Assembly: GCF_000739995.1 (NCBI RefSeq)
Contig: NZ_BBJX01000004.1
Location: 186,001 to 250,000 of the forward strand
Length of the DNA: 64,000 nt
Origin: Comamonas granuli NBRC 101663
GTDB taxonomy: Bacteria; Pseudomonadota; Gammaproteobacteria; Burkholderiales; Burkholderiaceae_C
Direction of reading: 5' to 3'
Position numbers and translations under genes: made by a program. The notes beneath the pieces are model-generated. The model made no database searches and was not told the origin of the DNA. It saw only the letters and a program-made list of their open reading frames with translations. Shown in pieces: positions 1-64,000 of this stretch. The number at the start of each line of letters is the position of its first letter. Positions within the stretch are counted from its first letter, which is position 1.

Positions 1-2203
1 GCGCGCGCTCCAGGAAGAAGGTGGACGTGCTCTCGGGAAAGTCGCGGCTCATCATGGCAAAGGCCAGCCAGGCCATGCCGCCGCCCGCCAGCACGGACAG
101 CAGCAGGTCGCGCAGGCGCCGCCGGCGCGTGCCGCGCGGGCGCACATGGGCCTGGGGGCGCAGGCGCTCGTCGCGCTGCGGCAGCCAGCGCAGGCCCAGC
201 AGGATCAGCACGGTGGTCACGAGCTCCACGGCGATCTGCGTGAGCGCCAGATCGGGCGCCGAGAACCACAGGAAGGTGATGCTGGTGGCCAGGCCCGCGC
301 CCCCCAGCAGCGTGAGCGCCGCCATGCGGTGGTACTTGGCCTGCCAGGCCGCCGCCACGGCGCACAGCGCCCCCAGCAGCCACAGCAGCATGAAGGCGGC
401 GGACAGCGGCAACGCCCCGCGGTGGCCCAGTTGCAGCCCGCGCAGCCACAGGGGCAGGGCGCCGGCCAGCAGGGCGGCACCCACCAGCCACAGCATTTGC
501 CACTGCAGGCGGCGCGTGCCCAGCCACCAGCGCCCCCAGCGCCCCGCCAGCGACAGCCGGGCCAGCAGGGCGGTGAAGGCGCGCTGGCCGTCCAGCCAGC
601 CGATCAGCGGCGCTGCCGCCCAGGTGCGCCGGCGCAGCAGCCGATACAGCAGCGTGCCGCCTGCCAGCGCCAGCACGCTCATCACCAGGGGGGCGTTCAC
701 GCCATGCCACAGCGCCAGGCTGAAGGCGGGCATGGTGCCGCCCACCACCGGGCGCGCCGCGGTGTCCAGGAAGGGGCCTATGGTCTGCGCCGGCAGCATG
801 CCCACCAGCAGGCAGGCCAGCACCAGCAGTTCCACCGGCACGCGCATCCAGCGCGGCGGCTCGTGCGGCGTGTGCGGCAGGTCCTGCGCGCGCGGGCCGA
901 AGAACACGTCCACCGTGAAGCGCAGCGAATAGGCCACGCTGAACATGCCCGCCACCGTGGCCGCCACGGGCATGCCCCAGCGCACCAGCGGCGTGGCGTC
1001 GATGTACACCGTCTCGGCGAAGAACATTTCCTTGGACAGGAAACCGTTGAGCAGCGGCACGCCCGCCATGGCCGCGCTGGCCACCATGGCCAGCGTGGCG
1101 GTGATGGGCATCATGTGCCGCAGGCCCGACAGGCGGCGGATGTCGCGCGTGCCGCTTTCGTGGTCCACGATGCCCGCGGCCATGAACAGCGAGGCCTTGA
1201 ACGTGGCGTGGTTCATGATGTGGAAAACCGCGGCCACGGCGGCCAGCGGGCTGCCCAGGCCCAGCAGCAGGGTGATCAGCCCCAGGTGCGAGAGCGTGGA
1301 ATAGGCCAGCAGGCCCTTGAGGTCGTTCTGGAACAGCGCGCAGTAGCCGCCCAGCAGCAGCGTGGCCAGGCCGGCGCTGCCCACGATCCAGAACCAGGGT
1401 TCGGTACCGCTGAGCACGGGCCACAGCCGCGCGAGCAGGAACACCCCGGCCTTGACCATGGTGGCCGAGTGCAGGTAGCTCGACACCGGTGTGGGCGCGG
1501 CCATGGCATGCGGCAGCCAGAAGTGGAAGGGGAACTGCGCGCTCTTGGTCAGTGCCCCCAGCAGGATCAGCACCAGGGCCGTGAGGTACAGCGGGTGTGC
1601 CTGCACCTGGTGCGCGGCGGCGAGCACCAGGTCCAGGTCGTAGCTGCCCGCGATGTGACCCAGCACCAGCACGCCTGCCAGCAAGGCCAGGCCGCCCGTG
1701 CCCGTGACCATGAGGGCCATGCGCGCACCGCGGCGCGCATCCTGCCGGTGGTGCCAGTAGCCGATGAGCAGAAACGAGAACAGGCTGGTCAGCTCCCAGA
1801 AGAATGCCAGCTGGATCAGATTGCCCGAGAGCACCAGGCCCACCATGGCGCCCATGAAGGCGAGCAGGAAGGCGAAGAACCGCGGCACCGGGTCGGCGCT
1901 GGACATGTAGTAGCGCGCATACAGCACCACCAGCGCGCCAATGCCCAGCACCAGCACGGTGAACATCCAGGCGAAGCCGTCCATGCGGATGACCAGATTC
2001 AGCCCGAGCTGGGGCAGCCAGGCGATCTCCTGGCGCAGCACGCCGCCGTCCATCACCTCGGGAAACAGCAGTGCTGCTTGCACGGCGCAGAACAGCGCAA
2101 TCAGCCCTGCCAGCGTGGACTCGGCATTGCGCGCATTGGCCGGCAACAGCGCAGCAACGACGCTGCCGGCAAAGGGCAGAAGGACGAGGAAAACCAGGGA
2201 CAT
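1..2203 (-). CDS. mrpA: Mrp-type monovalent cation/H+ antiporter subunit A (partial, 3' end off the window)
   Basis: Large membrane subunit of the Mrp (Pha/Mnh) Na+/H+ antiporter, which exchanges Na+ or K+ for protons at the inner membrane and is related to complex I subunit NuoL. About 734 codons are visible from an ATG at 2203, and no stop is reached before the window edge. The N-terminus (MSLVFLVLLPFAG) is hydrophobic. A NuoL-like proton-channel region follows, with FLSKEMFF near residue 387. Further on, FSAPDLALTQIAVE near residue 647 and SRDFPESTSTFFLER at the edge are typical of the extra C-terminal MrpA region, which argues against plain NuoL. The remaining Mrp subunits should lie beyond the left edge. 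The family assignment is firm; the transported ion is not shown by the sequence. Confidence 0.9.
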   Translation of the reverse strand, partial: MSLVFLVLLPFAGSVVAALLPANARNAESTLAGLIALFCAVQAALLFPEVMDGGVLRQEIAWLPQLGLNLVIRMDGFAWMFTVLVLGIGALVVLYARYYMSSADPVPRFFAFLLAFMGAMVGLVLSGNLIQLAFFWELTSLFSFLLIGYWHHRQDARRGARMALMVTGTGGLALLAGVLVLGHIAGSYDLDLVLAAAHQVQAHPLYLTALVLILLGALTKSAQFPFHFWLPHAMAAPTPVSSYLHSATMVKAGVFLLARLWPVLSGTEPWFWIVGSAGLATLLLGGYCALFQNDLKGLLAYSTLSHLGLITLLLGLGSPLAAVAAVFHIMNHATFKASLFMAAGIVDHESGTRDIRRLSGLRHMMPITATLAMVASAAMAGVPLLNGFLSKEMFFAETVYIDATPLVRWGMPVAATVAGMFSVAYSLRFTVDVFFGPRAQDLPHTPHEPPRWMRVPVELLVLACLLVGMLPAQTIGPFLDTAARPVVGGTMPAFSLALWHGVNAPLVMSVLALAGGTLLYRLLRRRTWAAAPLIGWLDGQRAFTALLARLSLAGRWGRWWLGTRRLQWQMLWLVGAALLAGALPLWLRGLQLGHRGALPLSAAFMLLWLLGALCAVAAAWQAKYHRMAALTLLGGAGLATSITFLWFSAPDLALTQIAVELVTTVLILLGLRWLPQRDERLRPQAHVRPRGTRRRRLRDLLLSVLAGGGMAWLAFAMMSRDFPESTSTFFLERA

Positions 2204-2290
2204 GGGCCTTGCATTCTACGGGCAAGCATTCCCCGCCGCGCTATGGAAACCTGAGCGCCACCCATGCGCGGGCTGTGCTGCAGCGCGGTT

Positions 2291-2608
2291 TCAGGGGCGC
2301 TGCGGCGGGACCGTGGGCGGCTCGGGGGCGGGGTGCGCACCGTAGGGCTGGCCGTTGACCGTCAGGCCCTCGGCCGAGAGCCGTGCGGCGCGCGCCGGGC
2401 CCATGCCGCGCACGCGGGCGATGAAGTCGCCCCAGTCCTGGAAGGGAGCCTGGCGGCGCTGCGCAAGAATGCGCCCGGACAGATCCGGACCGATGCCGCG
2501 CACGCCATCGAGCTCGGCCTCGCTGGCGCGGTTGGCATCGACGGCGGCCCACGCCATGCCCATGCCTCCTGCCGCCAGCAGGGCCGCGAGGGCGAGGTGT
2601 GCCAGCAT
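2291..2608 (-). CDS. comEA: ComEA-like helix-hairpin-helix DNA-binding protein
   Basis: Small exported DNA-binding protein of 105 aa. An N-terminal hydrophobic signal (about residues 1-22, ending near AWA) is followed by two helix-hairpin-helix motifs, GVRGIGPDLSGRIL and VRGMGPARAARL. This is the ComEA arrangement, in which the protein binds incoming DNA in the periplasm during natural transformation. The ATG at 2608 was chosen because it starts the signal peptide and lies 2 bases after the lapB stop, so the gene is probably translationally coupled to lapB. A Pro-rich tail (PAPEPPTVPPQRP) closes the protein. A role in transformation is inferred; no other competence genes are in the window. 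Confidence 0.85.
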   Translation of the reverse strand: MLAHLALAALLAAGGMGMAWAAVDANRASEAELDGVRGIGPDLSGRILAQRRQAPFQDWGDFIARVRGMGPARAARLSAEGLTVNGQPYGAHPAPEPPTVPPQRP

Positions 2609-2610
2609 GC

Positions 2611-3771
2611 TCAGAGCTCCTCGATGCGCCGGGGCGGGTAGCTGTCCCAGCTCTGGCAGCCGGGGCATTGCCAGAAATGCTGGCGCGCCTCGAAGCCGCA
2701 GGCCGCGCAGCGGTAGCGCAGCAGCGGCTGGGTGGCGTGCTCCAGGGCGCGCTGGATCTGCGGATGGTGCTGCTCGTGCTCGAGCCGCTCGCCCGCCAGC
2801 CATTGGGCCGCTGCCACGAGCGAGGGCTCCTGCTGCAGGTGGCGCAGGTACCAATGGCGCCCGGCCTGCGTGTCGTCCGCGGGCGCACCGTACTGGCTCA
2901 GCGTGACGATGGCGCCCAGCACGTCCAGCGAAGGCGCCTGCGCGTAGTGCGCCTCCAGCAGCGCCTGGGCCTCGGCGACCTTGCCGCAGGGGCGGGCGGC
3001 CTGCGCAAGCAGCGGCGCCGCCAGCGGCAGGGCCATGGGGGCTTCGCGCGCCAGGGCGGCCAGGATGGCGTAGGCCGCATCGCACCGGCCCTGCTGCAGG
3101 TGCAGGCGCGCCTGCTCCATGCGCGGGCGCGCCGCCTGCGGCGCAATCGCCTGGGCCTGGGCAAAGAGCGCCAGCGCGCCCTCGCTGTCCTGCCGGGCCA
3201 GCCGCTCGTGCGCCTGCTCGCACAGGTAGTGCGCCTGCCGCTGGCTGAAGTCACCCTGCACGCCATCGAGCTTGCGCGCCACCGCGGCCGCCTGCGGCCA
3301 GTCGCGCGAACGCTCGTAGATGGCCAGGCGCGCCAGGCGCGCCGGGTTCTCGAACTCCGTGCCCTCCAGGTGCGCGAGCGCCTCCTCGGCGCGGTCGAGC
3401 AGGCCGGCCTTGAGGAAGTCCAGCGCCAGCGCATGCTGGGCGCGGTCCCGGTCCTTGGGGCCCAGGTCGCCGCGCGAGAGCAGGTGCTCGTGCACGCGCA
3501 CGGCGCGGTCGTATTCGCCGCGGCGGCGGAACAGGTTGCCCAGGGCGAAGTGCAGCTCCGAGGTGTCGGGGTCGTTCTGCACCGCCTCGATGAAGGCGTC
3601 GATGGCCTGGTCCTGCTGCTCGTTGAGCAGGTAGTTCAGGCCCTTGAAGTAGGCCTTGGGTGCACGGCGGTTCTCTGCGCGCCACTGGCGCAGGTCCAGG
3701 CGCGAGGCCAGCCAGCCCAGCACGAAGGCGCCGGGCAGGCCCAGCAGCAGCCAGACGAGGTCAAATTCCAT
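2611..3771 (-). CDS. lapB: LPS assembly regulator LapB (TPR protein with rubredoxin-like metal site)
   Basis: Inner-membrane-anchored TPR protein of 386 aa (E. coli LapB/YciM is about the same length). In E. coli it controls FtsH-dependent turnover of LpxC and so balances LPS against phospholipid. Visible are one N-terminal membrane segment (residues 4-22, LVWLLLGLPGAF), an array of TPR-like helices from about 60 to 320, and a C-terminal rubredoxin-type metal site with Cys355/358 (CAAC) and Cys369/372 (CPGC). The start at 3771 gives the standard MEFDLVW N-terminus; upstream in-frame sequence is Arg/Pro-rich and unlike the family. It overlaps the end of lapA by 11 bases, supporting a lapA-lapB-comEA transcript. 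Confidence 0.95.
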   Translation of the reverse strand: MEFDLVWLLLGLPGAFVLGWLASRLDLRQWRAENRRAPKAYFKGLNYLLNEQQDQAIDAFIEAVQNDPDTSELHFALGNLFRRRGEYDRAVRVHEHLLSRGDLGPKDRDRAQHALALDFLKAGLLDRAEEALAHLEGTEFENPARLARLAIYERSRDWPQAAAVARKLDGVQGDFSQRQAHYLCEQAHERLARQDSEGALALFAQAQAIAPQAARPRMEQARLHLQQGRCDAAYAILAALAREAPMALPLAAPLLAQAARPCGKVAEAQALLEAHYAQAPSLDVLGAIVTLSQYGAPADDTQAGRHWYLRHLQQEPSLVAAAQWLAGERLEHEQHHPQIQRALEHATQPLLRYRCAACGFEARQHFWQCPGCQSWDSYPPRRIEEL

Positions 3772-4072
3772 GGGGCGGCATGCTGTCCGGGGTGGACGGC
3801 ACCACGGCCGGGGAGGGCGGCTGGGCGTCGCGCGCCTGCAGCAGGTGCTGTGCCTGACGCGCGGCGCTGCGGTGCTTCCACCAGCGCGGCACCATGCCCA
3901 GCACACCGACCACCAGGCCCAGCGCGAAGGCCGTCAACACCACCAGCACCATGGGTGCGCGCCACTGCGTGCCGAAAAAGAAATGCACGGCGGCATCCTG
4001 CTGGTTGTTCAGCGCAAAAGCGAACAGGGTGAAAAAAATGGCTGCCTTGAGCAGCCACAGGAAATATTTCAT
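3761..4072 (-). CDS. lapA: LapA-domain (DUF1049) inner-membrane protein
   Basis: Small two-helix membrane protein of 103 aa. Hydrophobic segments lie at about residues 4-21 and 40-62, separated by NNQQDAAVHFFFGTQWRAP, a layout typical of the LapA/DUF1049 family. A charged cytoplasmic tail (RWWKHRSAARQ) and a Pro/Ser-rich end follow. LapA partners LapB in the LpxC-FtsH regulatory complex, and the direct overlap with lapB supports the pairing. The ATG at 4072 begins the MKYFLWLLK membrane segment. Upstream in-frame codons would add a GC-rich extension with no family likeness. Confidence 0.9.
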   Translation of the reverse strand: MKYFLWLLKAAIFFTLFAFALNNQQDAAVHFFFGTQWRAPMVLVVLTAFALGLVVGVLGMVPRWWKHRSAARQAQHLLQARDAQPPSPAVVPSTPDSMPPHGI

Positions 4073-4139
4073 GCGTCTTCCCCGTGGTCCACGGGATTCT
4101 ACGGGCCGCCGGGCGGCCTGGGGCGCCGGCGGTGGGCTC

Positions 4140-4457
4140 TCAGCCGGGCTGGCGGGGGAGGTTTTCCAGCTCGGCTGTGCGCTGGTCCACGGCCTCGCGC
4201 AGGGCCTTGCCCGGCTTGAAATGCGGCACGCGCTTGGCCGGAATGGCCACGGCCTGGCCACTGCGCGGGTTGCGCCCCATGCGCGGCGGGCGGTGGTTGA
4301 TGGAGAAGCTGCCAAAGCCGCGCACTTCGATGCGGTGGCCTTGCACCAGGGCCTGGCCGATGGCGTCGAGCAGGGTCTTGACGGCGTACTCCGCGTCGCG
4401 CTGGGTCAGGTGCCCAAAGCGTGCGGCGAGTGCCTCAACGAGGTCGGATCGGGTCAT
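4140..4457 (-). CDS. ihfB: Integration host factor subunit beta
   Basis: DNA-bending protein of the HU/IHF family, 105 aa, acting as a heterodimer with IHF-alpha in recombination, replication and transcription. [14 protein letters not shown] at the start, RGFGSF at 46-51 and the arm motif GRNPRSG at 61-67, followed by AVAIPAK and FKPGKALRE, are diagnostic of IHF-beta. The protein runs about 10 residues past E. coli IHF-beta with a polar tail. The start at 4457 matches the family; a longer frame to 4502 would cross the terminator stem upstream. No clear Shine-Dalgarno sequence precedes it (a C-rich run instead). It lies downstream of rpsA, as in many proteobacteria, but a terminator hairpin separates them. 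Confidence 0.95.
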
Positions 4458-4471
4458 GGGGAGGGGGGAAG

Positions 4472-4509
4472 AAAAAAGCCGGGAGGGCACATTGTGCACC
4501 ACCCGGCTT
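4472..4509 (-). terminator. Rho-independent terminator between rpsA and ihfB
   Basis: Read on the minus strand, AAGCCGGG-TGG-TGCAC pairs with GTGC-CC-TCCCGGCTT around a short AAT loop and is followed at once by a T run. It begins about 25 bases after the rpsA stop and ends about 15 bases before the ihfB start, so it should end or attenuate rpsA transcripts before ihfB. Confidence 0.75.
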
Positions 4510-4534
4510 GCAGCCTAGCGCTCAGGCGAGGGGA

Positions 4535-6220
4535 TTACTTGTCGGAGTTGTCCAGCTTGGCGCGCAGCAGGGCGCCCAGGCTGGTGGTGCCGGCGTTTTC
4601 CTTGGCCGACTGGGCCGACAGGGAAGCCATGGCGCCTTGCTCGTCGATCATGTCCTTTTGCTTGATCGACAGCTGGATGTTGCGCGTCTTGCGATCCACG
4701 TTCACCACCACGGCCGTGACCTCGTCGCCTTCCTTGAGCACGTTGCGGGCATCTTCCACGCGGTCGCGGGAGATTTCCGAAGCGCGCAGGTAGCCCACGA
4801 TGTCTTCGCCCAGATCGATTTCAGCGCCACGGGCGTCCACGGTCTTGACCTTGCCGGTCACGGTCTGGCCCTTGTCGTTCACGGTCACGAAGGTGGTGAA
4901 CGGATCGCTGTCGAGCTGCTTGATGCCCAGGGAGATGCGCTCGCGCTCCACGTCCACGGCCAGCACGATGGCTTCGACTTCCTGGCCCTTCTTGTAGTTG
5001 CGCACGGCAGCTTCGCCGGTTTCGTTCCACGACAGGTCGGACAGGTGCACCAGGCCGTCGATGCCGGCAGCCAGGCCGACGAACACGCCGAAGTCGGTGA
5101 TGGACTTGATCGGGCCCTTGACGCGGTCGCCGCGCTTGGTGTTCTGCGCGAATTCCTGCCAGGGGTTGGCCTTGCACTGCTTCATGCCCAGGCTGATGCG
5201 GCGCTTGTCCTCGTCGATCTCGAGGACCATGACTTCGACCTCGTCGCCCAGCGAGACCAGCTTGCTGGGGGCGATGTTCTTGTTGGTCCAGTCCATTTCG
5301 GAGACGTGCACCAGGCCCTCGATGCCGGGCTCGAGTTCGACGAACGCGCCGTAGTCGGCGATGTTCGTGACCTTGCCGAACAGGCGGGTGCCGGCAGGGT
5401 AGCGGCGTGCCACGCCCATCCAGGGGTCGTCGCCCATCTGCTTGAGGCCCAGGGACACGCGGTTTTTCTCGGTGTCGAACTTGAGGATCTTGGCCGTGAT
5501 TTCCTGGCCAGCCTGCACCACCTCGGAGGGGTGACGTACGCGGCGCCAGGCCATGTCGGTGATGTGCAGCAGGCCGTCGATGCCGCCCAGGTCCACGAAC
5601 GCACCGTATTCGGTGATGTTCTTGACCACGCCCTGCACGATGGCGCCTTCCTTGAGCGTTTCCATCAGCTTGGCGCGCTCTTCGCCCATGGAAGCTTCCA
5701 CCACGGCGCGGCGGCTCAGCACCACGTTGTTGCGCTTGCGGTCGAGCTTGATGACCTTGAATTCCAGGGTCTTGTTCTCGTAGGGGGTCAGGTCCTTGAT
5801 CGGACGGGTGTCGATCAGCGAGCCGGGCAGGAAGGCGCGGATGCCGTTGACCAGCACCGTCAGGCCGCCCTTGACCTTGCCGCTGGTGGTGCCGGTGACG
5901 AATTCGCCGGATTCCAGGGCCTTTTCCAGGCTCATCCACGAAGCCAGGCGCTTGGCGGTGTCGCGCGACAGGATGGTGTCGCCGTAGCCGTTTTCGATGG
6001 AGCCGATGGCCACGGACACGAAGTCGCCGACCTGGACTTCGACTTCGCCCTGGTCGTTCTTGAATTCCTCGATGGGCACGTAGGCTTCGGACTTGAGGCC
6101 TGCGTTGACCACGACGAAGTTGTGCTCCACGCGCACGACTTCGGCGGTGATGACTTCGCCCGGACGCATTTCGGTGCGTTGCAGGGATTCTTCAAACAGG
6201 GCGGCAAAAGATTCAGACAT
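4535..6220 (-). CDS. rpsA: 30S ribosomal protein S1
   Basis: Ribosomal protein S1, 561 aa (E. coli 557), which binds mRNA leaders on the 30S subunit. It consists of six S1/OB domains. The first two ([26 protein letters not shown]) are the divergent ribosome-anchoring ones; the next four repeat the canonical pattern with [40 protein letters not shown] and [20 protein letters not shown]. The start at 6220 gives [12 protein letters not shown]. About 160 bases separate it from the upstream aroA-cmk gene, the usual cmk-rpsA neighbourhood. A hairpin terminator follows the gene before ihfB. Confidence 0.98.
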
Positions 6221-6381
6221 GTGTTTCCTTGCCACGGCACAGGTTTTACAGCAGCACGATTGCCGCGGTTTCCAAAGGCTGGCCGTGGTGGTTGGGTGTG
6301 CGGCAGGGGGCCGCGGGTTGGGTTGCACCATCCACACCCCCTGTGCGCTGGCGCGCGGCGGGAGGGGTGTGGGCCGGGTCT

Positions 6382-8412
6382 TCAGCCCTGGGCGACATGC
6401 GCAAAGGGCCGGCGCTCCTGCCACCAGGAAAGCACCTGTTCGACGGTTTCTTCGACCGTGAGCCCGGAGCAATCGAGCAGCAAAGCATCCTGCGCCGGCT
6501 CCAAGGGCGCCACCGCGCGGGAGCGGTCCCGCTGGTCGCGTGCCTCGAGGTCGGCGCGAAGAGCGTCGATTGTAGTGCTGACGCCCTTTGAAATCAACTG
6601 CTGGTGGCGCCGCTGTGCGCGGCACTCCACGCTGGCGGTGAGGAAGACCTTGAGCGTGGCGTCGGGGAAGATCACCGTGCCCATGTCGCGCCCGTCGGCC
6701 ACCAGGCCGGGCAGGGTGCGAAAGCCGTGCTGCAGGTGCACCAGCGCCTGGCGCACCGCGGGCAGGGCCGAGACGCGCGAGGCGTTCATGCCGGCCTCCT
6801 CGGTGCGGATGGCTTCGGTCACGTCGTCCGCGCCCAGCCAGATGGCCCCGGCCTCGAAGCGCACCGGCAGGCTGCGCGCCAGGGCGGCGATGGCCTCTTC
6901 CTGGGCGGCGTTGATGGCCAGGCCGGCGCGCGTGGCCGCCAGCGCGGTGACGCGGTACAGCGCCCCGGAGTCGAGGAAGCGGTAGCCCAGGCGCGCCGCC
7001 ACGGCGGCGGCCACCGTGCCCTTGCCCGATGCCGTGGGGCCGTCGATGCAGATCACGGGAATGCGCGCGTCCTCGGCCTGCACGGCGGCGAACAGCGCCT
7101 CGAAATAGTCCGGAAAGGTCTTGGCCACGCAGCGCGGGTCTTCGATGCGCACGGGCAGGCGCGCGGGGTTGAAGGCCGCGAGCGAGAAGCACATGGCGAC
7201 GCGGTGGTCGTCATAGGTGTGGATGCTGGCGGGCCGCCAGTCGCGCACCTGGGCGGGGGGGGTGATGCGGATCCAGTCGGCGCCTTCCTCGACCGTGGCG
7301 CCGAGCTTGCGCAGTTCGGTGGCCATGGCGGCGATGCGGTCGGTCTCCTTGACGCGCCAGCTCGCGATGTTGTGCAGCCGCGTGGGGCCGTCGGCATAGA
7401 GCGCCATCACGGCCAGGGTCATGGCGGCGTCGGGAATGTGGTTGCAGTCCAGGTCCAGGGCGCGCAGCGGCCAGGTGCCGCGCGCCACCTCCAGCCAGTT
7501 GGGGCCGCCGCTGATGTGCGCGCCCATGGCCCGTGCGGCCTCGACGAAGCGGATGTCGCCCTGGATGGAGTCCAGCCCCACGCCCAGGATTTTCATGCTT
7601 TTTTGGCCTCCAACGCCCGCTGCGATTGCGCCAGCAGCTATGAAATAGCTAGCAGATGAGGCGTCGGCCTCGACGTGGATCTGCCCGGGCGAGCGGTAGC
7701 GGCTGCCCGCCGGGATGGTGAAGCGCTGCCAGTGCTCGTGCGCCACGCGGATGCCGAAGCGCTCGAGCAGTTGCAGGGTGATGTGGATGTAGGGCTTGGA
7801 GATGAGCTCGCCCACCACTTCAATGACCACGTCCTGCTGCGCCGCCGCCAGCGGCAGGGCCATGAGCAGGGCGGTGAGGAACTGGCTGGAGACGTCGCCG
7901 CGCACGCGGATGGGTGCGGCGAGCGCGAGCGCCGGCACGCCGGCGGCCTGGTCGATGTGCAGCGGCGGGTAGCCTTCGTTGCCCAGGTAGGCGATGCGGC
8001 AGCCGAGCTGGCGCAGCGCATCGACCAGGTCGCCGATGGGGCGCTCGTGCATGCGTGCGATGCCGCTGAGCTCGAAGCTTCCGCCCAGCAGCGCGAGTGC
8101 CGCGGTGAGCGGGCGCATGGCGGTGCCCGCGTTGCCCAGGAACAGCCGGGCCGGGGAGCGCGGCGCCCGGCCGCCCAGGCCGGTGATGCGCACCTGCGCG
8201 CCGTCCGCCTCGACGGCGCAGCCAAGCTGGCGCAGCGCATCGAGCATGACGCGCGTGTCGTCCGAGTCCAGCAGGTCGTGCACCGCCGTGGTGCCTTCGC
8301 TCAGCGCGGCGAGCAGCAGCACCCGGTTGGAGATGCTCTTGGAGCCGGGCAGGTGGACGGTGCCCCCGGCGGATTGCAGGGGCGGCAGGTCGAGGAATGC
8401 GGTGCTGTACAT
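6382..8412 (-). CDS. aroA-cmk: Bifunctional EPSP synthase / cytidylate kinase (AroA-Cmk fusion)
   Basis: One 676-aa protein with two enzymes. Residues 1 to about 445 are 5-enolpyruvylshikimate-3-phosphate synthase (shikimate pathway), with LPGSKS 21-26, [10 protein letters not shown] 93-102, DDHRVAM 401-407 and KTFPDYF 431-437. Residues from about 451 to the end are CMP kinase, with P-loop GPTASGKGT 458-466, DSGALYR and [13 protein letters not shown]. The join is short ([15 protein letters not shown]), so this is a true fusion. Fused aroA-cmk genes are known in betaproteobacteria and fit the cmk-rpsA order seen here. Residues 251-272 are encoded by DNA matching the dispersed repeat family of this genome. 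An ATG at 8412 starts a normal EPSPS N-terminus. Confidence 0.96.
7599..7656 (-). repeat. Dispersed hairpin repeat, intragenic copy within aroA
   Basis: On the coding strand this reads GCTAGCTATTTCATAGCTGC, then TGGCGCAATCG, then GGGCGTTGGAGGCCAAAAAA. It matches the pattern of the intergenic copies at 29946, 31453 and 42536 (TAGCTG, TGGCGC, GCGTTGGAGGCCAAAA). It stays in frame and supplies codons for roughly residues 253-272 of AroA-Cmk, with unusually AT-rich codons (TCA, TCT, GCT, ATA, CAA, AAA) for this GC-rich gene. The ends are approximate. Confidence 0.6.
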
Positions 8413-8517
8413 GGCGTGTTCCGGCGATGGTCCGGGCGCGCCCGTGCCGGGGGCGCGGCCTGGCGGCAGACGCTGCGCCAGGGCCGCCCCGGCGCACGGG
8501 GGGCGCGCCTCGGAGGG

Positions 8518-9396
8518 TTACTTCTTGTTGCGCTGGGCGCCCATGCGCCAGTGCTTGCGCGTTTCGCTGGCGAAGGTCAGCATGTCTTCGATGGACTGCG
8601 CATCGCTCTGGCGCATGGCGTGTTCGATGCGCTCGAGCGCCTGCCGGTACAGGCCGGCCTGGTGCAGCAGTTCGTCGCGGTTGGAGAGGAAGATGTCGCG
8701 CCAGACCTTGGGGTCGCTCGCGGCGATGCGCGTGAAGTCGCGAAAGCCCGGTCCGGCAAGCGAGAGGAAGGTGTCGGCCTGCTCCTGCCCGGTGATGCTG
8801 TTGACCAGGGTGAACGCGAGCAGGTGCGGCAGGTGGCTGACGGCGGCGAACGCCGCGTCGTGCGCCTCGGGCGCCATGCTGGTCACGCGGCAGCCCAGTT
8901 GTGTCCAGACCTCCTGCGCGCGCTGCAACTGCACCGTGAGGGTGCGCTCGGTGGGCGTGAGGATGACCTGGCGCCCGCTGTAGAGCTCGGCCTCGGCGTG
9001 TTCCACGCCCGAGACCTCGCGCCCCGTGATGGGGTGGGCGGGCACGAAGGAGCCCACCTTGTCGCGCAGGGCGCTCTCGGCGGCCTGCACCACGTCGGCC
9101 TTGGTGGAGCCCACGTCCATGATGAGCATCTGCGGCGTGACGAGGTGGCGTATGGCCTTGAGCGTGGCTTCGGTGGCCGAGACGGGCACGGCCAGCAGCA
9201 CGATGTCGGCCCCGGCCACGGCCAGCAGCGCCGAGGGCGCCTCCACGTCGATCACGCCGAGCTGGCGTGCACGCTCGGTGGTGGTGGGGGACTTGCTGTA
9301 GCCCACGACGCGCTGCACCAGCCCCGCCTGCTTCATGGCCAGGGCGAAGGAGCCGCCCATGAGGCCGCAGCCGATCAATCCGAGTTGTTCAAACAT
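8518..9396 (-). CDS. tyrA: Prephenate dehydrogenase (TyrA family)
   Basis: NAD(P)-dependent oxidative decarboxylation of prephenate (or arogenate) on the tyrosine branch; 292 aa. The dinucleotide-binding loop GLIGCGLMGGS sits at residues 6-16, VGYSKSPTT follows strand 2, and MDVGSTKADV, PAHPITGREVSG and the helical region with SHLPHLLAF are typical TyrA motifs. There is no fused chorismate mutase and no ACT domain. It lies 9 bases downstream of pheA, in a pheA-tyrA-aroA order that places the phenylalanine, tyrosine and common-pathway enzymes together. Substrate choice between prephenate and arogenate cannot be read from the sequence. Confidence 0.93.
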   Translation of the reverse strand: MFEQLGLIGCGLMGGSFALAMKQAGLVQRVVGYSKSPTTTERARQLGVIDVEAPSALLAVAGADIVLLAVPVSATEATLKAIRHLVTPQMLIMDVGSTKADVVQAAESALRDKVGSFVPAHPITGREVSGVEHAEAELYSGRQVILTPTERTLTVQLQRAQEVWTQLGCRVTSMAPEAHDAAFAAVSHLPHLLAFTLVNSITGQEQADTFLSLAGPGFRDFTRIAASDPKVWRDIFLSNRDELLHQAGLYRQALERIEHAMRQSDAQSIEDMLTFASETRKHWRMGAQRNKK

Positions 9397-9405
9397 GGCG
9401 GCTCC

Positions 9406-10503
9406 TCATGCCGAGACCGGGTAGGTGCCCAGCACTTTGTAGAAGGCGCACAACTGCTGCAACTCGGCCAGCGCGGCGGCCACGTGGGGTTGGGCCGGGT
9501 GGCCTTCGATGTCGATGTAGAAGTAATACTCCCACTGGCCCGTGCGCGCCGGGCGCGACTCGAAGCGCGTCATGGACACGCCGTGGTTCTTCAGCGGCAC
9601 CAGCAGGTCGTGCACGGCGCCGGGGCGGTTGGGCACGGAGATGATCAGGCTGGTGCAGTCGCGGCCCGTGGGCGCCGGCGTGGCCAGGGTGTGCGGCAGG
9701 CAGATGATGGCAAAGCGCGTGCGGTTGTAGGCCTCGTCCTGGATGGCGTGGGCCACCACGTGCAGGCCGTACTGCTGGCCGGCGCGCTCGCTGGCGATGC
9801 CGGCCCAGGCCGGGTTGGTCGCGGCCAGGCGCGCGCCCTCGGCATTGCTGGAGACGGGGCGGCGCTCGGCGTGCGGCAGGTGCTTGGCCAGCCAGGCCTG
9901 GCACTGCGCCAGCGCATGCGGGTGGGCCAGCACGGCCTCGATGCCCTCGGCGTGGTTCACGCGGCGCAGCAGGTTGTGGCGCACCAGCAGGCTCACCTCG
10001 CCGACCACGTGGCAGGGGGTGTGCAGGAACATGTCGAGCGAGCGCGTGACCACGCCCTCGTTGGAGTTCTCCACGCCCACCACGCCGAACTGCGCGCTGC
10101 CCGCCGCCGTGGCGTGGAACACCTCGTCGAAGCTGTTGCAGTACATGATGTCGGCCGCGCCGCCGAAGTACTCGATGGCGGCCTGCTCGCAGAACGTGCC
10201 CTCGGGCCCGAGCACGGCCACGCGCTGGGGCGACTCCAGCGCCAGGCAGGCGGACATGATCTCGCGCCAGATGGCAGCGACATGCGCGCCCTTGAGCGGG
10301 CCGGGGTTGGCCTGGGTGATTTTCTCGATCACCTGGGCCACGCGGTCCGGGCGGAAGAAGGGCGTGCCTTCGCGCTTCTTGACCTCGCCCACGCGCTCGG
10401 CCACGAGGGCGCGCTGGTTGAGCAGCGTCAGCAGTTGCTGGTCGATGTTGTCGATCTGTACGCGCAGGCTGGCCAGATCGGGGGAAGCTTGGGGGGTGTT
10501 CAT
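9406..10503 (-). CDS. pheA: Bifunctional chorismate mutase / prephenate dehydratase (P-protein)
   Basis: Converts chorismate to prephenate and then phenylpyruvate for phenylalanine synthesis; 365 aa. Domain order is an AroQ chorismate mutase at about 10-95 (LRVQIDNIDQQLLTLLNQR, VGEVKKREG), prephenate dehydratase at about 100-275 (VAVLGPEGTFCEQAA, GVVGVENSNEGVV, NRTRFAII), and a C-terminal ACT domain at about 285-360 with the ESRP motif that binds feedback phenylalanine. The ATG at 10503 gives a short leader before the mutase. It follows serC by 16 bases and precedes tyrA by 9, indicating co-transcription. Confidence 0.96.
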   Translation of the reverse strand: MNTPQASPDLASLRVQIDNIDQQLLTLLNQRALVAERVGEVKKREGTPFFRPDRVAQVIEKITQANPGPLKGAHVAAIWREIMSACLALESPQRVAVLGPEGTFCEQAAIEYFGGAADIMYCNSFDEVFHATAAGSAQFGVVGVENSNEGVVTRSLDMFLHTPCHVVGEVSLLVRHNLLRRVNHAEGIEAVLAHPHALAQCQAWLAKHLPHAERRPVSSNAEGARLAATNPAWAGIASERAGQQYGLHVVAHAIQDEAYNRTRFAIICLPHTLATPAPTGRDCTSLIISVPNRPGAVHDLLVPLKNHGVSMTRFESRPARTGQWEYYFYIDIEGHPAQPHVAAALAELQQLCAFYKVLGTYPVSA

Positions 10504-10519
10504 TGCGGGGGAGGAGGGC

Positions 10520-11629
10520 TCAGGCGTGGAGGCGTTCAAATTCTCGCATGTAGTCCACCAGGGCCTGCACGCCGGCCAGGGGCATGGCGTTGTAGAGGCT
10601 GGCGCGCATGCCGCCCACGGACTTGTGGCCCTTGAGCTGCAGCAGGCCACGCTGCTTGGCGCCTTGCAGGAAGGCGTCGTTGCGCGTCTCGTCCTGCAGG
10701 AAGAACGGCACGTTCATGCGCGAGCGGCAGTGGGCCGCGACCTTGTTCACGTAGAACGCCGACTGGTCGATGCAGTCGTACAGCAGCTGCGCCTTGGCGA
10801 TGTTGCGCGCCTCCATGGCGGCGATGCCGGCGAGTGCGCCCTCGCGCTGGCGCTTGAGCCACTGGAAGGTGAGCCCCGCCATGTAGATGCCCCAGGTCGG
10901 CGGCGTGTTGTACATGGACTGGTTCTCGGCCACGACACGATAATCGAAAGCGCTGGGGCAGACGGGCAGGGCATGGCCCAGCAGGTCCTCGCGCACGATG
11001 ACGATGGTCAGCCCGGCCGGGCCGATGTTCTTCTGCGCGCCGCCGAAGGCCAGGCCCACGCGGCTCCAGTCCACGGGGCGCGAGGCCACGTGCGAGGAGA
11101 AGTCGATGACCAGCGGCGCATCGCTGCCCAGGGCCTGCAGGTCGGGCAGCTCGTGGAACTCCACGCCATGGATGGTCTCGTTGCTGCACAGGTGCACGTA
11201 GCTCGCGCCGCGCGAGAGCTGCCAGGAGGCCGGGGCCGGCACGGTGGTGAACTGGCTGTCCTCGCCCGAGGCGGCGGTGCGCACCTCGGCGGCGTACTTG
11301 AGCGCCTCCTTGCGCGACTTCTGGCTCCAGGAGCCGGTCACCACGAAATCGACCGTGCCCGCGCGCGAGAGGTTCAGCGGCACGATGGCGTTCTCGGCGA
11401 TGCCGCCACCCTGCATGAACAGGATCTTGAACTGCGCGGGCACGGCCAGCAGCTCGCGCAGGTCGGCCTCGGCCTGTTCGTAGATGCTGATGAACTCCTT
11501 GCCGCGGTGGCTCATTTCCATCACGCCCATGCCGCTGCCATGCCAGTCGAGCATTTCGGCGGCAGCCTGCTGCAGCACTTCTTCGGGGATGGCGGCGGGG
11601 CCGGCGGAAAAGTTGTAGGGGCGTGTCAT
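10520..11629 (-). CDS. serC: Phosphoserine aminotransferase
   Basis: PLP enzyme that makes 3-phosphoserine from 3-phosphohydroxypyruvate and also acts in pyridoxal phosphate synthesis; 369 aa. [19 protein letters not shown] is the canonical N-terminus and fixes the start at 11629. [11 protein letters not shown], the PLP-lysine region [11 protein letters not shown] and [10 protein letters not shown] are conserved SerC motifs. It heads the serC-pheA-tyrA group, a common arrangement with gyrA upstream in betaproteobacteria. A dispersed repeat copy starts 11 bases before the start codon, so the mRNA leader may include it. Confidence 0.97.
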
Positions 11630-11639
11630 GGTTTTTGGG

Positions 11640-11697
11640 ATCAAATCGGCTTCTAACGCTTGGTGGGCGTGCGCTGGAAGCTCTGTTTTTGATAGTA
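11640..11697 (-). repeat. Dispersed hairpin repeat copy between gyrA and serC
   Basis: On the minus strand the element reads CTATCAAAAACAGAGCTTCC, AGCGCACG, CAAGCGTTAGAAGCC, GATTTGATCC. The arms AGCTTCCAGCGC and GCGTTAGAAGC can pair. It resembles the copies at 45733 and 42536 in order of motifs. It occupies most of the serC leader. Confidence 0.6.
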
Positions 11698-11740
11698 CAG
11701 CGCGCACCGGCCGGCAGGCAGGTGCGCGCGGGCGGCGGGG

Positions 11741-14380
11741 TCAGGGGCGGGGCTCGTCGCCGTCCTCGGGCGGCGCGTCATCGGCGGCGCTTTCGTTGGC
11801 GTCGTTCTCCACGATGCGCTGCAGGCCCGAGAGCTTGGCGCCTTCGTCGAGCGCGATCAGCGTCACGCCCTGCGTGGCGCGGCCCAGTTCGCGGATCTCG
11901 GAGACGCGCGTGCGCACCAGCACACCGGTGTCGGTGATGAGCATGATCTCGTCGTCGGCGCGCACCAGCGTGGCGGCGACGACCTTGCCGTTGCGCTCGC
12001 TCTGCTGGATGGCGATCATGCCCTTGGTGCCGCGGCCATGGCGCGTGTATTCGCCGATGGGCGTGCGCTTGCCGTAGCCGTTCTCGGTGGCCGTGAGCAC
12101 GCTTTGCGTTTCGTCTTCGGCCACCAGCATGGCGATCACGCTCTGACCGTCTTCGAGCTGCATGCCCTTGACGCCGCGCGCATTGCGGCCCATGGGGCGC
12201 ACGTCGTTTTCATCGAAGCGCACGGCCTTGCCGCCGTCGGAGAACAGCATCACGTCGTGCTGGCCGTCGGTGAGCGCTGCGCCGATGAGGTAGTCGCCCT
12301 CGTCCAGGCCCACGGCGATGATGCCGGCCTTGCGCGGGTTGGCGAACTCGTTGAGCGCCGTCTTCTTCACCGTGCCCATGCTGGTGGTCATGAAGACATA
12401 GCGGTCCGGGGGGAAGCTGCGCATCTCGCCCGTGAGCGGCAGCACCACGTTGATCTTCTCGCCGTCCTGCAGCGGGAACATGTTGACGATGGGCCGCCCG
12501 CGCGAGCCGCGCGAGCCCGCGGGCACCTCCCACACCTTGAGCCAGTAGAGCCGCCCGCGGTTGGAGAAGCACAGGATCCAGTCGTGCGTGTTGGCAATGA
12601 AGAGCTGGTCGATCCAGTCGTCTTCCTTGGTCGCCGTGGCCTGCTTGCCGCGCCCGCCGCGCTTTTGCGCGCGGTATTCGGAGAGGGGCTGGCTCTTGAT
12701 GTAGCCCGTGTGTGAGAGCGTCACCACCATGTCGGTGGGCGTGATGAGGTCTTCGGTCGAGAGGTCCTGGGCGCTGTGCTCGATCTCGCTGCGCCTCGCG
12801 CCCAGCTTGGACTGGCCGAATTCGGCCTTGAGGGCAGCGAGCTCGTCGCCGATGATGGTGGAGACGCGTCCGGGCTTGGCGAGGATGTCGAGGAGGTCCT
12901 CGATGTGCGCCATGATCTCCTTGTACTCGGCGACGATCTTGTCCTGCTCCAGGCCCGTCAGGCGCTGCAGGCGCATCTGCAGGATTTCCTGCGCCTGTGT
13001 CTCGGAGAGACGGTACAGGCCATCGCCCTGCATGCCGCAGGTGCGCTCCAGCCCTTCGGGGCGGTAGTCGTCGGCGTTGACCATGCCGCCTTCGGCGCGC
13101 GTGCGCGTGAGCATCTCGCGCACGAGCTTGCTGTCCCAGGAGCGCGCCATCAGTTCGGCCTTGGCCACGGGCGGCGTGGGCGATTCGCGGATGATGCGGA
13201 TGAACTCGTCGATGTTGGCCAGCGCCACGGCCAGGCCTTCGAGCACATGGCCGCGCTCGCGCGCCTTGCGCAGCTCGTACACGGTGCGCCGTGTCACCAC
13301 CTCGCGGCGGTGCTGCAGGAAGACCTCGATCAGGTCCTTGAGGTTGCACAGGCGGGGCTGGCCGTCGATCAGCGCCACCATGTTCATGCCGAAGGTGTCC
13401 TGCAGTTGCGTCTGCTTGTACAGGTTGTTGAGCACGACCTCGGGCACTTCGCCGCGCTTCAATTCGATCACCAGGCGCATGCCGGACTTGTCCGACTCGT
13501 CCTGGATGTGGCTGATGCCTTCGAGCTTTTTCTCGTGCACCAGCTCGGCCATGCGCTCCTGCAGCGTCTTCTTGTTGACCTGGTAGGGCAGCTCATCGAC
13601 GATGATGGCCTGGCGCTGGCCGCGGTCGATGTCCTCGAAATGCACCTTGGCGCGCATCACGATGCGCCCGCGCCCAGTGCGGTAGCCTTCCTTGACGCCC
13701 TGGATGCCGTAGATGATGCCCGCCGTCGGGAAGTCCGGCGCGGGAATGATCTCCATCAGCTCGTCGATGCTGGCGTCGGGATTGCGCAGCAGGTGCAGGC
13801 AGGCGTCCACCACCTCGTTGAGGTTGTGCGGCGGGATGTTGGTCGCCATCCCCACGGCAATGCCGGCGGAGCCGTTGACCAGCAGATTGGGCAGCTTGCT
13901 GGGCAGCACCAGGGGCTCCCTCTCGCTGCCGTCGTAGTTCGGGCCGAAATCGACGGTTTCCTTGTCGATGTCCGCCAGCATCTCGTGCGCGATCTTGGCC
14001 AGGCGAATTTCGGTGTAGCGCATGGCGGCCGCGCTGTCGCCATCGACCGAGCCGAAGTTGCCCTGGCCGTCCACCAGCATGTGGCGCAGCGAAAAGTCCT
14101 GCGCCATGCGCACGATGGTGTCGTAGACCGCGCTGTCGCCGTGCGGGTGGTACTTACCTATCACGTCGCCCACGATACGGGCGGATTTCTTGTAGGGCCG
14201 GTTCCAGTCGTTGTTCAGCTCGTGCATGGCGTACAGCACGCGCCGGTGCACGGGTTTGAGGCCATCGCGCGCATCGGGCAGGGCACGGCCCACGATCACG
14301 CTCATCGCATAGTCGAGGTAGCTGCGGCGCATCTCCTCTTCGAGGCTGATGGGCAGAGTTTCTTTGGCGAACTGGGTCAT
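11741..14380 (-). CDS. gyrA: DNA gyrase subunit A
   Basis: Breakage-reunion subunit of the type II topoisomerase that introduces negative supercoils; 879 aa. Catalytic Tyr122 lies in [10 protein letters not shown]. The quinolone-resistance region carries Ser83 and Asp87 (GDSAVYD), with numbering matching E. coli, so this is the wild-type, fluoroquinolone-sensitive form at those two sites. The C-terminal pinwheel domain contains a GyrA box of the form QKRGGRG. The tail is acidic ([14 protein letters not shown]). The start at 14380 gives [16 protein letters not shown]; in-frame codons upstream have no family likeness. Confidence 0.98.
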
Positions 14381-14603
14381 GGAGTCAACGCGCGGACTGG
14401 GGGTCGGCCATTGTAGGCGCAAGCGCTTGTAGCGTCCGAGCAACACCTGGGCGCAATTACAGTGGGCCGGGGCGCGCCAGCCCGCACGGGGCCTGCGCTG
14501 GCATAACGCCTATGGCACAATCAAACGAACGTTTTTGGTGGTGGACACCAATTTCGTCTGCTTACGCAGCGCTGCTGCGCCTTTTTGCCCTAAGAGGAGA
14601 ACC

Positions 14604-15242
14604 ATGAAGAAACTGAACAAAGTGGCGATGCTGATCGCCTCCGCAGCGCTCGCAACCGCAGCTGGCGCCCAGACGATCGACAACTGGAAGAACGGCTCCA
14701 ACGAGCTGGTCTGGAAGAACGGCACCAACGAACTGTGCTGGCGCGATGCCAGCTGGACGCCTGCCACCGCTGCCGCTGGCTGCGACGGCGCCCTGGCGGC
14801 CCCCGCTCCGGCTCCTGCCCCGGCTGCAGCACCTGCTGCCCCCGCTCCGGCTCCCGCCCCTGCAGCCGCTCCGGCCGCTCCCACCTCCTCCAAGGTGACC
14901 TACGCTGCCGACGCTTTCTTCGATTTCGACAAGGCTGTGCTCAAGCCCGAAGGCAAGGCCAAGCTCGATGACCTGGCCTCCAAGGTGAAGGGCATCAACC
15001 TGGAAGTGATCATCGCCGTGGGCCACACCGACTCCGTCGGCACCGATGCCTACAACCAGAAGCTGTCCGTGCGCCGCGCCGAAGCCGTGAAGGCCTATCT
15101 GGTGTCCAAGGGCATCGAGAAGAACCGCGTCTACACCGAGGGCAAGGGCGAGAAGCAGCCCGTCGCCGACAACAAGACCAAGGAAGGCCGCGCCAAGAAC
15201 CGTCGCGTGGAAATCGAGGTCGTCGGCACCCGTGCCAACTGA
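14604..15242 (+). CDS. OmpA-family outer-membrane/peptidoglycan-binding protein
   Basis: A 212-aa exported protein. An N-terminal signal peptide (MKKLNKVAMLIASAALATAAGA) is followed by a short region with a repeated NGSNEL/NGTNEL motif and two Cys, then a long Ala-Pro linker (about residues 70-98) and a C-terminal OmpA-like domain that binds peptidoglycan (FFDFDKAVLKPEG, GHTDSVGTDAYNQKLS, GRAKNRRVEI). There is no room for an eight-stranded OmpA barrel, so the anchor differs from E. coli OmpA. A strong Shine-Dalgarno (AAGAGGAG) precedes the ATG at 14604. It is monocistronic with its own terminator, as expected of an abundant envelope protein. The 223-base gap upstream holds its promoter; I could not place it with confidence. 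Confidence 0.9.
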   Translation: MKKLNKVAMLIASAALATAAGAQTIDNWKNGSNELVWKNGTNELCWRDASWTPATAAAGCDGALAAPAPAPAPAAAPAAPAPAPAPAAAPAAPTSSKVTYAADAFFDFDKAVLKPEGKAKLDDLASKVKGINLEVIIAVGHTDSVGTDAYNQKLSVRRAEAVKAYLVSKGIEKNRVYTEGKGEKQPVADNKTKEGRAKNRRVEIEVVGTRAN

Positions 15243-15266
15243 TCCGGTTTAGTCTTTCATGCCTCC

Positions 15267-15296
15267 AAGGCCCCGCTTGCGGGGCCTTGTTGTTTT
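15267..15296 (+). terminator. Rho-independent terminator after the ompA-family gene
   Basis: The stem AAGGCCCC / GGGGCCTT with loop GCTTGC is followed by GTTGTTTT, beginning 25 bases after the stop codon. Confidence 0.85.
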
Positions 15297-15368
15297 GAGC
15301 GTCCGCACAGGCGCTGCGCGCCTGCCTGCGGTTACAGTCCAGGCATTGTTCCTGGACCGCCTGCGCGC

Positions 15369-16811
15369 ATGCTTTCACACACTTTTCTGTGGCACGACTA
15401 CGAGACCTTCGGTGCCGATACCCGGCGCGACCGGCCGGCGCAGTTTGCCGCGATCCGCACCGACGCGCAGCTCAACGAGATCGGCGAGCCGCTGATGCTT
15501 TACTGCCAGCCCGGCACCGACTATCTGCCCGATCCCGAGGCTTGCCTGATCACCGGCATCACGCCGCAGCAGGCCTGGGAGCGCGGCGTGCCGGAGCGCG
15601 AGTTTGCCGCGCGCATCGAAGCCGAGTTGGCGCGGCCCGGCACCGTCGGCGTGGGCTACAACACCATCCGCTTCGACGATGAGATCACGCGCTTCCTGTT
15701 CTGGCGCAACCTCATCGACCCCTATGCGCGCGAATGGCAGAACCAGTGCGGGCGCTGGGACCTGCTCGATGTGGTGCGCATGGCCTATGCCCTGCGCCCG
15801 CAGGGCATCGCCTGGCCGGTGCACGAGGACGGCAAGCCCAGCTTCAAGCTCGAACACCTCACGCGCGCCAACGGCCTGGCGCACGAGGCCGCGCACGACG
15901 CCCTGTCCGACGTGCGCGCCACCATTGCCCTGGCGCGCCTGATCCGCACGCACCAGCCGCGGCTGTTCGACTTCGCCTTCGGCCTGCACAAGAAGGACCG
16001 CGTGCTCGCCGAGCTGCGCCTGCCCGCCACGGCGGAGAACGCACGGCCGTTTCTCCACGTCTCGGGCATGTTCCCGGCGGAGCGCGGCTGCCTGGCGGTG
16101 ATGTGGCCGCTGGCCAGCCATCCGGTGAACAAGAACGAGCTCATCGCCTGGGACCTGGCCTACGACCCCGCGGAGCTGGCCACTCTGGGCGTGCCGGAGC
16201 TGCGCCAGCGCCTGTTCACGCGCGCCGCCGATCTGCCTGAAGGCATGACGCGCCTGCCCATCAAGACCGTGCACCTGAACAAGTCGCCCATGGTCGTGGG
16301 CAATGTCCAGACACTCGCGCCGGAGATGGCGCAGCGCTGGGGCATCGACCTGGAGCAGGCGGCGCGCCATGCGCAGGCAGCGCGTGCGCTGCCCGACATG
16401 AGCGCCATCTGGCCGGCCGTGTTTGCGCGTGCGGCCGAGCCCGCTCTCGATGTGGAGCAGGACCTCTACGGCGGATTTGTCGGCAACGCCGACCGCCGGC
16501 GCCTGGACGACCTGCGCCGCATGACAGGCGCGCAACTGGCCCAGGCGCGTCCCGCCTTCGACGATCCGCGCCTGGAAGAACTGCTCTGGCGCTACCGTGC
16601 GCGCCACTTCCCGGACACCCTGAGCCCCGCCGAGCAGCAGCGCTGGGAGGCGCACCGCGCAGCCCGGCTGTTCGACGGACAGGCAGGGGCGCGTACCGTG
16701 GACCAGTTGTTCGCCGCCATCGACCAGCTCTCGGAGACAGCCGATGAGCGCGCCGAGGCCATTCTGGGTGCGCTGTACGATTGGGCCGAGACCATTGCAC
16801 CGGAGCGCTAG
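15369..16811 (+). CDS. sbcB: Exodeoxyribonuclease I
   Basis: 3'-to-5' single-strand DNA exonuclease used in recombination and mismatch repair; 480 aa, matching the family. The DEDDh active site is visible: Asp10 and Glu12 in HDYETFG, Asp in NTIRFDDE, and the late His/Asp in HDALSDVRAT. The SH3-like and helical C-terminal parts of ExoI follow (ELIAWDLAYDP, LPIKTVHLNKSP). The next gene starts 53 bases downstream on the same strand, so co-transcription with the kinase gene is possible. Confidence 0.95.
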   Translation: MLSHTFLWHDYETFGADTRRDRPAQFAAIRTDAQLNEIGEPLMLYCQPGTDYLPDPEACLITGITPQQAWERGVPEREFAARIEAELARPGTVGVGYNTIRFDDEITRFLFWRNLIDPYAREWQNQCGRWDLLDVVRMAYALRPQGIAWPVHEDGKPSFKLEHLTRANGLAHEAAHDALSDVRATIALARLIRTHQPRLFDFAFGLHKKDRVLAELRLPATAENARPFLHVSGMFPAERGCLAVMWPLASHPVNKNELIAWDLAYDPAELATLGVPELRQRLFTRAADLPEGMTRLPIKTVHLNKSPMVVGNVQTLAPEMAQRWGIDLEQAARHAQAARALPDMSAIWPAVFARAAEPALDVEQDLYGGFVGNADRRRLDDLRRMTGAQLAQARPAFDDPRLEELLWRYRARHFPDTLSPAEQQRWEAHRAARLFDGQAGARTVDQLFAAIDQLSETADERAEAILGALYDWAETIAPER

Positions 16812-16864
16812 GATGAAACAGCCTGCCCCCGAGGCGCCGCGCGGCACCGGCCGGAGCCCTGCCC

Positions 16865-18190
16865 ATGGCTGAGGCCCGGCCACCCGCCCGCATCGGCAAA
16901 TACCGCATCGAGCGCGAGATCGGCCGCGGCGCCAGCGGCGTGGTGTACCTGGGGCTGGACGGCTTCCGGGGCCGCAGCGTGGCCATCAAGCAGATGCATG
17001 CCCACCTGCTGGCCGATCCGCAGCAGGCCCAGCGCTACCGCCGCCTGCTGCGCAACGAGGCGCTGCTGGCCGGGCGCTTGCGCCACCCGCACATCGTGCG
17101 CCTGCTCGATGCGGACGAGCAGGCCGTGCCGCCCTACCTGGTGCTCGAATACGTGGCGGGCCGGCCCCTGTCGGACCACGCTGCGCCCGACCGCCTGCTG
17201 CCCGTGGCGCAGGTGTTGGACATTGCCTTCAAGTGCGGCCAGGCGCTGGAGCACGCCCAGCGCCAGGGGCTGGTGCACCGTGACATCAAGCCGGCCAACA
17301 TCCTGCTGTCCGAGCAGGGCGAGGTCAAGCTGGCAGATTTCGGCACGGCGTTGTCCTTGCGCAGCGAGGCGACGCAGATCGCCGGCTTGGTCGGCTCGCC
17401 CTCCTATATGTCGCCCGAGCAAGTGCGCGAAGAGGCGCTGACGCACCACAGCGACATGTTCTCCCTGGCCGTGGTGGTGTACGAACTGCTCACGGGCCGC
17501 CGCCCCTTCGACGGCGAGACCGACTTCGCCACGCTCTACCGCATCGGCCATGACGAGCCGGTGCCGCCCAGCCTGCTGCGCCCCAGCCTGCCGCCGCAGC
17601 TGGACCGCTGGCTGCTGCGCGCCCTGGCCAAGCCCGCAGCCGAGCGCTACGCGGGTTGGGACGACTGGTGCGGCGCGCTCATGGCCCTGGCCCGCGGCCT
17701 GCCGCACCAGCACTCGCAGGACACCGACTCCGAGCGCTTTGCGCGCCTGCGTGCACTGCCGTTCTTCGCCGATTTCCACGACGTGGTGCTCTGGGAGCTC
17801 ATGCGCCTGGGCAAGTGGCGCCGCCTGGAGCGCGGCACCGTGCTCATGCGCGAGAACACCCCTGGCGACTCGTTCTGCGTGCTCATCGAGGGCCAGGTGG
17901 CCGTGAGCCGCCAGGGCTGGCACCTGAGCACGCTGGGGCCCGGGGTGACGCTGGGCGAAATGACCTACCTGCGACCGGACAAGCGCCTGCGCACCGCCAC
18001 CGCCGTGGCCGAGACCGACGTGCTGGTGCTCAAGATCCGCAACCCGGCGCTGCGCGAGGCCTCGGAGGACCTGCAGTCGCGCTTCGACAAGGCCTTCATC
18101 CGCCTGCTGGTCCAGCGGCTCATTGCCACCAATGAGCAATTGGCGGAATGGGAGATCGTTGCCGCCCCGCATGCACCCGAAAGCGCCTGA
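16865..18190 (+). CDS. Hanks-type Ser/Thr protein kinase with C-terminal cyclic-nucleotide-binding domain
   Basis: A 441-aa soluble protein with two clear domains. The kinase has glycine loop GRGASG (20-25), Lys42, the catalytic loop HRDIKPAN (138-145), DFG (158-160) and YMSPEQ, so all catalytic residues are present. From about residue 299 a CRP/PKA-type cyclic-nucleotide-binding domain follows (RLERGTVLMREN, GDSFCVLIEGQVAVS). It keeps a Glu (365, in LGEM) and an Arg (376, in LRTATAV) at the positions that hold ribose and phosphate in cNMP binders. There is no membrane segment and no DNA-binding helix-turn-helix. The layout suggests a kinase gated by a small ligand, by analogy with eukaryotic PKG. 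Ligand and substrates are unknown; the domain may also have lost nucleotide binding. Confidence 0.9.
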   Translation: MAEARPPARIGKYRIEREIGRGASGVVYLGLDGFRGRSVAIKQMHAHLLADPQQAQRYRRLLRNEALLAGRLRHPHIVRLLDADEQAVPPYLVLEYVAGRPLSDHAAPDRLLPVAQVLDIAFKCGQALEHAQRQGLVHRDIKPANILLSEQGEVKLADFGTALSLRSEATQIAGLVGSPSYMSPEQVREEALTHHSDMFSLAVVVYELLTGRRPFDGETDFATLYRIGHDEPVPPSLLRPSLPPQLDRWLLRALAKPAAERYAGWDDWCGALMALARGLPHQHSQDTDSERFARLRALPFFADFHDVVLWELMRLGKWRRLERGTVLMRENTPGDSFCVLIEGQVAVSRQGWHLSTLGPGVTLGEMTYLRPDKRLRTATAVAETDVLVLKIRNPALREASEDLQSRFDKAFIRLLVQRLIATNEQLAEWEIVAAPHAPESA

Positions 18191-18193
18191 TGC

Positions 18194-18250
18194 TACTGAA
18201 AATATAGCTTGCAGCGCTTGTGTAGCAAGCGCTGCAAGCTGATTTTGTCT
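18194..18250 (+). repeat. Dispersed hairpin repeat acting as likely terminator after the kinase gene
   Basis: A perfect 15-bp inverted repeat, AGCTTGCAGCGCTTG (18206-18220) and its complement (18226-18240), encloses the loop TGTAG and is followed by GATTTTG. It starts just after the kinase stop and lies between two convergent genes, so it may end both transcripts. It shares motif order with the other copies in this window. Confidence 0.7.
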
Positions 18251-18285
18251 CAAACCCTGGGCAGACGACCGCCAGCAGGGGCGGC

Positions 18286-20571
18286 TCAGAAATCCATCAC
18301 CAGCGACACATGGGCGCTGCGTCCCGGCTGGGTGTAGGCGTCCTTGACGGCGGACGACGTGGCCTGGCCATACACATCGGGCCAGAGCCAGTACTTGCGG
18401 TTGGTCAGGTTGCGCAGCGCGACGTTCAGGCGCAGGTCCTTGCGCAGGCGCCACTGGGCGCCCACGTCCAGCGTGGTGGCTGCCGGCGGGGCGAACTGCA
18501 CGCCTTCCCGGGCGTTCATGATGGCCGTGCTGTCGATGTCCGCGGGCTTCTTGGCGGCGTGGTGGCGCAGATCGGCGAACAGGCTCCACTGCGCCGTGTC
18601 GTATTTCAGGCCCAGGGTCCATTGCGCCGGATCGACCGAGTTCAGCGGCTTGCCGGTGCTGCGGTTGGTGCCGCGCGCCATGCCGTAGGAGAAGTTGCCG
18701 AGCATGCGGCCGCCAGCGACCACGCCCATGTCGTAGCTGCCCTTGAGCTCGAAGCCGTGGATGCGTGCGCGCTCGATGTTGACGGCCTGGAACAGGCGCT
18801 GGTTGCCCACCTGCTGGATGAACTCGGCATCCACGATCAGGTTCTCGTAGTGGTTGGTGAACGCCGTGAGGTCCAGGTTCAGGCGCTCCATGCGCCCGCG
18901 CGCGCCGATTTCCAGGCCGCGGCTCTTTTCGGGCTGGAGCTGCGGGTTGGGCTGGATGATGACGCGCGTGCCCGCGGCAATGGCCTCGAAATGGTCGTTG
19001 AGCTGGCCTGGCTCGGGGGCGCGAAAGCCCGTCGAGTATTGGCCGAACAGGCTCCACGTGGGGCTGGCGCGGTACAGCACGCCCAGCTTGGGCAGGGCGG
19101 CCGACTTCGACAGCGACTGGCCCGGCTGCGCGGCGGGCGGGTAGTAACCTTGCTGGCTCGTGACATCGATGGCGAAATGGTCCAGGCGCAGGCCCGGTGT
19201 CACCGTCCAGTCGCCATGGACGGATTCGTTCTGCACGTACAGGGCGCTGGTGGTCTCGCGCGTGTCCGGGAAGCGCTTGAGCGGGAACTGCTCGGGAGGC
19301 AGCGGCGCCACGCCGTCGTACAGGTTGCTGATGCGGTTGCGCACATGGTCCACGCCGTAGACGATGCGGTGCGTCCAGCCGCCGGCGCGCACGATCTTGT
19401 CCGCCTGCAGACCGAACTGCCAGGCGCGCTCGCGGTAGGTGTTGTCGCGCACCCGGTGCGTTCCGCTCAGCAGGTCGCTGGTGCCAATGCGGCGCGCATC
19501 CGCGTCCTGCATGGCCACGATGGCACGCACATGGTCGGCCCAGGCGGTGTTGATGCCGAAACGGCCATCCCAGGCGAGGCGGTCGCGCTGGCCGGAGTAG
19601 GAAGACGATTCGTTCAGCACGTCGCCGGGTGCCGAGGGCCGTGGGGCGCGGCTGGAGAGCAGCTCCACGTCCGAGCGCCGGCCCACATGCTCCAGCGTGA
19701 AGGTGTGGCGCTGGGCCGCGCTGGGGCGCAGCACGATCTTGCCCAGCAGGGCCTGGCTGCGGTCGTCCTGGGGGTTGGCCGTGGTGCGCAGGCTGTTCGG
19801 CGCATCGTTGCTGCCCATGGTGTCCATGGCATGTGCCCGGCGCTCGGTGGCCGTGAGCATCCACTGCACGCTGTCGCTGGCCTTGCCGGCGATGGTGCCG
19901 GCCACGGACGCACCGTCGTCGTCCCCGCTCCAGCTCGCAGCCACACGTCCGCCCAGGGTCTTGCTTTCCTGGCCCGGGCCGGTCGCGAGAAAGTCCGCGG
20001 GCTCGAAGGTCACGAAGTTGACCACGCCGGCCAGTCCGTCTGAACTGTAGAGCGCCGAGGCCGGGCCGCGCAGCAGCTCCACGCGCTTGAACAGTTCCAG
20101 CGACAGGTATTCACGGTCGAAAATCGCCGAGCGCGAGACATAGCTGCGCGGCATGCGCACGCTATCGACCGTCATGAGCACGCGGTTGCCGCCGATGCCG
20201 CGGATGTTGATGCCCGTATTGCCGTCGCGCGCGAACGCGGCGGAGGCCGCCCCCACCGCCAGCCGCGCCGGTGCGTTGCGCACCGAGGCGTTGGGCAGGT
20301 CCTGCAGGGCCTGGCGCAGGGTCTGGCTTTGCTGCTCGCCCAGGGTCTTGGCGTCGATCACGTCGATCGATTGCGGCAGGTCGTCGGCGGCCTGATCGCG
20401 GGTGGCACCGCTGACGACCACGGTCGGCAGCGTCGCATGGGCCCGGGCCTCGCTGGCGGTCTGGGCGTGCGCCGTGCCCATGTGCAGGCAGGCCAGCACC
20501 ACGGAAGCACTGAGCGTGCGCAGCGCGCCGGGGGCAGCGCAGGTGCGCAGAGGAAGAAGTGTCGAATGCAT
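18286..20571 (-). CDS. TonB-dependent haem/haemoglobin-type outer-membrane receptor
   Basis: A 761-aa outer-membrane transporter. A signal peptide (about residues 1-38, ending AHA) precedes a plug domain (VVVSGATRDQ, NIRGIGGNRV, LRGPASALYSSDGL) and a 22-strand-type barrel that ends in the C-terminal Phe of MDF. FRAP (TGFRAPEPGQLND) and the nearby NPxL (QPNPQLQPEK) motifs are the pair described for haem and haemoglobin receptors of the HmuR/HemR group, which supports haem as the cargo. The start at 20571 was chosen over an upstream TTG because it gives a signal peptide; no good ribosome site is visible. It is divergent from nirS and shares a 228-base control region. No TonB or periplasmic haem-transport genes are adjacent. 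Confidence 0.88.
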   Translation of the reverse strand: MHSTLLPLRTCAAPGALRTLSASVVLACLHMGTAHAQTASEARAHATLPTVVVSGATRDQAADDLPQSIDVIDAKTLGEQQSQTLRQALQDLPNASVRNAPARLAVGAASAAFARDGNTGINIRGIGGNRVLMTVDSVRMPRSYVSRSAIFDREYLSLELFKRVELLRGPASALYSSDGLAGVVNFVTFEPADFLATGPGQESKTLGGRVAASWSGDDDGASVAGTIAGKASDSVQWMLTATERRAHAMDTMGSNDAPNSLRTTANPQDDRSQALLGKIVLRPSAAQRHTFTLEHVGRRSDVELLSSRAPRPSAPGDVLNESSSYSGQRDRLAWDGRFGINTAWADHVRAIVAMQDADARRIGTSDLLSGTHRVRDNTYRERAWQFGLQADKIVRAGGWTHRIVYGVDHVRNRISNLYDGVAPLPPEQFPLKRFPDTRETTSALYVQNESVHGDWTVTPGLRLDHFAIDVTSQQGYYPPAAQPGQSLSKSAALPKLGVLYRASPTWSLFGQYSTGFRAPEPGQLNDHFEAIAAGTRVIIQPNPQLQPEKSRGLEIGARGRMERLNLDLTAFTNHYENLIVDAEFIQQVGNQRLFQAVNIERARIHGFELKGSYDMGVVAGGRMLGNFSYGMARGTNRSTGKPLNSVDPAQWTLGLKYDTAQWSLFADLRHHAAKKPADIDSTAIMNAREGVQFAPPAATTLDVGAQWRLRKDLRLNVALRNLTNRKYWLWPDVYGQATSSAVKDAYTQPGRSAHVSLVMDF

Positions 20572-20610
20572 GGAAGAGCAGGGGGCAGAAAGCGGCGGGT
20601 CAGCCGATAG

Positions 20611-22524
<1,914 letters not shown>

Positions 22525-22578
22525 TGTGAGGTGCGGACTGCACGGCCCGGCTGGTGCCCGTGCAGTCCTCCATGCAAA

Positions 22579-22619
22579 AACCGCTGCAAGGGCGCGAGGC
22601 CTTGCAGCGGTTCTTTTTT
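22579..22619. terminator. Bidirectional terminator between nirS and upp
   Basis: The perfect 12-bp stem AACCGCTGCAAG / CTTGCAGCGGTT with loop GGCGCGAGGC is followed on the plus strand by CTTTTTT. On the minus strand it is followed by a run of T (complement of CAAAAA). It serves the two convergent genes. Confidence 0.9.
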
Positions 22620-22648
22620 GCAGGGGGCGGGCGCCGGGCCCGCGCACC

Positions 22649-23278
22649 TTACTTCGTGCCGAAGATGCGGTCGCCCGCGTCGCCCAGGCCGGGCAGGATG
22701 TAGCCGTGGTCGTTGAGCTCGCGGTCGATGGCGGCGGTGTAGATGGGCACGTCCGGGTGGGCTTTCTGCATGGTGGCCACGCCCTCGGGCGCGGCCAGCA
22801 GGCACACGAACTTGATGGAGCGCGGCTGCAGCTGCTTGAGGCGCGCCACGGCAGCGGCCGCCGAATTGCCGGTGGCGAGCATGGGGTCGACCACGATGAT
22901 GTCGCGCTCATTCATCTCCGAGGGCATCTTGAAGTAGTACTCCACGGGTTGCAGCGTGGCCGGGTCGCGGTACAGGCCGATGTGGCCCACACGCGCGCCG
23001 GGCACCACGTTGAGCATGCCGTCGAGGAAGCCGTTGCCGGCACGCAGAATGGACACGAGCACGAGCTTCTTGCCGTCGATGACCTTGGCCGTCATGCGCT
23101 CGAGCGGGGTTTCGATCTCCACGTCCTGCAGCGGCATGTCGCGCGTGACCTCGTAGGCCATGAGCGTGGAGAGCTCGCCCAGCAGGCGGCGGAAGCTGTT
23201 GGTGCTGGCGTCTTTTTTGCGCATCAGGGTCAGCTTGTGCTGCACCAGCGGGTGGTCGATCACGTGGACAAGGCTCAT
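22649..23278 (-). CDS. upp: Uracil phosphoribosyltransferase
   Basis: Pyrimidine salvage enzyme that makes UMP from uracil and PRPP; 209 aa, the standard length. [20 protein letters not shown] is a typical Upp N-terminus. [13 protein letters not shown] and the PRPP-binding stretch [15 protein letters not shown] are conserved, and the uracil-binding end [10 protein letters not shown] is intact. It ends at the bidirectional terminator shared with nirS. The threonine dehydratase gene lies 60 bases upstream on the same strand; a functional link is not evident. Confidence 0.97.
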
Positions 23279-23337
23279 GGTATCGGGCTATTCAGTGGAG
23301 AGGGCAGAGTAGGGTGGCGCGGTGTGCGCGCCTCGCG

Positions 23338-24321
23338 TTAGTCTGCCAGAAAGCGGGCATAGCGCGGCAGGTCCACGTTGCCGCCGCTGAGGATCACGCC
23401 CACCCGCAGGCCGCGCAGATCCAGCCCGGGAGCCTTGCCCACGGCGGCATAGGCCAGCGCCCCCGTGGGCTCGATGACGAGCTTCATGCGCTCGGCGAAG
23501 AAGCGTATGGCCTGCACCATGTCCGGGTCGCTGGCGGTGACGATGTCCTCGGCCTCGGCGCGGATGATGCTGAAGGTCTGCGGTCCCAGCGCCTGCGCCT
23601 GGGCGCCGTCGGCAATGGTGCTGCGCGGCAGCGGAATCTGCACGATATGCCCGGCACGCAGCGACTGCTGGGCGTCGTTGGCGCTCTGCGGCTCCACGCC
23701 GTACACGCGGCACGCCGCCTTGGCGGCCTGCACGGCCAGCAGGGTTCCGGCCAGCAGCCCGCCGCCGCCCACGGCGACGAGCAGGCAGTCGAGCCGCGGC
23801 ACTTCCTCCAGCAGCTCCAGGGCTGCGGTGCCCTGGCCGGCGATCACCTGCGCGTGTTCGGCCGGCGGCACCAGCGTCATGCCGCGCTCCAGGGCCAGGC
23901 GCTGGCAGATGGCCTGGCGGTCCTCGCTCAGGGGGTCGTAGGTCAGCACCTGGGCGCCGTAGTCGCGGGCCGCCGCCATTTTCGAGGCCAGCGCGGTATT
24001 GGGCATGAGCACCAGCGCCGGCATGTCCAGCAGCCGTGCGGCCAGGGCGATGGCCTGGGCATGGTTGCCGGCCGAGAAAGTGATCACGCCGCGCTCGCGC
24101 TGCTCGTCGGTGAACTGGGCCAGGGTGTTGAAGGCGCCACGGAACTTGAAGGAGCCTGTGCGCTGCAGGTTTTCGCACTTGAAGAAAAACTGCGCGTTGT
24201 GCAGCTCGTCGGCGGTGCTCGAACGCAGCACCGGGGTGCGGTGCACCAGGCCCTTGAGCCGGCTGGCGGCCTGAAGAACATCGTGCGGCGCCGGGGGCGC
24301 GGGGGCGAGCGGGAGGTCCAT
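23338..24321 (-). CDS. Threonine/serine dehydratase (catabolic type, PLP)
   Basis: PLP fold-type II enzyme of 327 aa that deaminates threonine (to 2-oxobutyrate) or serine. The PLP lysine is Lys59 in GSFKFRGA, the Asn loop is SAGNHAQA, and the phosphate-binding loop is VGGGGLLAG. It lacks the C-terminal ACT-like regulatory domains of biosynthetic IlvA, so it is closer to TdcB or serine racemase. The ATG at 24321 leaves a short Pro/Ala leader. Exact substrate (threonine, serine or hydroxyaspartate) is not resolved by sequence. Confidence 0.88.
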   Translation of the reverse strand: MDLPLAPAPPAPHDVLQAASRLKGLVHRTPVLRSSTADELHNAQFFFKCENLQRTGSFKFRGAFNTLAQFTDEQRERGVITFSAGNHAQAIALAARLLDMPALVLMPNTALASKMAAARDYGAQVLTYDPLSEDRQAICQRLALERGMTLVPPAEHAQVIAGQGTAALELLEEVPRLDCLLVAVGGGGLLAGTLLAVQAAKAACRVYGVEPQSANDAQQSLRAGHIVQIPLPRSTIADGAQAQALGPQTFSIIRAEAEDIVTASDPDMVQAIRFFAERMKLVIEPTGALAYAAVGKAPGLDLRGLRVGVILSGGNVDLPRYARFLAD

Positions 24322-24473
24322 GGCGTCGGCGCGCTGGGCGCGGGGCAGTTGCCTATGGGGGTATCTTAGTCCGGCCCGGCGAATATGCAAACCTTGGCCC
24401 GCAAGCGCCCTGGAACAGGACGCTGTGCGCTATCAGAACCATAGCCTGCGGACGCCGTTCGGATCCGGTCGAT

Positions 24474-25301
24474 TCAATCGCCACCGCCGTCGCCACCGCC
24501 ACCATCGCCGCCGTCGCCATCCGCGTCTGCATCATGGCTGCTGCCGTCCGCACTGGTGCTCCATGGGTGGTGGCGCTCCATGCCGCCAAAATCTGCCGCA
24601 TGCCCGCTGTAGCCGCCATCGGCGAAGCTCGAACCATAGTGCCAGGCCTGCGGTGCGTGCGTGGCGGGCACGGCGGCGGGGTGCGTGGCATAGCTCACGC
24701 CGTCCGGCAGGCCCAGTTTGGCGTCCAGAGCGAAGAGCAGCGGCAGGCGGCTGGGCTGGCGCGGGTTGATGGATTCGTCGCAGCACGCCCAGTACCAGGT
24801 GCGGCGCAGGCCGTCGTTGTAATGCGCCTTCTTGCCCAGCGTCTGGGCCGGGGAGTGCTCGGGCACATGGCCCATGGCGGTGCGGCACCAGGCGCCATAG
24901 GCCGGCGCGTGGCGCGCGAAGGCCTCCCACAGCACATCGACGGCGCGCGACGGCACGGCGGTGTACTGGCCCCGGCTGCGCAGGCAGGCGATGAAGAACT
25001 GGCGCAGCGCACGTTCGGCCAGCTGGGTGTCGCGCGTGGTCAGGTGGGGGTAGATGCCACGCAGCGCGCGCCCGAGCGCATGGGGCAGGGGGCTGACACG
25101 GATGAACTGCTCGCGCACGGCGTCCGTCCAGTGCCGCAGCCCCAGGTAGGCGAGCACCGTGAGCAGGGCGTAGACCCCCCAGCGCGCCTCGGGTTGCGTT
25201 CCCGTGGCCAGCGCGCCGAGCAGGGCCAGGGCCCAGGCCAGTGCGAGCGCGGGCAGCAGCCAGCGGGCACTGCGCAGCAGCAGCCATTCGAAGATGGTCA
25301 C
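24474..25301 (-). CDS. Unrecognised membrane protein with VDxLWxxF motif and Gly/Asp tail
   Basis: A 275-aa protein of unknown function. Two hydrophobic segments at the N-terminus (about 10-34 and 40-57) precede a soluble domain with SRAVDVLWEAFARHAPAY, PEHSPAQT and INPRQPSRLPLLFALDAKL, then a low-complexity tail of Gly and Asp (GDGGDGGGGDGGGD). The VDxLWxxF stretch followed by a HTP/HSP motif reminds me of the conserved region found beside glycine-rich domains in uncharacterised bacterial proteins; that is recollection, not a search. It ends a short operon with the HerA-like ATPase, 13 bases downstream of it. No catalytic motif is recognised. Confidence 0.75.
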   Translation of the reverse strand: MTIFEWLLLRSARWLLPALALAWALALLGALATGTQPEARWGVYALLTVLAYLGLRHWTDAVREQFIRVSPLPHALGRALRGIYPHLTTRDTQLAERALRQFFIACLRSRGQYTAVPSRAVDVLWEAFARHAPAYGAWCRTAMGHVPEHSPAQTLGKKAHYNDGLRRTWYWACCDESINPRQPSRLPLLFALDAKLGLPDGVSYATHPAAVPATHAPQAWHYGSSFADGGYSGHAADFGGMERHHPWSTSADGSSHDADADGDGGDGGGGDGGGD

Positions 25302-25314
25302 GGCGGTGGCTGGC

Positions 25315-26841
25315 TCAGCGCTTGCGGCCGCCGAAGATGCTGCCCATCACGCCGCGCAGGATCTCGCGCCCCAGGGTGGTGCCCATGGTGCGCACGGCGG
25401 ACTTGGCCATGGTTTGCGCCAGGCCGTCGCGCCGCCCGCCGCGCGGGCCGGTGGAGCCGAACAGCACGTCGTTGAGTCCGCCCAGCAGGCCGCCGCCTTC
25501 TGCGGCCGGCGCAGCGCTGCCGGCCGGGGCGGTGCCGCCCGGTGCGGCCGTGGCGGGCGCCTGGGCGGCGCGGCCCTTGAGCTTTTCGTAGGCCGATTCG
25601 CGGTCCACCATCTTCTCGTAGACGCCGGCCACGAGCGAGCCGGCCATCAGCGCCTGGCGCTGCTGCGGGGTGATGGGGCCAATCTGGCTGCCCGGGGGCA
25701 GCACATAGACGCGCTCGGTCACGCCCGGGCGGCCCTTGGCGTCGAGCAGGCTCACCAGCGCCTCGCCCACGGCCAGCTCGGTGATGGCGGCCTCGATGTC
25801 CAGGCCGGGGTTGGGGCGCATGGTGGTGGCCGTGGCCTTGACGGCTTTCTGGTCGCGCGGGGTGAAGGCGCGCAGCGCGTGCTGCACGCGGTTGCCGAGC
25901 TGGGCGAGCACGGTGTCGGGGATGTCCAGCGGGTTCTGCGTGACGAAATACACGCCCACGCCCTTGGAGCGCACCAGGCGCACCACGAGTTCGATGCGCT
26001 CGATGAGCACCTTGGGCGCCTCGTTGAACAGCAGGTGCGCCTCGTCGAAGAAGAACACCAGCTTGGGCTTCTCGGGGTCGCCGATCTCGGGCAACTGCTC
26101 GAACAGCTCGGACAGCATCCACAGCAGGAAGGTGGCATACAGGCGCGGTGCGTTCATGAGCCGGTCGGCCGCCAGGATGTTCACCACGCCATGGCCGTTG
26201 GTGTCGGTCTGCATGAAGTCCTGGATGTCGAGCATGGGCTCGCCGAAGAATTGGTCGCCGCCCTGCTGCTCGATCTGCAGCAGGCCGCGCTGGATGGCGC
26301 CCACGCTGGCGGCGCTGATGTTGCCGTACTCGGTGGTGAACTCCTTGGCGTTGTCGCCCACGTACTGGAGCATGGTGCGCAGGTCCTTGAGGTCCAGCAG
26401 CAGCAGGCCGTTGTCGTCGGCGATCTTGAACACCAGGTTGAGCACGCCAAGCTGCGTCTCGTTGAGGGCCAGCATGCGGCCCAGCAGCAGCGGGCCCATG
26501 TCCGACACGGTGGCGCGCACCGGATGGCCCTGCTCGCCAAACACGTCCCACAGCGTGACGGGGCAGGCCTGCGGTGCGGGCAATTCCAGTCCGCGCTCCT
26601 GGAGCACGGCAGCCATCTTCTCGGGGATGCGGCCGGCCTGGCTGATGCCGGTGAGATCGCCCTTCACGTCGGCCATGAACACCGGCACGCCGATGCGCGA
26701 GAAGTTTTCCGCCAGGGTCTGCAGCGTCACCGTCTTGCCCGTGCCCGTGGCGCCGGTGATCAGGCCGTGGCGGTTGGCCAGGCCGGGGAGCAGGTGGCAT
26801 GCGGTGGAGGCGTGCTGGGCAATCAACAAGGGTTCGGCCAT
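25315..26841 (-). CDS. HerA-like (DUF853/YjgR) P-loop ATPase
   Basis: A 508-aa ATPase of the HerA/FtsK-like superfamily. Walker A is GATGTGKT at about 30-37, Walker B is [13 protein letters not shown], and DVKGDLTG and [14 protein letters not shown] are typical of the DUF853 (YjgR) group. The C-terminus has an Ala/Pro/Gly-rich linker and a basic helix-rich end ([18 protein letters not shown]). Family members are annotated as putative helicases, but the cellular role is not settled. It is divergent from yebC, with about 77 bases between starts, and upstream of the Gly/Asp-tailed membrane protein. No nuclease NurA partner is present, so the archaeal HerA-NurA role should not be assumed. Confidence 0.88.
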
Positions 26842-26918
26842 TGGGGGTTTCCTCGGGGCGGTGTGCGGGCAAAAGTAAAATCCTGCCCAGTAGATTAAAT
26901 CAATACGAAGGACATCCC

Positions 26919-27638
26919 ATGGCCGGACACAGCAAATGGGCGAATATCCAGCACCGCAAGGGGCGCCAGGACGAGAAGCGCGGCAAGATCTGGACCCGCA
27001 TCATCCGTGAAATCACCGTGGCCGCACGCGCGGGCGGCGGCGACCCGGCGGCCAATCCGCGCCTGCGCCTGGCCATCGACAAGGCCAAGGCCGCCAACAT
27101 GCCGGCCGACCGCGTCAAGTACAACATCGACAAGGCCACGGGCAACGCCGAGGGCGTGAGCTACGAGGAAATCCGCTACGAGGGCTACGGCATCGGCGGC
27201 GCTGCCATCATCGTGGACACCATGACCGACAACCGCGTGCGCACCGTGGCCGAGGTACGGCATGTGTTCTCCAAGTACGGCGGCAACATGGGCACCGAGG
27301 GATCGGTGGCCTTCCAGTTCAAGCATTGCGGCCAACTGGTGTTCGCGCCCGGCACGAGCGAGGACAAGGTCATGGAGGTGGCGCTGGAGGCGGGCGCCGA
27401 GGACGTGGTCACCGACGAGGACGGCGCCATCGAGGTGCTGACCGCGCCCGGCGACTTTGAAGCCGTGAAGAATGCCCTGGAGGCCGCAGGCCTCACGCCG
27501 GAGGTGGCCGAGGTCACCATGCGCCCGGAAAACACCATCGAACTGGCCGGCGACGCCGCTGCACGCATGCAAAAGCTGCTCGACATGCTCGAAGACCTCG
27601 ACGATGTGCAAGAGGTCTATCACAACGCTGCCTTATGA
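26919..27638 (+). CDS. yebC: YebC/TACO1-family protein
   Basis: A 239-aa member of the YebC/PmpR family, annotated as transcription regulator and, in recent work, as a translation factor that helps stalled ribosomes. The canonical start [21 protein letters not shown] fixes the ATG at 26919, with a GAAGGA ribosome site. [13 protein letters not shown] and the acidic central region are conserved. An AT-rich GTAAAAT about 38 bases upstream may be its -10 element. It stands alone in front of purD. Confidence 0.95.
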
Positions 27639-27667
27639 ACCCCCACGCTTTGCACTGTGTGTCATCC

Positions 27668-27712
27668 CTGCCCCCGAAGGGGGCCGTCAGCCTCTCTGAG
27701 GCGGCCCGTCGG
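27668..27712. repeat. GC-rich double hairpin between yebC and purD
   Basis: CCCCC-GAA-GGGGG (27671-27683) is followed by GCCTC-TCT-GAGGC (27690-27702) and GGCCCG. The layout resembles a GC-rich REP-like element that I have seen between genes in Comamonadaceae; that recognition is from memory. It could terminate or shield the yebC transcript. No T run follows. Confidence 0.4.
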
Positions 27713-27720
27713 AGGTTGGT

Positions 27721-29004
27721 ATGAAAATTCTCGTCATTGGCGGCGGCGGTCGTGAACACGCCCTGGCCTGGAAGCTGGCCCGGTCCCCCAAGGCGACCCA
27801 GGTGTATGTGGCACCAGGCAACGGCGGCACCGCGCGCGACCCCGATCTGGAGAACCTCCCCCTCACCGACGTGCGCGCCCTGCGCGAGTGGGCACAGAAG
27901 GAAAAGATCGGCCTGACGGTGGTGGGCCCCGAGGCGCCGCTGGCCGCCGGCGTGGTCGATGAATTCCGCGCCCACGGCCTGCGCATCTTCGGCCCCACCA
28001 AGGCGGCTGCGCAACTGGAGAGCTCCAAGGCCTTCTCCAAGGCCTTCATGCGCCGCCACGGCATTCCCACGGCCGACTACGACACCTTCACCGACCCGGC
28101 CGAAGCCCATGCCTTCGTGGACCGCCTGGGCGCGCCCATCGTCATCAAGGCCGACGGCCTGGCGGCCGGCAAGGGCGTGGTGGTGGCCATGACCCTGCAG
28201 GAGGCGCACGACGCCGTGGACTTCATGCTGGTGGACAACAAGTACGGCGTGGCGCACAACGAGGGCGGCGCGCGCGTCGTCATCGAGCAGTTCCTCGAAG
28301 GCGAGGAAGCCAGCTTCATCGTGCTGTGCGATGGCAAGAACGTCTGCGCCCTGGCCACCAGCCAGGACCACAAGCGCCTCAAGGATGGCGACCAGGGCCC
28401 CAACACCGGCGGCATGGGCGCCTATTCGCCCGCGCCCGTGGTCACGGCCGACGTGCACGCCCGCGCCATGCGCGAGATCATCCTGCCGACCATCCGCGGC
28501 ATGGAAAAGGACGGCATGCCCTACACGGGCTTCCTGTACGCCGGCCTGATGATCGACGCCCAGGGCCACCCCAAGACGCTGGAATTCAATTGCCGCATGG
28601 GCGACCCCGAGACCCAGCCCATTCTGATGCGCCTCAAGAGCGACCTGGTGGACGTGCTGGGCGCCGCGGTGGACGGCAAGCTCGACCAGGTTGAGTTGGA
28701 ATGGGACCGCCGCACCGCCCTGGGCGTGGTGATGGCCGCGCACGGCTACCCCGAGGCGCCGCGCAAGGGCGACGCCATCACCGGCCTGCCGCACGACCAG
28801 GATGACGCCATGGTGTTCCACGCCGGCACCGAGCTGCAGGACGGCGTGCTGCGCACCAGCGGCGGCCGCGTGCTGTGCGTCACGGCGCTGGCCGACAGCG
28901 TCAAGCAGGCCCAGCAGCGCGTCTATGACGTGGCGCGCGGCATCCACTTCGACGGTGCGCAGTACCGCCACGACATCGGTCACCGCGCCGTCAAGAACCC
29001 ATGA
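27721..29004 (+). CDS. purD: Phosphoribosylamine-glycine ligase
   Basis: GAR synthetase of de novo purine synthesis, an ATP-grasp enzyme; 427 aa. [19 protein letters not shown], the ATP-grasp loops [12 protein letters not shown] and [31 protein letters not shown] and [13 protein letters not shown] are diagnostic. Its stop overlaps the hemF start by 4 bases (ATGA), so the two are translationally coupled. Confidence 0.97.
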
Positions 29005-29939
29005 GCGCCGCCCCGCACAGCGACGCCGTGCCGCGCGTGCGCGCCTGGCTCATGGACCTGCAGGCGCGCATCATCGGCGCGCTGGAAGGCCTGGAAGGCC
29101 AGGACGGGGCGCGCGCCGTGACCGACCCCTGGCACAAGGAGCCCGGCGAGCCGTTGCAGGGCGACGGCATCACCCGCATCATCGAGGGCGGGCGCGTGTT
29201 CGAGCGCGCGGGCTGCGGCTTCTCGCATGTGCGCGGTCCCCGGCTGCCGCCCTCGGCCACGCAGCACCGCCCGGAGCTGGCGGGCGCGCCCTTCGAGGCC
29301 ATGGGGGTGTCGCTGGTGTTCCACCCGCGCAACCCCTACGTGCCCACCGTGCACATGAACGTGCGCATGCTCGCCGCCGGCCACCCGGGCCAGGCGCCGG
29401 TGTGCTGGTTCGGCGGCGGCATGGACCTCACGCCCTATTACGGCTTCGAGGAGGACGCGGTGCACTTCCACCGCAACTGCCGCGACGCGCTGGCGCCTTT
29501 CGGCGAGGACAAGTACCCGCGCTTCAAGCAGTGGTGCGACGAGTACTTCTACCTCAAGCACCGCGACGAACAGCGCGGCGTGGGCGGCGTGTTCTTCGAC
29601 GACTTTGCCGAGCTCGGCTTCGAGCAGAGCCTGGCCATGACGCAGGCCGTGGGCGAGGCCTTTCTGCACGCCTACCTGCCCATCGTCGAGCGCCGCCAGG
29701 ACACGCCCTACGGCGAGCGCGAGCGCGACTTCCAGCTCTACCGGCGCGGCCGCTACGTCGAGTTCAACCTGGTCTGGGACCGGGGCACGCATTTCGGCCT
29801 GCAGTCGGGCGGACGCACCGAGTCCATCCTGCTGTCCATGCCGCCGCAGGCCGCCTGGCAGTACCGCCGCAGCGCGCCCGAGGGCTCGCCCGAGCACGAG
29901 CTGCTGCGCCGCTTTCTGGTGCGGCGCGACTGGCTGTAG
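29001..29939 (+). CDS. hemF: Oxygen-dependent coproporphyrinogen III oxidase
   Basis: Aerobic haem synthesis enzyme that decarboxylates coproporphyrinogen III to protoporphyrinogen IX; 312 aa. Conserved HemF stretches include [57 protein letters not shown] and [15 protein letters not shown]. It overlaps the end of purD by 4 bases. Under low oxygen, the organism would need an oxygen-independent enzyme such as HemN, which is not in this window. Confidence 0.97.
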
Positions 29940-29945
29940 CCCATC

Positions 29946-30001
29946 TGCTATAGTATTGATAGCTTCTGGCGCTTGCTCCGCTTGCCCTGAGGGCCAAAAA
30001 C
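29946..30001 (+). repeat. Dispersed hairpin repeat copy after hemF
   Basis: Reads GCTATAGTATTGATAGCTTC, TGGCGCTTGC, CGCTTGCCCTGAGGGCCAAAAA. It carries the family core: TGATAGCT, GGCGCTTG, a short spacer and GGCCAAAAA. It fills the hemF-rsfS gap, where many betaproteobacteria have nadD. Confidence 0.7.
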
Positions 30002-30108
30002 AACCCAAACTCCCAACGGCGCGCATGCGCAACACCTGCGGAGCATTGCCCTGGTGAGCCCTGGCAATGCGCGCTATATTGACCCCATCACTTCACCCAC
30101 ACCGCCTG

Positions 30109-30939
30109 ATGACCACTACCATTTCCTCGGAATCCGCCGCCAAGAAGAACGTCGCCAAACTCCAGCGCGCCATCGTCGACGGGCTGGAAGATATCAAGGC
30201 GCAAGACATCCAGGTCTTCAACACCGAGCACCTCTCGCCCCTGTTCGAGCGGGTCATCGTGGCATCGGGCACCTCCAACCGCCAGACCAAGGCCCTGGCC
30301 GCGAGCGTGATCGACAAGGTGCGCGAAGCGGGCTTCCCCAAGCCGCGCGTGGAAGGCGAGGACAACGGCGAATGGATCATCGTGGACTGCGGTGCGGCCG
30401 TGGCCCATGTCATGCAGCCCGCCATCCGCCAGTACTACCGGCTGGAGGAGCTGTGGGGCGAGGTGCCCGTGCGCCTCAAGCTCGGCGCGGCCAAGCCCGT
30501 CGCGGTCAAGAAGGCCCCCGCCAAGGCAGCAGGCACGGCCCCCGCCGCGAAGAAGGCGGCTGCCAAGAAGGCCCCCGCCAAGAAGACCGCTGCCCCCAAG
30601 ACCGCCGCCACCAAGACGGCGGCCGCCAAGACCGCAGCCGCGCCCAAGGCCCCGGCCCGGCGCACAGCCCAGTCCGCGGCCCCATCGACCGCCAAGCCGG
30701 CCGCCAAGCGGGCGACCAAGCCCGCTGCCGGGTCTGCCGCCAAGCCCGCAGCCAAGGCGCCCGCCCGCAAGACCGCCTCCACCACGGCGCGCAAGACGGC
30801 CGCCCCGCGCGCCGGCACGACCGCGGTGCAAAAGCTGGTGGTCCAGCCGCGCAAGGCAGCGGCCCCGGCCAAGGCCGGCGCGGCGGCCAAGGCGCCCGCC
30901 CGCAAGGCCCCGGCACGCAAGAGCGCCGCCCCGCGCTGA
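30109..30939 (+). CDS. rsfS: Ribosomal silencing factor RsfS with histone-H1-like tail
   Basis: A 276-aa protein. Residues 14 to about 123 are a normal RsfS (Iojap) domain (VDGLEDIKAQDIQVFN, ASGTSNRQTKALA, WIIVDCGAAVAHVM, YRLEELWGEVP), which binds ribosomal protein L14 and blocks subunit joining in starvation. Residues from about 124 to the end, some 150 aa, are almost only Ala, Lys and Pro with Arg/Thr/Ser, in repeats of the KKAPAKKTAA type. They resemble bacterial histone-H1-like or AlgP/PhaF tails. Typical RsfS is about 105-120 aa, so the tail more than doubles the protein. The start at 30109 is the ATG nearest the domain. It precedes rlmH by 21 bases, the usual pair. Confidence 0.92.
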   Translation: MTTTISSESAAKKNVAKLQRAIVDGLEDIKAQDIQVFNTEHLSPLFERVIVASGTSNRQTKALAASVIDKVREAGFPKPRVEGEDNGEWIIVDCGAAVAHVMQPAIRQYYRLEELWGEVPVRLKLGAAKPVAVKKAPAKAAGTAPAAKKAAAKKAPAKKTAAPKTAATKTAAAKTAAAPKAPARRTAQSAAPSTAKPAAKRATKPAAGSAAKPAAKAPARKTASTTARKTAAPRAGTTAVQKLVVQPRKAAAPAKAGAAAKAPARKAPARKSAAPR

Positions 30940-30960
30940 TCCCCGGAAAGCCCAGGCACC

Positions 30961-31428
30961 ATGCGGCTGCTCATCGTCGCCGTGGGGCAGCGCGTGCCTG
31001 ACTGGGCCGCCAGCGCCTACGAGGACTACGCCAAGCGCTTCCCGCCCGAGCTCAAGGTCGAGCTCAAGGCCGTGAAGACCGAACCGCGCGGCTCCAAGAC
31101 GCTCGAAGTGCTGCTGGCGGCCGAGCGCGAGCGCATCAGCGCCGCCATTCCGCGCGGTGCGCGCACCGTGGTGCTGGACGAGCGCGGCACCGCCCTCACG
31201 ACCAAGGCCCTGGCCGCACGGCTGCAGGCCTGGCAGCTCGAAGGCGACGACGTGGCCCTGGTCATCGGCGGCCCCGACGGCACGGACCCCGGCCTGCGCC
31301 AGGCAGCGCACGAGCGCATCCGCCTGTCGGACCTGACCCTGCCGCACGCCATGGTGCGCGTGCTGCTCATCGAGCAGCTCTACCGCGCCTGGTCGCTCAA
31401 TGCGGGGCACCCCTACCACCGCGAATGA
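30961..31428 (+). CDS. rlmH: 23S rRNA (pseudouridine1915-N3)-methyltransferase RlmH
   Basis: SPOUT-fold methyltransferase acting on pseudouridine 1915 in helix 69 of 23S rRNA; 155 aa, the family length. [16 protein letters not shown], the SAM-knot loop [12 protein letters not shown] and the C-terminal [13 protein letters not shown] are signatures. It follows rsfS closely, so both ribosome-acting proteins are probably made from one transcript. Confidence 0.97.
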
Positions 31429-31452
31429 CCGGCCTGGGCCATGCAGGGGGAC

Positions 31453-31513
31453 TCCTGTATTCATAGCTGCCAGCGCTTGCTGGATAAGCCCTGGGGCCTG
31501 ATTTGACCCAAAA
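31453..31513 (+). repeat. Dispersed hairpin repeat copy between rlmH and maf
   Basis: Reads TGTATTCATAGCTGCCAGCG, CTTGCTGGATAAGC, CCTGGGGCCTGATTTGACCC. It has the family core TCATAGCTG, CAGCGCTTG, ATAAGC, GGGGCC. It ends 8 bases before the maf start codon. Confidence 0.65.
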
Positions 31514-31520
31514 TACTGCC

Positions 31521-32135
31521 ATGCCCGACTTCATCTACCTCGCCTCGCAAAGTCCCCGGCGCAGCCAGTTGCTCGACCAGATCGGCGTGCCCCACCGGCT
31601 GCTGGTGCCCAATGCGCCGGGCGACGTGGCCGAGGACACCGAGGCCCTGGAGCAAGTGCTCCCGGGGGAGGCGCCCGCGGCCTATGTGGAGCGCGTCACC
31701 GCCCTCAAGCTCGACGCCGCCGTGCAGCGCCTGGCGCGCCGGGGCCTGGCACCCGCGCCCATCCTGTGCTCGGACACCACCGTCGCCCTGGACGGCCGCA
31801 TCTTCGGCAAACCCGAGACGGCGGACGACGCGCGCAGCATGCTGGCCCGGCTCGCGGGCCGCGAGCACCACGTGCTCACGGCCGTGGCCGTGCAGGCCGG
31901 CGCGCAGCGCTTTGCGGCGCTGTCGGTGTCGCAGGTGCGCTTCGGCACGCTGAGCCCTGCGCAGATCGATGCCTACGTGGCCAGCGGCGAGCCCATGGGC
32001 AAGGCGGGGGCCTACGGCATCCAGGGCGCGGCGGCGGCCTTCATCGCGCACATGAGCGGCAGTTATTCGGGCATCATGGGGCTGCCGTTGTACGAGACGG
32101 CCTGCCTGCTGCGCAGCGCAGGCTATTCCATCTGA
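31521..32135 (+). CDS. maf: Maf-like nucleoside triphosphate pyrophosphatase
   Basis: A 204-aa Maf-family house-cleaning enzyme that hydrolyses non-canonical or excess NTPs. [17 protein letters not shown] is the substrate-binding N-terminus, and [16 protein letters not shown] and [13 protein letters not shown] are further signatures. The sequence looks like the YhdE group (dTTP/UTP pyrophosphatase). The ATG at 31521 was chosen over an upstream TTG that lies inside the repeat copy. It precedes rng by 5 bases, the standard maf-rng pair. Confidence 0.93.
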
Positions 32136-32140
32136 ACACC

Positions 32141-33628
32141 ATGCAGCAAGACATCCTGATCAACTGGTCCCCGCAGGAGACGCGCGTCGCCGTGGTCGAG
32201 CACGGCGCCGTGCAGGAGCTGCACATCGAGCGCACGCTCGAGCGCGGTCTGGTGGGCAACATCTACCTGGGCAAGGTCTCGCGCGTGCTGCCGGGCATGC
32301 AGTCGGCCTTCGTCGACATCGGCCTGGAGCGCGCGGCCTTTCTGCATGTGGCCGACGTGTGGCAGCGCCAGGAGGGCGGCGAGGCGCCCCCGTTCGCGCG
32401 CCGCAACGACCCGCCCGTGCCCATCGAAAAGCAGGTGTTCGAGGGCCAGCCACTCATGGTGCAGGTCATCAAGGACCCCATCGGCAGCAAGGGCGCGCGC
32501 CTGTCCACGCAGATCAGCGTTGCCGGGCGCCTGCTGGTGTACCTGCCGCAGGACGACCATGTGGGCGTCTCGCAGAAGATTCCGCTGGCCGAGCGCGACG
32601 CGCTGCGCGCACGCCTGCAGGCCCTGGTGGGCGACAAGGCCAGCGGCGGGGGCGGCGGCTTCATCCTGCGCACCAACGGCGAAGACGCCAGCGACGCCGA
32701 ACTGGCCGAGGACATCGCCTACCTGCGCAAGACCTGGGCGCGCATCCGCGAGACCGCGCTGCGCCAGAGCGCGGGCTCGCTGCTGCACCAGGACCTGGAC
32801 CTGCTGCAGCGCGTGCTGCGCGACCTGACCAGCGAGCACACGCAAAGCATGCGCATCGACTCGCTCGAGCAGTTCCAGCGCCTGCGCGCCTTCGGCCAGG
32901 AGTTCATGCCCCAGGCGGCGGCCAAGCTGCAGCACTATCGTGGCGAGCGGCCCATCTTCGACCTCTACGCCATCGACGAGGAAATCACGCGTGCGCTGGG
33001 CCGGCGCGTGGACCTGAAGTCCGGCGGCTACCTCATCATCGATCAGACCGAGGCGCTCACCACCATCGACGTCAACACCGGCGGCTACGTGGGCGCGCGC
33101 AACTTCGACGACACCATCTTCAAGACCAACCTGGAGGCGGCCGGCGCCATCGCGCGCCAGCTGCGCCTGCGCAACCTGGGCGGCATCATCATCGTGGACT
33201 TCATCGACATGGTGCGCGAAGACCACCAGCAGGCCGTGCTGGCCGAGCTGCGCAAGCACCTGGCGCGCGACCGCGTCAAGACCATGGCTGGGGGCTTCTC
33301 GCAACTGGGCCTGCTGGAGATGACCCGCAAGCGCACGCGCGAGTCGCTGGCGCACATGCTGTGCGAACCCTGCCCCTGCTGCCAGGGCCGCGGCGCCGTG
33401 CGCACTGCGCGCAGCGTGGCCTACGACATCCTGCGCGAAATCCTGCGCGAGGCGCGCCAGTTCAACCCGCGCGAATTCCGCGTGGTGGCCGCGCCCCAGG
33501 TCGTGGAACTGCTGCTGGACGAAGAGAGCACGCACCTGGCCGGGCTGTCGGACTTCATCCGCAAACCCATCTCGCTGCAGGCGGACACGGCGCTGGGGCA
33601 GGAGCAGTACGACATCGTGCTGCTGTGA
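32141..33628 (+). CDS. rng: Ribonuclease G
   Basis: Endoribonuclease of the RNase E/G family that matures 16S rRNA 5' ends and degrades mRNA; 495 aa. An embedded S1 domain lies near 40-130 (GLVGNIYLGKVSRVLPGMQ). The metal-binding Asp residues are in TTIDVNTGGYVG and IVDFIDM, and a Zn-link type Cys cluster is present in CEPCPCC. It lacks the long C-terminal degradosome scaffold of RNase E, which identifies it as RNase G. The ATG at 32141 gives MQQDILINWSPQETR. Confidence 0.96.
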   Translation: MQQDILINWSPQETRVAVVEHGAVQELHIERTLERGLVGNIYLGKVSRVLPGMQSAFVDIGLERAAFLHVADVWQRQEGGEAPPFARRNDPPVPIEKQVFEGQPLMVQVIKDPIGSKGARLSTQISVAGRLLVYLPQDDHVGVSQKIPLAERDALRARLQALVGDKASGGGGGFILRTNGEDASDAELAEDIAYLRKTWARIRETALRQSAGSLLHQDLDLLQRVLRDLTSEHTQSMRIDSLEQFQRLRAFGQEFMPQAAAKLQHYRGERPIFDLYAIDEEITRALGRRVDLKSGGYLIIDQTEALTTIDVNTGGYVGARNFDDTIFKTNLEAAGAIARQLRLRNLGGIIIVDFIDMVREDHQQAVLAELRKHLARDRVKTMAGGFSQLGLLEMTRKRTRESLAHMLCEPCPCCQGRGAVRTARSVAYDILREILREARQFNPREFRVVAAPQVVELLLDEESTHLAGLSDFIRKPISLQADTALGQEQYDIVLL

Positions 33629-33800
33629 GAATCGGATTTTGCACACAAGCCCTGTTTGAGGTAACCGCAGACGCTGCCGTGCATGTCCGGGCAACACCCG
33701 AAACGGTTTGCGAATCACACCGATGCCCGTCGACACCAGCGGGTCAACTCCAGTCCGCCTCCATACGATTTCCTGACGCAGGCGCCGTCAGGCTTCCACC

Positions 33801-35351
33801 ATGGACACCAACACCCTCTCGCGCAGCATCCTCGCCCTGCTGGCCTGGGCCATCGCCTGGGCCGCGATGGTCGGGCTGGAGGGCCGGCTGGACCTGGCCA
33901 ACCTGGCCATGCTGCTGGTGCTGGCTTCGGCGCTGTCTGCCCTCTGGCTCCCCGGCTGGACGAGCATGGTGGCCAGCGCGGTGGCGGTGCTGGCCTTCAA
34001 CTGGTTCTTTGTCCCCCGCAAATTCGCCTTCACCGTCGATCTTCACCAGAACGCGCTGCTGCTGGTGGTCCTGTTGCTGGTGAACTGGATCATCGCGGGA
34101 CTGGTGATCCGCCAGCGCCACCTGGCCGAGGCCGCGCACACCGTGGCGGCGCGGGAAGCACGGCTGCGCCAGTGGGGCGACACGCTGCGCGACGCCAGCG
34201 ACCCGGCTGCCCATGCGGCGGCGCTGCGCACTGCGCTGCAGGAAGCCACCGGGAGCACGGTGGCCGTGACGGTGCTGCGCGCGCTGGGCAGCCCGCCTGA
34301 TGGCGCCGCGGCCCTGCAGTTGGGCGAGCCGGACGAAGAACAGCGCGCGGGCCTGGCCCTGTGTGTGCGCGAGGGGCGGCCCATGGGCGCGGGCAGTGGC
34401 CGCTACGACGAGCTGCCCGACGCCTACCTGCCCCTGCGCGGCCGGGGCGTGACCCTGGGGGCTGCACTGATCACCGGTCTGGCCCGCCACCCGCAGGGGC
34501 CCGAATTGCGCCCCCACCTGCAGGCGCTGTGCGACCAAATGGGCAGCGCCTTGCACCGCTCGCTGATCGCGGCGCACGAGCAGCAGGCCCGCGATCAGGC
34601 GCAGCTGCAGGCCACCCGCAATGCCCTGCTGGCGGCCATCTCGCACGACTACCGCACACCGCTGGCCACCATCATGGGCGCGGCCTCCGCCCTGCAGGAA
34701 CAGGGCGAGCGCATGGACGGTGCGCAGCGCCAGCGGCTGGCTGCCGGCATCGTCGAAGAAAGCGAGCGGCTGGCGCGGCTGACCGACAACACCCTGCAAC
34801 TGGCGCGGCTGGATGCGCCGGCGGTGCAGTTGCGCTGCGACTGGGAGTCGGCCGAAGAGATCGTCGGCGCGGTGCTGCGCCGCGCCCGGCGCGGCCCCGG
34901 GGGCGCGCGCGTGCGCGCCTGGGTGGAGCCCGATCTGCCCTTGCTGTGGTGCGATGCGATCCTGGTGTCGCAGCTGCTGGACAACCTGCTGGACAACGGC
35001 CTGAAGTACAGCCCGGCCGATGCTCCGGTGGAGCTGCACGCCACGCGTGACGGCGAGTGCCTGGTGCTGGCCGTGAGTGACCGCGGCCCCGGTATCGCGC
35101 CGGCCTGGCAAGAGAAAGTGTTCGAGGTGTTCCAACGCGGCGACACGGATCCCGCGGGGCCCCATGCGGACGCGGGTCGGGGGGCCGGCGTGGGCCTGGC
35201 CGTGTGCCGCGCCATCGCCCGCGCACACCGGGGCGAGCTGCTGCTGCGCCCGCGCGCCGAAGGCGGCTGCCGCTTTGAATGCCGGCTGCCGCTGCGCGGC
35301 GCAGGCCCGCCGCCACCGTCGGCGCCGGCGGCCCCGGAGAGCCCGCCATGA
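33801..35351 (+). CDS. KdpD-like sensor histidine kinase lacking the KdpD/USP sensor domains
   Basis: A 516-aa membrane histidine kinase. Four hydrophobic segments (about 10-103) contain FNWFFVPRKFAFTVD, the DUF4118 signature of KdpD. A GAF-like linker runs from about 120 to 255. The phospho-acceptor is His282 in ISHDYRTPL, followed by the N box LLDNLLDNGLKYS and the G1 box SDRGPGI. It therefore equals the C-terminal half of KdpD and lacks the cytoplasmic KdpD and universal-stress domains (full KdpD is near 900 aa). The stop overlaps the response regulator start by 4 bases, and kup follows. The signal is likely potassium-related, but that is inferred from neighbours. Confidence 0.88.
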   Translation: MDTNTLSRSILALLAWAIAWAAMVGLEGRLDLANLAMLLVLASALSALWLPGWTSMVASAVAVLAFNWFFVPRKFAFTVDLHQNALLLVVLLLVNWIIAGLVIRQRHLAEAAHTVAAREARLRQWGDTLRDASDPAAHAAALRTALQEATGSTVAVTVLRALGSPPDGAAALQLGEPDEEQRAGLALCVREGRPMGAGSGRYDELPDAYLPLRGRGVTLGAALITGLARHPQGPELRPHLQALCDQMGSALHRSLIAAHEQQARDQAQLQATRNALLAAISHDYRTPLATIMGAASALQEQGERMDGAQRQRLAAGIVEESERLARLTDNTLQLARLDAPAVQLRCDWESAEEIVGAVLRRARRGPGGARVRAWVEPDLPLLWCDAILVSQLLDNLLDNGLKYSPADAPVELHATRDGECLVLAVSDRGPGIAPAWQEKVFEVFQRGDTDPAGPHADAGRGAGVGLAVCRAIARAHRGELLLRPRAEGGCRFECRLPLRGAGPPPPSAPAAPESPP

Positions 35352-36058
35352 GCCGCCACATCCTGCTGGTGGAGGACGACCGGGTGCTGCGCAGCGCGCT
35401 GCGCGAGGCCTTGGCCATCGAGGGCTACGCCGTGCGGACGGCAGCCAGCCTGGCCGACGCCCGGGCGCAACTGCAGCACCTGCCGCCCGGCGAGGCCATC
35501 GACCTGGTGCTGCTGGACCTGGGCTTGCCCGATGGTGATGGTCAGGTGCTGCTGGCCGAGCTGCGCCGCAGCAGCCATACGCCCGTCATCGTGATCTCGG
35601 CCCGCGAGGCCGAAGGCCAGAAGATTCGCCTGCTGGACGAAGGGGCCGACGACTACCTGGTCAAGCCTTTCGGCATCGGCGAGCTGCTGGCGCGCATGCG
35701 CGTGGCCCTGCGCCACCGCGGGCGCAGCAGCCAGCCGGCGCTGCTGCGCTACCGCCACGGCCCGCTCACGGTGGACCTGAAGACCCGCCGCGTGCGGCGG
35801 GCCGATGCCGACGTGCACCTCACACCCACCGAATATGCCCTGCTCGCACGGCTGGTGCGCCAGGCCGGCCAGGTGGTCACGCACCGCCAACTGCTGGCCG
35901 ACGTGTGGGGTGCCGAGCACACCGAACAGACCCATTACCTGCGCCTGTACATGGGCCAACTGCGCGCCAAGCTCGAGGCCGACAGCGCCGACCCGCAGCA
36001 CCTGCTGACCGAGCCCGGCGTGGGCTACCGCCTGGCCGAGCCGGACGCCATCGACTGA
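35348..36058 (+). CDS. KdpE-like OmpR-family response regulator
   Basis: A 236-aa response regulator. The receiver domain has acidic pocket Glu9/Asp10/Asp11, phospho-acceptor Asp57 ([11 protein letters not shown]), switch Ser84 and Lys106 (DDYLVKP). The C-terminal winged helix reads [17 protein letters not shown] and ends VGYRL. It is closest in style to KdpE. The start overlaps the kinase stop (ATGA), so the two are coupled. The likely target is kup, 76 bases downstream, although no operator can be identified from one site. Confidence 0.92.
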
Positions 36059-36134
36059 GCGCAACGCGGGGCGCTTATGCGTTCCTGATGCGCGGCGGCG
36101 CATCGTGGCAGCCTTGTGCATCCACGGAGGTTCC

Positions 36135-38048
36135 ATGCAGCACCCCCGCACCGCCGCCTTGCCCGGCGCAGCTTCCCCCACCGGCGGCCCACAGGGCCTC
36201 GCCGCCCTCACGCTGGCCGCCATCGGCGTCGTCTATGGCGATATCGGCACCAGCCCGCTTTACACCGTCAAGGAGATATTTGCGCCGCACACCGGCGTGC
36301 CGCTGGATGCACCGCATCTGGTCGGCGCGGTCTCCACGATCTTCTGGGCGCTGATGCTGGTGGTCACGCTCAAGTACGTGGTCCTGATCCTGCGCGCCGA
36401 CAACCACGGCGAGGGCGGCGGCCTGGCGCTGACGGCGCTCGCCGCCCGCGCCGTGGAACAGCGCCCGGCCCTGCGCCGCGGCCTGCTGTTGCTGGGCGTG
36501 TTCGGCGCCACGCTGTTCTATGGCGACAGCCTGATCACCCCGGCCATCTCGGTGCTCGGCGCCATGGAAGGGCTGGAGGTGCTGACCCCGGCGCTCAACC
36601 CCTGGGTGGTGCCGGCCACCGTGGCCATCCTGATCGGCCTGTTCCTCATGCAGCGCTTCGGCACGGCGGTGGTGGGGCGCTTCTTCGGTCCGATCATCGT
36701 GCTGTGGTTCACCGTGCTCGGCGCGGTGGGCGCCTGGCACATCGCGCAGGAGCCGGCGATCCTGGCGGCCCTGAATCCGCTGCACGCCTGGGGGTTCCTG
36801 TCCGCGCGCGGCTGGCAGGTCTTCGCGGCGGTGGGTGCCATCGTGCTGGCCCTGACCGGCGCCGAGGCGCTGTACGCCGACATGGGCCACTTCGGCCGCA
36901 GGCCGATCCAGATCGCCTGGACCGGCCTGGTGCTGCCCAGCCTGGCACTGAACTACCTGGGCCAGGGTGCGCTGCTGATGGGCGACCCAGCGGCGATCCA
37001 GAACCCCTTCTACCGCCAGTTCCCCGAGGCCTGGCTGCTGCCCGCGCTGGTGCTGGCCACGCTGGCCGCCATCATCGCTTCGCAAGCCGTCATCTCCGGC
37101 ACATACTCACTGACCAAGCAAGCCATCCAGCTCGGCTTTCTGCCGCGCATGCGGGTGCGCTACACCAGCGCGCGCGAGATGGGGCAGATCTACATGCCCG
37201 GTGTCAACTGGGCTCTGCTGGCTGGCGTGCTGACGGTGGTGCTGTTCTTCCGCAGCTCGTCGGCGCTGGCCAGCGCCTACGGCATCGCCGTGACGCTGAC
37301 CATGATGATCACCACCGTGCTGACCTACTTCGTGGTGCGCGAGGGCTGGCGCCTGCCGGCGCCGGTCGCCATCGGCGCCACCGCGTTCTTCCTGGCCATC
37401 GACGCGCTGCTGGTCGCCGGCTGCGCCATCAAGTTCCTCGACGGCGGCTGGTTCCCGCTCACGCTGGGCCTGCTGCTGTTCGTGCTGATGAGCACCTGGC
37501 GGCGGGGGCGTGAACTGCTGATGGACAGCATCCGCCGCGACGGCCTGCCGCTGCAGGACTTCATCGCCCAGCTCGATCCACGCAGCGTCCACCGTGCCGA
37601 ACGCACCGCCGTGTACGCGGTGGCCGACCCCGACACCGTGCCGCAGGCCCTGCTGCACAACCTCAAGCACAACCAGGTGCTGCATGCACGCAATGTCATC
37701 CTCACGGTGCGCTTCTACGACGTGCCCTGGATACCGATGGAACGCCGGGTGGACGTGCAGGCGCTGGACCACGGCTTCTGGCGGGTGCAGGTGAACTACG
37801 GCTTCATGAACACGCCCGACATACCGAAGGCGCTGGAACTGACCGCCTCGCACGGGCTGGCGGTGCCGCTGTTCGAGACCAGCTACTTCCTCAGCCGCGA
37901 GACCGTGGTGCCCACACCGGGCAGCGGCATGGCGAACTGGCGCGAGAAGCTGTTTGCCACCATGAGCCAGAACGCTGGCGGGGTGGTGGAGTTCTTCCGC
38001 CTGCCCGGCAACGCGGTGGTGGAGCTGGGCACGCGGGTGCCGATCTGA
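36135..38048 (+). CDS. kup: Kup-family potassium uptake protein
   Basis: A 637-aa K+/H+ symporter of the KUP/HAK/KT family. [16 protein letters not shown] at about 32-47 is the family signature. [12 protein letters not shown], the 12 predicted membrane helices in the first 430 residues and the cytoplasmic C-terminal domain complete it. A strong GGAGG five bases before the ATG fixes the start at 36135; an upstream in-frame GTG has no such site. Its position behind the KdpD/KdpE-like pair suggests regulated potassium uptake without a Kdp ATPase at this locus. Confidence 0.95.
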
Positions 38049-38121
38049 GGCTCGGAGGGGGAGAAACCATGCCGCGACACCTGAAGCCGCGATCGGCCGC
38101 CCACGCCAGCCGCCCCAGGCC

Positions 38122-40713
38122 TCACTCCGCCAGCGCCTGCAGCAGCTCGGTCTCGATGGCGATCTGCTGCGGGGCGTCCTGCAGCTCGGCGCCCTGGATC
38201 AGGAAGGTGTCTTCCACGCGCTCGCCCAGGGTGCTGACCTTGGCGAGCTGCACGCTGAGCTTGTGGCGCGCGAGCACGCGGGCCACGAGGTAGAGCAGGC
38301 CGGCGCGGTCGCTGGCCGAGATGCCCAGCAGCCAGCGCTGGGCCTTTTCGTCGGGGCGCAGGGTGACGCGCGGGGTGATGGGAAAGCTCTTGACGCGGCG
38401 CGACACGCGCTTGCGCCCTGGCTCGGGCAGGGGGCCCTGCTGCTGGATGGCCTGGCTGAGGTCGTTCTCCACCATGTGCGTGAGCTCGCGGTAATGCCCC
38501 TGCAGCGTGGGGCTGACGACCTGGAAGGTGTCGAGCGCATAGCCGTTGTGCGCCGTGTGCACGCGCGCGTCCAGGATGGAGAAGCCCGCGCGGTCGAAGT
38601 AGCCGCAGATGCGCGCGAACAGGTCGCTCTGGTCGGGGGCGTACACCAGCACCTGCAGGCCTTCGCCGGCGAGCGACTGGCGCGCGCGCACCACGGGCTG
38701 CAGGGTGCCCACGTGGCGCGAGAGGTGGCGCGTGTGCCAGGCGATGTCGGCGGCCTCGTGGCGCATGAAGTAGCTCACGTCCAGCGTGTCCCAGAGCTTC
38801 TTGTGCGCCTCGAAGGGCAGGGCGCTGAGCGCCAGCAGCACCAGGGCCTCGCGCTTGCGCGCCTCGACGATGGCCTGGGCATCGGGCGCGCGCCCGCCCA
38901 GCACGCGCAGGGTGGCGCGGTACAGGTCTTCGAGCAGCTTGCCCTTCCAGGCGTTCCAGACCTTGGGGCTGGTGCCGCGGATGTCGGCCACGGTGAGCAG
39001 GTACAGGGCCGTGAGGTAGCGCTCATTGCCCACGCGGCGCGCAAAGGCGGTGATCACGTCGGGGTCGGAGAGATCCTGCTTCTGCGCCACCTGGCTCATG
39101 GTGAGGTGCTCGCGCACGAGAAATTCGATGAGCTGCGCATCCTCGCGCGCCACGCCGTGCTGGCGGCAGAAGCGCCGCGCCTCCATGGCGCCGATTTGCG
39201 AATGGTCGCCGCCGCGCCCCTTGCCGATGTCGTGGAACAGGGCGGCCACGAACAGCACCCAGGGCTTGTCCCAGCCGCCCGCGAGCTGCGAGCAGAACGG
39301 GTACTCGTGCGCGTGCTCGGCAATGAAGAAGCGCCGCACATTGCGCAGCACCATGAGGATGTGCTGGTCCACGGTATAGACGTGGAACAGGTCGTGCTGC
39401 ATCTGCCCCACGATGCGCCGGAACGGCCACAGGTAGCGCCCCAGCACCGAGGTCTGGTTCATGAGCCGCATGGCGTGCGTGATGCCCGTGGGCTGCTGCA
39501 GGATGCGCAGGAAGGCGGCGCGGTTGACCGGGTCGCGCCGGAAGGCCGCGTCCATCACGCTGCGCGCGTTGTAGAGCGCGCGCAGCGTGCGCGCCGAGAG
39601 GTTCTGCAGCCCGGTGGAGCTTTGGTAGAGCAGAAAGGTCTCGAGGATGGCGTGCGGGTCGCGCTGGTACAGGTCGTCGCTGGCGACTTCGATCAGGCCG
39701 TTCTTGTCCAGGAAGCGCGCGTCGATGCGCTGCGGGGCCTGGGTGGGCGGATTGAGCCGCTCGTCGATGTTGAGCAGCAGAATCTGGCTGAGCTGGGTGA
39801 CCGCCTTGGCGGCCCAGTAGTAGCGGCGCATCAGCGTCTCGCTGGCGTGCATGGGCAGGCGCGCGCCCTCGGGCGTGTGGGAGCGGTAGCCGAAGGACTC
39901 GGCCACGGCAGTCTGCAGGTCGAACACCAGTCGGTCTTCGCGCCGCCCGGCCAGCAGGTGCAGGCGGGCGCGGATGAGAAACAGCAGCGCCTCGTTGCGC
40001 CGGATCTGGCGCACCTCGAACGGCGTGGCCAGGCCGCTGGCGGCCAGCTCCTCCCAGCATCGACCCAGGCCGGCAGCGCGTGCCAGCCACAGGATGATGT
40101 GCAGGTCGCGCAGGCCCCCGGGCGACTCCTTGCAATTGGGCTCCAGGGCGTAGGGCGTGTTCTCGTGCTTGGTGTGGCGCTGCTGCATCTCCAGCGTCTT
40201 GGCGACGAGGAAGGCGCGCGGGTCGATCTGCGCGGCCAGCGCGTGCTCGAAGTGGGCGAACAGCGCGGCATCGCCGCAGATGCGGCGCGCCTCCAGCAGC
40301 GAGGTCAGCACCGTGACGTCGCGCGCCGCTTCGTCCAGGCATTCCTGCGGCGTGCGCACGCTCGAGCCTATCTCCAGCCCCGCGTCCCAGCAGTCGCGGA
40401 TGAAGGCCTCGACCTGCTCGCGCACGGCGCCCGGCGCCTGCGCGCCGGCGGGCAGAAGCACGAGCACGTCGATGTCGGAGTGCGGGAACAACTGCTCGCG
40501 CCCGAAGCCGCCCACCGCCGCCAGCGCCAGGCCCTCGGGCAGGCCGGCGCGCTGCCACAGGCGGGTGAGCAGGCCGTCGGCCAGGCGCGCGCACTTGCGC
40601 AGCAGCGCGTGGATGCCGCGCGTGGACGAGCCCGGCTGCAGCAGGGTGGCCAGCAGCGCGGCCTGCTGCTGGCGGTAGGCGTCGCGCAGGGCGTGGAGCT
40701 CGCTCAGGGGCAT
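38122..40713 (-). CDS. glnD: Bifunctional uridylyltransferase / uridylyl-removing enzyme GlnD
   Basis: Glutamine sensor that uridylylates or deuridylylates PII proteins; 863 aa. The nucleotidyltransferase domain holds [17 protein letters not shown] with Asp80 and Asp82. The HD phosphohydrolase domain carries [14 protein letters not shown], and two C-terminal ACT domains start near 680 ([19 protein letters not shown]) and near 785 ([19 protein letters not shown]). All four activities look intact. It lies 25 bases downstream of map, a frequent proteobacterial pairing, and converges with kup. Confidence 0.97.
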
Positions 40714-40738
40714 GGCGCCATCTGCCTGCCGCGCGGGC

Positions 40739-41554
40739 TCAGGTGGCCGTGGCCTGCACGAAGGAGGGCAGGGGGGGCGAGCCGCTGGACAGCGTCAATA
40801 CCTCGTAGCCCGTGGGGGTGACCGCGATGGTGTGCTCCCACTGCGCCGAGAGGCTGCGGTCCTTGGTGACGATGGTCCAGCCGTCGTTGCCGAATTCCTT
40901 GATCTCGCGCCGGCCGGCGTTGATCATGGGCTCGATGGTGAACACCATGCCGGGCTTGAGCTCTTCGAGCGTGCCGGGGCGGCCGTAGTGCAGCACCTGG
41001 GGCTCCTCGTGGAACACCTTGCCGATGCCGTGGCCGCAGAACTCGCGCACCACCGAGTAGCCGTGCCCTTCGGCGAACTTCTGGATGGCGTGGCCGATGT
41101 CGCCCAGGCGTGCGCCGGGCTTGACCTGCAGGATGCCGTGCCACATGGCCTCGAAGGTGACGGCGCACAGGCGTTTGGCGGCGATGGAGCATTCGCCGAT
41201 CAGGTACATGCGGCTGTTGTCGCCGTACCAGCCGTCCTGCGTGATGACGGTGACGTCCACGTTGACGATGTCGCCTTTCTTGAGCGGCTTGTCGTTCGGG
41301 ATGCCGTGGCACACCACGTGGTTGACCGAGGTGCACAGCGAGGCCGGGTAGGCCGGGTAGCCCGGCGGCTGGTAGCCGATGGTGGCCGAGCGCGTGCCTT
41401 GCCGGGCCATGCACTCGGCGCCCAGGCGGTCGATTTCCAGGGTGGTGATGCCGGGGCGGATGTGCGGTGCAATGTAGTCCAGCACTTCCGAAGCGAGACG
41501 GCAGGCCTCGCGCATGCCAGCGATGTCTTCGGCGGACTTGATGGTGATGCTCAT
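40739..41554 (-). CDS. map: Methionine aminopeptidase, type I
   Basis: Removes N-terminal methionine from new proteins; 271 aa. The dinuclear metal ligands are visible as Asp in VNVDVTVI and GDNSRM, His in [10 protein letters not shown], Glu in FTIEPM and Glu in QWEHT. The substrate His lies in [11 protein letters not shown]. The N-terminus [17 protein letters not shown] fits the family. It is divergent from purL, with about 139 bases between starts. Confidence 0.97.
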
Positions 41555-41693
41555 GGCGGAATTATCCCATCGGCCCTTTGGGCTTGCAGGGCGCAGGGCT
41601 GTGGGCGCGGGCCCGCCCGGTAAAATGGCGGGCTTGCCGGGGCCTTGCCGCCCCGTGCGTCCCTTGCCTCTCCCAGCTTCTCAGGCCGCCACC

Positions 41694-44600
41694 GTGACCT
41701 TGCACAAGATTTCCTTTGCGGGGGGCAATGCCCTCAGCGCCTTCCGTGCCCAGCAACTGCAAAGCGCCCTTGCCACCATCCATCCGCGGATCAGCGGCGT
41801 GGCCGCGCGTTTCGTGCACCTCGTGGCGCTGGATGCCGCCCCCACGCCCGCGCAGCACGAGCGCCTGGCAGCCCTGCTGAACTATGGCGACCCCTACCCA
41901 GGCCCCGAGGACGGGCTGCTGCTGGTCGTCACGCCGCGCCTGGGCACGGTCTCGCCCTGGGCGTCCAAGGCCACGGACATCGCGCGCAACTGCGGCCTGG
42001 ACGTGCACCGCGTGGAGCGCATCACCGAATACCGCCTCACGCTCAAGAGCGGCCTGCTCGGCGGCCCGCCGGAGGTCTCGCCCGGGCAGATTGCGCAGAT
42101 CGCCGCGCTCCTGCACGACCGCATGACCGAATCCGTGATGGCCAGCCGCGCCGAAGCCGAGCAACTGTTCACCGAGCTCGATGCCCAGCCCATGGAGTTC
42201 GTCGATGTGCTGCAGGGCGGCCGCGCGGCGCTGGAAGCCGCCAACCGGCAATGGGGCCTGGCGCTGGCCGACGACGAGATCGACTACCTCGTCAACGCCT
42301 TCCAGGGCCTGGCGCGCAACCCCACCGACGTGGAGCTGATGATGTTCGCCCAGGCCAACAGCGAGCATTGCCGGCACAAGATCTTCAACGCCCAGTTCAC
42401 CATCGACGGCGTGCCGCAGGAGAAAAGCCTGTTCGGCATGATCCGCCACACCGAGCAGGTTTCGCCCCAGCACACCATCGTCGCCTACGCCGACAACGCC
42501 TCCATCATGGAAGGCAACCAGGTCGAGCGATTTGTGGCAAAAATGGGCTCTAACGCCCATGGAATAAGCGTAAACAGCTATCAAAAAGAGAGCGCAACGC
42601 ACCATGTGCTGATGAAGGTGGAAACGCACAACCACCCCACGGCCATTTCGCCCTTCCCTGGTGCCTCGACCGGCGCGGGCGGCGAGATCCGCGACGAGGG
42701 CGCCACGGGCCGCGGCTCCAAGCCCAAGGCGGGGCTGACGGGCTTTACCGTCTCCAGGCTGTGGGGCGGCCTGAGCGACCAGCCCGGCGGCAAGCCCGAG
42801 CACATCGCCAGCCCGCTGCAGATCATGACCGAGGGGCCGCTGGGCGGCGCCGCGTTCAACAACGAATTCGGGCGGCCCAACCTGGCGGGCTACTTCCGCG
42901 AGTACGAGCAGGAGGTGGGCGGCGTGCAGCGCGGCTACCACAAGCCCATCATGATCGCGGGCGGTGTGGGCAGCATCGACGCCACGCTCACGCACAAGAT
43001 CGCATTCCCCGCCGGCACGTTGCTGGTGCAACTGGGCGGCCCGGGCATGCGCATCGGCATGGGCGGCGGCGCCGCCAGTTCCATGGCCACGGGCCAGAAC
43101 GCGGCCGAGCTCGATTTCGACTCCGTGCAGCGTGGCAACCCCGAGATCGAGCGCCGTGCGCAGGAAGTCATCAACCACTGCTGGGCGCTGGGCGCGGACA
43201 ACCCCATCCTGGCCATCCACGACGTGGGCGCGGGCGGCCTGTCCAACGCCTTCCCCGAGCTGACGAACGACGCCGGCCGGGGCGCACGCTTTGACCTGCG
43301 CGCCGTGCCGCTGGAGGAATCGGGCCTGGCGCCCAAGGAAATCTGGAGCAATGAGAGCCAGGAGCGCTACGTGCTGGCCATCGCGCCCGAGTCGCTGGAG
43401 CTGTTCCGCGCCTTTTGCGAGCGCGAGCGCTGCCCCTTTGCCGTGATCGGCACCGCCACCGAAGAGCGCCAACTGGTGCTCGAAGACACCGCCGCCCAGG
43501 CCGCCGACCAGAAGCTGCCCGTGGACATGCCCATGGCCGTGCTGCTGGGCAAGCCGCCCAAGATGCACCGCGACGTGCAAACCGTGCAGCGCCCGCTTCA
43601 GCCCATCGACCTGACCGGCGTGCCGCTGCAAAAGGCCGTGATCGACGTGCTGAGCTACCCCACGGTGGCGTCCAAGCGCTTCCTCGTCACCATTGGCGAC
43701 CGCACCGTGGGCGGCCTCACGCACCGCGACCAGATGGTCGGCCCCTGGCAGGTGCCCGTGGCCGACTGCGCCGTCACGCTGGCCGACTACCGGGGCTTTG
43801 CCGGCGAGGCCATGGCCATGGGCGAGCGCACGCCGCTGGCCGCCCTCAACGCCCCGGCCTCGGGCCGCATGGCGGTGGCGGAAGCCATCACCAACCTGCT
43901 GGCGGCGCCCATAGCGCTGCCGCGCGTGAAGCTGTCGGCCAACTGGATGGCCGCCTGCGGCGAGCCGGGCGAAGACGCCGACCTGTACGCCACCGTCAAG
44001 GCCGTGGGCATGGAGCTGTGCCCGCAACTGGGCATCAGCATCCCCGTGGGCAAGGACTCGCTGTCCATGCGCACGCAGTGGAAGGACGGCGACGCGCAGA
44101 AGAAGGTGGTCTCGCCCGTGAGCCTGATCGTGAGCAGCTTTGCCACGCTGCAGGACGTGCGCGGCACGCTCACGCCGCAGCTCGACGCCAGCGAGGAAGA
44201 CACCACGCTGGTGCTCATCGACCTGGGCAAGGGCCAGTGCCGCATGGGCGGCAGCATCCTGGGCCAGGTGCTCGACCAGGCCGGCGACACCGTGCCCGAC
44301 CTCGACGACGCCCAGGACCTGGTGAATCTGGTGAACGCCGTGAACGCGCTGCGCGCCAAGGGCCAGATCCTCGCCTACCACGACCGCAGCGACGGTGGCC
44401 TGCTCGCCACCGTGGCCGAGATGGCCTTTGCCGGCCATGTGGGCGTGGCGCTGAACGTGGACATGCTGGTCACCGAGGGCGACGGCATCAGCGACAGCCG
44501 CATGGACGCGGGCGACGCCAAGAACTGGGCCGGCCAGATCAGCGCGCGGCGCGACGAGCTCACGCTCAAGGCGCTGTTCAACGAAGAACTGGGCGTGGTG

Positions 44601-45713
44601 CTGCAGGTGCGCACGGCCGAGCGCAACGAGGTCATGCAGGTGCTGCGCGCGCATGGCCTCTCCCGCTGGAGCCACTTCGTGGGCAAGACGCGCCCCGTAT
44701 CCAGCACCATGGACGTGGGCAAGGGCGAGCTGCAGGTCTGGCGCGACGCCAAGGCCATCTTCAGCGCCCCGCTCGAAGACCTGCACCAGGTCTGGGACGC
44801 CGTGAGCTGGAAGATCTGCCAGCAGCGCGACAACCCCGCCTGCGCCGACGCCGAGCATGCGGCCGCGGGCCAGGCGGCCGACCCCGGCCTGCATGTGCAC
44901 CTGACGTTCGATCCGGCGCAGGACGTGGCCGCGCCGTACCTGAACCTCGCGCGCCCCAAGGTCGCAGTGCTGCGCGAGCAGGGCGTGAACTCGCACGTGG
45001 AAATGGCCTACGCCTTCACCGAGGCCGGTTTCGAGGCGCACGACGTGCACATGACCGACCTGCAGAGCGGCCGCGCGCGCCTGGAAGACTTCCAGGGCAT
45101 CGTGGCCTGCGGCGGTTTCAGCTACGGCGACACGCTGGGCGCGGGCATAGGCTGGGCGCGCTCCATCACCTTCAACCCGGTGCTGGCCGCGCAGTTCCAG
45201 GGCTTCTTCGCGCGCCCCGACACCTTCGGCCTGGGCGTGTGCAACGGCTGCCAGATGTTCGCCGAGCTGGCCGACATCATCCCCGGCGCGCAGGACTGGC
45301 CGCGCTTCACCACCAACCAGAGCGAGCGCTTCGAGGCCCGCCTGTCGCTGGTGGAAGTGCTGGAGTCGCCCAGCCTGTTCTTCGCCGGCATGGCCGGCAG
45401 CCGCCTGCCCATCGCCGTGGCGCACGGCGAGGGCTATGCCAACTTCAAGTACCGGGGCAACGCCGACAAGGCCATCGCCGCCATGCGCTTCGTGGACCAC
45501 ACGGGCGCCGCCACCGAGCAGTACCCGTTCAACCCCAATGGCAGCCCTGGCGGCCTGACGGCGGTGACCACGCTGGATGGCCGCTTCACGGCCATGATGC
45601 CGCACCCCGAGCGCGTGTTCCGCAACATCCAGATGAGTTGGACGGACGGCGACAAGTCGCAGTTCAGCCCCTGGATGCGCCTGTGGCGCAATGCGCGCAA
45701 GTGGGTCGGTTGA
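41694..45713 (+). CDS. purL: Phosphoribosylformylglycinamidine synthase (large PurL)
   Basis: Converts FGAR to FGAM with glutamine in purine synthesis; 1339 aa, the single-chain large form. The ATP-binding FGAM synthase core has [28 protein letters not shown] and [12 protein letters not shown]. The C-terminal glutaminase has [12 protein letters not shown], the catalytic Cys in GVCNGCQMF and His in PHPERVF. A GTG at 41694 ([11 protein letters not shown]) is the best start; upstream codons overlap map control sequence. A TAAAAT at 41621 may be its -10 element. Residues about 281-299 ([19 protein letters not shown]) are encoded by a copy of the dispersed repeat. They sit just before the conserved [14 protein letters not shown], in a loop that varies between species. 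Confidence 0.96.
42536..42590 (-). repeat. Dispersed hairpin repeat, intragenic in-frame copy within purL
   Basis: Read on the minus strand it gives CTCTTTTTGATAGCTGTTTA, CGCTTATTCCATGGGCGTTAG, AGCCCATTTTTG. It has the full family core: TTTTTGATAGCTG, CGCTTA, GGCGTTAGAGCC and a T run. It is in frame with purL, without a stop, and brings AT-rich codons (AAA, TCT, ATA, GTA, TAT, CAA) into a gene that otherwise avoids them. The orientation is opposite to purL transcription. Confidence 0.8.
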
Positions 45714-45732
45714 ACTTTTCTAGGTTTACTCC

Positions 45733-45790
45733 ACTACAAAAACAATAGCTTCCAGCGCTTGATCCACAAGCGTTGGAAGCTATTTTTGTT
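45733..45790. repeat. Dispersed hairpin repeat and likely terminator after purL
   Basis: AATAGCTTCCAGCGCTTG (45744-45761) pairs with CAAGCGTTGGAAGCTATT (45767-45784) with a single G-T wobble, loop ATCCA, followed by TTTGTT. An 18-bp stem with a T-rich flank is a credible intrinsic terminator for purL. It ends about 35 bases before the DUF808 gene. Confidence 0.75.
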
Positions 45791-45825
45791 CATAATCTGC
45801 GCTTCCACCGATTTCTGGAGCCCCC

Positions 45826-46803
45826 ATGGCCGGAGCCAGCCTGCTGACGCTGCTTGACGACATCGCCACTATCCTCGACGACGTGGCCGTGATGACCAAG
45901 GTCGCCGCCAAGAAGAGCGCCACCGTGGCCGACGATGTGGCGGCCATGACCAAGGTGGCCACGCAGAAGACGGCCGGGGTGCTGGGCGACGACCTGGCGC
46001 TCAACGCCCAGCAGGTGGCGGGCGTGCGGGCCGACCGCGAGCTGCCCGTGGTCTGGGCCGTGGCCAAGGGCTCCCTGGTGAACAAGGCCATTCTGGTGCC
46101 CGCGGCGTTGGCCATCAGCGCATTCGTGCCGGTGCTCATCACGCCGCTGCTGATGCTGGGCGGCGCCTTCCTGTGCTTTGAGGGCGTGGAAAAGCTGGCG
46201 CACAAGTTCCTGCACAGCGAAGCCGAGGACGAGGCCGAGCACGAGAGCCACGCGCAGGCCAATGCCAACCCGGCGGTGGACCTGGCGGCGTTCGAGAAGG
46301 ACAAGATCCAGGGCGCCGTGCGCACCGACTTCATCCTGTCGGCGGAAATCATCGTCATCGCCCTGGGCACAGTGGCGTCCGCGCCGTTCCTGCAGCAGGT
46401 CGCCGTGCTGGTCGGCATCGCCCTCCTCATGACGGTGGGTGTCTATGGCCTGGTGGGCGGCATCGTCAAGCTCGACGACCTGGGCCTGTGGCTCAGCCAG
46501 AAGAGCAGCAGCGCCGCGCAGGCCCTGGGCCGGGGGCTGCTGGCAGCGGCGCCGTGGCTCATGAAGTTCCTCTCGGTGGCGGGGACCGCCGCCATGTTCC
46601 TCGTGGGCGGCGGCATTCTGGTGCATGGCATCGCGCCGCTGCACCACGCCATCGAAGGCGCGGGCGCTGCCGTGGCGCAGGGCGCGCTGGGCGGCCTGTG
46701 GCAGGCGCTGGCCACCAACGGGCTCAACGCTGTGGCCGGCATCGTGGCCGGTGCGCTGGTGCTGGGCGCCGTCACGCTGGTGCAGAAACTGCGCAAGCGC
46801 TGA
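45826..46803 (+). CDS. DUF808 (YedI-like) inner-membrane protein
   Basis: A 325-aa membrane protein of unknown function. It opens with [20 protein letters not shown] and has a region rich in paired Asp/Thr-Lys ([25 protein letters not shown]), which is the DUF808 signature. Several hydrophobic helices follow (about 90-125, 165-225, 245-275 and 290-318), with an acidic loop [14 protein letters not shown] between them. The family is widespread in proteobacteria and lacks an assigned role. It stands alone, between the repeat after purL and the convergent reductase gene. Confidence 0.88.
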
Positions 46804-46830
46804 GCAAGCGCCGCGCAGTCTGCCCGCGGG

Positions 46831-47940
46831 TCAGGGCAGGGCCGGGTAGTCGGTATAGCCGTGGGGGCCGGTGCCGCCGTACACGGGGGCGTCGGCGAAG
46901 GGCTCGTTCAGCGGCAGGTTGTCGCGCAAGCGGCGCGGCAGGTCGGGCGTGGTGATCATGGCGCGGCCAAACGACACCATATCGGCGCGGCCGCTGCGCA
47001 GGGCCTCGACGGCCATGTCTTTGGTGTAGCCGTTGTTGACCATCCAGACGCCCGAATACAGGCGGTGCAGGGCCTCGTAGTTGAACGGGGCGTTGTCGCG
47101 CGGGCCGCCGGTGTGGCCTTCGACCACGTGGATGTACACCGGGTGGAGCTTCTCCAGTTCGCGCACCACATGCTCGAACAGCGGCTGCGGGTTGCTTTCC
47201 GAGGAGTCGTTGACGGGCGAGACCGGCGAGAGGCGGATGCCCACGCGGTCGGCGCCGATCTCCTGCGTCACGGCGGCCATCACTTCGAGCAGGAAGCGCG
47301 CGCGGTTCTCGATGCTGCCGCCGTACTGGTCGGTGCGGTGGTTGGAGCCGTCGCGCAGGAAGGCGTCGATCAGGTAGCCGTGGGCGCCGTGGATTTCCAC
47401 GCCGTCAAAACCGGCCTCAATGGCGTTGGCGGCAGCGGTACGGAAGTCGTTCACCACGCCCGCGATCTCGGCGGTTTCCAGCGCGCGCGGCACAGCGCAG
47501 TTCACATAGCCTTGGCCCACGATGTAGGTCTTGGCCTTGGCGGCGATGGCCGAGGGTGCGACCGGAGCCTGCTGGTCCGGCTGGAAGGCGTTGTGCGACA
47601 TGCGGCCCGTGTGCCAGAGCTGCAGGAAGATCTTGCCGCCCTGGGCGTGTACGGCCTCGGTCACCTTCTTCCAGGCGGCAATCTGCTCGGGCGTGTAGAT
47701 GCCGGGGGTGTGGGTGTAGCCCTGGGCCGTGGCCGAGATCTGCGTGGCCTCGGCAATGATCAGGCCCACGCTGGCACGCTGGCGGTAGTACTCGACCACC
47801 ATGTCGGTGGGCTCCAGCGCGTCGTTGGCGCGGCTCCTGGTGAGCGGGGCCATGGCCATGCGGTTGGCAACGTGGATGCGTCCCAGCTTGAGGGGCTGGA
47901 ACAGGGCGTCGGTGGCGAAGGTTTCTGCGGGGATACCCAT
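46831..47940 (-). CDS. nemA: Old-yellow-enzyme family alkene / N-ethylmaleimide reductase
   Basis: FMN-dependent NAD(P)H:flavin oxidoreductase of 369 aa that reduces activated alkenes, quinones and N-ethylmaleimide. The FMN-binding start LFQPLKLGRIHVANRMAMAPLTRSR, the substrate-binding HGAHGYLIDAFL, the NHRTDQYGGSIENRARF stretch and the C-terminal VSFGRAMI are OYE hallmarks. It lies 6 bases after a TetR-type regulator on the same strand, the nemRA arrangement of enterobacteria, so it is expected to be induced by electrophiles. Physiological substrate is not known. Confidence 0.92.
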   Translation of the reverse strand: MGIPAETFATDALFQPLKLGRIHVANRMAMAPLTRSRANDALEPTDMVVEYYRQRASVGLIIAEATQISATAQGYTHTPGIYTPEQIAAWKKVTEAVHAQGGKIFLQLWHTGRMSHNAFQPDQQAPVAPSAIAAKAKTYIVGQGYVNCAVPRALETAEIAGVVNDFRTAAANAIEAGFDGVEIHGAHGYLIDAFLRDGSNHRTDQYGGSIENRARFLLEVMAAVTQEIGADRVGIRLSPVSPVNDSSESNPQPLFEHVVRELEKLHPVYIHVVEGHTGGPRDNAPFNYEALHRLYSGVWMVNNGYTKDMAVEALRSGRADMVSFGRAMITTPDLPRRLRDNLPLNEPFADAPVYGGTGPHGYTDYPALP

Positions 47941-47946
47941 GGGGGC

Positions 47947-48582
47947 TTACTCCTTGGTGGTGGCGGGAATGCCCGCCGCGGGCGCGGCGGGCTGGAACAG
48001 GTGGTCGAGGACCAGGGACATGCTGTCGCGCAGCGGTGCCGTGGATTTTTCGAGCTTCATGCGCAGCAGGGCGCCTTCCCAGGTGTCCCAGGCGAGGGCC
48101 GAGAGCATGGGGGCGGGCAGGTCGGCGCGGACCTCGCCCGCGGCCTGGGCACGTTCGATCATGCTGGCCAGGCGCTCGCGCCAGGCCAGTTGCGCCTGCC
48201 GCAGGCCCTGGCGGCAGGCGTCGCTGGCCAGGGCCATCTCGGCGGCAAAGTTGCCCACCAGGCAGCCGGCCTGCAGCTCCTTGCGCTCGTGGTAGGCCAT
48301 CATTTCGGCGAACACGTAGCGGATGGCGGCCATGGGCTGCGCGGGCGCGGCGGCCATCATGGCCTCCCAGGAGCGCTGCAGGTGCTCGGCGTACTGCTCG
48401 ATGATGGCCACGGCAAACACTTCCTTGCTCTCGAAGTGGTTGTAGAACGAACCCTTGGGCACGCCCGCATGGTCGGTGATGGCCTGGATGCCGGTGGCGT
48501 TGTAGCCCTGGCGCGAGAACAGGTCGCGGCCGGCCTGGGTGAGGCGCTGGGGGATGTCGGTCTTGTCTGCGGTGCGGGCCAC
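47947..48582 (-). CDS. nemR: TetR/AcrR-family repressor, NemR-like
   Basis: A 211-aa regulator. The N-terminal helix-turn-helix is at about 12-58 (AGRDLFSRQGYNATGIQAI, KGSFYNHFESKE). A Cys107 in QAGCLVGNFAAEM lies at the place of the redox-sensing Cys106 of E. coli NemR, which supports sensing of electrophiles or hypochlorite. The start is a GTG at 48582; no other start codon exists before the DNA-binding helix. A strong promoter places the transcript start at or next to this GTG. The gene precedes nemA by 6 bases, and the operator lies in its own promoter, so it probably represses itself and nemA. Confidence 0.85.
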   Translation of the reverse strand: MARTADKTDIPQRLTQAGRDLFSRQGYNATGIQAITDHAGVPKGSFYNHFESKEVFAVAIIEQYAEHLQRSWEAMMAAAPAQPMAAIRYVFAEMMAYHERKELQAGCLVGNFAAEMALASDACRQGLRQAQLAWRERLASMIERAQAAGEVRADLPAPMLSALAWDTWEGALLRMKLEKSTAPLRDSMSLVLDHLFQPAAPAAGIPATTKE

Positions 48583-48588
48583 GAAGAG

Positions 48589-48617
48589 ATAATATGACCA
48601 GTCGTCTTAATATTCAA
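48589..48617 (-). promoter_or_regulatory. nemRA promoter with overlapping operator
   Basis: On the minus strand: -35 TTGAAT (48617-48612), a 17-base spacer and -10 TATTAT (48594-48589). The spacer holds AAGACGACTGGTCAT, an imperfect palindrome (GAC-N5-GTC core) of the kind used by TetR/NemR repressors. Predicted start of transcription is 48582-48583, at the GTG of nemR. Confidence 0.7.
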
Positions 48618-48717
48618 GGGCGCGAAACGAAGCGGCTGTAACCGAGATGACAGGCAGGCCGGGAAAGCACCCGGCCTGCCGGGCGCGCGGCTGCCAAATC
48701 CCCTAAAGAAAATGTGG

Positions 48718-48731
48718 TTGATATGAATCAA
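48718..48731 (+). promoter_or_regulatory. Perfect FNR box upstream of ompW
   Basis: TTGATATGAATCAA matches TTGAT-N4-ATCAA exactly, embedded in a longer palindrome GGTTGAT..ATCAACC. A -10-like AATGAT at 48755-48760 puts the box near -41.5 from the expected start (about 48766), as for class II activation. FNR control of ompW is known in E. coli. Confidence 0.85.
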
Positions 48732-48844
48732 CCACGAAGGCTAGGGTTAATACCAATGATTGATGCAGGGCAAGAAAGACCACAGTCAAAGTAGGCCTAA
48801 TGGCTCTACGGGGGGCGTCCCCGTGAAACCTGATTGAAACCACC

Positions 48845-49435
48845 ATGAAAAAGAACCTGCTGGCTGTGGCCGTTCTCTGTGCTCTGACTTCTGGTGCTGC
48901 GCTGGCGCAGCAGTCCGAAGGCCCCTGGATGGTGCGTGCCCGCGCCGTGCACCTGGACAGCGCCAACAAGGACAGCACTCCCCTGGGTCTGTCGATCAAC
49001 AACAAGACCATCCCCGAAGTGGATGTGTCGTACTTCTTCACGCCCAACGTGGCGGCCGAGCTCATCCTCACCGTGCCGCAAAAGCAGCGACTGAGTGCGG
49101 GCGGCGCGGACATCGGCTCGTTCAAGCACCTGCCGCCCACGCTGCTGCTGCAGTACCACTTCAACGCGGCCGGCATCAAGCCCTATGTGGGCGCCGGCCT
49201 GAACTACACGCGCTTTTCCAGCGTGAAGGCGCCCCCGGGCGTGGACATCGAGCGCAACAGCTTCGGCGCGGCGCTGCAGGTGGGTGTGGACATTCCGCTG
49301 CAGAAGAACCTGTACCTGAACTTCGACGTCAAGAAGGTCTTCATCAAGACCGACGTGAGCGCCGGCGGCGTCACGCTGGGCACGTTCAAGGCCGACCCGG
49401 TGCTCGTGGGCGTGGGCCTGGGCTGGCGCTTCTGA
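48845..49435 (+). CDS. ompW: OmpW-family outer-membrane protein
   Basis: Eight-stranded outer-membrane barrel of 196 aa. A signal peptide (MKKNLLAVAVLCALTSGAALA) is followed by the conserved stretches WMVRARAVHLD, PEVDVSYFFTPNVAAELI, LPPTLLLQYHF, PYVGAGLNYT and the C-terminal aromatic WRF. OmpW forms a narrow hydrophobic channel linked to small hydrophobic compounds and stress. The perfect FNR box upstream indicates raised expression in low oxygen. It is monocistronic with its own terminator. The gap before it (48732-48844) holds the -10 region and leader only. Confidence 0.95.
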   Translation: MKKNLLAVAVLCALTSGAALAQQSEGPWMVRARAVHLDSANKDSTPLGLSINNKTIPEVDVSYFFTPNVAAELILTVPQKQRLSAGGADIGSFKHLPPTLLLQYHFNAAGIKPYVGAGLNYTRFSSVKAPPGVDIERNSFGAALQVGVDIPLQKNLYLNFDVKKVFIKTDVSAGGVTLGTFKADPVLVGVGLGWRF

Positions 49436-49485
49436 GCGCGCGCTGCGGTCTGCAGCGTGCCCCATCTCTCCAAGGTAATTGATGG

Positions 49486-49513
49486 CCGGCGCCGTGTGCG
49501 CCGGTCTTTTTTT
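49486..49513 (+). terminator. Rho-independent terminator after ompW
   Basis: Stem CCGGCGC / GCGCCGG with loop CGTGT, followed by TCTTTTTTT, about 50 bases after the ompW stop. Confidence 0.85.
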
Positions 49514-49531
49514 GTGGTGCGCGGTCCGCGC

Positions 49532-51193
49532 TCAGTGCACCACGGTCAGGGTGAACGGCCACACATAGGCCTGCAAGGTCACGTACAGGCCCACCAGGCA
49601 GGCCAGGGCGATGGAGTGGAAGAACACGTAGCGCAGGATGTCGCCCTCGTGGTCGAACCAGCGCGTGGCGGTCGAGGCGACGACGATGGACTGCGCGTCG
49701 ATCATCTTGCCCATCACGCCGCCCGAGCTGTTGGCTGCGCCCATGAGGTTGGGCGAGAGGTGCAGTTGCTCGGCCGCCACCTTCTGCATGCCACCGAAGA
49801 GCACGTTCGACGCCGTGTCCGAACCCGTGAGCGCCACGCCCAGCCAGCCCATCAGCGTGCCGAAGAAGGGGTAGAGCACGCCCGTGTTGGCGAACGCCAG
49901 GCCCAGCGTGGTGTCGGTGCCCGAGTAGCGCGTGAGCGTGCCCAGCGCCAGCATCAGCACGATGGTGAGCAGCGAGTACTTCACCAGCCACAGCGTCTTG
50001 AAGAAGGTGCGCACGATGGCCACCGGCTTGTACTTCATGACCAGCGCGCTCACGATGGCCGACAGCAGAATGCCCGTGCCGGTGGCCGACAGCAGGTTGA
50101 GCGTATAGACCGCGCCCTCCTTGGTGGGCTTGGCCACCACGGGCGGCACCTTCTCGATCAGGTTGTGCAGGCCCTCGATGGGGAAGGCGGGCGCGAAGAG
50201 GCCGTTGAGCCAGGTCTTGACCGAAGGCAGGCCCCAGAGGAACACGAACACCGAGAGGATGAGCCAGGGCGTCCAGGCCGCCACCAGCGCCTGCGTGCTG
50301 TGGCGTTTGACGGGCTGGGGCGGCTTGGCCTCGGCGGCGCTGGGGTCGTGGCCGCGCAGCGAGGGCGAGGTCCACACCGTCTTGGGCTTCCATACGCGCA
50401 GGAAGGCGACCAGGCAGACCATGGAGACGATGGCGGCGATGATGTCCACCAGCTCCGGCCCGATGTAGTTGGACACCAGGAACTGCGGAATGGCGAAGGA
50501 CACCCCCGTCACCAGGATGGCGGGCCAGATCTCCCACATGCCCTTGCGCCCGGCAAAGGCCCAGATCAGCCAGAACGGCACCATCAGCGAGAAGAACGGC
50601 AACTGGCGGCCTATCATGGCCGTGACTTCCATGAGGTCATAGCCGTGCACCTTGGCCAGCGTGATCACCGGCGTGCCCAGGGCGCCAAAGGCCACGGGCG
50701 CCGTGTTGGCGATCAGCGAGAGGCCCGAGGCCGCCAGCGGCGAAAAGCCCAGGCCGATGAGGATGGCCGCCGTCACCGCCACGGGTGTGCCAAAGCCCGC
50801 TGCGCCCTCGAAAAAGGCGCCGAAGCAGAAGGCGATGAGCAGCAACTGGATGCGTCGGTCTTCGGTGATGCCCGAGAGCGAGTCCTGCAGCACGGCGAAG
50901 CTCCCGTTCTGCTCGGTGAGCTGGTGCAGGAAGATGATGTTGAGCACGATCCAGCCGATGGGCAGCAGCCCCGTGAAGCCCCCCAGCATGGCCGCGCGCC
51001 CGGCCATGCCCACCGGCATGCCGTAGACGAAGACGGCCACGAGCAGGGCCGCCGCCAGGCCCATGCCCGCTGCAATATGCGCCTTGATGTGGAAAAAGCC
51101 CAGTGCCGCGAGCATGACCACCACGGGCACGGCCGCCAGCAGGGTGGACAGGAACATGCTGCCGAGCGGGTCGTAGATTTGCTGCCAGGTCAT
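49532..51193 (-). CDS. lctP: L-lactate permease
   Basis: Lactate/proton symporter of the LctP (LldP) family, 553 aa, with about 12-14 membrane helices. MTWQQIYDPLGSMFLSTLLAAVPV is the family N-terminus and sets the start at 51193. EGAAGFGTPVAVTAAIL, TAPVAFGALGTPVITLA and NSSGGVMGKMIDAQSI are conserved transport motifs. No lactate dehydrogenase gene is adjacent; the next genes are metY and a diguanylate cyclase. Two palindromes lie 127-161 bases upstream and may bind a regulator. Confidence 0.95.
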   Translation of the reverse strand: MTWQQIYDPLGSMFLSTLLAAVPVVVMLAALGFFHIKAHIAAGMGLAAALLVAVFVYGMPVGMAGRAAMLGGFTGLLPIGWIVLNIIFLHQLTEQNGSFAVLQDSLSGITEDRRIQLLLIAFCFGAFFEGAAGFGTPVAVTAAILIGLGFSPLAASGLSLIANTAPVAFGALGTPVITLAKVHGYDLMEVTAMIGRQLPFFSLMVPFWLIWAFAGRKGMWEIWPAILVTGVSFAIPQFLVSNYIGPELVDIIAAIVSMVCLVAFLRVWKPKTVWTSPSLRGHDPSAAEAKPPQPVKRHSTQALVAAWTPWLILSVFVFLWGLPSVKTWLNGLFAPAFPIEGLHNLIEKVPPVVAKPTKEGAVYTLNLLSATGTGILLSAIVSALVMKYKPVAIVRTFFKTLWLVKYSLLTIVLMLALGTLTRYSGTDTTLGLAFANTGVLYPFFGTLMGWLGVALTGSDTASNVLFGGMQKVAAEQLHLSPNLMGAANSSGGVMGKMIDAQSIVVASTATRWFDHEGDILRYVFFHSIALACLVGLYVTLQAYVWPFTLTVVH

Positions 51194-51319
51194 CGAATGT
51201 CTCCAAAGTCTTGTAGTGGGGTGCGCCGCAGGCCATGCCACTGCTGCGTGCATGCGCCAAGGCACCTGCTGCACTGTAAAAAAACAGCGGCCATCGTGGT
51301 GTGAAATGCCTTGCGCCGA

Positions 51320-51354
51320 TGCGTGAACGTTTTTCACGCATGCACAAAATGCAT
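51320..51354. promoter_or_regulatory. Two adjacent palindromes upstream of lctP
   Basis: TGCGTGAA-CGTTT-TTCACGCA (51320-51340) is a perfect 8-bp inverted repeat. It is followed by ATGCA-CAAAA-TGCAT (51340-51354). They lie in the 235-base gap between lctP and the diguanylate cyclase gene. They may be regulator sites for lctP, or the first may form a weak hairpin after the cyclase gene. No T run follows either on the minus strand. Confidence 0.45.
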
Positions 51355-51428
51355 GAATGTCTGGCTATCCCCGGCGGTGCGCCAGAAGGTGCGGGTGCCC
51401 GGCAAGGCCTGCCCGGGCCGCAGGGGCA

Positions 51429-53282
51429 TCAGGCCAGAACGATGCGGTTGCGGCCTTCGGTCTTGGCGCGGTAGAGGGCCTCGTCGGCGCGCCGCAGCAG
51501 CGTCTCGGGGCTGTCGTTGCTGCCCGGCAACAGGCTGGCGACGCCTATGCTCACGGTGACCTCGCCCAGGGGCGATTCAGGGTGCGTGATGCCCAGAGCA
51601 TGCAGTTCCGACTGGATTTTGTGGCCGATTTCCACCACGCCGGCCCCATCGGTTCCGGGCGCGAGGAAGGCGAACTCCTCCCCGCCGTAGCGGGCCACCA
51701 GGTCGGTCGTGCGGTGCACGCTGCGCGCCAGGATGCGGGCAATGCCGCGCAGGCATTCGTCCCCCGCCAGGTGGCCCAGGCGATCGTTGAAGGGCTTGAA
51801 CCAGTCCACGTCGAGCAGGGCCAGCGTCAGCGGCTGGCCCGAGCGGCGCGCACGTTGCCACTCGCTTAGCAGCACCTCGTCGAGGTGGCGGCGGTTGGCG
51901 ATGCCGGTCAGGCCATCGGTCATGCTCAGGGCAGCGAGCTGGCGGTTGGCCACCTGCAGGGCGATGGTGCGTTCCTGCACGCGCTGTTCCAGTTGCTGCT
52001 CGGACTGGCGCAGGCTTTCGATGAGCTCGTTCTGCGTGGCGAGCAGCTTCTTCTGCATGGCCGAGCGCTCGCGCCGCATCTGGTTGAAGCGATCGGCCAG
52101 GGCAAAGGCCAGCAGCACCATCTCCAGGGCCGATCCGACCTGCATGGCATTGGCCGTCAGCCCATTGGTGGGCAGCAGGCCCATGGCACGCGCTGCATTT
52201 GTGATGGCGCCCAGCGCGAGCAGCAAAAAGGCCGTCATGAAGAAATAGGCGGCGCGCTGGCGCCGCCACACGCCCTGCAGGCCCACGGCCACGCCCACCA
52301 CCACGGCGCCCAGGTACAGCACGGCGGCGGTCTGGATGAAGGTCTGGCCGGTGAACAGGAACACCAGCGGGCTGGCCACGAAAAACACCACCAGAGCGCC
52401 CAGCGCGCGGTCCCAGCGCGCCAGGGTGTGTGCGGTGTCGAGCATGTGGCGCATGAACTGCAGCCCGGCGGCGATGGCCAGCGAGTAGCCGAAGGTGGAC
52501 GCCAGATCCGACGCCAGGGGCGCATCCAGGCGCAAGAATTCCTTCACCAGGCCGTTCTGCGCCGCCACCGCAAAAGCGGTGGCAAAAGCAAAGCACACGT
52601 AGAAGAGGTAGATGCGATCGCGCATCCAGGTGAAGATCAGCAGGTTGAACAGCACCATGGCCGTCGCCATGCCCAGGTACCAGGCCTGCACGATGTAGTC
52701 GCTGCGTTCGTGGGTATGGAAGGCGCCGGGCTCCCACAGGTGCAGGGGCACGATGAAGGCCGTGAGGGACTGCACGCGCAGGTAGTACGTGCGCTCGGAG
52801 TGCGCCTGCAACTGCAGCGGGAAAACGAAATAGCGGTGCGCGTAGGGGCGCGAGGCAAAGGGCGTGGCACCGCCGGTGGCCACGCTGTGCACGCTGCCGT
52901 CCGCATCCACGGTGTACAGCGCGACGTGCGAGAGGCGCGCATAGGCCACCTCCAGCAGGCGGTCTATGGGCGCATCGCCCGGGTTGGCCAGGGTGAGGCG
53001 AAACCACCAGGCCGAGGGCGTGATGCCGAAATTGAAACCATCGCTGCCCGCCAGGCCGGCGGAAAAGCGTGCGGCCTGGGCGGGCTCGCGTACCTCAGCG
53101 AGCGTGAGCTGCCCGCCCCGGTCTTCCAGCGCCTCGACCCAGGGTGCCAGCACCAGGGGCGCCTGGGATGCCACCGTGCGGGCATCCACGGGCGCTGCGC
53201 GCGCGGGCAGCGCGCAGGCCAGGGCCAGGAGCCAGGCCAGCCAGCACCACAGCGCTGGCAGGGAGGACGGCCGCTGATGCAT
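51429..53282 (-). CDS. Membrane diguanylate cyclase with 7TMR-DISM sensor
   Basis: A 617-aa c-di-GMP synthase. A signal peptide (1 to about 29) and a periplasmic 7TMR-DISM extracellular domain (about 31-170) precede seven membrane helices (about 185-390), a coiled coil (about 400-440) and a GGDEF domain from about 450. The active site is GGEEF (533-537), which is competent in this family, and an inhibitory I-site RTTD lies at 524-527, five residues upstream. No EAL domain is present. It is probably regulated by a periplasmic ligand (carbohydrate-like in some relatives) and by product feedback. It lies 33 bases downstream of metY, but a functional link is unlikely. Confidence 0.93.
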   Translation of the reverse strand: MHQRPSSLPALWCWLAWLLALACALPARAAPVDARTVASQAPLVLAPWVEALEDRGGQLTLAEVREPAQAARFSAGLAGSDGFNFGITPSAWWFRLTLANPGDAPIDRLLEVAYARLSHVALYTVDADGSVHSVATGGATPFASRPYAHRYFVFPLQLQAHSERTYYLRVQSLTAFIVPLHLWEPGAFHTHERSDYIVQAWYLGMATAMVLFNLLIFTWMRDRIYLFYVCFAFATAFAVAAQNGLVKEFLRLDAPLASDLASTFGYSLAIAAGLQFMRHMLDTAHTLARWDRALGALVVFFVASPLVFLFTGQTFIQTAAVLYLGAVVVGVAVGLQGVWRRQRAAYFFMTAFLLLALGAITNAARAMGLLPTNGLTANAMQVGSALEMVLLAFALADRFNQMRRERSAMQKKLLATQNELIESLRQSEQQLEQRVQERTIALQVANRQLAALSMTDGLTGIANRRHLDEVLLSEWQRARRSGQPLTLALLDVDWFKPFNDRLGHLAGDECLRGIARILARSVHRTTDLVARYGGEEFAFLAPGTDGAGVVEIGHKIQSELHALGITHPESPLGEVTVSIGVASLLPGSNDSPETLLRRADEALYRAKTEGRNRIVLA

Positions 53283-53315
53283 GCGTGAACCCGCGGGGCA
53301 GGGAGGTGGCGCGGC

Positions 53316-54599
53316 TCAGACCTTTTCCAGCGCCTGGGCCAGGTCGGCCTGCAGGTCCTTCAGGTGCTCGATGCCCACCGACAGGCGCACCATGTTCTCG
53401 CTCACGCCGGCCTTGGCGAGTTCCTCGGGGTTGAGCTGGCGGTGCGTGGTCGAGGCCGGGTGCGTGGCCAGGGACTTGGCGTCGCCGATGTTGACCAGGC
53501 GCGTGAACAGTTGTAGCGCGTCCAGGAAGCGGGCGCCGGCGGCACGCGGGTCGGCGTCGCTGCTCTTGAGGCCGAAGCTCAGGATGCCCGAAGCGCGGCC
53601 GCCCAGCAGGCGCTGCGCCACGGCGTGGTCGGGGTGGTCGCTCAAGCCGGCGTAGCGCACCCATTCCACCTTGGGGTGGGTTTGCAGGAACCGGGCCAGC
53701 GCCAGCGAGTTGTCGCAGATGCGGTCCATGCGCAGCGGCAGGGTCTCTATGCCCTGCAGCGTGAGCCAGGCGTTGAAGGGCGAGAGCGCCGCGCCCATGT
53801 TGCGCAGCGGCACCACGCGCGCGCGGGCGATGTAGGCGGCCGGGCCCAGGGCCTCGGTGTAGACCACGCCGTGGTAGCTCACGTCGGGTTCGTTCAGGCG
53901 CTTGAAGCGCTCCTTGTGCTGGGCCCAGGGGAACTTGCCGCTGTCCACGATGATGCCGCCGATGCTGTTGCCGTGGCCGTTCATGTACTTGGTGAGCGCG
54001 TGCACCACGATGTCGGCGCCGTGCTCGATGGGGCGGCACAGGTAGGGGCTGGGCACGGTGTTGTCCACGATCAGCGGCACGCCGTGGTCGTGCGCCACCT
54101 GGGCCAGCGCGGCGATGTCGGTCACGTTGCCCAGCGGGTTGCCGATGGATTCGCAGAACACGGCCTTGGTGCGCGCGTCGATCAGCTTGGCGAAGCTGGC
54201 CGGGTCGCGCGGGTCGGCAAAGCGCACTTCGATGCCTTGCTGCGGAAAGGTGTGGGCGAACAGGTTGTAGGTACCGCCATACAGGGTGCTGGCCGAGACG
54301 ATGTTGTCACCGGCCTCGGCGATGGTCTGGATGGCCGCCGTGATGGCCGCCATGCCCGAGGCCACGGCCAGCGCGCCGATGCCGCCTTCCAGCGCCGCGA
54401 CGCGCTTTTCCAGCACGTCGGTGGTCGGGTTCATGATGCGGGTGTAGATGTTGCCCGGCACCTTCAGGTCGAACAGGTCGGCGCCGTGCTGGGCGCTGTC
54501 GAAGGAATAGGCCACCGTCTGGTAGAGCGGCACGGCAACGGCGTGCGTGGTGGGCTCGGGCGTGTAGCCGCCATGGACGGCCAGGGTTTCGAATTGCAT
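53316..54599 (-). CDS. metY: O-acetylhomoserine sulfhydrylase (MetY type)
   Basis: PLP enzyme of the Cys/Met metabolism family that makes homocysteine (or cysteine) from O-acetylhomoserine and sulfide; 427 aa. The N-terminus MQFETLAVHGGYTPEP fixes the start at 54599. NIYTRIMNPTTDVLEKRVAALEGG, SGMAAITAAIQT, SASTLYGGTYNLF and the PLP lysine in VHALTKYMNGHG are typical of MetY; the length above 420 favours MetY over cystathionine synthases. No SAM riboswitch or MET box is evident in the 112 bases upstream. Confidence 0.94.
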   Translation of the reverse strand: MQFETLAVHGGYTPEPTTHAVAVPLYQTVAYSFDSAQHGADLFDLKVPGNIYTRIMNPTTDVLEKRVAALEGGIGALAVASGMAAITAAIQTIAEAGDNIVSASTLYGGTYNLFAHTFPQQGIEVRFADPRDPASFAKLIDARTKAVFCESIGNPLGNVTDIAALAQVAHDHGVPLIVDNTVPSPYLCRPIEHGADIVVHALTKYMNGHGNSIGGIIVDSGKFPWAQHKERFKRLNEPDVSYHGVVYTEALGPAAYIARARVVPLRNMGAALSPFNAWLTLQGIETLPLRMDRICDNSLALARFLQTHPKVEWVRYAGLSDHPDHAVAQRLLGGRASGILSFGLKSSDADPRAAGARFLDALQLFTRLVNIGDAKSLATHPASTTHRQLNPEELAKAGVSENMVRLSVGIEHLKDLQADLAQALEKV

Positions 54600-54711
54600 G
54601 GATGGATGTCCCTCTCTCGATTGGAAGTGCGCCAGGGGTCCGCACCGGTGCGGACCACCGCGCATTGTGCCCGGTGCAGCCCGTTGCGGGTTCTAATCGT
54701 TTGTCATGTGT

Positions 54712-57447
54712 TTATGCGCCAGGCCGCGCGGGCGGTGGTGGCTCGTCCATGGCGGCGGTCGTGGGCAGGCGTTTGCGGCGCCAGGCCTTCTCCAGCTCGA
54801 CCGCCACGTACACGACCAGCGCGGCGCCCAGGCAGACGGCCAGGTCGGCCAGGCCCAGCGGTTCGGTCTTGAAGATGGGGTTGAGCGCAGGCACGTAGAT
54901 GGTGGCCATCTGCAGCAGGAAGGTCAGCAGCACGGCGCCCAGCAGCGGCCGGTTGCTGCCCAGGCCCAGGCGCCAGAGCGGTTCGCTCTCGGAGCGGATG
55001 GCCATCACATGGGCCATCTGGGCCAGGGTGAGCACGGTGAACACCATGGTTTGCCAGTGCGCGTTGCCGGTGGACAGGGCCCAGGCCTGCACCGCCAGGC
55101 ACAGCCCGCCGATCAGCAGGCCGATGCCCAGGATGTGCTGCCACATGCCGCCCGCGAACATGCTTTCGGTGGGGGCGCGCGGCTGGCGCCGCATGATGCC
55201 GCGCTCGGCCGGTTCGGCCGCCAGCGCCAGGCCGGGCAGGCCGTCGGTGACGAGATTGACCCACAGGATGTGGATGGGCAGCAGCGGAATGGGCAGCAGC
55301 AGCAGGGGCGCGAGGAAGATGGTCCAGATCTCGCCCGAGTTGCTGGTCATGGTGTAGCGCACGAACTTGCGGATGTTGTCGTAGATGCGGCGCCCCTCCT
55401 TCACCGCCGCGACGATGGTGGCGAAGTTGTCGTCCAGCAGCACCAGGCTGCTGGCCTCGCGCGCCACGTCGGTGCCGCCCCGGCCCATGGCCACGCCGAT
55501 GTCGGCGCGTTTCAGCGCCGGGGCGTCGTTCACGCCGTCGCCCGTCATGGCCACGAAGTGGCCGCGCGCCTGCAGGGCCTCGACGATGCGGATCTTCTGC
55601 GCCGGATCGACGCGCGCGTAGATGCGCACCTGTTCCACCCGCTGCTGCAGCGTGGCCGCGTCGAGCCGGGCGAGGTCGGCGCCGGTGAGCACGGGGGCGT
55701 CCGGCGTGTCCACGATGCCCAGGCGGTGCGCGATGGCGCGCGCCGTGGCCGGGTGGTCGCCGGTGATCATCACCGGGGTGATCCCTGCGCTGATGCAGTC
55801 GCGCACGGCGGCCTGGGCCTCGGGGCGGGGCGGGTCGATGAGGGCGATCAGGCCCAGCAGTTCGAGTTCGCTCTCCACCGCGTCGAGGGCATTGGTGTCG
55901 GGCAGGCGGGCATGGCCGCGCCGCGCCAGGGCCAGCACGCGCAGGCCCTGCGCGGCGAGCTGGCCGGCCTGGGCCAGCAGGGCGGCGTTGTCGAGCGGGG
56001 CGCGGCCCTCAGGGGTCCACTGCGCGGTGCAGCGCGGCAGCACCGATTCGGGGGCGCCCTTGGTGTAGGCCACGAAGCCGCCCGCGACGCGGTGAAAGGT
56101 GGTCATGCGCTTGCGGTCGGAGTCGAACGGCTGCTCTTGCACGCGCGGGTTCTCGGCGTCGAGCGCCGCCTTGTCCAGGCCGCCGGCGCGGGCCGCCAGC
56201 GCCAGGGCGGTTTCGGTGGGGTCGCCCTGCCAGTCGGCGAGGGTGGTGGGGGTGGCGGTTGCCTCCATGTCGTCGCCATCGGCATGGGAGTGGCGCGTGG
56301 CGTCGTTGCACAGCGCGGCGGCGCGCAGCGCCTCGCGGTGCACGGCGCCGGGCAAGGCGTCGCCGGGCGTCCAGCGCACGCCGCGCGCCAGCAGCAGCTC
56401 GGCGTGCATGCGGTTCTGCGTGAGCGTGCCGGTCTTGTCGGAGCAGATGGTGGTGACCGAGCCCAGCGTTTCCACCGAGGGCAGGCGGCGCACCAGCGCG
56501 TTGATGGCCACCATGCGGCGTGCGCCCAGGGCCAGCAGCACCGTGACCACGGCGGGCATGGCCTCGGGGATGGCGGCCACGGCCAGGCTGATGGCGGTCA
56601 GCGCCATGAGCAGCGGGCTCTCGCCGCGCAGCACGCCCACCACGAAGACGACGGCGCAGATGCCCAGCACCGCCAGCGCCAGCCGCTTGCCGAAGGCCGC
56701 CAGGCGCCGCTGCAGCGGCGTGCTGCGGTCCTCGCCGCCCAGCAGGCGGGCCACCTTGCCCAGTTCGGTGTGCATGCCGATGGCCACCACCAGGCCGCGC
56801 GCGCGGCCGTGGGTGGCCGTGGTGCCCTTGAAGGCCATGTTCACGCGGTCGCCCAGGGCGCTGGCGTCCTGCGCGGCCAGGGTGCCGGTCTGCTTGGCCA
56901 CGGTGACCGATTCGCCCGTGAGCGCCGACTCATCCACCTGGAGCTGGGCGATCTCGATCAGGCGCAGGTCGGCCGGAATCTGGTTGCCGGCCTCCAGCAG
57001 CACGATGTCGCCGGGCACCAGCGTGCCGGCGGGCACCACCTGCACCTCGCCGCCGCGCAGCACGGTGGCGTGCGCCGCCGCGAGCTGGCGCAGCGCGGCC
57101 AGGGCCTGGTCGGCGCGCCAGGCCTGGGTGAAGCCGATGAGAGCGTTGAGCACCACGATGACGAGGATCACCAGCGTGTCCGTCAGGTCGCCGACCAGGC
57201 CGGAGACCACGGCCGCGCCCAGCAGCACCAGCACCATGAAGTCCTTGAACTGTTCGGCCAACAGCGCCAGCGGGCTCCTGCGGGCAGGGTCCTGCAGCTC
57301 GTTGGCACCGTGCCGGGCGGCGCGGCGCGTGGCTTCGTCGGCGTGCAGGCCGGTGCCGGGATCGACGCCGTGGGCCTGCGCCAGCTCCTGCGCGTCGCGC
57401 AGGTGGGCATCGTGGACGGCGGTGGTCGGAGGTGTTTCGGTCGCCAT
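54712..57447 (-). CDS. P-type cation ATPase (P2A, calcium/PMR1-like)
   Basis: A 911-aa P-type ATPase. The actuator motif is TGES (177-180), the phosphorylated Asp337 is in CSDKTGTLTQNR, the nucleotide domain has KGAPE, and the hinge reads MTGDGVNDAPALK. Ten membrane helices are expected. The M4 motif PEAMP at 294-298 replaces the PEGLP of SERCA, and M6 has NLVTDGLPGLAL, so it belongs to the P2A group; calcium is the usual cargo but the altered M4 leaves sodium or another ion possible. The start at 57447 (MATETPPTT) gives a normal cation-ATPase N-domain. It stands alone. Confidence 0.93.
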   Translation of the reverse strand: MATETPPTTAVHDAHLRDAQELAQAHGVDPGTGLHADEATRRAARHGANELQDPARRSPLALLAEQFKDFMVLVLLGAAVVSGLVGDLTDTLVILVIVVLNALIGFTQAWRADQALAALRQLAAAHATVLRGGEVQVVPAGTLVPGDIVLLEAGNQIPADLRLIEIAQLQVDESALTGESVTVAKQTGTLAAQDASALGDRVNMAFKGTTATHGRARGLVVAIGMHTELGKVARLLGGEDRSTPLQRRLAAFGKRLALAVLGICAVVFVVGVLRGESPLLMALTAISLAVAAIPEAMPAVVTVLLALGARRMVAINALVRRLPSVETLGSVTTICSDKTGTLTQNRMHAELLLARGVRWTPGDALPGAVHREALRAAALCNDATRHSHADGDDMEATATPTTLADWQGDPTETALALAARAGGLDKAALDAENPRVQEQPFDSDRKRMTTFHRVAGGFVAYTKGAPESVLPRCTAQWTPEGRAPLDNAALLAQAGQLAAQGLRVLALARRGHARLPDTNALDAVESELELLGLIALIDPPRPEAQAAVRDCISAGITPVMITGDHPATARAIAHRLGIVDTPDAPVLTGADLARLDAATLQQRVEQVRIYARVDPAQKIRIVEALQARGHFVAMTGDGVNDAPALKRADIGVAMGRGGTDVAREASSLVLLDDNFATIVAAVKEGRRIYDNIRKFVRYTMTSNSGEIWTIFLAPLLLLPIPLLPIHILWVNLVTDGLPGLALAAEPAERGIMRRQPRAPTESMFAGGMWQHILGIGLLIGGLCLAVQAWALSTGNAHWQTMVFTVLTLAQMAHVMAIRSESEPLWRLGLGSNRPLLGAVLLTFLLQMATIYVPALNPIFKTEPLGLADLAVCLGAALVVYVAVELEKAWRRKRLPTTAAMDEPPPPARPGA

Positions 57448-57540
57448 GCGGAGCAGTCTGCCAACAGTTGTTGCGGAGTGTGACTGCCCCAGTGTACGGC
57501 CCGGCGCCATGCCGTCGGGCCAGGATGAAGGTGCTTTTCC

Positions 57541-57598
57541 GCTATCTATTCAATAGCTGTTCGCGCAATGTGGGCGAGCTTTCGAGGCGTTTTTTGCT
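57541..57598 (+). repeat. Dispersed hairpin repeat copy between rlhA and the P-type ATPase
   Basis: Reads GCTATCTATTCAATAGCTGT, TCGCGCAATGTGGGCGAG, CTTTCGAGGCGTTTTTTGC. It has the family layout (TATTCAATAGCTG, CGCGCAA, GAGGCG then T run) but is the most diverged copy. It lies in the 163-base gap and would be transcribed in the rlhA 3' region. Confidence 0.5.
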
Positions 57599-57610
57599 TG
57601 AAAACGAAAA

Positions 57611-59602
57611 TCAGTGCGCTGCCGGTGGCCGGGCGCGGTAGAAGGTCAGGGGCTGCTCCTGCGCCTGGTTCAGCACCTGGCGCTTGATCTTGCCCACCAC
57701 GTGCATCTCGCAGGGCTTGCAGTCGAAGCGCAGGGTGAGTTTTTCCTTGCCGTTGATGAGCTGCAGCGGCTCGGCCCGGATCGTGCCCTGCACGCCCGTG
57801 ACGCCCTTGGCCTGTTTGGGGCACAGGCTCAGGGAGTAGCGCACGCAGTGCTTGGTGATCATGAGGCTGACCTCGCCTTCCTCCTCGTGGCTCTCGTAGG
57901 CAGCGGCGATCACCTGCACGCCGTGGCGCGCGTAGAAATCGCGCGCCTTGTGGTTGAACACGTTGGCGAGGTAGGAGAGCGTGTCCTCGGGGTAGGGCAC
58001 GGGCGGCTCGACGGGCGTGGCGCGCGGCAGGCGCTCGAATCCGGCGGCGCGCGCGGCCTCCAGCGCGGCCAGGGCGTCGCGGCGCAGGGCGTTGAGGCTG
58101 GAGGCGGGCACGAACCAGGGCCGCGAGAGTTGCAGCGCGATGTCGTGCACGGCAAAGATGCTGGCGCCAAAGCGCCCGAGCTGCTCGCGCAGGCTGGCCT
58201 CTGCCTTGGCGGCATCCTGCGCCGCCTCATGGGGCAGGGCGGCCTGGGCGCTGCCGGTGAAACCGTCCTCGTCGGTCAGCGTGAGGGCAAAGCCGTCCGC
58301 CGTCTCGGCGAACTGCGCCCACAGGCCGAGGCGTCGGTCGCTGGACTTCTTCTCCAGCGTGCGCACCCAGTCCATGTCGCGGTTGCGGTTGACCTCGGTG
58401 CCCTTGCGCAGGTCCTTGAAGCCCTCCATCGGGTCTTTCGGGAACACGCGCCACTGCCTTCCGCCGCGCGGCGACACGGGTTCGGCGCGGTTGATCTGCA
58501 GGCCCACCAGTTCCTTGTGCAGGTCGTAGTAGCACAGGCCGTCGCCGTTGTGCAGCACGGTGGCCGGGTCGCTCACTTCCAGCTCGACGAAGTTGGGCCC
58601 GAGCTTGGTCACCCAGCCGATGGCCTGGCCCGGGTTCTTGGGCGTGTCGAAGGCGCCGATGTCCTCCTTGCGGCCGTTGACGAAGTAGTCGGTGAACTCG
58701 CGGTTGAAGTTCTGCAGCGGGTCGGGCGTGAAGGTGAACGTGGTGCGGCCGCTCGACGCGCGCGCCAGCGGGTCGCCCGAGGTTTCGCGCTCGTCGAGGA
58801 TTTCGTCGAGCAGCTTGCGGTAGTGGGCGGTGATGTTCTTCACGTAGCCCATGTCCTTGTAGCGGCCCTCGATCTTGAAGCTGCGCACGCCGGCGTCGAT
58901 CAGGGCGCGCAGGTTGTCGCTCTGGTTGTTGTCCTTCATCGAGAGCACATGCTTGTCGTGCGCAACGATGCGGCCCTGCGCGTCGGTCACCTGGTAGGGC
59001 AGGCGGCAGGCCTGGCTGCAATCGCCCCGGTTGGCGCTGCGGCCGGTCTGGGCATGGCTGATGTAGCACTGGCCGCTGTAGGCCACGCACAGTGCGCCGT
59101 GGATGAAAAACTCGATGGCGCAGCGCTGCGGATCGGTCGCGGCGCGCACGGCGGCGATCTGCTGCACGGTGAGTTCGCGCGCCAGCACGATCTGCGACAG
59201 GCCGCAGTCCTGCAGGAAGCGCGCCTTCTCGGGCGTGCGGATGTCGGTCTGGGTGCTGGCGTGCAGTTGGATGGGCGGCAGGTCCAGTTCCAGCAGGCCC
59301 ATGTCCTGGATGATGAGCGCGTCGGCCCCGGCGTTGTACACCTGCCAGGCCATCTGGCGCGCGCCCTCCAGCTCGTCGTCGCGCAGGATGGTGTTGAGCG
59401 TGATGAACACCCGGCTGTGGAAGCGGTGGGCGTGGGCGATCAGGCGCTCCAGCGCGCGGACGTCGTTGCCCGCGCCGGCGCGCGCGCCAAAGGCCGGGCC
59501 GCCGATGTAGACGGCGTCGGCGCCATGGTTGACGGCCTCGATGCCGATGTCGGCATCGCGCGCGGGGGACAGCAGCTCGATCTGGTGGGGCAGCAGGGAC
59601 AT
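57611..59602 (-). CDS. rlhA: U32-family protein, RlhA-like (23S rRNA hydroxylation)
   Basis: A 663-aa peptidase-U32-family protein, close to the 653 aa of E. coli RlhA (YdcP), which hydroxylates C2501 of 23S rRNA; the related tRNA enzyme TrhP (YegQ) is shorter. The TIM-barrel half has ELLSPARDADIGIEAVNHGADAV. The Cys-rich cluster GALCVAYSGQCYIS and DCSQACRLPY suits an iron-sulfur site, and the C-terminus ends FDCKPCEMHVVGK. A protease role is unlikely. The assignment rests on length and Cys pattern, so other U32 paralogues remain possible. Confidence 0.85.
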   Translation of the reverse strand: MSLLPHQIELLSPARDADIGIEAVNHGADAVYIGGPAFGARAGAGNDVRALERLIAHAHRFHSRVFITLNTILRDDELEGARQMAWQVYNAGADALIIQDMGLLELDLPPIQLHASTQTDIRTPEKARFLQDCGLSQIVLARELTVQQIAAVRAATDPQRCAIEFFIHGALCVAYSGQCYISHAQTGRSANRGDCSQACRLPYQVTDAQGRIVAHDKHVLSMKDNNQSDNLRALIDAGVRSFKIEGRYKDMGYVKNITAHYRKLLDEILDERETSGDPLARASSGRTTFTFTPDPLQNFNREFTDYFVNGRKEDIGAFDTPKNPGQAIGWVTKLGPNFVELEVSDPATVLHNGDGLCYYDLHKELVGLQINRAEPVSPRGGRQWRVFPKDPMEGFKDLRKGTEVNRNRDMDWVRTLEKKSSDRRLGLWAQFAETADGFALTLTDEDGFTGSAQAALPHEAAQDAAKAEASLREQLGRFGASIFAVHDIALQLSRPWFVPASSLNALRRDALAALEAARAAGFERLPRATPVEPPVPYPEDTLSYLANVFNHKARDFYARHGVQVIAAAYESHEEEGEVSLMITKHCVRYSLSLCPKQAKGVTGVQGTIRAEPLQLINGKEKLTLRFDCKPCEMHVVGKIKRQVLNQAQEQPLTFYRARPPAAH

Positions 59603-59649
59603 GGGGCGGGATTATCCCGCGCCCCTGCTGCGCCCGCTGGCGGGCGGCT

Positions 59650-60528
59650 TTAGCCGAGCGAGGCCATGGCCTCGCCCATGCGGATGGCGCGGCCAGGGGC
59701 CCAATCCGCTGCAAAGGCCAGCTCGCCTGGCGGAAGCAGCAGCACCACCGTGGAGCCCAGGAGGAAGCGCCCCATCTCCTCGCCCTGGCGCAGGGTGATG
59801 TGCTGCCCCGCATAGTCCCAGTGGCGCAACTGCCCGAGGCGCGGCGGATTCACCACCCCGTGCCACACCGTGGCCATGCTGCCCACAATGGTGGCGCCCA
59901 CTAGCACCATCACGAACGGACCCTGGTCGCCCTCGAACACGCAGACCACGCGTTCATTGCGCGCGAACAGGCCGGGCACGCCGCGCGCCGTCGTCGGATT
60001 CACGGAAAAGAGCGCGCCGGGCACGTACACCATGCGCAGCAGCCGCCCCGCGCAGGGCATGTGGATGCGGTGGTAGTCGCGCGGGCTCAGGTACAGCGTG
60101 GCAAAGTGCCCCTGCTGGAAGGCCGCCGCCAGCTGCGCATCGCCGCCCACCAGGGCCGTGGCCGAGTAGTGGTGCCCCTTGGCCTGGAAGATCTGCCCGT
60201 TCTCTATGGGCCCGCACTGGCTGACCGCCCCGTCCACGGGGCACACCAGGTCGGCCTGGGCGAGCGGGCGTGCGCCGTCACGCAAAGGGCGGGTGAAGAA
60301 TTCGTTGAAGCTGGCGTAGCTCGCCGGGTCGGGGTTGGCGGCCTCGGACATGTCCACACCGTAGCGCTGCACGAAGCGGCGGATCAGCGCCGTGGTGAGC
60401 GCTCCGGCGCGCGCCGAGGCAATGCGTCCGGCGGCGGCGGTCAGGGCCTGCTTGGGCAGCAGGTATTGCGGCAATACGGCGAGGCGGTCGGACAAGGGCG
60501 GACTCGAAAGGAGTAGAGAGCGCGCCAT
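59650..60528 (-). CDS. psd: Phosphatidylserine decarboxylase
   Basis: Inner-membrane pyruvoyl enzyme that makes phosphatidylethanolamine from phosphatidylserine; 292 aa. The self-cleavage motif LGST places the pyruvoyl-forming Ser at 259. FNEFFTRPLRDGARP, VDGAVSQ, SPRDYHRIHMP and the GALFSVNP loop are conserved. The ATG at 60528 was chosen because upstream in-frame codons are GC-poor in family likeness; a weak ribosome site precedes it. Its neighbour on the same strand is rlhA. Confidence 0.95.
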   Translation of the reverse strand: MARSLLLSSPPLSDRLAVLPQYLLPKQALTAAAGRIASARAGALTTALIRRFVQRYGVDMSEAANPDPASYASFNEFFTRPLRDGARPLAQADLVCPVDGAVSQCGPIENGQIFQAKGHHYSATALVGGDAQLAAAFQQGHFATLYLSPRDYHRIHMPCAGRLLRMVYVPGALFSVNPTTARGVPGLFARNERVVCVFEGDQGPFVMVLVGATIVGSMATVWHGVVNPPRLGQLRHWDYAGQHITLRQGEEMGRFLLGSTVVLLLPPGELAFAADWAPGRAIRMGEAMASLG

Positions 60529-60773
60529 TCTATCGGCGCGTGCAGCGCGCCGGCATCGCAGTACAATAAGCGCGCTCCAACAGCGCGTTGCCTGTTGTTC
60601 TGGAGCCGTCTCTCCCGGCATTCGTTCTGAATTGCGCCCCGGGTGCAGCGAACCCCACAGCCCGCAATGCTTCTGCCACCCGGCCTGGCAGGTCCGGCGT
60701 GGTTTGCCGTGGGAACCTTACGCAAGACACAGGCGCTGTTGACGGATCGCATCCATATTCAGAGATTGACAAC

Positions 60774-61040
60774 ATGGCAAAGGAAGAACTCATTGAAATG
60801 CAGGGCAGCGTGACGGAAGTGCTGCCCGACTCGCGCTTTCGCGTGACGCTGGACAACGGTCACCAGCTCATCGCCTACACGGGCGGCAAGATGCGCAAGC
60901 ACCACATCCGCATCCTGGCGGGCGACAAGGTGTCGCTCGAACTCTCGCCCTACGATCTGACCAAGGGTCGCATCATCTTCCGCCACCTGGCAGGCCGCGG
61001 CCCGGGCCCGGGTGGCGCAGGCTCCACGTCCGGCCGCTGA
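60774..61040 (+). CDS. infA: Translation initiation factor IF-1 (C-terminally extended)
   Basis: An 88-aa IF-1 that binds the 30S A site during initiation. The OB fold is complete ([47 protein letters not shown], cut here for length). A short tail of Gly, Pro and Ser ([15 protein letters not shown]) takes it beyond the usual 72 aa. The isolated position, away from the ribosomal-protein operon, suggests a second infA copy as found in other betaproteobacteria. The 245-base gap upstream holds its leader; a TACAAT at 60562 could be a -10 element, with no clear -35. Confidence 0.92.
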
Positions 61041-61127
61041 TGCCACACGCCAGCCCGGGGCGCAGCGGCAAAATATCCTGCCGCCTGCTCGGGGAGGGTG
61101 CGCTGGCCGGGTTAGAATGCCAGCTGT

Positions 61128-61204
61128 CGGAGCGTAGCGCAGCCTGGTAGCGCATCTGCTTTGGGAGCAGAGGGTCGCGAGTTCGAATCCCGCCGCTCCG
61201 ACCA
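61128..61204 (+). tRNA. tRNA-Pro (anticodon TGG)
   Basis: A 77-nt tRNA with encoded CCA end. Acceptor CGGAGCG (61128-61134) pairs with CGCTCCG (61194-61200), then A-CCA. The anticodon loop TTTGGGA holds TGG at 61162-61164, flanked by TCTGC/GCAGA. The T loop is GTTCGAATC. It is followed 8 bases later by a strong terminator. Confidence 0.98.
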
Positions 61205-61212
61205 CCATGAAC

Positions 61213-61251
61213 AAGGCCTGCAGAGATGTCTCTGCAGGCCTTTTGTTTTTT
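61213..61251 (+). terminator. Rho-independent terminator after tRNA-Pro
   Basis: Perfect 14-bp inverted repeat AAGGCCTGCAGAGA (61213-61226) / TCTCTGCAGGCCTT (61229-61242) with a 2-base loop, then TTGTTTTTT. Confidence 0.92.
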
Positions 61252-61385
61252 GCCCGGCGCCATTGGCCATGCGGCTTGGCCCGCTGCCCGGACGGTGTTG
61301 CAGAATCGGTTCTTCGAGGAGAAGCAATGGTGGAGTGCTGGAAGTGTGTGACGCCGCAGGAGCACGGTCCTGCCATGGACATCTG

Positions 61386-62159
61386 ATGCCCGCTGCACGT
61401 CTGGGCGCCGGTGCGCGCGCGGATGGCGTGGATGCCCTGCGCGGGCTGGCCATGGTGTGGATGACGGTGTTCCACTTCTGCTTCGATCTGAGCCATTTCC
61501 GCTACTGGCCGCAGGATTTTCTGCACGATCCGTTCTGGACGCTGCAGCGCACGGCCATCGTGAGCCTGTTCCTGCTCTGCGCCGGCCTGGGGCAGGCGCT
61601 GGCGCTGGAGCAGGCGCAGGCGCAGGGCTGGCGGCGCTTTGGCCGGCGCTGGCTGCAGATTGCGGCCTGCGCGCTGCTGGTGTCGCTGGGGTCGTGGCTC
61701 ATGTTCCCGCGCAGCTACATCCATTTCGGGGTGCTGCATGGCATGGCGGTGATGCTGGTGCTGGCGCGGCTTTCGGCACCCTGGGGGCGCTGGCTGTGGC
61801 CTGCAGGTGCGGTGGCCCTGGTGCTGCCCGTGCTTGCGCAGTGGGCCTTGGCGGGGCCGCTGGCGGATGCGGCGCCGCTTTTTCAGGGCAAGGCGCTGAA
61901 CTGGCTGGGACTGGTGGCGCGCAAACCCTACACCGAAGACTACGTGCCCGTGCTGCCCTGGCTGGGCGTGATGTGGTGGGGCCTGGCTGCTGGCCAGTGG
62001 CTGCTGCGCCGCCACAGCGCCTGGCTGCAGCGCCCGGTGCCCCGGGCCGCGCGTCCCCTGGCCGTGCTGGGGCGCTGGAGCCTGAGCTACTACATGCTGC
62101 ACCAGCCGGTGATGATCGGCCTGCTGCTGGCCGTGGGCTGGCTGCTGGGCGCGCACTGA
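61386..62159 (+). CDS. DUF1624 (heparan-alpha-glucosaminide acetyltransferase-like) membrane protein
   Basis: A 257-aa polytopic membrane protein. The start region GVDALRGLAMVWMTVFHFCFDLSHF matches the DUF1624/acyltransferase-3-like N-terminus, where Asp-Leu-Arg-Gly precedes the first helix. Six to eight hydrophobic segments follow, and LGRWSLSYYMLHQPVMIGLLL near the end is also typical. It probably transfers an acyl group across the membrane to a sugar, by family; the acceptor is unknown. The ATG at 61386 is the last one before the conserved start. It follows the tRNA-Pro terminator and is otherwise isolated. Confidence 0.85.
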   Translation: MPAARLGAGARADGVDALRGLAMVWMTVFHFCFDLSHFRYWPQDFLHDPFWTLQRTAIVSLFLLCAGLGQALALEQAQAQGWRRFGRRWLQIAACALLVSLGSWLMFPRSYIHFGVLHGMAVMLVLARLSAPWGRWLWPAGAVALVLPVLAQWALAGPLADAAPLFQGKALNWLGLVARKPYTEDYVPVLPWLGVMWWGLAAGQWLLRRHSAWLQRPVPRAARPLAVLGRWSLSYYMLHQPVMIGLLLAVGWLLGAH

Positions 62160-62169
62160 CGCCGCAACG

Positions 62170-62197
62170 AAAAAACGCGGCACAGGCCGCGTTTTTT
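62170..62197. terminator. Bidirectional terminator between the DUF1624 gene and the parvulin gene
   Basis: Perfect 12-bp stem AAAAAACGCGGC / GCCGCGTTTTTT with loop ACAG. The A and T runs serve both convergent genes. Confidence 0.92.
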
Positions 62198-62216
62198 CGG
62201 GGGGCACACGGGGTGC

Positions 62217-62999
62217 TTACTCGACCTTGGCCTTGGCGCGCAGGTCTTCCTGGAACTTGGCGAGCTTTTGCTGCTGCAGCTGCTGCGACACCTGGGGCTT
62301 GACGTCTTCGAGCTTGGGCAACTGGGCTTCGCGCACGTCGTCCAGGCGGATGATGTGCCAGCCGAACTGGCTCTTGACGGGCGCCGAGGTCTTGCCTTTC
62401 TCGAGCTTGACCATGGCTTCGGTGAACTCGGGCACGTAGCTGCCAGGAGCTGCCCAGTCCAGGTTGCCGCCCTGGGCGCCCGATCCGGGGTCCTTGGACT
62501 TCTTCTTGGCGATGTCCTCGAACTTGCCACCCTTCTTGATCTCGGCGAGGATGGCCTTGGCCTCGTCTTCCTTCTCGACCAGGATGTGGCTGGCCTTGTA
62601 TTCCTTGCCGCTGTTGGCGGCGACGAACTTGTCGTACTCGGCCTTGATCTCCTCGTCGGAGACGGGGTTCTTCTTCTGTTCGTCGGCGAACAGCTCGCGG
62701 ATCAGGATGGTCTGGCGGGCCAGTTCCATCTGGGCCTTGTAGTCGGGCGAGGCCTCCAGGCCGCGGCGCTGGGCTTCCTGCAGGAAGATTTCGCGTGCGA
62801 TGACTTCTTCCTTGATCTGGCCTTCCATTTCGGGCGTGACCTTGCGGCCCGAGCGTTCGACCTGCTGCTTGAGCGTCTCGGCACGCTCCTTGGGAACGGG
62901 TTTGCCGTTGACGATGGCGAGGTTCTGGGCGTGCACGGGCAGGGCCATGGCGCCGGTCAAGGCTGCGGCCACGAGGCCGGACAGGAGCTGTTTTTTCAT
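62217..62999 (-). CDS. Periplasmic peptidyl-prolyl isomerase, parvulin type
   Basis: A 260-aa exported foldase. A signal peptide (MKKQLLSGLVAAALTGAMALPVHA) is followed by a SurA-like N-terminal helical region and a parvulin rotamase domain at about 135-225 (YKASHILVEKEDEAKAIL, SKDPGSGAQGGNLDW, VKSQFGWHIIRLDDV). The C-terminus is a Lys/Gln-rich helix. It resembles PrsA/Cbf2-like isomerases of betaproteobacteria rather than full SurA. The start at 62999 gives the signal peptide. Upstream, bolA and yciB follow the same strand. Confidence 0.93.
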   Translation of the reverse strand: MKKQLLSGLVAAALTGAMALPVHAQNLAIVNGKPVPKERAETLKQQVERSGRKVTPEMEGQIKEEVIAREIFLQEAQRRGLEASPDYKAQMELARQTILIRELFADEQKKNPVSDEEIKAEYDKFVAANSGKEYKASHILVEKEDEAKAILAEIKKGGKFEDIAKKKSKDPGSGAQGGNLDWAAPGSYVPEFTEAMVKLEKGKTSAPVKSQFGWHIIRLDDVREAQLPKLEDVKPQVSQQLQQQKLAKFQEDLRAKAKVE

Positions 63000-63027
63000 T
63001 CGGTATCCGTGGACAAGAAAGAGGGGG

Positions 63028-63297
63028 TCAGAGAATCTCAATGGCAATGGCGTGCGCACCACGGTCAATGAAATCTTGCAGCGCATCATACACAAGCCGA
63101 TGCTGGCGCACGCGCGGCAAACCGGTAAACAAAGGTGACGCGATGCGCACGCGGAAATGCGTGCCAAAACCCGTTCCATTGGCGCCGGGATGGCCTTCGT
63201 GCTGCCAGCTTTCGTCGAGTACCTGCACGGCAGACGGTTGGAGCTTTTCCTGCAGTGCGCGTTCCATGGCGGGGGCGGTGACGGCGGGGTCGGTCAT
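63028..63297 (-). CDS. BolA-family protein
   Basis: An 89-aa BolA/IbaG fold protein; such proteins act with monothiol glutaredoxins in iron-sulfur handling or as regulators. ALQEKLQPSAVQVLDESWQHEG and TGLPRVRQHRLVYDALQDF are typical of BolA, with the conserved His residues (His54-region FGTHF, and RQHRLVY). Its start overlaps the yciB stop by 4 bases (ATGA). It lies 28 bases upstream of the parvulin gene. Confidence 0.92.
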   Translation of the reverse strand: MTDPAVTAPAMERALQEKLQPSAVQVLDESWQHEGHPGANGTGFGTHFRVRIASPLFTGLPRVRQHRLVYDALQDFIDRGAHAIAIEIL

Positions 63298-63851
63298 GCC
63301 AGGGGGTCCTTTGCGTTGTCGGGGGTGTCCTTGATGTAGCGGCTCAGGTACAAGGCCTGGGCCACGACGAAGACCAGCATCAGCCCCAGGCCGCCGAACA
63401 GCTTGAAGTTGACCCAGGTATCGGTGTCGAACTCATAGGCCACCCAGAGGTTGAGCGCGCCCATGATGGAGAAGAACACGATCCAGCTCCAGTTCATGGC
63501 GCGCCAGGCGGGCTCGGGCAGCTCCATCTGGCCGCCCATGAGGCGCTGGATCAGGTTCTTGCGGAACACGAGCTGGCCCACGAGCAGGGCGCCGCCCATC
63601 AGCCAGTAGAGCACGGTGGGTTTCCATTTGATGAAGGCCTCGCTGTGCGCCAGCAGCGTGGCGCCGCCGAAGACCACGATCACCCCGAGGCTGAGCCACT
63701 GCATGGGTTCGATGCGGCCATGGTGCATGCGCAGCCAGACCATCTGCACCACCGTGGCGGCGATGGCCACGCCCGTGGCCACGTAAATGCCCCAGAACTT
63801 GAAGGCGATGAAGAACAGCAGGATGGGGAAGAAGTCGATCAGCAGTTTCAT
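63294..63851 (-). CDS. yciB: Inner-membrane septation protein YciB (IspZ)
   Basis: A 185-aa membrane protein of the YciB/IspZ family linked to cell envelope and septum formation. [21 protein letters not shown] is the signature start; [20 protein letters not shown] and [15 protein letters not shown] follow. Five to six hydrophobic helices are visible. Its start overlaps the msrB stop (ATGA), and its stop overlaps bolA, so msrB-yciB-bolA are translationally coupled. Confidence 0.95.
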
Positions 63852-64000
63852 GGGGTTTCCGGGGTGAAGTCCAGTGCAGCGGAGTTCATGCAGTAGCGCA
63901 GGCCCGTGGGGGCCGGGCCGTCGGGGAAGACATGCCCCAGGTGCGCGCCGCATTGTGCACATACGGTCTCGGTGCGCAGCATGCCATGGCTGCGGTCGGT
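63848..64000 (-). CDS. msrB: Peptide-methionine (R)-S-oxide reductase (partial, 5' end off the window)
   Basis: The last 50 codons and stop of MsrB, which repairs methionine R-sulfoxide. The zinc-binding [12 protein letters not shown] and the catalytic Cys in [12 protein letters not shown] are both within view. The stop overlaps the yciB start. The first half of the gene lies beyond the right edge. Confidence 0.93.

Follow-up and report, generated by a model that had tools for sequence, protein, structure and literature searches.

A dispersed DNA element of about 75 bp lies in frame in the EPSP synthase half of aroA-cmk and tends to follow the dialect of its genome across genera

REP/ERIC-type repeats occur as many partly palindromic copies behind genes, with few in divergent gaps, and DNA uptake sequences (DUS) are words of about 12 bp. 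The Neisseriaceae DUS are described as dispersed copies with lineage dialects, the intergenic ones often in inverted pairs at terminators and the intragenic ones in permissive sites (PMC3630211). Rickettsia palindromic elements (RPE) are described as units of about 150 bp integrated in frame in unrelated genes (PMC10969869). BRE is a small repeat of the Burkholderiales, including Comamonadaceae, with some copies wholly in coding sequence; in Bordetella, full-length units measure 75 to 91 bp at 69% G+C, with at most 29 counted per genome and some in tandem (PMC3110155). Here, we describe a family of dispersed DNA elements of about 75 bp that occurs in many genera of one bacterial family and includes an in-frame copy in aroA. 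It resembles the Neisseriaceae DUS in its many copies, its lineage-specific dialects, and its intragenic copies in permissive places, and by analogy the uptake-sequence dialects of the Neisseriaceae are its closest parallel. Unlike the short-word DUS, its unit is an approximately 75-bp composite. It shares with RPE in-frame copies in unrelated protein genes, and departs from them in that the front half of the aroA copy is a synonymous respelling and aroA copies tend toward the genome-wide dialect. Its copies lie behind genes and rarely in divergent gaps, as do those of REP/ERIC repeats, from which it differs by a coding copy coupled to genome dialect. With up to several hundred copies per genome, it differs from BRE as described in copy number. 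A search of the open literature, with subscription papers mostly outside its reach, found no account of this family, and an Rfam search of the window (the whole 64-kb stretch of DNA analyzed) returned a tRNA only.

The window carries an aroA-cmk fusion gene with a product of 676 residues, which joins an EPSP synthase part (residues 16-440; Pfam PF00275, EPSP_synthase, E 5.7e-116) to a cytidylate kinase part (residues 454-663; PF02224, Cytidylate_kin, E 4.7e-68). The first-pass annotation had proposed an in-frame repeat copy at 7599-7656, with a shift in codon use confined to it, and had counted this copy as the second in the gene. The copy is real. It falls inside a minus-strand match at 7659-7584 to a hidden Markov model (HMM) made from 31 copies of the same genome, aroA excluded; the match spans model positions 3-78 of 82 (E 5.5e-7 in the 64-kb window) and is thus nearly full length. 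The gene and the parts of its element are as follows.

6382-8412, minus strand: aroA-cmk fusion gene (open reading frame and Pfam)
7584-7659, minus strand: in-frame copy of the dispersed element inside aroA, residues about 251-276 (HMM, third-position GC content, synonymous shuffles)
7650-7654, minus strand: block TGCTA of the aroA element (sequence compared with family copies)
7637-7641, minus strand: block ATAGC of the aroA element, which holds the ATA codon of Ile258 (sequence compared with family copies; codon use)
7628-7631, minus strand: block GCGC of the aroA element (sequence compared with family copies)
7584-7609, minus strand: rear part of the aroA element, AGGCC and an A-rich end (relatives and solved chains)

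The rear part coincides with about 5 residues that are extra relative to element-free EPSP synthases. Its end reads GGCCAAAAAAGCATGAAAATC in the window and GGCCAAAATGGCATCAAAAT in the aroA of many relatives, where it codes extra residues of the type GQNGIK. In its middle part, the aroA copy deviates from the family consensus.

The shift in codon use was confirmed: among 653 24-codon windows of aroA-cmk, the third-position GC content (GC3) is lowest (0.42) in those starting at codons 251 and 252, and it amounts to 0.46 for residues 253-276 and 0.93 for the remainder of the gene. Codon 258 is the sole ATA among 37 Ile codons, and codon 253 is the sole TCT. Synonymous sites match the repeat consensus beyond chance. 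In shuffles that kept the amino acids fixed and drew codons from the gene's own usage, none of 1,000 attained the real score of 24.9 bits, the maximum being 4.7. On one strand of 89 other aroA loci, both element-bearing and element-free, the same comparison left the real score unmatched by any of 300 shuffles in 39; most of the other 50 matched the family weakly or not at all. A further 11 loci comprised 9 with 0 of 1,000, one with 1 of 1,000, and an element-free one (L098) with 1,000 of 1,000. In a profile of synonymous conservation, the element ranks first among 381 windows (z 3.0), a partly circular result, with rows preselected for TAYTTYATAGC. The supposed first copy in the cmk half, taken as about 6573-6630, is not supported as a member of the family, with no match at E values up to 10. 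A milder GC3 dip (0.71; 24-codon windows starting at codons 595-607) occurs there at 6520-6630 and is possibly what had been read as that copy.

In the genome of the window, the family consensus is TGCTA-N8-ATAGC-N5-GCGC-N9-AAGCGCT-NN-AGGCC, and many copies, above all in other genera, extend past AGGCC with about N5-GGCTTGAAA. Copies agree at spaced key bases and diverge between them. This 3.5-Mb genome has 217 copies by the strict pattern and 0 by its reversal; across 26 genomes of the genus, strict counts range from 49 to 358 in 23 and are 0, 0, and 4 in the remaining three (G001, G015, and G022, hereafter repeat poor). Besides the intragenic copies, the window holds these intergenic ones.

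31451-31519, plus strand: copy between rlmH and maf (HMM E 1.7e-14)
29942-30008, plus strand: copy behind hemF, oxygen-dependent coproporphyrinogen oxidase (HMM E 4.8e-8)
18187-18261, plus strand: copy between convergent gene ends (HMM, gene calls)
45733-45800, plus strand: copy behind purL (HMM, gene calls)
11631-11699, minus strand: copy between gyrA and serC (HMM, gene calls)
57539-57605, plus strand: copy between two minus-strand genes (HMM, gene calls)

Placement was counted against genes from a simple purpose-made caller. None of the 30 own-genome copies with the fewest mismatches lies inside a gene; convergent gaps account for 11, tandem gaps for 18 (10 co-directional and 8 opposite), and a divergent gap for 1. 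Two complete genomes (G008 and G029), sampled at even spacing for a total of 0.8 Mb, yielded 81 copies, of which 10 lie in genes and 2 at edges; tandem gaps contain 21 co-directional and 26 opposite copies, convergent gaps 18, and divergent gaps 4. The same 0.8 Mb offers 304 tandem, 62 convergent, and 89 divergent gaps of at least 30 bases. Copies prefer gene 3' ends, shun divergent gaps, and are indifferent to strand, a pattern that speaks for action at the DNA level. No KOPS-like replication-strand polarity was seen in the 0.8 Mb of the two genomes; G008 has 15 plus and 6 minus copies where the skew is positive and 14 and 11 where it is negative, and G029 has no clear pattern. The elements were compared with two familiar classes. 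An intrinsic terminator, with a stable hairpin and a T run in fixed orientation, is not what folding, covariation, and strand counts describe. Nor is there the genome-wide enrichment of a DUS-type short word in ATAGCTG, which outside full elements occurs 23 times for 22.5 expected and 30 times for 24.9 expected; among 11 words tried there, it and most others stand at expectation, though AAGCGCT is enriched (19 versus 11, 106 versus 67, and 100 versus 46 expected, in the window and L366-L405), perhaps because of partial copies.

PurL carries the second in-frame intragenic copy of the window.

42524-42597, minus strand: second in-frame intragenic copy, antisense to purL (HMM E 6.7e-8)
41694-45713, plus strand: coding sequence of purL, phosphoribosylformylglycinamidine synthase (NF003672)

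A survey of the genus fetched 22 purL loci and reached the region in 20. All 17 repeat-rich genomes in which the region was reached have the copy and none of the 3 repeat-poor ones does; in the latter, PurL is about 6 residues shorter at the element site. The purL copy thus repeats the aroA pattern of presence and absence within the genus. For synonymous spelling in the repeat-poor genomes, this site is fair for the front half of the element (rank 6 to 9 of about 6,700 placements) and poor for the whole element (rank 107 to 149 of about 6,600). Among the 10 in-gene copies of the two-genome sample, 9 host genes matched NCBIfam entries and 1 had no match; the hosts are a RarA-like AAA ATPase (below curated cutoffs), GluQRS, MiaA, MoeA, MutS, EarP, ComEC, a MATE transporter, and penicillin-binding protein 1C. 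These in-gene copies are at L372, L376, L378, L379, and L380 (G029) and L388, L389, L393, and L397 (G008). The antisense copies in MoeA and PurL share a peptide type, SASSYQ(N/K)E.

Relatives were compared at aroA loci retrieved with the 235 residues ahead of the stretch as bait; the bait ends before the stretch, which therefore had no influence on locus choice. TAYTTYATAGC is found in 60 of the 102 loci read (78 of 80 named loci and 24 of 26 genomes of the genus). Named loci of Acidovorax, Simplicispira, Curvibacter, and Xenophilus carry the element, and those of Limnohabitans (6 of 6) and Ramlibacter (3 of 3) lack it; Rhodoferax, Polaromonas, Comamonas, and Variovorax include loci of both kinds. 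Within the genus, it occurs in 22 of 22 repeat-rich genomes with readable aroA. The three repeat-poor genomes form one clade (support 93), so that the genus contrast is probably a single event. In a sample of one genome per genus, aroA was obtained from 119 of 120; with repeat rich defined as a dialect-tolerant count of 10 or more, 22 genera are rich with the element in aroA, 9 rich without, 5 poor with, and 83 poor without (odds ratio 40, Fisher 2e-12, uncorrected for phylogeny). The strict pattern alone gives 12, 6, 15, and 86, respectively (p 1.5e-5), and 10 of the 15 strictly poor carriers do have the family, spelled differently. The other five (G143, G134, G072, G043, and G054) keep the front half and match poorly in the rear half. 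Had the stretch owed nothing to the family, relatives free of the family could show the same nucleotides in aroA. The outcome was mostly in favor of a tie to the family: the stretch is missing from both repeat-poor genomes of the genus whose aroA could be read (0 and 4 copies). Against it, 5 of the 27 element-bearing genera have few or no recognizable family copies. An aroA tree of 54 genomes, with the element columns removed, requires at least 10 changes of element state, and a phylogeny-aware pair test had 3 supported independent pairs only. Nine of the 31 repeat-rich genera lack the element in aroA. Two genomes stand as separate observations: G101 has two aroA genes (L141 and L170), one with the element and one without, beside 384 dispersed copies, and G082 (L149) has 83 copies, many in a distinct dialect with CCCGCG around the GCGC block, and no element in aroA.

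The spelling of the family differs by genus. G058 has GAGCA...(A/T)GGGC, G066 has G(T/C)G(C/A/G)CC...AAGGGC, and G042 often has GGCGAGCG or GGCGGGCG. The coupling of aroA to these dialects was assessed in 18 genera with an aroA element, using a position weight matrix per genome from 6 to 12 copies, the aroA copy skipped; copies were chosen by a fixed rule, namely the first 12 listed or, where no list existed, the 6 loci retained by the search. Every aroA core was scored against every genome's matrix, with the double-centered diagonal as the statistic. It reached 5.62 nats (permutation standard deviation 0.90, z 6.2, p at the 5e-5 floor), and 43 homologous control windows in the same genes gave a mean of 0.12 and z of at most 2.0. 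The own dialect ranks first in 8 of the 18 genera and in the top three in 11 (median rank 2). Tracking is seen at codon position 3 alone (z 5.8) and at positions 1 and 2 alone (z 4.3), where the own dialect is first in 6 of 18 (G089, G114, G137, G066, G042, and G125). It persists without G058 and G066 (z 5.2) and without the six strongest genomes (z 3.5). G046 (rank 17 of 18) and G101 (12 of 18) do not track, and the window's own genome ranks 5 of 18. An earlier run with copies partly picked by eye gave 6.65 (z 6.7) and is not relied on. The enzyme most altered in the stretch is that of G058, whose own dialect comes first over all positions and ranks just 14 of 18 by positions 1 and 2, so that this genome as a lone protein-level example is suggestive only. 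Over the 18 genera, aroA tends to follow the dialect of its genome at synonymous and nonsynonymous positions alike.

The position of the element within aroA was evaluated in 8 element-free aroA proteins, hand-chosen from 42 element-free loci, by ranking every placement on either strand and in any phase by how well it allows synonymous spelling. At the SASYF site, the front half ranks 1 of 2,614 placements in all 8, and the whole element ranks 1 in 6 and 3 and 29 in the other two. Two solved EPSP synthase chains from more distant bacteria rank this site 2 and 1 of 2,446 for the front half and 53 and 11 for the whole; both lack 5 residues behind the motif relative to the window protein. The motif SASYF-I/L-A-x-GA thus looks preadapted, on sequence comparison, to the front half. 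An AlphaFold2 model (mean pLDDT 85.4) places a helix at 251-263, a loop at 264-271, and a strand at 272-276, and in this model the loop that takes the rear half looks like a tolerant one. ATNGC-N5-GCGC is present at the site in 36 of 95 element-free aroA sequences, and some of the bacterial family's element-free proteins may come from lineages that once had an element, whose imprint they retain; the high ranks in the two solved chains indicate a site suitable even without a past element. Two options had been offered for the stretch in the first-pass annotation, namely that the repeat took the place of the motif codons with the amino acids unchanged or that the two sequences converged, and the evidence favors a form that uses both. 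The motif looks preadapted, its codons adopted the element spelling, and about 5 residues were added behind them. The further suggestion that the repeat family was born from the aroA sequence is not supported.

Positional conservation was followed within the genus at two intergenic places, taking matches to E 0.05, some of them weak (9.5-13 bits). All 21 repeat-rich genomes that have sequence at the first place carry a copy 0.9-1.2 kb before rlmH; in the window, this copy sits in the gap between hemF and the gene that follows. At the second place, directly downstream of rlmH, a copy occurs in 17 of the 19 repeat-rich genomes whose downstream region could be read, G016 and G004 being the two without. 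The best match at both places is on the same strand in every genome. Neither copy occurs in the 2 repeat-poor genomes with rlmH (G001 and G022; G015 yielded no rlmH). At such shared places, the letters at variable positions change between genomes. Comparisons between copies took in 6 to 60 of the hundreds per genome. The closest pair among 31 own copies (82 nt) shares 58 identities versus 57.7 expected from column shuffling, and among 12 listed copies in each of nine genomes, the best pairs are within about 1.3 bases of the column-shuffled expectation; no near-identical pairs were found among the copies compared. Closest pairs of this kind, comparable to those of column-shuffled sets, render recent transposition or long-tract conversion unlikely for those copies. 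One close pair in G046 (34 versus 31.7, p 0.02) and an excess of mean nearest-neighbor identity in the own genome (z 2.8 to 6.1, the latter among 60 copies) leave room for some exchange or linked columns. A MITE- or RPE-type insertion was considered as a class for the family; the stability of the two places and the lack of near-identical pairs (12 to 60 copies per genome) do not agree with it, while the in-frame copies in unrelated genes do.

We lean, somewhat beyond even confidence, toward a DNA signal that is read by a co-evolving factor and was accommodated in aroA in place. Sites that are stationary, strand-free, variable by dialect at key bases, and missing together fit a co-evolving reader or biased uptake or recombination. 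The main rival is gene conversion, whereby the copies, including that in aroA, would swap short tracts and homogenize each genome to its own dialect. That aroA follows the genome dialect at coding-changing positions too would be expected from it, as would the nearest-neighbor excess in the own genome and the close pair in G046. We nevertheless regard gene conversion as unlikely, given that best pairs among the copies compared are mostly no closer than column-independent draws and that genomes sharing a place diverge freely at its variable positions. Such copies are also short and divergent for homologous recombination, which counts against it. A rather improbable alternative is a mobile, MITE-like or RPE-like element that entered an ancestral aroA, the absences arising by later decay. 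The roughly 5 extra residues at the element's place agree with it, as do the 10 of 81 sampled copies in genes, with MiaA, MoeA, MutS, GluQRS, ComEC, and penicillin-binding protein 1C among the hosts. It conflicts with a front half that substitutes codons and adds none, at the spot best for synonymous spelling, with intergenic copies that hold position at both places checked, with the absence of near-identical copies among those compared, and with dialect tracking, which plain inheritance does not predict; a recent insertion into aroA is not supported.

Action at the RNA level, with the elements as terminators, 3' ends, or structure elements and the aroA copy kept for reasons of mRNA, we consider quite improbable. 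Location at gene 3' ends, scarcity in divergent gaps, and inverted repeats in several copies would suit it, yet copies lie on either strand relative to genes (21 versus 26) and antisense in purL, mean folding z scores per genome are -0.3 to -1.8 sense and 0.0 to -1.7 antisense, and seven stem pairs in 60 copies have no significant covariation (lowest p 0.06). It is highly improbable that the family originated in aroA and that its intergenic copies descend from that one: the element-free motif is indeed already element-like in the 36 of 95 sequences mentioned above, but the preadapted peptide is shared by the two solved chains from more distant bacteria, purL and ten further called genes bear copies, and the aroA copy is off consensus in its middle. 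That chance or regional base composition produced the aroA match is hardly credible in the light of the synonymous shuffles, none of 1,000 reaching the real score; moreover, shuffling letters within the aroA cores brought the dialect statistic of the earlier, partly hand-picked set from 6.65 to at most 3.06.

In the favored reading of a co-evolving factor, the elements would be candidate sites for a trans-acting reader at the DNA level, either a DNA-binding protein or a DNA uptake or recombination machinery, and selection or drive by this reader would hold copies to the current dialect. Sites would follow when the reader changes, and with its loss they would decay everywhere, in genes too. The aroA site would have arisen in place: SASYF-I/L-A-x-GA is probably one of the few peptides that allow a synonymous front half, its codons could come to spell that half without a change of protein, and a tolerant loop behind the motif would have taken about 5 extra residues for the rear half. 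It is possible, though we place this slightly short of even, that a genome-wide signal of hundreds of stationary sites with a putative co-evolving reader dictates part of the residues of the essential enzymes EPSP synthase and PurL, whose codons and, in places, residues would be rewritten as the dialect shifts. If true, this reading would mean that conserved codons and small insertions in aroA and purL need not be enzyme adaptation, and it would point to a large class of DNA sites in these bacteria, absent from the open literature searched. It would also constitute a natural experiment, one where protein sequence seems to be shaped by a dispersed DNA signal, with dozens of genera where reader and dialect could be paired.
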